Source: a virus. Taken from it: a stretch of DNA of 24,680 nt. The notes under the pieces were generated by a model. The model did no database searches. It was not told the DNA's origin and was given only the letters and a program-made list of their open reading frames with translations. Shown piece by piece: positions 1 through 24,680 of this stretch. The DNA lies in IMG/VR virus record IMGVR_UViG_3300037184_000185, positions 1 through 24,680 of that record, one strand, 5' to 3'. Positions within the stretch are counted from its first letter, which is position 1; the number at the start of each line of letters is the position of its first letter. Made by a program: the position numbers and the translations under genes.

Positions 1-1497
1 TTGAAGGCAGCAAATTATGCTGCAAAATATCTCCTGAGTAAGTATGGTTCTGCCCATCTAATCGGTGAGCCAAAGGTTGAGCTAACCGCTACAGAGGGTC
101 CTACGGGCTCTAGCTTTGCATTTAGTGGTTCTATTTCTGTAACTGCAGACTCTGGGGCTATTTTGAATCCAGTAGTGGGGGTTAATATGACTGTGAATGA
201 GAACGATATTGAAGTTACTTCCGAAGATATTCCTGCCAATATTAGTTCAGCCCTTAATGCAGCTGAAGAGCATTCCGATCATGTTGTCGCTTCCTTGGAC
301 TCCTTCAAGTTGACAGATGATGGTACAAAATATTTGAAACTTAGTCACTCAGCCCTCCAGGATGCTAATCTTGGTTTAGTAGGTAAGATTGAATATGCAA
401 CCTCTCCTGATAAGTCTGAACTTTTACAGAGTATGGTTAAAGATGCAATGCTTGAAATGCCTATTACATTTACAGGTGAATTTAAAGAGCCAGTTATTGA
501 GAAAGTTGCTGAAGTAATTTCTAAACAAGCGGATAAGAAATGTCCTACCTGTAAGGGTCACGTTGAGAAGGAGGATTGGGTTTATTGTGAGAAGTGCAAA
601 CCTCTTGATAAAGTGAAAAAAGAAGTAAAGAAATCATGGCTTACTGACACAGAACCTCCTATGGCAGGGGCAGAATTTATGGAGTATGAATGTCCTGTTT
701 GTAAGGAAACTTTTGAAGACTATGATGTGAACCAACATGATAAAGCTTGCCCAGGTAAACTTGAAGTGATGCATGACGAAAAACCTGCTATTGCTATTCA
801 TGAGGATATGCCAAGAGCTTCCATGAGCGATTCTATGGCTCAGATGGCCCAGGCTGAATCACAAGTTCTTGCTTCTGCCAAAGATAAACTGGTAACAGAA
901 GCAGTCAATTCCTTAGTGGCTATGCTCCATGGTATGGGGTATGGAACAGCCAAAGTTGCTGAAGTAACTGATTCTACCGATGGCCTGGATATTATGGCAG
1001 CGGTTGATGATGCAGGAGCTGTTAAAGCCGTCAGTATTCCAGTCGCTATTAAAGATGCCAAAGTAGTTCTTCCAAAGAAATCATTGATATCAGCTCTTAT
1101 TTCTAAAGGTTTAGACATTCGAGCTAAGCTTTCCGAGCAGTTTGATTTAGATGTGCTAGAGAAGATGGCTGCTGCAGAAGAGAAGGCTGCTTATGAAGCA
1201 CGAGAAGCAGAAGCTATTCTTGCAGAAAAGCCAGTTGTAAAAGAAGCCAGTGGCAGCACTAATGAGCAATTCCTTGGTGAAACTGACACTCTTGAAGTCC
1301 AAAAACATCTCCTACCTAATCATGAAGAAATGAAGAAAGGTGATAAAATTTCAGATGGTGCCGATCAATGGGAGCTTGTTGATACGGAAGGTAATCAAAA
1401 TGATAAAAATGAAGGTTCTGCTTCTATTTGGAAATTTAAGAAATGTGCTCCTCCAAAGGCTGATGAAAAAGAACCAGAGACAAAGATTAAAGCATAA
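1..1497 (+). CDS. Unknown virion-associated zinc-ribbon protein, probably 5'-truncated
   Basis: The reading frame is open from the first base of the window, so the true start is probably upstream; the TTG at position 1 is not a supported start. The visible 498 residues begin with a Thr/Ser-rich, beta-like stretch (about residues 20-110). Two zinc-binding clusters follow: C181-x2-C184 with C196-x2-C199, then C231-x2-C234 with H246-x3-C250. A helical Ala/Glu-rich segment covers roughly residues 270-415. The C-terminus is highly charged. I do not recognise the family. It lies upstream of a second large protein with similar CxxC ribbons and of the terminase, so a structural or assembly role is inferred from position only. 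An E-A-S-G sequence at residue 416 resembles the K/E-A-S motifs seen in other proteins of this window. Confidence 0.7.
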   Translation: MKAANYAAKYLLSKYGSAHLIGEPKVELTATEGPTGSSFAFSGSISVTADSGAILNPVVGVNMTVNENDIEVTSEDIPANISSALNAAEEHSDHVVASLDSFKLTDDGTKYLKLSHSALQDANLGLVGKIEYATSPDKSELLQSMVKDAMLEMPITFTGEFKEPVIEKVAEVISKQADKKCPTCKGHVEKEDWVYCEKCKPLDKVKKEVKKSWLTDTEPPMAGAEFMEYECPVCKETFEDYDVNQHDKACPGKLEVMHDEKPAIAIHEDMPRASMSDSMAQMAQAESQVLASAKDKLVTEAVNSLVAMLHGMGYGTAKVAEVTDSTDGLDIMAAVDDAGAVKAVSIPVAIKDAKVVLPKKSLISALISKGLDIRAKLSEQFDLDVLEKMAAAEEKAAYEAREAEAILAEKPVVKEASGSTNEQFLGETDTLEVQKHLLPNHEEMKKGDKISDGADQWELVDTEGNQNDKNEGSASIWKFKKCAPPKADEKEPETKIKA

Positions 1498-1524
1498 ATT
1501 TAAATTCCAGCTTAGGAGCCAACA

Positions 1525-4500
1525 ATGAATTTTTTCAGAGACGTTGTATCACATCTATTAAAAAATGCCTTTGAAGGGCATACCAAATTCTCCGTTGCTG
1601 ATAATACAGCAGTTGGAGATAATCCTATTCGTGCAATTTCTCTTGATGCAGTGCCAGCTAATGAGGATACATTGATCTCGTTATCCTGGGACGGTGGAGA
1701 GAAGCTGTTTGAAAAGACTCTTAGTGAGCAGGAAGCATCTCACCAGTTCGACCTAATTTCAACCGATCTAGCCGAAGTTGCAGCCCTTACAAAGCAGGGT
1801 GAATATGATGCTGCCAAAGATCTCATGAAGAAACTTGGTCAGAAGTATGCTGAAAATACGGGCGATATTGTAGATACGAATTTGCCTCCTCTTCATAATA
1901 CACAAGCGTCAAAAGATGAAGATGGCGGGGATAGTAAGTCATGCCCTGAGTGTGATAAACCTAATCAATTTGGAGAGATGTGTTCTGATTGTGAAGAAGA
2001 GCGTAATCGTCTTAATGCTTCACAGGATGATAAGCTTTGGCGTAAAGCTAAGATCACCATGCAGAATCTATGGTTCTCCACAACGGATGAATTGTTAGAT
2101 TATCAAGCAAAGCAGAAAGGTGCAGCAAAGCCTGGAGCTGACCAAGATCATATTCCACTTTGGGACAAAAATAAGAAAGCTCCTGCAGCTAAGGATCAAC
2201 TCGCTCCAGCTTCTCTCTCGTATGAAGATGTTGAGAATCAGAAAGAACGAGAACATGATGATATGCAGAAGCATATTGATGAAAAAATTAAGACTGAACT
2301 AGAGTCAGCTTTGCAGGAAAAAGCTGCTTCCGTATTTGGTCCTGATCAAGTTGAGCTTGTTAAAGTTCTTCGTAAAAATGGACGAAATTGGGATGAAGTT
2401 AAGAATATTCTCATTAAAGATTTCCATTTTGAGAAAGATGCAACTACAATCTTTGTAGATGAACAGCGTCAAGGATCTGATCCAACAGGTATCGAAGTAG
2501 AGCCTCCTGAAGAGAAGAAAGAGGAAAAGCCTCTTACTCCTCCAGAGGATTTAGTTTCTCCTGAGACGCATGAGAAACTACTCAAAGACCACGAAGATAA
2601 AAAAAAAGATGAATCCCCTGTAAAAGAACCTGGATTCTCCCCTAAAGAAGTTATGGACATTCCAGAAGATGCCGAGATCACCGATGAATCATCTCAGCAG
2701 GAGAAATGTCCTTCTTGTGGACATATGAAACCCCTGAAGGGTGAATGCCCAGGCTGTAAACGTTGTGATTGTGAGCAGGGACATGCATCTTCACTAGATA
2801 ATGAAATTGCTCGTGCAGATAATGACGAGATCCATAAAGTTGCTATAGCTTCTACCAATCTTCAAGAGGGCGATAGGGTTTATATCGATACAGATAGTGT
2901 AGAATGGGGCCGTGTAGTTGGACCTGCAACTATTCTAGAAAATCCAGTTCTAAACAGACATAATATTTTGGTTAATGTTGAATCTGTAAGAGCAGATATT
3001 TTAGTTCCTTTTAAAGACATTCTTAGACAAGCTTCTCTTAAAACAGCTGCAGATGATTTAAATCCACTTCAAGAACCTATTCAAGAAAAACCCACCTCCT
3101 CTGTACCACAGCAAGATAAAGTTCCCATGGGAAAAGCTCCTCTAGATCATAATGCCCCTCAGAAGGGGGATAGAGTTTTTGTGTCTTCAGATCTTACTGA
3201 TGAAAAGGCAGGATTTGAAGCTACCTTTATTTCTATGTACAAATCCCAGGGAGTAGATTTCTCTATCGTTGAAACAGACAATGGGGATTTGCTGGATATT
3301 GAATCTCATCGTGTAGTCAAAACATCTGAAGGTGATAGTGCTGGATCTACAGGTGCCCAGGATACCGAACCAGTAATGGAACCAGAGATTGCTACCACTA
3401 AAGAGGAAGATATTCCTGTAACTCCTAAGATGGATGACTTGCATAGTTTGAGTTCCCTAGATACAGAATCTGCTAGATTAAAACCTGGAGATCATGTACG
3501 TGTAGCAGAAGGTTCTGGGCTTGATTCGGGTAGAATTGGTGTGGTTGTTGACCAAAGAGAATTTCAAACTGAAGTAGGAACTAATGAACGTATGGTCCCA
3601 AATATTCCTGGGCATTATAAGCCTGTGGATTGGGCAAGAGAAGTTGCTATTCGCTATGATGACGATGGTTCGCTTCAAACAGTGTTTAAAAATAGACTAT
3701 TTCCTGTTGAAGCGCAAGCTTCCCAGGATGCATTAGCATCTATTAAAACTAGAGCAGAGCAACTATTGAAGAATGTAGAAGGTATGGGTAAGACTTCCTA
3801 TATGTTTGTTAGGAAGGGTCTAGAGAAACATGCTAATGATTCAGCCTTTGAAGGTAATGGGTGGGTTAGAGTATGGGTTCAAGAAGATGAAGTTGCTTCA
3901 AATTCTAAATATCCTGAAATTTTAAAAATGCCAGATGAGGCTGCTCGTATTGAAGCATTGAAAGAGCTTGCACGAGAAATTGCTCATGAGGCATTAAGTT
4001 TAGCAGATAGTAGTGCAGCCAAAGTTGGGGTACAGAATTATATTGAATCTTTGTCACCTTCTGATCATGATAGGATTGATTGGGTTGCACTGGCAAGTCC
4101 TGTAAATGAAGAGGAAGAGGATGCTAAATTTGAACAAGGCATGGCTGATAAATATGGTCCTGATGCAGCTATTCCCCCAAAGGCTAAATCTTCTTTAGAA
4201 CCTAAAGTAGAAAAGAAATCTTCTGATTTTGAGAAAGGAATTTCTCAGAATAAGACCTCTGCTGAACCAGAAGTAGCCCCTAAGACTCAATTCAAGGACT
4301 ATAAAATCACACCCAAATATACGCCAAAGGAAGAGGCTGTTCCAGCTACGCCTGAGATGAATGAAGTATTCTCTAAGATGGATGCCCTAGAGCACAACCT
4401 TGCTACCTTAGAGACTGCTAGAAAGCAACTTCAGGCTAAGCTGAAGGAAGAACTTGCTAAGATGGATCAACAGGGTAATCGTGTTGAGATGGAAGCAGAA

Positions 4501-4854
4501 TTTCAAGCATCTATTGAGAAAGCAGGTGTTCTAATTAGTGCTGTTGAATCGAAGGTTGTTTCCTGGAAAGATAAACTTTATACGGTGCAGACAGAACAGA
4601 TTGACTTGGTTCCAGGTCTTACCCTTACCGATTGGCTTGAAAAATTTAAAAAACGTTTCGACGAGGCTGAAAAATTTATTACTGATGTGAAAAATGGGAT
4701 GTTGAGTCAAGCAAAACGAGTAGTTGAGAAGACACTTATACGTTGGCCCAATAAAAAAAGCTCCATAAATAAAGAAGCATCTTTACTAGATGATTTGAAT
4801 CATTATAATGATGAACTGATGGCAGCTTTAAGAGAATTAAGCAGCCCTCTATAA
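1525..4854 (+). CDS. Large modular protein with two zinc ribbons, three SH3-like repeats and a coiled-coil C-terminus (unknown function)
   Basis: 1109 residues, starting at an ATG preceded by TTAGGAG. Visible modules, in order: a zinc ribbon (C140-x2-C143, C153-x2-C156); a long Lys/Glu/Pro-rich, probably disordered linker (about 200-390); a second Cys cluster (C395, C398, C408, C411, C414, C416); three segments that each begin with a G-D-[RH]-V-[YFR]-[IV] strand (near residues 449, 548 and 655) and look like small SH3/KOW-type barrels; a mixed segment around 750-890; another disordered stretch; and a predicted coiled coil around 960-1080. The make-up suggests a scaffolding or multi-partner virion protein, but I do not recognise a family. 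A-S dipeptides after basic or acidic residues (A503-S504, A1085-S1086) are candidate processing sites. A HNH gene starts 2 bases after its stop codon. Confidence 0.8.
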   Translation: MNFFRDVVSHLLKNAFEGHTKFSVADNTAVGDNPIRAISLDAVPANEDTLISLSWDGGEKLFEKTLSEQEASHQFDLISTDLAEVAALTKQGEYDAAKDLMKKLGQKYAENTGDIVDTNLPPLHNTQASKDEDGGDSKSCPECDKPNQFGEMCSDCEEERNRLNASQDDKLWRKAKITMQNLWFSTTDELLDYQAKQKGAAKPGADQDHIPLWDKNKKAPAAKDQLAPASLSYEDVENQKEREHDDMQKHIDEKIKTELESALQEKAASVFGPDQVELVKVLRKNGRNWDEVKNILIKDFHFEKDATTIFVDEQRQGSDPTGIEVEPPEEKKEEKPLTPPEDLVSPETHEKLLKDHEDKKKDESPVKEPGFSPKEVMDIPEDAEITDESSQQEKCPSCGHMKPLKGECPGCKRCDCEQGHASSLDNEIARADNDEIHKVAIASTNLQEGDRVYIDTDSVEWGRVVGPATILENPVLNRHNILVNVESVRADILVPFKDILRQASLKTAADDLNPLQEPIQEKPTSSVPQQDKVPMGKAPLDHNAPQKGDRVFVSSDLTDEKAGFEATFISMYKSQGVDFSIVETDNGDLLDIESHRVVKTSEGDSAGSTGAQDTEPVMEPEIATTKEEDIPVTPKMDDLHSLSSLDTESARLKPGDHVRVAEGSGLDSGRIGVVVDQREFQTEVGTNERMVPNIPGHYKPVDWAREVAIRYDDDGSLQTVFKNRLFPVEAQASQDALASIKTRAEQLLKNVEGMGKTSYMFVRKGLEKHANDSAFEGNGWVRVWVQEDEVASNSKYPEILKMPDEAARIEALKELAREIAHEALSLADSSAAKVGVQNYIESLSPSDHDRIDWVALASPVNEEEEDAKFEQGMADKYGPDAAIPPKAKSSLEPKVEKKSSDFEKGISQNKTSAEPEVAPKTQFKDYKITPKYTPKEEAVPATPEMNEVFSKMDALEHNLATLETARKQLQAKLKEELAKMDQQGNRVEMEAEFQASIEKAGVLISAVESKVVSWKDKLYTVQTEQIDLVPGLTLTDWLEKFKKRFDEAEKFITDVKNGMLSQAKRVVEKTLIRWPNKKSSINKEASLLDDLNHYNDELMAALRELSSPL

Positions 4855-4856
4855 TT

Positions 4857-5315
4857 ATGGTAAAAGGTAATACAAAACGATTCTGTAAAAAAGGCCACGA
4901 TTTTAAAATTGTTGAACGTGATGCCGAGGGACGTTGTAAGCCTTGTAGAGAGGCATATATTAAATCAGACAAGTATCAAACATCTCATAAAGCAGTTACT
5001 AAAAAATGGCAGGAAGATAATAGGGCTTATAAGAGTGAACAAGTTAGAGAATGGCAATACAGGAAGAAATTTGGTATTACTATACAAGAGTATAACGTGA
5101 TGTTAGCTGAACAGAATAATAGTTGTGCTGTTTGTGAAAGATCACAAACTGATTTTAAGAGAAAGTTTGCCGTAGATCATGATCACAAAACAGGTAAAGT
5201 TAGAAGGTTACTCTGCGATAATTGTAATCATGCTCTTGGGATGGTTAATGACAATCCCATTATATTACAGAAATTAATTTTATACTTGGAGAAATACAAT
5301 CGAATTCCTGCTTAA
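4857..5315 (+). CDS. HNH endonuclease, recombination endonuclease VII-like, with N-terminal zinc module
   Basis: 152 residues. The N-terminus carries a C-x3-H...C-x2-C module (C10, H14, C27, C30), which recurs in the other two HNH genes of this window and is common at the N-terminus of phage HNH proteins. The C-terminal half has the endonuclease VII pattern: C90-x2-C93, the D-H-D-H catalytic segment at 107-110, then C120-x2-C123-N-H. The paired cysteines would bind a structural zinc and the D-H-D-H segment the catalytic metal. Endonuclease VII-like enzymes cut branched DNA in T4, but stand-alone copies between structural genes usually behave as homing nucleases. The gene starts 2 bases after the upstream stop and has no clear SD, so translation is probably coupled to that gene. 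Confidence 0.9.
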   Translation: MVKGNTKRFCKKGHDFKIVERDAEGRCKPCREAYIKSDKYQTSHKAVTKKWQEDNRAYKSEQVREWQYRKKFGITIQEYNVMLAEQNNSCAVCERSQTDFKRKFAVDHDHKTGKVRRLLCDNCNHALGMVNDNPIILQKLILYLEKYNRIPA

Positions 5316-5334
5316 CCTTCTCACAGATCCAAAA

Positions 5335-5550
5335 ATGTTGTCTGTCTTGACGTTTCCTACCGTTGCAATAATGGTATTGTCTTTTGCACTGTATAAACTT
5401 TTTCAGAAATATGATCGTCTACAAGAGCAACGCTTACATGAGTGGAAGAGCATGGTAGAAGATTACAACCATCTTGCTAAGGATATCAATAATACCTTAG
5501 ATTTACTCATTAAATTGAGTGGTAAAAATAGCAATGGAGGCAGTAAATAA
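5335..5550 (+). CDS. Small single-pass membrane protein (unknown)
   Basis: 71 residues from the ATG. Residues 1-20 form a hydrophobic segment long enough for one membrane span, followed by a charged, helical tail rich in Gln, Glu and Lys. The ATG has no convincing SD. The frame stays open upstream to about 5278. A GGAG at 5288-5291 lies 7 bases before an ATC codon at 5299 that would add residues reading E-F-L-L-N-L-L-T-D-P-K, so the natural protein may be longer or may have lost its original start when the HNH gene was inserted. Small phage proteins of this shape are sometimes holin-like, but nothing in the sequence proves that here. The stop lies 1 base before the next start codon. Confidence 0.6.
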   Translation: MLSVLTFPTVAIMVLSFALYKLFQKYDRLQEQRLHEWKSMVEDYNHLAKDINNTLDLLIKLSGKNSNGGSK

Positions 5551-5551
5551 C

Positions 5552-5725
5552 ATGAGTGCTGACAAGGTTAAGAAAATTGATCATGAAGTAAAAGAAATTC
5601 ACTCGCAAATTAAGAAATCCAATCTCGTTTTAAGACAAAGGATGAAAGATATCCAAGTCGAGATGGAAGAGTGGGATTCTTTAGGTGGACTTACAGATGG
5701 CGAAAGCGACGGGTATATGCATTAA
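5552..5725 (+). CDS. Small helical protein (unknown)
   Basis: 57 residues, starting at the ATG at 5552, which has GGAGG at 5536-5540 at good spacing; an in-frame ATG at 5519 lacks an SD and would overlap the previous gene. The protein is almost entirely charged and helical, with a probable coiled coil over residues 5-40 and an acidic C-terminus. No family is recognised. It lies between a small membrane protein and a short cysteine protein, just upstream of terminase. The position would suit a small packaging or assembly factor, but there is no sequence evidence that it is the small terminase subunit. Confidence 0.6.
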   Translation: MSADKVKKIDHEVKEIHSQIKKSNLVLRQRMKDIQVEMEEWDSLGGLTDGESDGYMH

Positions 5726-5855
5726 GAAAGATGAGCATGACTATACAGAAATATACTCATTTCTCATGGGAACAGAATTCTTATTAAAAGGATTTTGGCG
5801 TATATACCGTTGTAATGATTGCCGTGATCTGCAGCTCATTTCAAGCGAAAAATAA
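5697..5855 (+). CDS. Very short cysteine-containing protein (unknown)
   Basis: 52 residues, overlapping the end of the preceding gene by 29 bases in another frame. The ATG at 5697 is preceded by AGGTGG at 5683-5688, about 8 bases away. The product has a hydrophobic/aromatic centre and a C-terminal C-x2-C pair (C39, C42), so it could hold half a zinc site or dimerise through metal. No family is recognised. Support comes from the SD, the continuous frame filling most of the gap before terminase and the non-random composition; it could still be a chance frame. Confidence 0.45.
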   Translation: MAKATGICIKKDEHDYTEIYSFLMGTEFLLKGFWRIYRCNDCRDLQLISSEK

Positions 5856-5893
5856 ATTTATTTTATCGTATAAAGATAAGGTACGGAGTAATA

Positions 5894-7558
5894 ATGTCTA
5901 GATTCGATCTCATGCTGGAGCAGGATTTACCAGCGCAACTTGCAAATGTAACTGAATTGGCTATGAATTCCAGTTATTGGTCCCTATCAGAATTAGGTAT
6001 TGATTTATATGATAATCAGGTAGAAATAATCAATGCTATAATGGATCTCAGTATTCCCTATGTTGGTGTGCTTGCTTCTCGTGGTTCTGGAAAGACTTAT
6101 TCCGTTGCTATTGCTATTGTAAAACTGTGTCTGGATAATCCAGGATTTCGTGTCGGTATCTTTGGACCTAAAGCTGATACATCAAAACGTTTGGTAAAAG
6201 AAGATATTATTGGGCGTATTCTTTCTCCTACCTCTAAAGTTTATGATCAGATCGATTGGAACCGTACTTCGAATTCCTTCATTCAATTTAAAAATGGATC
6301 AAATGTAAAGGCATTATCAGCTTCTCCAACAGCTACCCAGGAATCTGAGCACTTTCATGTCCTAGTATTAGATGAAGCTCATAGAACTAGCGACTTTGTG
6401 GTTAAAGAAAAATTGGTCCCAATGCTTGGTAGTTTTTCGATTGCGAAAACTATTAAGATTGGGATTTCTCTTTATAAAAACAACTTTTGGCATAGCTGTA
6501 ATGACAATGGCACTCGCTATAAAGTTTTACGTAAAAGTTGGGCTGAATGTGATATCTACTGGCTGCAGGGATCTATCCGTTACCAGGGAAGGGATTATCC
6601 AAAGCGTATTGTAGATCTGATGCCCAAATCCGTTAAGGAAAAGATCTTCCCCCTTCAATTTGATGAGAAGGGTATGGATTTATGGTTTGATAGCGTAGAA
6701 GGGTATTCTGAGATTGAATGGAACACTCAGTATGAGATGATATGGATGGAAGATATCAATCTCGTTCTATCAGGTGATCAGCAAAAGAAACTTGCTTCAG
6801 GATTATTTGGTATCCTTAAAGCAGGTCGTCCTGAGATGACAGAGAAGTATTATTTTGGCTTGGATACAGCCTCTGGAACTTTGATGCCTGGACAGAAAGA
6901 TCTAGACTGGACTGTTCTAACAATTTTAAGAAAGAACCAGGATAATACCAAAGACATAGTAGCTAAGTATATGTGGCAGGGTGAAACTACTACACAGATG
7001 CAAGAGATCAGAGATTTAGTCCATCCTATTGATGGCACCTTTAAGTGTGTTATGGGATTAGCTGACTTTTCGAACTTCGCTATCGGTCTAGTAGATATCT
7101 TTAAGAAAGAAGGCATCCCAATAGCGGGTGTTAGCTTTGGTTCAAAGGAACCAATCACAAATAAGAACTACAAAAACGCTATGGTAGATCAATTCGTTTT
7201 TGAACTTGACAATGGAAGAGTACAGTATCCAAGTCTCGAAACTATCAAAAAAAATAAATTTTTTAAAGAAGGCTATGAACAGTGGGGTCTGCTAGAAAGG
7301 CATCGTAGTAGTGCTGGTATTAATGATAAAATTTTCGTAGAGGCTTCTGCTGGGCATGATGATCATGTTTCAGCTGACATACTTGCCGTCTGGTGTGCTG
7401 ACCAAGAGAAGTCTTATGCAGGTAAGGTTGTACGCACTATGCAGAACATTCCAGCTCCTATGGCAGGTCCAAATAATTTAAGCGGAAATACAATTCCTTT
7501 ACCTGGGCAGAATGGTGATCCTAATGCTGGTAAATATCTAAAGGACAGGTTAATATAA
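5894..7558 (+). CDS. Terminase large subunit (ATPase and nuclease)
   Basis: 554 residues, the usual length. This is the motor that moves DNA into the procapsid through the portal and cuts it. The N-terminal ATPase has Walker A (A-S-R-G-S-G-K-T, residues 61-68) and Walker B followed by the catalytic Glu (V-L-V-L-D160-E161-A-H). The C-terminal RNase H-like nuclease starts with F-G-L-D324-T-A-S-G and D-W-T-V-L-T. A second acidic residue is D391 (L-A-D-F), and the last metal-binding motif is G-H-D-D...S-A-D (residues 488-495). The ATG at 5894 follows an ACGGAG SD. No intein or intron interrupts it. A HNH gene begins 2 bases after its stop, and the portal is downstream, as in most tailed phages. 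Confidence 0.97.
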   Translation: MSRFDLMLEQDLPAQLANVTELAMNSSYWSLSELGIDLYDNQVEIINAIMDLSIPYVGVLASRGSGKTYSVAIAIVKLCLDNPGFRVGIFGPKADTSKRLVKEDIIGRILSPTSKVYDQIDWNRTSNSFIQFKNGSNVKALSASPTATQESEHFHVLVLDEAHRTSDFVVKEKLVPMLGSFSIAKTIKIGISLYKNNFWHSCNDNGTRYKVLRKSWAECDIYWLQGSIRYQGRDYPKRIVDLMPKSVKEKIFPLQFDEKGMDLWFDSVEGYSEIEWNTQYEMIWMEDINLVLSGDQQKKLASGLFGILKAGRPEMTEKYYFGLDTASGTLMPGQKDLDWTVLTILRKNQDNTKDIVAKYMWQGETTTQMQEIRDLVHPIDGTFKCVMGLADFSNFAIGLVDIFKKEGIPIAGVSFGSKEPITNKNYKNAMVDQFVFELDNGRVQYPSLETIKKNKFFKEGYEQWGLLERHRSSAGINDKIFVEASAGHDDHVSADILAVWCADQEKSYAGKVVRTMQNIPAPMAGPNNLSGNTIPLPGQNGDPNAGKYLKDRLI

Positions 7559-7560
7559 TT

Positions 7561-8124
7561 ATGGCTAGTAAACCAAGAAAAGTTTGTAAAAAAGGGCATA
7601 ATAAAGATATTACTGGTCGAACTTCTGATGGGCATTGTTTACTATGCAGAATTGATTATCATTCTAAACCACATATATCTACACAACAATTTTGTATACA
7701 GGGACATGATACTTTTGTTATGGGCAGAGATAAGCATGGAAGTTGTGCAGAATGTAAAAGACTTACATATATTCCACATCCTAGACAACCAAAGCAATTT
7801 TGTCCTAAAGGGCATGATACCTTTATAATGGGTAGAGATAAATGGAGCCAATGTAAAGAATGCAACAGATTTGAACAGAGAGAAAGGTTGCATAAACATA
7901 GAGTCTTATTAGACAATGCAAAAAATAAACCATGTGCTGATTGTGGAGTTAAATATGATCCTTGGGTTATGGATTTTGATCATTTAAGAGACAAAAAATT
8001 TACAATTAGTGGTAAAGCATCTCAAGGGTATTCTTTAGAGAAACTTCTGGCTGAGATTGCTAAATGTGACGTAGTATGCTCTAACTGTCATAGAATTAGG
8101 ACGCACAAAAGAAGGATAGGTTAA
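7561..8124 (+). CDS. HNH homing endonuclease with three tandem zinc modules
   Basis: 187 residues. The first 105 residues contain three copies of a C-x3-H...C-x2-C module: C9/H13/C26/C29, C45/H49/C62/C65 and C81/H85/C98/C101, about 36 residues apart. Copies two and three share the core G-H-D-T-F-[VI]-M-G-R-D-K. These are likely DNA-reading zinc knuckles. The HNH nuclease follows: C125-x2-C128, D140-H141, then C173-x2-C176-H177. The gene starts 2 bases after the terminase stop, in the same junction sequence (TATAATTATGG) found before the HNH gene at 4857. It has no good SD, so coupled translation is likely. It is probably a selfish element placed next to a conserved gene. Confidence 0.92.
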   Translation: MASKPRKVCKKGHNKDITGRTSDGHCLLCRIDYHSKPHISTQQFCIQGHDTFVMGRDKHGSCAECKRLTYIPHPRQPKQFCPKGHDTFIMGRDKWSQCKECNRFEQRERLHKHRVLLDNAKNKPCADCGVKYDPWVMDFDHLRDKKFTISGKASQGYSLEKLLAEIAKCDVVCSNCHRIRTHKRRIG

Positions 8125-8162
8125 CATAATTTCATAAGTAAATAACAATACTAAAAAACAAG

Positions 8163-8191
8163 TTGGATTTGATAAGATATTGGTGTATACT
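8163..8191 (+). promoter_or_regulatory. Probable sigma70-type promoter upstream of the portal operon
   Basis: TTGGAT (8163-8168), a 17-base spacer and TATACT (8186-8191) make a good match to a bacterial vegetative promoter. Transcription would begin near 8198 and give a leader of about 40 bases before the ATG at 8236. The -10 hexamer is identical to that of the promoter at 19337-19365. It lies in the only sizeable gap (8125-8235) between the HNH gene and the next gene. Confidence 0.55.
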
Positions 8192-8235
8192 TAATAGTGG
8201 AAGAGTGAATCCTACCAAGGTTGGTAAGAAATTGT

Positions 8236-8670
8236 ATGCGATCAGACAAAACACTTGACGAGGCTCGTAAATATCTTTTGTATGTAGCCGATGCTCTACA
8301 GTCGGTTGCACAATCCTATTCTATAGAGAAACAAGATAAAGAGGTTCTACAAAAATTTGCTGATGATCTTTTCGGGTATTCAAAGGGTCTTGAGCAATTG
8401 AAGAACCGTATGGTTTATGGAGAGCAGCAGAAGAAAAAAGTTGCAGTCACTGCTGAGTTGGAAGGAATCTATGAGTCTCAGAAACGTAATACAGAAAAAG
8501 CGCGTAATAACCTTCGTATTATAAGAGCTGTTTGGAAGAAAGCTGTTGACTCAGGTGTTGAGAGGGATATTGAAGAAGCTAGGGCTCGTATGTTGTATTA
8601 CAAGAAGCAGAATTTTATTGCTGAGCAGCTTGAATTGAAAGCGAAACGAGATTTTGAGCAAGGAGCTTAA
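8236..8670 (+). CDS. Coiled-coil protein upstream of the portal (unknown)
   Basis: 144 residues from the ATG at 8236, which has GGTAAG a few bases upstream; an in-frame TTG at 8221 is possible but less likely. The product is almost wholly alpha-helical, rich in Lys, Glu, Gln and Ala with heptad-like spacing over residues 25-140, and has no cysteine cluster or membrane segment. It is the first gene after a probable promoter and ends 1 base before the portal start, so the two are probably co-transcribed. I do not recognise the family. A head assembly role is inferred from position only. Confidence 0.75.
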   Translation: MRSDKTLDEARKYLLYVADALQSVAQSYSIEKQDKEVLQKFADDLFGYSKGLEQLKNRMVYGEQQKKKVAVTAELEGIYESQKRNTEKARNNLRIIRAVWKKAVDSGVERDIEEARARMLYYKKQNFIAEQLELKAKRDFEQGA

Positions 8671-8671
8671 T

Positions 8672-10420
8672 ATGGCACGACCAAAAAAGGGCAGCAAAAA
8701 TAAAAGTATTGCCAAGAAAGGAACGATGTCACCAGAAGGATTTTCTGGTGGTATTCAGGACCCTAATTCAGGAGCGAATGCCTTCTCCTTGGGTTTAGGA
8801 AAGACAGCTTCCCTTGATAAAACAGCAGGTAGTGAGTATTCTGTAACTCAAACACAATCTTTCTTCTATTCGCCAGAATTAACAAGTGATTCGTGGGTAC
8901 TACCCAAATCTCGTCAGGAAATTTTGAAGTGGATTCGTATTTTCTTCAATTTGGAACCTTATATTCAGCAGATTACAATGATGCATTCATTGTATCCATT
9001 TTCAAAATTTGATTTAGTCGTAGCTGATCCTACCATTAAGAAATTTTATGAAGAAATGTCTTCAAATGGTGAGTTCAACCTATTTGAATTTATTCTTCAG
9101 GCTTCCTTATCTAGAGAAAAATTTGGTGAGGCTATCTGTTTCGGTAACTTAGCTGAGGATGAGACTCCTGCCAAGAATGGTAAGAAAATGTTTCGTTGGC
9201 ACAATTTTATTCTCCTGGAGCCAGAGCTTGTTGAAATTAAGACGGATATGATGTCTGGTAAGAAGACCTTTGAGATGGTTCCTACTGAGGAAATCAAAGC
9301 TCTTATTTCTTCTACTCGCCCTGAAGATGTAGAACGTGTCGAGCAGCTTAAAGAAACCTCCCCAGAGCTTGTAAATGCCGTTTTGGAGCATAGAAATATT
9401 AAGCTTGATGAAAGTTGTGTGTCACAGGTCGCTCGTGTGACTGATCCTTCAGCTACTCGTGGTACATCACGAATTCAATCATGCTTTAAAGCTCTTATTT
9501 TGCAGGACTGGATTCGCCTTGCACAGTCAGCATATGCTAAGAACTATGTGTTCCCTAAAGAATTGTGGACTATCGGTGATCTTGCAAGCAATACCATGCC
9601 TTCTAAGGATGATTTGAACAATTGGAGGCAGTTGATCAATCAGTCAATTCAAAGCCCTCCTTTCACGATTATTGCCCCTCCAATCGTGCATTACGAGGCC
9701 CTGAGCGTTATGGGTAAGCAGTTCCCCTTGAACAATGAGTATGACTATATTCAGGATCAGCTTCTTGTAGGTTTGGGTGTAAATAAAAATATTATTTTGG
9801 GCGAAGGTCCAAACTTTGGTAATAGTAAGACCATGGCATTACAAGCATTGGTTATGCAGTATAAAGCAGTTCGTGATAAATTTGAAGATTGGATCATCAA
9901 TAAGTTCTTCCGACCTATCGCTGAGAAGAATGAGTTTTATACCATCGATCCAGATAGCGGTGAGAAGCAGCTTATTCTTCCTCAGATTGCTTGGTATAAG
10001 TCTTTGGATATTGATGCCCAGGAGCGAGAACAGGAACAATTTGCAGAGTTCCATAAAGAAGGTCTTATCTCTACAAAGACCCTATTCAGCAAATATCCTA
10101 ACCTTGACTTTGAAACAGAGCGTAAGCAGTTAGAAGAAGAACGAGGTACAATCTTTGACAAAGGTGGTAAAGATAGTCGCTTGCCAGCCCAGATCTCTAA
10201 GCCCAGTGGTGGGGGAGGCGGGGGTGGGGGTGGAGATATTGGAGAAGGTCTAGGTGATGAGGAAGGTGCTGAAGGTGGAGCACCTACTGAACCAACAGAG
10301 CCAATGGAACCAGGAGCAGAAGGAGAAGGTACACTTCCAGAAGGTCAGGAAGGTACTCCCGAAGTCGGTGGCGAAGGTAATGTTGGTGGAGCGAGTGATT
10401 TAGGGGCTCCTGAGATTTGA
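8672..10420 (+). CDS. Portal protein
   Basis: 582 residues from the ATG at 8672, preceded by AAGGAG at 8660-8665; an in-frame TTG at 8654 lies inside the previous gene and is rejected. The portal is the dodecameric ring at one capsid vertex through which DNA passes and onto which terminase docks. Typical features are the length and acidity, the mixed alpha/beta core with a W-V-L-P...R-Q-E-I-L-K-W-I-R entry segment, a long helical wing/stem region (about residues 280-440), and the position between terminase and the protease. The N-terminal 50 residues are basic and low in structure and carry K-T-A46-S47-L. The C-terminus has nine consecutive glycines (10208-10234) followed by about 60 Gly/Glu/Pro residues, a flexible acidic tail. 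It shares 1 base with the next gene. Confidence 0.85.
   Translation: MARPKKGSKNKSIAKKGTMSPEGFSGGIQDPNSGANAFSLGLGKTASLDKTAGSEYSVTQTQSFFYSPELTSDSWVLPKSRQEILKWIRIFFNLEPYIQQITMMHSLYPFSKFDLVVADPTIKKFYEEMSSNGEFNLFEFILQASLSREKFGEAICFGNLAEDETPAKNGKKMFRWHNFILLEPELVEIKTDMMSGKKTFEMVPTEEIKALISSTRPEDVERVEQLKETSPELVNAVLEHRNIKLDESCVSQVARVTDPSATRGTSRIQSCFKALILQDWIRLAQSAYAKNYVFPKELWTIGDLASNTMPSKDDLNNWRQLINQSIQSPPFTIIAPPIVHYEALSVMGKQFPLNNEYDYIQDQLLVGLGVNKNIILGEGPNFGNSKTMALQALVMQYKAVRDKFEDWIINKFFRPIAEKNEFYTIDPDSGEKQLILPQIAWYKSLDIDAQEREQEQFAEFHKEGLISTKTLFSKYPNLDFETERKQLEEERGTIFDKGGKDSRLPAQISKPSGGGGGGGGGDIGEGLGDEEGAEGGAPTEPTEPMEPGAEGEGTLPEGQEGTPEVGGEGNVGGASDLGAPEI
10208..10234 (+). repeat. Poly-glycine codon tract in the portal C-terminus
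   Basis: Nine glycine codons in a row (mixed GGT, GGG, GGA, GGC), giving a G-rich strand with several runs of 4-5 G. It encodes a flexible linker before the acidic tail. G runs like these may slip during replication or fold into a quadruplex in single-stranded form. Confidence 0.9.
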
Positions 10421-10587
10421 TGATATATCCATCTTGTTTAGTATGTGGGCATTTAGAACAAAACCATCAGTATAAAATATGTATGCATTGTGCTTTGGCT
10501 ATCAATTTTCCTAATTCTAATGAAAAGATGACTGGCTATTGTGGCTATGATAATCTTAGATATTTAGAGAAGAAGGCATTTAACTAA
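10420..10587 (+). CDS. Small zinc-binding protein, divergent member of the DNLE family
   Basis: 55 residues. The ATG shares one base with the portal stop (TGATG), which suggests translational coupling. It has C6-x2-C9-x-H11, C21-x2-C24 and C41, and ends in Y-D-N-L-R-Y-L-E. This is a weakened form of the D-N-L-E-[FY]-L-E tail of the proteins encoded at 10588, 12311 and 12492. The Cys/His pattern would suit one zinc ion. Function is unknown; the tail similarity and the clustering suggest duplication from a common ancestor. Confidence 0.65.
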   Translation: MIYPSCLVCGHLEQNHQYKICMHCALAINFPNSNEKMTGYCGYDNLRYLEKKAFN

Positions 10588-10845
10588 ATGTTTAACATAA
10601 CTAATTCTACAGTTGGAACCTACACTACTTCCTCTTCTGCTACTTGTTCAAATAATGTTAATTTCTCATTCATAATTGCACGTTGCAGAGAATGTAATCA
10701 TGCCCATACGCAGACTGGAGAAGTTGGTTGCTACGATGTAATAGGTAATTCAATTACCTTTGTACTTTGTCGTTGTAAAGAACATGTTCCTGCTGATAAC
10801 TTGGAATATCTCGAATACCTATCGAAGAAAAAGGAATCTTTATGA
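10588..10845 (+). CDS. Small zinc-binding protein of the DNLE-tail family
   Basis: 85 residues, starting on the base after the previous stop. After a Ser/Thr/Asn-rich N-terminus it has C33-x2-C36-x-H38, C48 and C61-x-C63, then P-A-D-N-L-E-Y-L-E at 68-76. The same layout appears at 12311 and 12492. The C-x2-C-x-H...C...C-x-C pattern is typical of small phage zinc-knuckle proteins. No known function. Its end overlaps the start of the serine protease gene by 4 bases (ATGA), a sign of operon coupling. The N-terminal 25 residues have no counterpart in the paralogues, so the real start could be internal, but no better ATG with an SD was found. Confidence 0.7.
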   Translation: MFNITNSTVGTYTTSSSATCSNNVNFSFIIARCRECNHAHTQTGEVGCYDVIGNSITFVLCRCKEHVPADNLEYLEYLSKKKESL

Positions 10846-11489
10846 AAAAAACTCTTGCAGCCCTCCTAACAATTTTACTAGTTGTTCCAGCTTGTGCAAA
10901 AAGTGTTCCAGATAGAATGGAAAGCTCAACCGTTTTGATTCGTATGAAAATTCATAGAGATACTGATAATAAAACAGGATGGGGATCTTGTAGTGGCGTT
11001 TATATTAAAAAGAATATAATTTTATCCGCTGCCCACTGTGTTGATTTTCCTGCTGCGGAAGGTATTCAGCTAAAAGAACTTTGGATAAAAAATAATGATC
11101 TGCAATCTGAAAGGGCTGTGATCGTGAGATCAGATCCTGCTGCTGATTTACTCCTACTTTATACTCCTTTAGAAGGAACACCTGTAAAGTTTGCACGAAG
11201 AGCTATTCGTGGTGAGGAATGTTGGGTCATTGGTAATCCATTAGGTCTCCATGATATTGTCACAAAAGGTATTGTGAGTCAGATTAATTTAAAAGAAAAA
11301 GGTGAAAAAGCTACTTTTATAATAGTTGATGCTGTAGCACTCCCAGGCAATTCAGGCGGTTGTATTATAAATCGAAAAGGACAACTTATCGGGATTTTAA
11401 CAAGAAGTACTTCGATGCTTGGATCTTTAGGAGCATCAGGTCTTGGCCTTGGCGTTGATCTAAGGACTATTAAGGAGTTTTTAAAATAA
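10842..11489 (+). CDS. Exported trypsin-like serine protease (HtrA/DegP-type fold), possible lipoprotein
   Basis: 215 residues. The N-terminus (K-K, then about 14 hydrophobic residues) is a signal peptide ending in V-P-A-C18, which fits a lipobox; the mature protein could be lipid-anchored at Cys18 or cleaved after A-C-A19. The chymotrypsin-fold triad is present: H65 (L-S-A-A-H-C), D102 (P-A-A-D-L-L-L-L) and S171 (L-P-G-N-S-G-G). There is no PDZ domain; the length is that of a bare protease domain. In DegP relatives such enzymes cut unfolded envelope proteins. In a phage head cluster this is unexpected. It may act on host envelope proteins or on competing phages, but the target cannot be read from the sequence. 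The 4-base overlap with the previous gene suggests co-translation. Confidence 0.9.
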   Translation: MKKTLAALLTILLVVPACAKSVPDRMESSTVLIRMKIHRDTDNKTGWGSCSGVYIKKNIILSAAHCVDFPAAEGIQLKELWIKNNDLQSERAVIVRSDPAADLLLLYTPLEGTPVKFARRAIRGEECWVIGNPLGLHDIVTKGIVSQINLKEKGEKATFIIVDAVALPGNSGGCIINRKGQLIGILTRSTSMLGSLGASGLGLGVDLRTIKEFLK

Positions 11490-11507
11490 AAAGAGGAGCC
11501 TAAGAAA

Positions 11508-11693
11508 ATGAAAAAAGCAGAATTAGAAGCTAAGATATTAGAATTAGAAAAGAAAATTGCAGTTCTTGAAGCTCGTCCTCAATTTTGCATGGGGCATTCT
11601 TGCTGTAATCATTGGAATTATCCTGCGAATCCAAATCAACCTTGGTATACTGTAACGGCCTGTCCACTGGTTTTATTCCACCAAATACAATAG
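11508..11693 (+). CDS. Short coiled-coil/cysteine protein (unknown)
   Basis: 61 residues with a strong GAGGAG SD upstream of the ATG. Residues 1-24 form a Leu/Glu/Lys coiled coil with heptad spacing, enough for a short dimer or trimer. The C-terminal half is aromatic and contains C27, C32, C33 and C52 with H30 and H35, so disulfide or metal binding is possible. No family is recognised. It follows the exported protease gene by about 20 bases and is likely in the same transcript. Confidence 0.65.
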   Translation: MKKAELEAKILELEKKIAVLEARPQFCMGHSCCNHWNYPANPNQPWYTVTACPLVLFHQIQ

Positions 11694-11715
11694 TTAGCTA
11701 AAATAAGAGGTTAAA

Positions 11716-11952
11716 ATGTCATTATCTAAATATGGTTCACCCAATAAGATTAAAGTAGTTAAGAATGCTGGATTTTCTTTAGATCCTAACTTCCTGGCTG
11801 AAATGATTTTGAAGCAGATCCCATCCAAGAAATTGACTATGGATCAACTCCATTCTGCTTTGAAGAGTATTGGAGTAGTTAACTATTCCAGTGAGGATCT
11901 ATCTATCCTTATGGATCGTCTTCAGTCTATTGGTTTTTCTATTAGTAAATAA
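11716..11952 (+). CDS. Small helical protein (unknown)
   Basis: 78 residues; the ATG is preceded by AAGAGGT. After a basic N-terminus, residues 25-78 look like three or four short helices separated by turns (S-K-K-L-T-M-D-Q-L and S-S-E-D-L-S-I-L-M), which could be a small winged-helix or EF-hand-like fold, though no metal loop is complete. No recognised family. The gene is followed by about 100 bases with no clear coding content before the next start. Confidence 0.65.
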   Translation: MSLSKYGSPNKIKVVKNAGFSLDPNFLAEMILKQIPSKKLTMDQLHSALKSIGVVNYSSEDLSILMDRLQSIGFSISK

Positions 11953-12053
11953 CAATAAAAACATCTAAAAAGTATAATATTTCTGCGTTATTATAGGAGT
12001 ACTACGTTCTACCCGATTTTACAATTAAAAAGTCCAGCTTAGAGGAGATTTCC

Positions 12054-12311
12054 ATGCACCAGGATAGCAATGAAAGAGGCGAAAAGAAAGAGTTAAATTA
12101 TATTAATGAAGATGGCGATATCAATATTCCTATCATGTTCGAAGCGATCATGGTAAAGTATATGGGACGAGTTTTGGATTTAGTCCGAATCTCTGATATC
12201 TCTGACCGAAATTTGGTACAACTTTCCCGTACAATTAAAGATGATTGTTATGAGAAAATTAAATTTGCAAAAGCCATTTTAGAGAAACACGGAATTGACG
12301 AGAGCAAGTAA
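12054..12311 (+). CDS. Small helical protein (unknown)
   Basis: 85 residues; the ATG has an AGAGGAG SD. The N-terminal 30 residues are polar and acidic. Residues 35-85 form amphipathic helices containing K-Y-M-G-R-V-L-D-L-V and a C-terminal F-A-K-A-I-L-E-K-H-G-I. There are no zinc motifs and no membrane segment. Family unknown. The stop overlaps the next start by one base (TAATG), so it probably heads a coupled set of four overlapping genes (12054-13362). Confidence 0.7.
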   Translation: MHQDSNERGEKKELNYINEDGDINIPIMFEAIMVKYMGRVLDLVRISDISDRNLVQLSRTIKDDCYEKIKFAKAILEKHGIDESK

Positions 12312-12508
12312 TGCCTATTCGAAAGATTAGGAATCCAAAAAATTTCAATAAGTGTAGAGTTTGTAAACATTCATTCATATCTCATACAGATTTTAATCAT
12401 AAGCCAAGTACTTGTCAAAATATTATTAATGGGACTTGTCGCTGTGTAGAATTTTTACCGTCGGACAATCTCGAATTTCTCGAATACAAATATGGCAAAA
12501 GAAAATAA
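12311..12508 (+). CDS. Small zinc-binding protein of the DNLE-tail family
   Basis: 65 residues: a basic N-terminus, then C15-x2-C18-x-H20, H25, C35, C43-x-C45, and P-S-D-N-L-E-F-L-E at 50-58 followed by Y-K-Y-G-K. The spacing and tail match the neighbour at 12492 and the protein at 10588. Translation is probably coupled to the previous gene through the one-base overlap. The zinc pattern suggests nucleic-acid or protein binding, but the function is unknown. Confidence 0.75.
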   Translation: MPIRKIRNPKNFNKCRVCKHSFISHTDFNHKPSTCQNIINGTCRCVEFLPSDNLEFLEYKYGKRK

Positions 12509-12728
12509 GTGTCGTACCTGTGGTCACTGCTGGGAAGTGCACGATAGACATGGCATGAAGAGATGTTTTCAGAATATGGGTGAAGATTATGGAGCATCTG
12601 ACTTGTTTTGCGATTGTGAGACTGGTTGGATTCCTGGGGATAATTTAGAATTTTTGGAAATGAAATATGGAACAAAATTGGCTATCGAATCTGGCAACAA
12701 GAGCAATGAGGATATGCCGACTGAATAA
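12492..12728 (+). CDS. Small zinc-binding protein of the DNLE-tail family
   Basis: 78 residues, overlapping the previous gene by 17 bases. It contains C7-x2-C10-x-H12, H17, C25, C40-x-C42, then W-I-P-G-D-N-L-E-F-L-E (46-56) and M-K-Y-G. It is the closest relative of the protein at 12311 and probably arose by tandem duplication. A polar 18-residue C-terminal tail overlaps the next gene. No SD of note, so coupling is likely. Function unknown. Confidence 0.75.
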   Translation: MAKENKCRTCGHCWEVHDRHGMKRCFQNMGEDYGASDLFCDCETGWIPGDNLEFLEMKYGTKLAIESGNKSNEDMPTE

Positions 12729-13362
12729 AGAAGCAGCTGGCAATCACAGACAAGATCTCACTGGTCCAGTTCTTGAAAATTTGTTACACAATGGCTATAC
12801 TCAAGTTACATGGAATTCGAATGGTTCTCATCATGGAGAATGTCGAGATCTAAATAGGCAGGTTTGGGATCTACAAGATTTTTTAGCAACCACTGAGTAT
12901 GATGCCCCATTATTTTCACGTTCACATCCAGGAGATGCTTCCTGCACTTTGACTGTTAGTGGGCAAGGTCTTCCACCAGTCGAAGTTGACTCCTATGGGG
13001 AGACAGATGAAGCGATTGGAACTAGTCGTCCTGTTCAGGCCCCAGTAGCCCCAAAGCCAACAGTTAGGCCAATGGCTCCTACCCCAGAACCAAAAGTGGA
13101 ACGAAAGCCAGTACAGCCTGAGAAGAAAATTCGTTATGTGCCAGAAGAGGTCCATAAGCAGATTAAAGATCCATTTGAAAATAGAGATCTTACTCCTGAG
13201 CAGTACGAAGAGTGGCTTAAAGATTTAGAGCGAGAGAATGTTAATGAGTCTATTCCAGCTCAGCCAACGGATGAAGAGAAAGAAGAATGGTTGAGAGATT
13301 TGGAACGAGAAACTAGCAAGACTAAAGTTAAACCCTGGATTTACGGAATTTTTAAAGGATAA
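12706..13362 (+). CDS. MuF-like minor head protein remnant with disordered C-terminus (tentative)
   Basis: 218 residues from the ATG at 12706; an in-frame ATG at 12667 would lengthen the overlap with the preceding gene. Residues 40-84 read G-S-H-H-G-E-C46-R-D-L-N...W-D-L-Q...A-P-L-F...S-H74-P-G-D-A-S-C80-T-L. This matches the Cys...D...P...H-P-x-C-x-C-T-L core at the C-terminal end of Mu gpF-like minor head proteins, although one of the usual cysteines is missing. The rest is a Pro-rich linker (about 100-145) and a charged C-terminus with two copies of E-E-W-L-[KR]-D-L-E-R-E. MuF proteins normally sit after the portal, as here, but are longer, so this would be a reduced form. The assignment rests on one motif. 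Confidence 0.55.
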   Translation: MRICRLNKEAAGNHRQDLTGPVLENLLHNGYTQVTWNSNGSHHGECRDLNRQVWDLQDFLATTEYDAPLFSRSHPGDASCTLTVSGQGLPPVEVDSYGETDEAIGTSRPVQAPVAPKPTVRPMAPTPEPKVERKPVQPEKKIRYVPEEVHKQIKDPFENRDLTPEQYEEWLKDLERENVNESIPAQPTDEEKEEWLRDLERETSKTKVKPWIYGIFKG

Positions 13363-13368
13363 TTTATC

Positions 13369-16300
13369 ATGAGTTTGATTAAGCTTGGTTCTCATCTACG
13401 CATTTTAAAAACAGCTGCTGTTGCTGAAGATTTGCTTGTTGATAAACCAATGGAAGAAACAGCTCCAAAAACAAAGATCTTGGAGCCAAAGAATTCAGAT
13501 TTCTTATATTACAGGGCTCGTGCAATTAGTGCTGGTGATCAGGGTCCACTAGGTAAAGATGGTAGCCGTGGATTTAATTTTAATGGAAATATGGACTATT
13601 TTCCACGTAAAGAATTAGAAGCTTCCTATGAGAGTTTTGTTGGTCGTAACATTTTCTTAGATCATAATTCAGAAAGTTCTTTGTATTCCATTGGCAAGAT
13701 CATTGATGCAGTGCCAGTAGATGATAAAGAAACTGGTGAGTTTTATATTGAGCTAGTAGGTAAGATTGACCGTACCCTTCATCCTGAGATCTGCCGCAAG
13801 ATTGAAACGGGTGAACTTAATAGTACCAGCATGGGCTGTTCCGTAGATGAGTCTATTTGTTCTGTTTGTGGTAATGTGCTTCATTCAGATGCAGATGAGA
13901 AGTGTGATCATATGGGGATGAATCTGGGCAAGCAATTTGCCGCTGAGATGAATTTCCCAGAGTACAATATTAAGCAGGGAGATATGGTTCCTTGTTTCTC
14001 AATTAATAAGGGTATTGTTTTCAATGAGGATTCAATTGTAGGAGTTCCAGCAGATCCTTCAGCCGTTATCAAAACCGTTTTGTCCAACATGAAGAGCCGC
14101 ATATCAAAGAAAGCTTCTTTAACAAAAGAAGAGCAACTTGATTTAGCTGCACAGATGGAAAAATTATTTGCAAAACTAGATGATAGTACTAAGATCCAAC
14201 TAAAAGCTGATTTTTGTGGCATTTGCCCACCAGTTGAAAAGGAGTCGTCCATGGCTGATAAGAGCGTTGTCCCTAATGAAGAAACAAAAAAGATTTTAAA
14301 TAAAATTTCGGCTTTAGAAATGGAACAGCTTGAATCATATGTAAATATGAAAAGCAAGAAAGCTAATGAGACAGCTAATAAAGAAGTAGTAGCTGCTTCT
14401 GTTGAGAAAGAGGAATCGTTCTTATCCAAGATCGTTGCTAAGGTAAAAGTTGCTCTTGCAGCAGCCAAATGTGAGAGATGTGAGGATCTTCTATCTGAAA
14501 AAGATCCTAGTCATGAGTATGATCCAGATTGTGCAGGTTCTCTTTGTGCAAAACATGAGAAGGAATTTTTAGATAAAAAGAAAGCTTCTGTCACAGCTAA
14601 ATTCACAGAAGATAAAAATAACGTTCTAGATTCAACATGGTCTGTATATGAGGGTGATAAGTGCGCCCTTGAAGCTTCCCTAAGAGATATTTGGGGATCT
14701 TCATTTGAGACAATGCCATTTGCTGATCAGAAATGGGCAACAAGTGCAGCTTATGGTAAAGAAGCCGTCGCTCGTTATAAGAAAGAGGGTATTGAGAAGC
14801 TTGCTGATGCTTGGGATGTTGTAAACAAACTATCGAAGACTGCTGCTGATCCAAAGCTTGGTCCTTCAGGTACTCGTGCAACTCCTACAACAGGGCTTTC
14901 CAATAAAGAACACAGCTATCCTACACAGCCTAAGTTTGAGAAACCAGGGCAGGATGCAGGTCAGAAAGGTCCTGCAGCTCCAGCTCATGCTGATGTTAAG
15001 GTTGACTATACTGTTGCTAAGCCAGAAGGTACTTATAAAGCTGCTCCCGCAGCTCCTAAGCCCATGACAATGAAGACCGATTATAGTGAGCCAAAGGCAG
15101 ACGCAGTAGGCAAAGAAGTAAAGACAACTCCTAAGAATCCAGAGGAGAAGAAAACGGAAAAATCTGAGAAAGATGTCGAGACAGGTTATGTTGCTGCAGG
15201 TACTGAAGCAATGGAAGCTGAGGAGAAGGGTGGGAAGAAAGAAGATAAAAAGGCTTCTCTTATTAGTTGGGGTTCTCTTACACCTAAAGCACAAAATTTT
15301 ATTAAAACAGCAGCAAAAGGTTATATTGCCAGTGGAATGAAAAATGCTGAAGCCGTTGCGAAAGCACACAGCGAATTTACAGCCCAGGAGATTACTATGA
15401 AAAAGCAAGCAGCGGATAAGCCAGTTGAGTCAGTTGATGGATCTACTCTTCCAGATGGTACAAAAGAGATGGGAGATAAACCTGAAGAAGCAGTAAAGGG
15501 TACAACTCTTCCTGGTGGTGCTGCTCCAGGTTCTGCTCCTGAGACAAGTGCCAAAGGTGATGTTGAACATAAGACCACAGATTTAACAAAGAAACCTGAC
15601 GAAGCAGTAAAGGGTACAACTACTCCAGCAGATCATATTCCTAACACTCAAAAGAGTGACGAAAGTTCCAAAGGAACCACTTTCCCAGATAGCAAGAAAG
15701 AAATTGGTGACAAAGCTGATTCTGCTGTAAAACAAGCTGCTAAATCTGAAAGCTCTGCTCCAATTGAAGCAGTTCAGGATAAACCAGCACTTTCCAAAGC
15801 AACAGCAGGTGATACACCTGAAAGTGCGCGAGAAGGTGGAGATCTAAAGAAAGATCCCAAAGATATTGAATCCGTTAATAAAAAGGCTGCTACTGAAATG
15901 CCCCTACCAGAAGATAAAGATCCTATGGAATCAATGAAACCTGAAGCTCCCCTAGATGAAAAACCTTTAGATCTTCCATTGGATGGTCCTAAAGTTGATG
16001 AGCCAGCTGCAGAAGTGTCTGCTTTTGATACTGCTGAGAATGTTGAAATTGGTGAAGGCTATACGGCTAATAAAGACAAAGAATCTAAAGAAATTATTGT
16101 TATGAAAGATGGTCAGGAAGTAAAACGTCTCCCAGATGGTTTTGGTAAAGACATGGCAGTTGTTCTACCTCTTATGAAGGCTGTCCTTGGTCTTCCTCCT
16201 GAAGAAGCAAAGCCAGAAGTTCCTGGTGCAATGCCCCCAGTAGAAAAGCCTATGGAAGAGCCTAAAGTTGAAGAGCATCCAGCTGTTGAGGAAGCTCATG

Positions 16301-16770
16301 AAGATGAATTAGGTATGAAGGAATCAGCTCTTAAAGTTAGAGAAGCAGCAGTTACCGCAAAAGAAGCATCGATTAAAGCTGCAGAACAGGCTAAGAAATT
16401 TGCTTCAGTTCTTCAAGCTCGTTCAGAACGTTGCCGCAAAGTTGTAGCTACTATGGTTGAAAAAGACGCACTTCAGATGAACAAAGAAGTTTATGAGAGT
16501 GAGCTTAAACAAGGCACTTACCTATTAGATGCTCAGAAGAAAGCTTTTGAACATGCTATTAAGGCAAAACAGGCAGAGCTACTAGCTATGGATGACAATG
16601 CACTTCTAGCCACAGAGAAAGTAGTCGCAGATCTTAAGGCTCCTTCATCTGTTAATATTAAGAGAGCAAATCGTATTTTTGTTTCTCCATCATTTGGTGA
16701 AGAGCTTTCCGAAGACGCACAGCTTAAGAAAATCTTTGACACATTCGGGACTAAAAACAGGCCGCAATAA
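13369..16770 (+). CDS. Prohead maturation protease fused to a scaffold-like C-terminus
   Basis: 1133 residues. Residues 45-240 look like a HK97/herpes-type prohead protease: L-D-H99-N as the probable catalytic His, N-S-T-S154-M-G as the probable Ser motif, and F-N-E-D-S-I-V-G-V-P-A-D-P-S-A closing the domain. A zinc knuckle (C157, C164, C167, C179, H181) follows the Ser motif. The remainder (about 250-1133) is mostly low-complexity Lys/Glu/Ala/Pro sequence, with a second Cys/His cluster (C368, C371, C388, C393, H396), imperfect repeats at 15415-15740 and a C-terminal coiled coil (about 985-1095). This resembles a scaffold that the protease would later degrade. Two in-frame internal ATGs have strong SDs (14251 and 15397). 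It stands directly before the capsid genes and has AAAGGA upstream of its start. Confidence 0.85.
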   Translation: MSLIKLGSHLRILKTAAVAEDLLVDKPMEETAPKTKILEPKNSDFLYYRARAISAGDQGPLGKDGSRGFNFNGNMDYFPRKELEASYESFVGRNIFLDHNSESSLYSIGKIIDAVPVDDKETGEFYIELVGKIDRTLHPEICRKIETGELNSTSMGCSVDESICSVCGNVLHSDADEKCDHMGMNLGKQFAAEMNFPEYNIKQGDMVPCFSINKGIVFNEDSIVGVPADPSAVIKTVLSNMKSRISKKASLTKEEQLDLAAQMEKLFAKLDDSTKIQLKADFCGICPPVEKESSMADKSVVPNEETKKILNKISALEMEQLESYVNMKSKKANETANKEVVAASVEKEESFLSKIVAKVKVALAAAKCERCEDLLSEKDPSHEYDPDCAGSLCAKHEKEFLDKKKASVTAKFTEDKNNVLDSTWSVYEGDKCALEASLRDIWGSSFETMPFADQKWATSAAYGKEAVARYKKEGIEKLADAWDVVNKLSKTAADPKLGPSGTRATPTTGLSNKEHSYPTQPKFEKPGQDAGQKGPAAPAHADVKVDYTVAKPEGTYKAAPAAPKPMTMKTDYSEPKADAVGKEVKTTPKNPEEKKTEKSEKDVETGYVAAGTEAMEAEEKGGKKEDKKASLISWGSLTPKAQNFIKTAAKGYIASGMKNAEAVAKAHSEFTAQEITMKKQAADKPVESVDGSTLPDGTKEMGDKPEEAVKGTTLPGGAAPGSAPETSAKGDVEHKTTDLTKKPDEAVKGTTTPADHIPNTQKSDESSKGTTFPDSKKEIGDKADSAVKQAAKSESSAPIEAVQDKPALSKATAGDTPESAREGGDLKKDPKDIESVNKKAATEMPLPEDKDPMESMKPEAPLDEKPLDLPLDGPKVDEPAAEVSAFDTAENVEIGEGYTANKDKESKEIIVMKDGQEVKRLPDGFGKDMAVVLPLMKAVLGLPPEEAKPEVPGAMPPVEKPMEEPKVEEHPAVEEAHEDELGMKESALKVREAAVTAKEASIKAAEQAKKFASVLQARSERCRKVVATMVEKDALQMNKEVYESELKQGTYLLDAQKKAFEHAIKAKQAELLAMDDNALLATEKVVADLKAPSSVNIKRANRIFVSPSFGEELSEDAQLKKIFDTFGTKNRPQ
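14237..14253 (+). promoter_or_regulatory. Internal SD and in-frame start codon for a nested scaffold product
   Basis: AAAAGGAG lies 6 bases before an ATG at 14251, in frame with the protease/scaffold gene (codon 295). It sits just after the protease domain and its linker. Initiation here would give an 839-residue protein (14251-16770) without protease activity, as Nu3 is made inside lambda gene C. Confidence 0.6.
14251..16770 (+). CDS. Putative nested scaffold protein from an internal start
   Basis: This shares frame and stop with the 1133-residue protease/scaffold gene and would begin M-A-D-K-S-V-V. The product would contain the second Cys/His cluster, the Pro/Thr repeat region and the C-terminal coiled coil, but not the protease domain. 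Nested scaffold genes that share the 3' part of the protease gene are established for lambda C/Nu3 and for herpesvirus UL26/UL26.5. Here the claim rests on the SD quality, the position at the domain boundary and the scaffold-like content; the start could instead be a relic of an ancient gene fusion. Confidence 0.5.
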   Translation: MADKSVVPNEETKKILNKISALEMEQLESYVNMKSKKANETANKEVVAASVEKEESFLSKIVAKVKVALAAAKCERCEDLLSEKDPSHEYDPDCAGSLCAKHEKEFLDKKKASVTAKFTEDKNNVLDSTWSVYEGDKCALEASLRDIWGSSFETMPFADQKWATSAAYGKEAVARYKKEGIEKLADAWDVVNKLSKTAADPKLGPSGTRATPTTGLSNKEHSYPTQPKFEKPGQDAGQKGPAAPAHADVKVDYTVAKPEGTYKAAPAAPKPMTMKTDYSEPKADAVGKEVKTTPKNPEEKKTEKSEKDVETGYVAAGTEAMEAEEKGGKKEDKKASLISWGSLTPKAQNFIKTAAKGYIASGMKNAEAVAKAHSEFTAQEITMKKQAADKPVESVDGSTLPDGTKEMGDKPEEAVKGTTLPGGAAPGSAPETSAKGDVEHKTTDLTKKPDEAVKGTTTPADHIPNTQKSDESSKGTTFPDSKKEIGDKADSAVKQAAKSESSAPIEAVQDKPALSKATAGDTPESAREGGDLKKDPKDIESVNKKAATEMPLPEDKDPMESMKPEAPLDEKPLDLPLDGPKVDEPAAEVSAFDTAENVEIGEGYTANKDKESKEIIVMKDGQEVKRLPDGFGKDMAVVLPLMKAVLGLPPEEAKPEVPGAMPPVEKPMEEPKVEEHPAVEEAHEDELGMKESALKVREAAVTAKEASIKAAEQAKKFASVLQARSERCRKVVATMVEKDALQMNKEVYESELKQGTYLLDAQKKAFEHAIKAKQAELLAMDDNALLATEKVVADLKAPSSVNIKRANRIFVSPSFGEELSEDAQLKKIFDTFGTKNRPQ
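15386..15399 (+). promoter_or_regulatory. Second internal SD and in-frame start codon in the scaffold region
   Basis: AGGAG (15386-15390) lies 6 bases before the ATG at 15397, in frame (codon 677, M-K-K-Q-A-A-D-K). A product from here would be 457 residues (15397-16770), containing the repeat region and the coiled coil. It may be a second nested start or a fusion relic. Confidence 0.45.
15415..15740 (+). repeat. Imperfect repeats in the scaffold region
   Basis: Four degenerate copies of a unit reading roughly D-[EK]-[AS]-[VS]-[DK]-G-[ST]-T-x-P occur between residues about 683 and 790, separated by charged spacers. The copies are related at DNA level as well (gcagtaaagggtacaact occurs twice, near 15490 and 15605). 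They suggest growth of the disordered linker by duplication. Confidence 0.7.
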
Positions 16771-17333
16771 TGGGTAGACCTAAAGCACAATTTTGTAAGC
16801 ATGGGCATGACACAAATATTTGTGGAAGAGATTCTACTAATGCTTGTAATGACTGTAAACGAGATTGGACTTTAGATAATCCTGAATATGCTAAAGAATA
16901 TCATGAAAAAAATAGAGATGTTCAATTAGAGAAACAGAAAAAATATCGAGAAGAGAATAAAGATATTCTAGCTATTAAGCAGAAAGAATTTTGGGATGCA
17001 CATAGAGATTTAAAAAGGCAAAAAGATAAAGAGTATTACGAGAAAAATAAAATAAGACTTTTAGCTCTTATGAGAGAATGGGCTAAAACCCATAGAGATA
17101 TTACAAGGGCTTTAAAAATAAAATCTCAGACAAATCGTAATCTTCGTGTAGTAGCTTGGACAGATTGGGATAGAATTAAAGAGATTTATGCTAATTGCCC
17201 AGAAGGAATGGAAGTTGATCATATCATTCCTCTTCAAGGTAAAAATGTGTCAGGACTTCATGTTAGTTGGAATTTGCAATATTTAATGCCAGCAGTAAAT
17301 AGATCAAAAGGTAATAAAATAGATTTGTTATAA
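16770..17333 (+). CDS. HNH homing endonuclease with zinc module and helical repeats
   Basis: 187 residues; the ATG shares a base with the scaffold stop (TAATG). The N-terminal module C9/H13/C26/C29 matches those of the HNH genes at 4857 and 7561. Residues 39-113 contain five 15-residue repeats of the form [KR]-[EK]-[YFW]-x3-[NH]-[RK], a charged helical spacer. The C-terminal nuclease has E-V-D150-H151-I-I-P-L, W-N168-L-Q-Y-L, and A-V-N177-R-S-K-G-N-K, the usual HNH signature. It ends about 200 bases before a gene split by a group I intron that has no endonuclease of its own, so it may drive that intron's homing. It also fits the local habit of HNH genes starting at the stop of a structural gene. 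Confidence 0.92.
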   Translation: MGRPKAQFCKHGHDTNICGRDSTNACNDCKRDWTLDNPEYAKEYHEKNRDVQLEKQKKYREENKDILAIKQKEFWDAHRDLKRQKDKEYYEKNKIRLLALMREWAKTHRDITRALKIKSQTNRNLRVVAWTDWDRIKEIYANCPEGMEVDHIIPLQGKNVSGLHVSWNLQYLMPAVNRSKGNKIDLL

Positions 17334-17533
17334 AAACATGCATGTAACAAATTATTCTACATGTGGGAATGCTAGAGTAATCAAGTTTGAGTTATATAGA
17401 TTCGTTTAAAAGCTTAAAATCAAAGATTTCCCACAAATAAGTGGGCCTTTAAAAAAGTAGCCTACCAAGATCAGATAAGAATAGACCATATTAAAAAGTA
17501 GTATTCACAAAATAAAAATTAAGGAGTCACACA
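17334..17533 (+). other. Non-coding leader between the HNH gene and the split decoration gene
   Basis: No convincing gene on either strand. It holds a CCCAC/GTGGG hairpin with a 6-base loop (17430-17445) that could end the HNH transcript, although no clear U run follows. It ends with AAGGAG at 17521-17526, the SD of the split gene. No good promoter was found. Confidence 0.5.
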
Positions 17534-18226
17534 ATGGCTAAACAGTTCGAATGGCCATTTAAAATCTCTTCTCAATATCTGGAAACACTTTAGAGATCTA
17601 AAGTCAATCAGAGGGAACCTGAAAAGGACCCGCAGAGACTAACCGAAGAGACACTGTAAAAAGTGATGTGATAGTCCGACCAACTTAGTGATAAGTTGAC
17701 CTACCAGAAATGCGTAGGCGTTCTCATAAAAAGAGAATAGTAACAATAAAAACAGATTCGACAAATTAAAGAAGTTAATCGTTCCGTCGCATACCCTATT
17801 GCCTCTGGAAACATCGTCGGTGGAAATTTGCTACAACTAAACGCAGCTGGTCAGCTCTTGCCTTGGGTTCACGCCCAGACAGCAGGACAGCCTTTTGGTC
17901 TCGCAATTGAATCCAACGTATTTTTCCCTCTTCAGCCAGCCAATGGCGAAGTAGCAGGTCAGGGTTTTGACTACACCAACTTCAATCGTGGTGGACTTGA
18001 ATCCGTTTACAACAACGGTGGAGATTTCGTCCTTTATGATGATGGTCGTGGTTATCCATACGCTCGTGGCACAGTAACATACGCAATCAATGCACCAGTC
18101 TATGCTTCCGCAGTTACAGATGGTCTTCTAGACTCTGCAGCTACAAGCACAGTGGTAGTTGGTTATGTAGTTGCTTTCGATGTTGCCACAGATCCAACGT
18201 TCCTGGAAATCAAATCGATTATCTAA
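17534..18226 (+). CDS. Probable capsid decoration/head protein, split by a group I intron: join(17534..17539,17756..18226)
   Basis: Spliced, the gene encodes 158 residues starting M-A-I-R-Q-I-K-E-V-N. Exon 1 is only the ATG and one Ala codon, with its SD (AAGGAG, 17521-17526). Exon 2 begins at 17756, where the frame continues to the stop at 18224-18226. Unspliced RNA would yield a 19-residue peptide ending at the TAG at 17591. The protein is Gly/Ala/Val-rich and beta-like without Cys or membrane segments. Small proteins of this kind directly before the major capsid gene are commonly head decoration or stabilisation proteins; that role is inferred. Codon choice (many C-ending codons) resembles the capsid gene and differs from the large unknown genes, which fits high expression. 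Confidence 0.75.
17540..17755 (+). ncRNA. Group I self-splicing intron, 216 nt, no internal endonuclease gene
   Basis: All core helices can be drawn. P1: exon AAUGGCU (17533-17539) with GGCCAUU (17553-17559), with the required U.G wobble at the splice site. P10: UCGAAU (17547-17552) with the first bases of exon 2, AUUCGA (17756-17761). P3: UCUCUUC (17565-17571) with GAAGAGA (17645-17651). P4: UCUG (17578-17581) with CAGA (17609-17612). P5: ACUUUAGA/UCUAAAGU (17587-17604). P6: GGG/CCC with a CCU-GAAA-AGG extension (17613-17631). P7: GACUA (17637-17641) with UAGUC (17672-17676). P8: CACU/AGUG (17652-17665). P9: CAACUUA-GUGA-UAAGUUG (17681-17698). Two further 3' hairpins follow (17700-17718 and 17720-17738). 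The intron ends in G (17755). P1 includes the start codon. Confidence 0.9.
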
Positions 18227-18253
18227 GAGATTAGGTATAGATTCTAGTTGTAA

Positions 18254-18280
18254 ACAAGATTGGTCGTGAGACTGACTTGT
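18254..18280 (+). promoter_or_regulatory. Stem-loop in the leader of the major capsid gene
   Basis: ACAAG/CTTGT closes a further helix (TTGGTC with GACTGA, two G.U pairs) capped by GTGA, a stable GNRA-type tetraloop. TATTTT follows, then the capsid SD (AAAGGAGA, from 18287). It could be a weak terminator or RNA stabiliser, or could tune capsid translation. Confidence 0.45.
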
Positions 18281-18299
18281 ATTTTAAAGGAGAAATTTT

Positions 18300-19256
18300 A
18301 TGAACGACAAGCTAAACGTAGAAGCCTCCATGGAAGTTCTTTCAAGCGCACAGGTTGAGGAAAAGCTCACCCGCCTGATGAATTCTCCAGGTGGACTTCA
18401 AAAAATTGCACAGCAGATGCTCTCGCCCCTAAAGCGCGAACTTCTGTACGAAGGCCGCATTCGCCAGCTCTTCCAGACCTATAAACTAGCTCTCGGAGAA
18501 GAAGCAGTGTTCGACGCTGATGTTGATGTACCAGCCGCAAGCATCTCAGTCGAAGGTCTTCCAGCACAGCTCGAAGTTCTAGCAGATCGTATTCGCGTAG
18601 AAACGTCACCTATTTCTACTCGCCCTATGATTCGTTGGAATGAATCAAACTTCCGCAAATATGACGTTCTGAACAGAACACAGGAACGTGCAAAAGCATC
18701 AATCATGCTACAGGAAGATACTCGTGGTTATAATTTGATCAACTTCGCAAGTGGTTTGACAAATCAGACACCCGCAGCATCTCTCGCTGGTACGACTGCT
18801 GCAACAAACAACCCATCAGTGATTGCTAACGGATCAACTGGTTTGTCCATGTATACCTTGGCTACCGCAATCGTAACTCTAAGCTCCAAGCTTCTAGTTG
18901 CAAGCAAGCTATACATCAACCCACTAACCCGCAGAGACTTGCTGTTGTTCAACAATGCTCCCAGTGGTAATGGTGGACTTGGTATCTTCGCTCCTAACTT
19001 CCAGGACACAGCTCTAAAGGCTGGTCGCGTAGGTGGAATCATGGGCGTTGACGTTCTAGAGTCTGTCGTTGTTCCTTCAGCAGCCTGTTTCGTCTTGGCT
19101 CCAGCCGATTACCTCGGCGTGTTGGCAATTCGTACAGATCTGTCAGTTGAGACAATGAAAGATGTAAACAAGATGGCAGATGTTTTTGCAATCTGGGAGG
19201 ATCTTGGGTTTCTTATTCGTTACGCTAAAGGAATTGTTAAAGTTACACTTCCATAA
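18300..19256 (+). CDS. Major capsid protein (HK97 fold)
   Basis: 318 residues with a strong SD (AAAGGAGA) before the ATG. It lacks Cys clusters and shows the pattern of HK97-type shell proteins: a short helical N-terminus (about 1-60), an E-loop/P-domain section with P-M-I-R-W-N-E-S-N-F-R-K-Y-D (about 107-125), and an A-domain with the central S-K-L-Y-I-N-P-L-T-R-R-D-L and V-L-A-P-A-D-Y-L-G-V-L segments. Its position after the protease/scaffold and decoration genes is standard. N-terminal E-A9-S10-M is a candidate cleavage site if the protease trims the shell protein. Codon use is richer in C-ending codons than in neighbouring genes, as expected for the most abundant protein. A hairpin terminator follows the stop. 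Confidence 0.88.
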   Translation: MNDKLNVEASMEVLSSAQVEEKLTRLMNSPGGLQKIAQQMLSPLKRELLYEGRIRQLFQTYKLALGEEAVFDADVDVPAASISVEGLPAQLEVLADRIRVETSPISTRPMIRWNESNFRKYDVLNRTQERAKASIMLQEDTRGYNLINFASGLTNQTPAASLAGTTAATNNPSVIANGSTGLSMYTLATAIVTLSSKLLVASKLYINPLTRRDLLLFNNAPSGNGGLGIFAPNFQDTALKAGRVGGIMGVDVLESVVVPSAACFVLAPADYLGVLAIRTDLSVETMKDVNKMADVFAIWEDLGFLIRYAKGIVKVTLP

Positions 19257-19283
19257 GCTATTGACCCTAATCTTCAAAAGATG

Positions 19284-19328
19284 TTGATATATAGGGAGGA
19301 TCAGAAATGATCCTCCTTAGTATATCAA
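19284..19328 (+). terminator. Strong hairpin after the major capsid gene
   Basis: GGAGGATCA-GAAA-TGATCCTCC is a perfect 9-bp stem with a GNRA loop, lengthened by TTGATATA with TATATCAA at the base. No U run follows (TAAAAGAC), so it may act as a partial terminator or mark a processing or stability site. It precedes the promoter at 19337. Confidence 0.7.
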
Positions 19329-19336
19329 TAAAAGAC

Positions 19337-19365
19337 TTGTAAAGTGTATCTTTTTATGCTATACT
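19337..19365 (+). promoter_or_regulatory. Strong sigma70 promoter with extended -10
   Basis: TTGTAA (19337-19342), a 17-base spacer, and TG-C-TATACT (TG at 19357, hexamer 19360-19365). This is the best promoter in the window. The expected start of transcription falls at about 19372, at or 1 base before the ATG of the GIY-YIG gene. It may also transcribe the tRNAs downstream. Confidence 0.7.
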
Positions 19366-19372
19366 TAAATAT

Positions 19373-20128
19373 ATGGAAAAGATAAGTGGCATTTATTCGA
19401 TTGTACATAGTGAAAGTTGCAAAGTTTATGTTGGTTCTGCTGTTAATCTTTATAAACGTGAGCATGAGCATAGATTTGATCTATATAATAATTGTCATGA
19501 TAATCAACGTTTACAAAATGCTTGGAATAAATATGGGGAAGCAGCTTTTAAATTTGAAGTTTTAGAGGTAGTTCAAGATCCTTCTAATCTATTAATTAAA
19601 GAGCAATGGTGGATGGATAAGTTACAAAGTTATGACAGGGATAAAGGATTTAATATTCGTAAAGTGGCTGAGAGTAATTTTGGTTTAAAACATACACCTG
19701 AAACTCTTGAAAAGATTCGTCAAGGTAGCATCGGTAAGAATAAGGATAAAGTAGGAGATAAGAATCATTTCTTTGGCAAGAAACATACAGAAGAATCTCT
19801 TGCAAAAATGAGGACTCCTAGATCAGAAGAAGTTAAGCAAAAATTTAGTATTGCTGCACAAAAACGTTGGGAAGGTCATACAGAAGAAAAAATTTGCCCA
19901 AATTGTCAGATATCCTTTAATACACGATTAAGTGACGATAACGATTTTTGTAGTAAGAAATGTAATAATAGATATCATGGTAGATTAAGAACACAAAATA
20001 ATACAATTGAAAAGGTTTGTTTACTTTGTCCTAATACGTTTAGAACTTCAATTTCAGAGAATAAAAAGTATTGCAGTCGTAAATGTTGGGCTGTATCAAT
20101 GAAAGGTAATAAGAATCAATCTAAATAG
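19373..20128 (+). CDS. GIY-YIG homing endonuclease with NUMOD3-type and zinc-finger DNA-binding modules
   Basis: 251 residues. The N-terminal nuclease has G6-I-Y, Y19-V-G, R29 in Y-K-R-E-H and the metal-binding E77 (I-K-E-Q-W-W). Two NUMOD3-like modules follow (F-G-L-K-H-T-P-E-T about 103-111; F-G-K-K-H-T-E-E-S about 134-142), known DNA-contacting elements in phage homing enzymes. Two treble-clef-like zinc fingers close the protein: C175/C178/C193/C197 and C216/C219/C234/C238. It is free-standing, between the capsid terminator and the tRNA genes. No SD precedes the ATG, and the promoter at 19337-19365 would place the RNA 5' end at or beside it, so the mRNA is probably leaderless. Confidence 0.95.
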   Translation: MEKISGIYSIVHSESCKVYVGSAVNLYKREHEHRFDLYNNCHDNQRLQNAWNKYGEAAFKFEVLEVVQDPSNLLIKEQWWMDKLQSYDRDKGFNIRKVAESNFGLKHTPETLEKIRQGSIGKNKDKVGDKNHFFGKKHTEESLAKMRTPRSEEVKQKFSIAAQKRWEGHTEEKICPNCQISFNTRLSDDNDFCSKKCNNRYHGRLRTQNNTIEKVCLLCPNTFRTSISENKKYCSRKCWAVSMKGNKNQSK

Positions 20129-20138
20129 TTTGCTTAGT

Positions 20139-20212
20139 GGGCTTATAGTATAACAGGATTATGCCACACTTGCAATGTGGTGATACGTGTGCGACTCACG
20201 TTAGGTCCACCA
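20139..20212 (+). tRNA. tRNA-Ala (anticodon TGC)
   Basis: 74 bases with the CCA encoded. Acceptor GGGCTTA/TAGGTCC, discriminator A; anticodon stem CCACA/TGTGG with loop CTTGCAA (TGC); T stem ACGTG/CACGT with loop TGCGACT. The D stem is weak. T-loop position 55 is G rather than the near-universal T. The anticodon call is firm because the stem is perfect and U33 is present. TTTGCTT (20129-20135) and AAGCAAA (20212-20218) flank the gene as an inverted repeat. Confidence 0.85.
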
Positions 20213-20233
20213 AGCAAATTAAGTTTGTTTCGC

Positions 20234-20309
20234 TCTGGGGTAACTCAATTGGCAGAGTGCTCCCCTGTTAAGGGAATGGTTGCAGGTTCGACTCCTGCCC
20301 CTAGAGCCA
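20234..20309 (+). tRNA. tRNA-Asn (anticodon GTT)
   Basis: 76 bases with the CCA encoded and discriminator G, as usual for tRNA-Asn. Acceptor TCTGGGG/CCCTAGA, D stem ACTC/GAGT with a GG-containing loop, anticodon loop CTGTTAA, T stem GCAGG/CCTGC with the standard loop TTCGACT. One C.A mismatch at 27-43. Confidence 0.95.
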
Positions 20310-20409
20310 AACAAATATAAGTCAGCATCGTGATGTCAGAAAGATTAAGGGAATTGTTGCTACTAGTTTTGATATGAATCCAAAAATATCTTATTAAAGG
20401 AAATCTAAA

Positions 20410-21765
20410 ATGCGAATGAATATAATTGTAAATTCATCTGTTGATGCTTATATTGGTCCTGCTGTAACTTCCTATAGACAATATATAAATGAAACATTCT
20501 CTGCTCCTATTGACCCTGCAGTATGGGCAGCAGCAGGTGGAGGTTCTATTGTTAGTGGTCAATATGTATTTCCAATGGGTGTAGGTGGCAGTCTTTTAAC
20601 TGTTCAATCTATGCCAGCAGGAGCAACCTATACAATGGATTTGATCATTCCAAATTGTCCAGCTGGAAATCAATATTTTGGAGTATGTGGGCTACAGTAT
20701 GACTTTGTAACAAATACTAACGCCGTCGGATTAAATTTATTTCTTCAATGTGATGGCACAACTATTACAGGCTGTCAGGTCCAGAATAATGATGGGTTAT
20801 TTTATATTAATGTCCCATTGAATCTTTTACAGATTACTGGAACGACAGTGGTATTTCCTCAGATGAAGATTCAAATACTACCTAATTATTTTACTCTTTC
20901 AATTGCTGGAACACAGGTTGTAAATTGGTATGATATCTCTTATCAACCAGCTATGGGTCAATTCTTTATGTATAATGATGGGTCCAGCGGTGTTTCTTTG
21001 GCCTTTGATAACATTACCATTACAGAAGGTGTTGCTGCATGGCAGGGATTAAATGGACTCTCTGGTGTCACTGTACTTCAAGGTGGAGTAACAACCGTTC
21101 CTCTTGACACAAAAGGGAATGGTCATCCAGAGGACATTCTTCCAGCAGGTACAAACTATGCCATTTTACTTCTAGTAAAAGGTCGTGATAATGGTAATCG
21201 TGTTATTGATGGTTTTACTACATTAGCTAATCTGGAAGGTCCTGATGGTACAGGTGAAGATTGGGATAAGATCAATAATAATGTCGGTGGACTAATATTT
21301 TATGGAGCAAAGAATGCTACTAACACAGCTAAATTCCAAAATGTAATGACAGGATACACAGCTGAATACGCCTATAAGACTACAATAAATATTAATGCCT
21401 ATACAGGACCTATTGGGAATATAACACCTGGGGTTCCTTTTTGGCAATCTCTTAATGGTATTCCTGGAATTACAGTTCTACAAGGAGCAGTTTTGACTTC
21501 CCCAGTTGATACAGCTGGTCATGGTCATCCTCAAGACATTCTTCCAGTCGGTACAAACTATGCTATTATTTTGCTTGAAAAAGCATCAGGAGCGTTAGGT
21601 AATTTTGATGGTTTTGCTGCTCTTCAGGCTCTTGTAGCTTCTGGTCAGGATTGGAGCAACGTTAATAATAATGTCGGTGGACTTTTGTATTTTGGTGCTT
21701 TGGGTGCAACTAATAAAGCTCAGTTTCAAGCCTTGCTACAAGGTTACGGTCAGCAGTATATCTAA
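20410..21765 (+). CDS. Virion surface-like protein: jelly-roll N-terminus and two tandem repeats (unknown)
   Basis: 451 residues; AAAGGA lies upstream of the ATG. Residues 25-205 are beta-rich with the pattern of a concanavalin/LamG-like jelly roll (E-T-F-S...W-A-A...Q-Y-V-F and A-F-D-N-I-T-I-T at the end). Two repeats of about 105 residues follow (211-320 and 345-451), sharing W-Q-[GS]-L-N-G, G-H-P-[EQ]-D-I-L-P, G-T-N-Y-A-I and N-N-N-V-G-G-L. Jelly-roll domains in phages often bind sugars or form head fibres. A surface role is inferred from these folds and from the position after the capsid genes; the repeats themselves are not recognised. Confidence 0.75.
   Translation: MRMNIIVNSSVDAYIGPAVTSYRQYINETFSAPIDPAVWAAAGGGSIVSGQYVFPMGVGGSLLTVQSMPAGATYTMDLIIPNCPAGNQYFGVCGLQYDFVTNTNAVGLNLFLQCDGTTITGCQVQNNDGLFYINVPLNLLQITGTTVVFPQMKIQILPNYFTLSIAGTQVVNWYDISYQPAMGQFFMYNDGSSGVSLAFDNITITEGVAAWQGLNGLSGVTVLQGGVTTVPLDTKGNGHPEDILPAGTNYAILLLVKGRDNGNRVIDGFTTLANLEGPDGTGEDWDKINNNVGGLIFYGAKNATNTAKFQNVMTGYTAEYAYKTTININAYTGPIGNITPGVPFWQSLNGIPGITVLQGAVLTSPVDTAGHGHPQDILPVGTNYAIILLEKASGALGNFDGFAALQALVASGQDWSNVNNNVGGLLYFGALGATNKAQFQALLQGYGQQYI
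21040..21369 (+). repeat. Repeat unit 1 in the 451-residue surface protein
   Basis: Encodes residues 211-320. It pairs with the unit at 21442-21762 along almost its whole length, with the second unit a few residues shorter in the middle. Confidence 0.85.
21442..21762 (+). repeat. Repeat unit 2 in the 451-residue surface protein
   Basis: Encodes residues 345-451. It matches unit 1 in the W-Q-x-L-N-G start, the H-P-x-D-I-L-P and G-T-N-Y-A-I blocks, and the N-N-N-V-G-G-L block near the end. The DNA has diverged at many third positions, so the duplication is old. Confidence 0.85.
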
Positions 21766-21766
21766 A

Positions 21767-21817
21767 AGTTTATTCCCCCTTAGCTTAGGCGAAGGGTGCG
21801 GGGTTTAGAAATAAACT
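21767..21817 (+). ncRNA. Structured RNA stem-loop after the surface protein gene
   Basis: AGTTTATT (21767-21774) pairs perfectly with AATAAACT (21810-21817), enclosing CCCC/GGGG (21775-21778 with 21800-21803). The 3' strand can instead pair with GGGGTTT just upstream (loop AGAAAT), so two exclusive folds exist. There is no U run. It may be a terminator-like or processing element; the class is unknown. Confidence 0.5.
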
Positions 21818-21848
21818 CCTGCATGGTAGAGAAGTTATAACTCGAAGT

Positions 21849-21887
21849 CCTGGGCAGCGGAATACGGCTTCCGTAATCTCTGCCCAG
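21849..21887 (+). ncRNA. Long stem-loop upstream of tRNA-Met
   Basis: CCTGGGCAG and CTGCCCAGG form a perfect 9-bp stem around an inner ACGG-CTT-CCGT helix. It ends 9 bases before the tRNA. It could be a terminator without a U tail or a processing signal. Confidence 0.55.
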
Positions 21888-21896
21888 GCATAATTT

Positions 21897-21971
21897 CGCG
21901 GATTGGAGCAGTAGCAGCTCGTGTGCCTCATAAGCACAAGGTCAGTGGTGCAATTCCACTATCCGCAACCA
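21897..21971 (+). tRNA. tRNA-Met (anticodon CAT), initiator-like
   Basis: 75 bases with CCA encoded and discriminator A. Acceptor CGCGGAT/ATCCGCA leaves C1 facing A72 unpaired, the hallmark of bacterial initiator tRNA. D stem GAGC/GCTC has the A11-T24 pair also typical of initiators. Anticodon stem TGTGC/GCACA with loop CTCATAA; T stem AGTGG/CCACT with loop TGCAATT. It lacks the three consecutive G-C pairs of initiator anticodon stems, the GG of the D loop and T55. The 5' and 3' ends closely resemble E. coli tRNA-fMet. Confidence 0.85.
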
Positions 21972-22009
21972 TTTGTAGTATAGCAGTTGAAGTCCTGTAA
22001 GGCTACAAA
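21972..22009 (+). ncRNA. Stem-loop directly 3' of tRNA-Met
   Basis: TTTGTAG (21972-21978) and CTACAAA (22003-22009) form a 7-bp stem starting at the base after the tRNA CCA. It may guide 3' processing of the tRNA. Confidence 0.45.
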
Positions 22010-22025
22010 GACAGTAATAAGATGT

Positions 22026-22055
22026 GTGCAATATAGTCCTTATAGGACTCTGCAC
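22026..22055 (+). ncRNA. Stem-loop in the leader of the DUF3494 gene
   Basis: GTGCA/TGCAC encloses AGTCC-TTATA-GGACT. Smaller palindromes follow (CGAAT/ATTCG and CTAG-TTA-CTAG). With the tRNA, these fill the 367-base gap between genes; no protein-coding frame is evident there. Confidence 0.5.
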
Positions 22056-22132
22056 GAATTTCGTATTCGATCTGTGAGTCTAGTTACTAGATAAGAATAT
22101 GTAAAAATGTGTTTCAAACAAGGAGATTTAAC

Positions 22133-23071
22133 ATGCCATATGTACCCGAAAATTGGATTCTAAAAGCAAATAATATCATGGAGAAGGTTGTATCCGATTA
22201 CAAAGCCCCAGTTATTACAAGTGTCAATGAAGTTCTTGTCAGATTAGGTAATGCTCATCTATTGTCAGCATCAACATTTGCTGTTTTAGGTGATACAGCA
22301 GTAACAAACACAGGAGCCACAGTCCTTAATGGAGATCTTGGTATCGCTCCAGGAAGCACAATCACTGGTTTCCCTCCAGGCACATATACAGGAGCACTCC
22401 ATGCAGGTGATGCCGTAGCATTACAGGCACATGCTGATGCAACAGCAGCAGCACTAGTCTTGCAGGGTATGGGTCCTGGCACTAATATCAGCTCTACTGA
22501 TCTTGGTGGTTATGTAGCTGTTCCAGGTGTGTATAGTGCAGCAGTCGCAGGAACATGGACAGCTGGACCATTGACATTGAATGGTGCAGGAGTTTATGTA
22601 TTCCTATTCGGAACTGCTCTTACGATGCCAGCAAATGCTACAGTAGTTTTGACAAATGGTGCAACAGCAGATAACGTTTACTTTGTAACTGGTTCCGCAT
22701 TCACATTTGGAGCTAACTGCACAGTCAATGGTAGCATTCTTGCTGGTACATCCATTACATTTGCATCAGCAAGTGTACTCAATGGTCGTGCATTAACTTA
22801 TGGACCAGGGGGATCAACAATAACATTCCCAAGTGCAGCTACTGTGAATGTTCCAGCAGGTTCTGGAAATGCCTTTAGTTATCAGATCACTGCTATTAAT
22901 ACCCCAACAGCATTCTATGCAACGTATTTGCCATGGGATCTAGTTATTAATCATGCAACTGGTTTAATTACTGGTACTATTTTCCCTAATAGTGTTGGTG
23001 AATTCCGTATTCCATTACAGGCTGTTAATGATGCTGGTGTAGGAACAATGATCTTAACGATATTGATCTAA
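22133..23071 (+). CDS. DUF3494 ice-binding-fold protein with C-terminal Ig-like domain
   Basis: 312 residues from the ATG at 22133, which has AAGGAG 7 bases upstream (a GTG at 22109 is rejected). Residues about 45-230 carry the DUF3494 signature: S-T-F-A-V-L-G-D-T-A-V-T-N-T-G, N-G-D-L-G-I-A-P-G, I-T-G-F-P-P-G, H-A-G-D-A-V-A, D-A-T-A-A-A, and later N-V-Y-F-V-T-G-S-A-F-T-F-G and G-S-I-L-A-G-T-S-I-T-F. This fold is a beta-solenoid known from ice-binding proteins and bacterial adhesins. The last 75 residues resemble a putative-Ig (He_PIG-like) domain (A-T-G-L-I-T-G-T...G-E-F-R-I...A-V-N-D-A-G). No signal peptide, so it is probably a virion component. Ice binding itself cannot be concluded; many DUF3494 proteins act in adhesion. 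Confidence 0.88.
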   Translation: MPYVPENWILKANNIMEKVVSDYKAPVITSVNEVLVRLGNAHLLSASTFAVLGDTAVTNTGATVLNGDLGIAPGSTITGFPPGTYTGALHAGDAVALQAHADATAAALVLQGMGPGTNISSTDLGGYVAVPGVYSAAVAGTWTAGPLTLNGAGVYVFLFGTALTMPANATVVLTNGATADNVYFVTGSAFTFGANCTVNGSILAGTSITFASASVLNGRALTYGPGGSTITFPSAATVNVPAGSGNAFSYQITAINTPTAFYATYLPWDLVINHATGLITGTIFPNSVGEFRIPLQAVNDAGVGTMILTILI

Positions 23072-23089
23072 GTTTAGATTAATATTCAA

Positions 23090-23138
23090 GAATCTACATT
23101 AGAGGGATCTGAGATAGGGTCCCTCTGAGTGTAGATTC
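23090..23138 (+). terminator. Long hairpin after the DUF3494 gene
   Basis: GAATCTACA (23090-23098) pairs with TGTAGATTC (23130-23138), with an inner AGAGGGA/TCCCTCT helix. There is no U run (ATTTGAAAAAG follows), so termination may be partial. The next gene's SD lies about 13 bases downstream. Confidence 0.7.
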
Positions 23139-23161
23139 ATTTGAAAAAGAAAAGGAAAGAT

Positions 23162-23758
23162 ATGCGATTACGTGTTAAAATTCGAAACGCTAAAGAATGC
23201 CGCATTGAGCTGAATTTTCCAGATCTTTGTGTTAAATATACTAATGGATATTCGTTAGCTTTAAAGGTTGCCGAAGGGCAAGAAATTCCTTTCGATGTTC
23301 TTGATCAAGAAGATATTAGAAAAAGTTTAAAAGTAGGAAGTCTTAAGGGATATTTAGATAATGGTTGGGTAGAAGAAATTTTAGCAGATGAAGTTGTACC
23401 TGCCCAATTAACACCACTTTCCCATTTTATAACAGAACAAATGATAGCATCACCTAGTATGTTAGAACCACTTAAACCATTTGTAGCAAAACCAGAAACA
23501 AAAGAAGTTCCCCTCCAACCAATTTTACCCGAAGCCCCAAAAGCAGAGAAAAGCAAAGTGTCAGAGCCTATAGTCGAGTCGCTTACAGACTTGTCATTAG
23601 TGAAATCTTACGAAGATTTTAATAGGTTGTCTCACACATTGAAACTTAGGTTTATCAAAGATTGTACTGATGTTGCATTGTTAAAAGATATATCAGGTAA
23701 AACATCCTCAGTCCAGTTTAAGAATAATATAAGTTTGCGACTTACCCAAATAAAATAA
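23162..23758 (+). CDS. Unknown protein with beta-rich N-terminus and Pro-rich linker
   Basis: 198 residues from the ATG at 23162, preceded by AAAGGA; an in-frame TTG at 23141 would add a very basic heptapeptide but lacks an SD. Residues 1-80 look like a small beta domain (R-V-K-I-R-N...R-I-E-L-N-F-P-D and a G-Y-L-D-N-G-W-V-E-E-I end). A Pro/Lys/Glu-rich linker covers about 105-140, and a helical C-terminal domain 145-198. No family recognised. Position between two surface-like proteins suggests a neck, head-completion or accessory virion role, without direct evidence. Confidence 0.7.
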   Translation: MRLRVKIRNAKECRIELNFPDLCVKYTNGYSLALKVAEGQEIPFDVLDQEDIRKSLKVGSLKGYLDNGWVEEILADEVVPAQLTPLSHFITEQMIASPSMLEPLKPFVAKPETKEVPLQPILPEAPKAEKSKVSEPIVESLTDLSLVKSYEDFNRLSHTLKLRFIKDCTDVALLKDISGKTSSVQFKNNISLRLTQIK

Positions 23759-23844
23759 TTTTAAGGGCTAGAATTTTAATTATCATGCTAATTAATTTAA
23801 GTAATAGGAATTTATCAATTTATGTGAAAAAAGGAGGATAAGTT

Positions 23845-24680
23845 ATGTCTACTAATCCTCCCGATCCACAATATGGAGTTTCTCTTCCTCCTCCAAAATT
23901 AATTGCAGAACTTCCTTATAATGTTATATACGGTGTTACTCCCGCTAATGAATATATTCCAATTCAGGTTGATGAGGCTGGTCAACTTTCGGTAGGAAAT
24001 GTTACAATTACAGGCCCTGTTACAATTACAGGTGCCATCATACAGGGTGTAGATCCTGCTAATGGTAATACTCCAGAAGATATTTCAGTTGTTAATTCTG
24101 GACTTGGTTGGTATTCTCTTAGAACATCCCTATTTAATGGTGCTAATGAGCTTGCCATTAATCCTGATGGTAGTGTAAATGTAGAAATAACCTCAAGTAT
24201 TTCTATTCCTGTTCAGATTGAGCATAATTTAGATAGTGTTGCTATTTATGGTACTGATGGAACCATAGATCAGTTTATAAAAACAGACACCCATGGAAAT
24301 TTAATAACAGATATTCAGGATTCAGCTGGAAATCCCCTTACTTCTTTAAGTGGCTCTCTGAATGTTAATGTTACCAATGGTTTAAGCACTGGTGCAGTTG
24401 ATGAAAGTGCCTTTACCTATGGAACATCGATTGAACAGCCAGTGGGTGGGGTTTATCAGGATACAAGTCCTACATTAGCTGCTGGTGAAACAGGTGCAGT
24501 AAGACTTACTGAGTATAGAGCATTTCATGTAAATCTCAGAGATTCAAATGGGATTGAAGTAAATCCAGCAACTGAAGCTACTTCAACTTCCATTTTGTCT
24601 GCTTTAGGTAATTTTAATTTTAGTGGTGGTTCTCTTGTAGTTACAACCAGCGGAGTTGTTGGCATCCCTATAAATAAATA
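23845..24680 (+). CDS. Fibre- or tail-like structural protein, 3'-truncated by the window
   Basis: The frame is open from the ATG at 23845 (SD AAGGAGG a few bases upstream) to the last base, giving at least 278 residues. The N-terminus is Pro-rich; then come short beta repeats (N-V-T-I-T-G-P-V-T-I-T-G) and many Asn/Gly/Thr/Val strands, a texture seen in phage fibres and appendages. A segment Y-Q-D-T-S-P-T-L-A-A-G-E-T-G-A-V-R-L-T-E-Y-R-A-F-H-V-N-L-R-D resembles blocks often seen in tail or baseplate-associated proteins. No catalytic motif or Cys cluster is visible. The stop and any receptor-binding domain lie beyond the window. Confidence 0.75.
   Translation, partial: MSTNPPDPQYGVSLPPPKLIAELPYNVIYGVTPANEYIPIQVDEAGQLSVGNVTITGPVTITGAIIQGVDPANGNTPEDISVVNSGLGWYSLRTSLFNGANELAINPDGSVNVEITSSISIPVQIEHNLDSVAIYGTDGTIDQFIKTDTHGNLITDIQDSAGNPLTSLSGSLNVNVTNGLSTGAVDESAFTYGTSIEQPVGGVYQDTSPTLAAGETGAVRLTEYRAFHVNLRDSNGIEVNPATEATSTSILSALGNFNFSGGSLVVTTSGVVGIPINK

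Follow-up and report, generated by a model that had tools for sequence, protein, structure and literature searches.

A compact, ORF-less group I intron of 216 nt interrupts a probable capsid decoration gene two codons after its start in a large uncultured phage. The intron is probably self-splicing and has probably moved with a free-standing HNH endonuclease gene lying about 200 bp upstream (collaborative homing), its insertion site having brought the AUG start codon of the interrupted gene into the P1 helix. The window, that is the whole stretch of DNA analysed, is a virus record of 24,680 bases, and the parts of the intron locus, from the HNH gene to the major capsid gene, are on its + strand.

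The window encodes a terminase, a portal, a head-maturation-protease-like protein and an HK97-fold capsid protein, and its relatives are found on contigs of up to 180 kb. The intron-bearing gene sits between the protease-like ORF and the major capsid gene (18300-19256; phrog_2522, NF042927), directly upstream of the latter. Its exon 1 contributes ATG GCT (Met-Ala; 17534-17539, from alignment with empty sites) and exon 2 extends from 17756 to 18226, giving a predicted spliced product of 158 aa beginning MAIRQIKEVN. Since the gene adjoins the capsid gene, the product is likely a decoration protein. Family profile searches gave no family match for it, and individual homologues weakly touched head-decoration families. 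The structure model was only moderate (pLDDT 68). Its best PDB matches fell short of significance; they were phage capsid chains and included several decoration or stabilising proteins. Related proteins were found neither in cultured phages nor in the genome collection searched, and homology to the decoration protein gp26 of phage G was considered and not supported. The probable capsid gene named in a preliminary description of this DNA, made from its letters alone, is thus best read as probably capsid-associated, given its place beside the major capsid gene and the weak fold matches to decoration proteins.

The boundaries of the intron were established from intron-free relatives. Searching IMG/VR proteins with the predicted spliced product returned 30 homologous loci, some of them on near-duplicate contigs. 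At 29 of these the gene start reads AAGGAG...ATGGC(A/T)ATT... (MAI) with no insert, and the 30th, on contig L002, carries an identical intron, so that the intron is present in 2 of about 31 loci. The 216 nt (17540-17755) of the window, like their counterpart in L002, lie exactly between the second and third codons: exon 1 ends with U17539, the last base of the intron is G, and exon 2 starts at 17756. Because the empty sites themselves show the junction 17539/17756, it is fixed without any folding model. Both carriers have U immediately before the junction; among the intron-free loci, 12 have GCT and 17 have GCA as second codon, and GCT supplies the U needed for the U.G pair at the splice site. 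A deeper profile search of viral contigs recovered the same 30 contigs and no further intron-bearing alleles, the exact intron core sequence occurred elsewhere only in the L002 contig, and comparison of the intron DNA with cultured phages gave short, weak matches only. The intron in the window is real. The preliminary description had proposed an ORF-less compact group I intron at this place; its coordinates for the Shine-Dalgarno sequence, AUG, end of exon 1, 216-nt intron and start of exon 2 all hold, and the empty sites, the folds and the match to Rfam family RF00028 bear the proposal out. The search for intron-free homologues reading MAIRQIKEVN, which that description had named as a check, turned out in favour of the intron.

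The predicted RNA structure fits a group I ribozyme throughout. The P1 hairpin (17533-17559) consists of 7 bp between AAUGGCU (17533-17539) and GGCCAUU (17553-17559), with U17539.G17553 at the 5′ splice site. P10 (5 bp) comes after P1 without a gap, its 5′ strand CGAAU (17548-17552) pairing with AUUCG of exon 2 (17756-17760); both helices arose at the junction in 11 of 200,000 shuffles of the first 60 nt of the intron. P3 (17565-17571/17645-17651) encloses P4 (17578-17582/17608-17612), P5 (17587-17593/17598-17604), and P6 and P6a (17613-17631), the whole domain covering 17565-17651. A pseudoknotted P7 spans 17637-17676 (GACUA, 17637-17641, with UAGUC, 17672-17676), and is joined by P8 (17652-17655/17662-17665) and, within 17681-17738, by P9 (17681-17698) and two further 3′ hairpins (17700-17718 and 17720-17738). 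The minimum free energy is -60.7 kcal/mol (z = -4.6, with 0 of 200 shuffles equally good), and the corresponding fold contains P1, P3, P4, P5, P6, P6a, P8, P9 and the two further 3′ hairpins.

A narrow scan of 421 nt matched RF00028 with 34.8 bits (E 2.4e-7), below the Rfam gathering score of 50 bits, which is a curation threshold for automatic listing and not a biological criterion. The covariance-model check suggested in the preliminary description was positive in the narrow scan, while the Rfam scan of the whole window did not find the intron. Default Rfam thresholds thus miss small phage introns, with the consequence that gene starts in phages of this kind will be mis-annotated; here the mechanically called ORF starts at an internal TTG. 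A covariance model built from the core of the window intron gave 63 matches in 85 sources, most of which were phage contigs retrieved with a pattern for the group I core. Among 57 distinct related phage introns, all 36 core pairs vary on both sides, and 92.6% of cells are paired, compared with 54.3% after shuffling and 34-44% after sliding, figures that are inflated as the alignment was fitted to the structure. Covariation is seen in P3-P6, P8 and P9; P7 forms in nearly all rows and hardly varies, in part because the loci had been picked by its sequence. Judged from sequence, P1 with its U.G pair, P10, the P3-P9 core with pseudoknotted P7, the terminal G and the covariation are all those of a group I ribozyme, and the helices of the preliminary description were recovered by the fold, the shuffle test, the RF00028 alignment and the covariation. 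Splicing would follow the ordinary two-step guanosine pathway, the U.G pair of P1 setting the 5′ site and P10 with the terminal G setting the 3′ site, and would restore the 158-aa reading frame. Three other contigs (L045, L089 and L109) each showed two group I intron cores within one region, separated by only about 200 nt.

The preliminary description had overlooked a linked endonuclease gene and the evidence for its joint transfer with the intron. The gene (16770-17333) matches phrog_1035 (E 4e-11) and phrog_26577 (3e-10), with no match in Pfam or NCBIfam, and an HNH-like motif, DHIIPL...GLHVSWNLQYLMPAVNRSKGNK, was read in its sequence. The catalytic motif and the family match are features of a homing-type HNH/EndoVII endonuclease, and the gene, which is free-standing, likely encodes the homing enzyme responsible for moving the intron. 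The ATG of the gene and the stop codon before it overlap (TAATG), and its protein is 100% identical in L002. An ORF-less intron and an adjacent free-standing endonuclease gene are the features of a collaborative pair.

Comparison with L002 revealed a block of 958 bp (16806-17763) without a single difference. It takes in almost all of the HNH gene and the 200 bp of intergenic DNA after it, then exon 1 with the complete intron, and closes 8 nt into exon 2. The flanks of the block differ from L002 by about 10-15%, the adjoining 100-bp bins mostly holding 5-30 differences, and exon 2 is 91% identical between the two carriers. For the intergenic DNA the L019/L021 lineage is the nearest (0.76), ranking first in 498 of 500 bootstraps; exon 2 of the window is closest to L003, L004 and L006 (0.85-0.86), and the upstream ORF to L006. 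Because the affinities of intergenic DNA and flanks differ, and because the block is identical to that of L002, it came recently from another lineage in at least one of the two phages. On this sequence comparison the block is the footprint of a recent joint transfer of intron and HNH gene, with one event on record. Since there are two intron-bearing contigs only, with one identical block common to both, one event may account for it; an assembly chimera is a less likely source.

Under collaborative homing, the intron would travel with the HNH gene in place of an endonuclease of its own. In a relative infecting the same cell, the HNH enzyme would cut the decoration gene at its intron-free start, and the HNH gene, the intergenic DNA and the intron would then be copied together during repair. 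The insertion site is the conserved gene start AUGGC(U)/AUUCG, and for that reason the start codon falls in P1; its placement is thus most likely a consequence of the endonuclease target. The block would then offer a natural example, legible in genome sequences, of a free-standing endonuclease and an ORF-less intron homing together.

Alternatively, the HNH gene and the intron may be neighbours by chance and the block a product of ordinary homologous recombination in which the endonuclease had no part. Phage genomes are mosaic, and L007 and L026 carry HNH homologues (58-61% aa identity) at the same place with no intron, which shows that gene and intron are separable. However, the block is bounded by the beginning of the HNH gene on one side and by a point 8 nt beyond the intron on the other, as homing predicts, and the intergenic DNA was imported from a different lineage, and we regard chance association as unlikely, although it keeps some weight. 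That homing-type genes recur in this intergenic slot, the HNH homologues in L007 and L026 and a GIY-YIG gene in L017, speaks for collaborative homing.

The neighbouring capsid gene of the relatives is crowded with introns and homing-type ORFs, which also favours collaborative homing. In L026 (5540-8250 of a 180-kb contig) the major capsid gene consists of five exons and four group I introns, one of them with an ORF, and one exon is left with just nine residues, VNKMADVFA. In L030 (6515-6790) and L031 (6520-6800) the final codons of the capsid gene are interrupted by a group I intron, which starts with its own near-copy of exon 2 (SIVKIVVS* versus GIVKIVVS*), so unspliced and spliced RNA alike would yield a complete capsid protein. 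The capsid intron of L027 (5660-6760) contains a 311-codon ORF that has KYGV repeats and resembles the intron ORF of L026 in style. The L027 ORF looks like a Vsr/EDxHD-type homing endonuclease, the type being judged by eye only. The structural module of the window is likewise dense in homing-type genes, with an EndoVII family gene at 4857-5315, an HNH-like zinc-motif protein at 7561-8124 (by eye and weak similarity) and a GIY-YIG gene with NUMOD3 at 19373-20128. Three tRNA genes (20139-20209, 20234-20306 and 21897-21968) are also located among the structural genes.

Group I introns of bacteria and phages must fold while ribosomes trail the polymerase. An intron that pairs the AUG of its gene in P1 would meet this problem at the earliest point, before translation starts, and the two-codon exon 1 allows a clean test of competition between ribosome and ribozyme. 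The Shine-Dalgarno sequence AAGGAG (17521-17526) lies 7 nt before the AUG (17534-17536) and is kept in the intronless relatives. As had been proposed, the AUG is base-paired within P1, with a predicted unpaired probability of 0.02, and unspliced RNA encodes a 19-aa peptide, MAKQFEWPFKISSQYLETL* (17534-17593), whose stop codon (17591-17593) is inside P5. Because this ORF stops in P5, a ribosome initiating on unspliced RNA would disrupt P1, P3 and P4, and competition between ribosome binding and splicing is plausible, though folding speaks for it weakly. Most group I introns carry a stop codon just inside the intron, limiting ribosome entry (PMC3073962). In the window intron the stop is 51 nt in, so shielding of the AUG by P1 could reasonably serve as an alternative protection: held in P1 until splicing, the AUG may keep ribosomes off the ribozyme.

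The further claim that splicing frees the AUG was not borne out by folding, which predicts accessibilities of 0.02 in unspliced RNA, 0.07-0.36 in spliced RNA depending on the length folded, and 0.01-0.83 in intronless relatives. In these models P1 covers the AUG, and a need of splicing to expose it is not supported. It is rather unlikely, on our reading, that the AUG-containing P1 is a built-in gate by which efficient initiation occurs only after splicing, ribosomes spare the ribozyme, and splicing sets the level or timing of the decoration protein. More doubtful still is that the intron is a translational switch, in which P1 hides the AUG, a ribosome melts P1 and blocks splicing, and the balance determines the amount and timing of decoration protein. 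The paired AUG (0.02), the good Shine-Dalgarno spacing and the course of the 19-aa ORF through P1, P3 and P4 into P5 would suit such a switch, but the AUG is of low to moderate accessibility after splicing too and ranges widely in intronless relatives, the gene evidently does well without an intron in all but 2 of about 31 loci, Rfam scans of the window and of the narrow region found no aptamer or other element beside the intron that could act as a sensor, and the block transfer points to a mobile parasite. With the HNH gene linked and jointly transferred, mobility would explain the placement better than translational control.

It is highly improbable that the insertion is degenerate or unable to splice and has ruined the gene, leaving translation to resume in exon 2 at TTG 17828: splicing is deduced from sequence and a 132-aa ORF can start there, but P1, P10, the core helices and the terminal G show no damage, exon 2 keeps an open frame and is 91% identical between the carriers, and the N-terminus that would be removed is conserved in all relatives.

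The arrangement appears to be rare, judging from two surveys of limited reach. None of the 57 phage introns other than that of the window has a Shine-Dalgarno sequence and AUG in P1 with a closed upstream frame; L078 and L050, taken up as further candidates, were rejected since their frame is open upstream, which places them inside genes. A search for SD-ATGGCT-P1 gave at least 79 other loci, none with a credible group I core nearby, and a search for the same arrangement found only L002 among the matches listed. No described case was found in the literature searched, which is weak evidence of absence. L080 has another phage intron (around 7690-7960) that follows a gene start at a distance of about 14 codons, estimated by eye, and there P1 does not include the AUG.

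Among known systems, the capsid and tail introns of Cluster J mycobacteriophages also interrupt virion structural genes, were recognised via intron-free relatives and splice efficiently; unlike the window intron, the Cluster J capsid intron contains an endonuclease ORF and sits in the interior of its gene (PMC3706429). The c-di-GMP allosteric ribozyme of Clostridioides difficile (reviewed in PMC3984707) is likewise a group I intron beside a translation start. In that system the splice site is governed by an aptamer and the ribosome binding site comes together through splicing, whereas Rfam scans found no aptamer upstream of the window intron, and both Shine-Dalgarno sequence and AUG are in exon 1. 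T4 mobE, which acts in trans homing of the nrdB intron, resembles the window gene as a free-standing HNH-type gene with a UAAUG overlap serving an intron without an active endonuclease; the nrdB intron holds a defunct endonuclease gene and the window intron none (PMC2988022). In collaborative homing, a free-standing endonuclease cuts the insertion site of an intron and repair carries both (PMC3984707, PMC6083498, PMC10448857), as for the psbA intron and F-CphI of cyanophage S-PM2 (PMC6083498) and for ICP1 terL with an adjacent T5orf172 gene (PMC10448857). These cases and introns of T3/T7-like phages share with the window an ORF-less intron in an important gene and an endonuclease gene beside the first exon, and ICP1 terL also has a short N-terminal exon; in the window, where the cutting by HNH is putative, exon 1 codes for two residues only and the AUG lies in P1.
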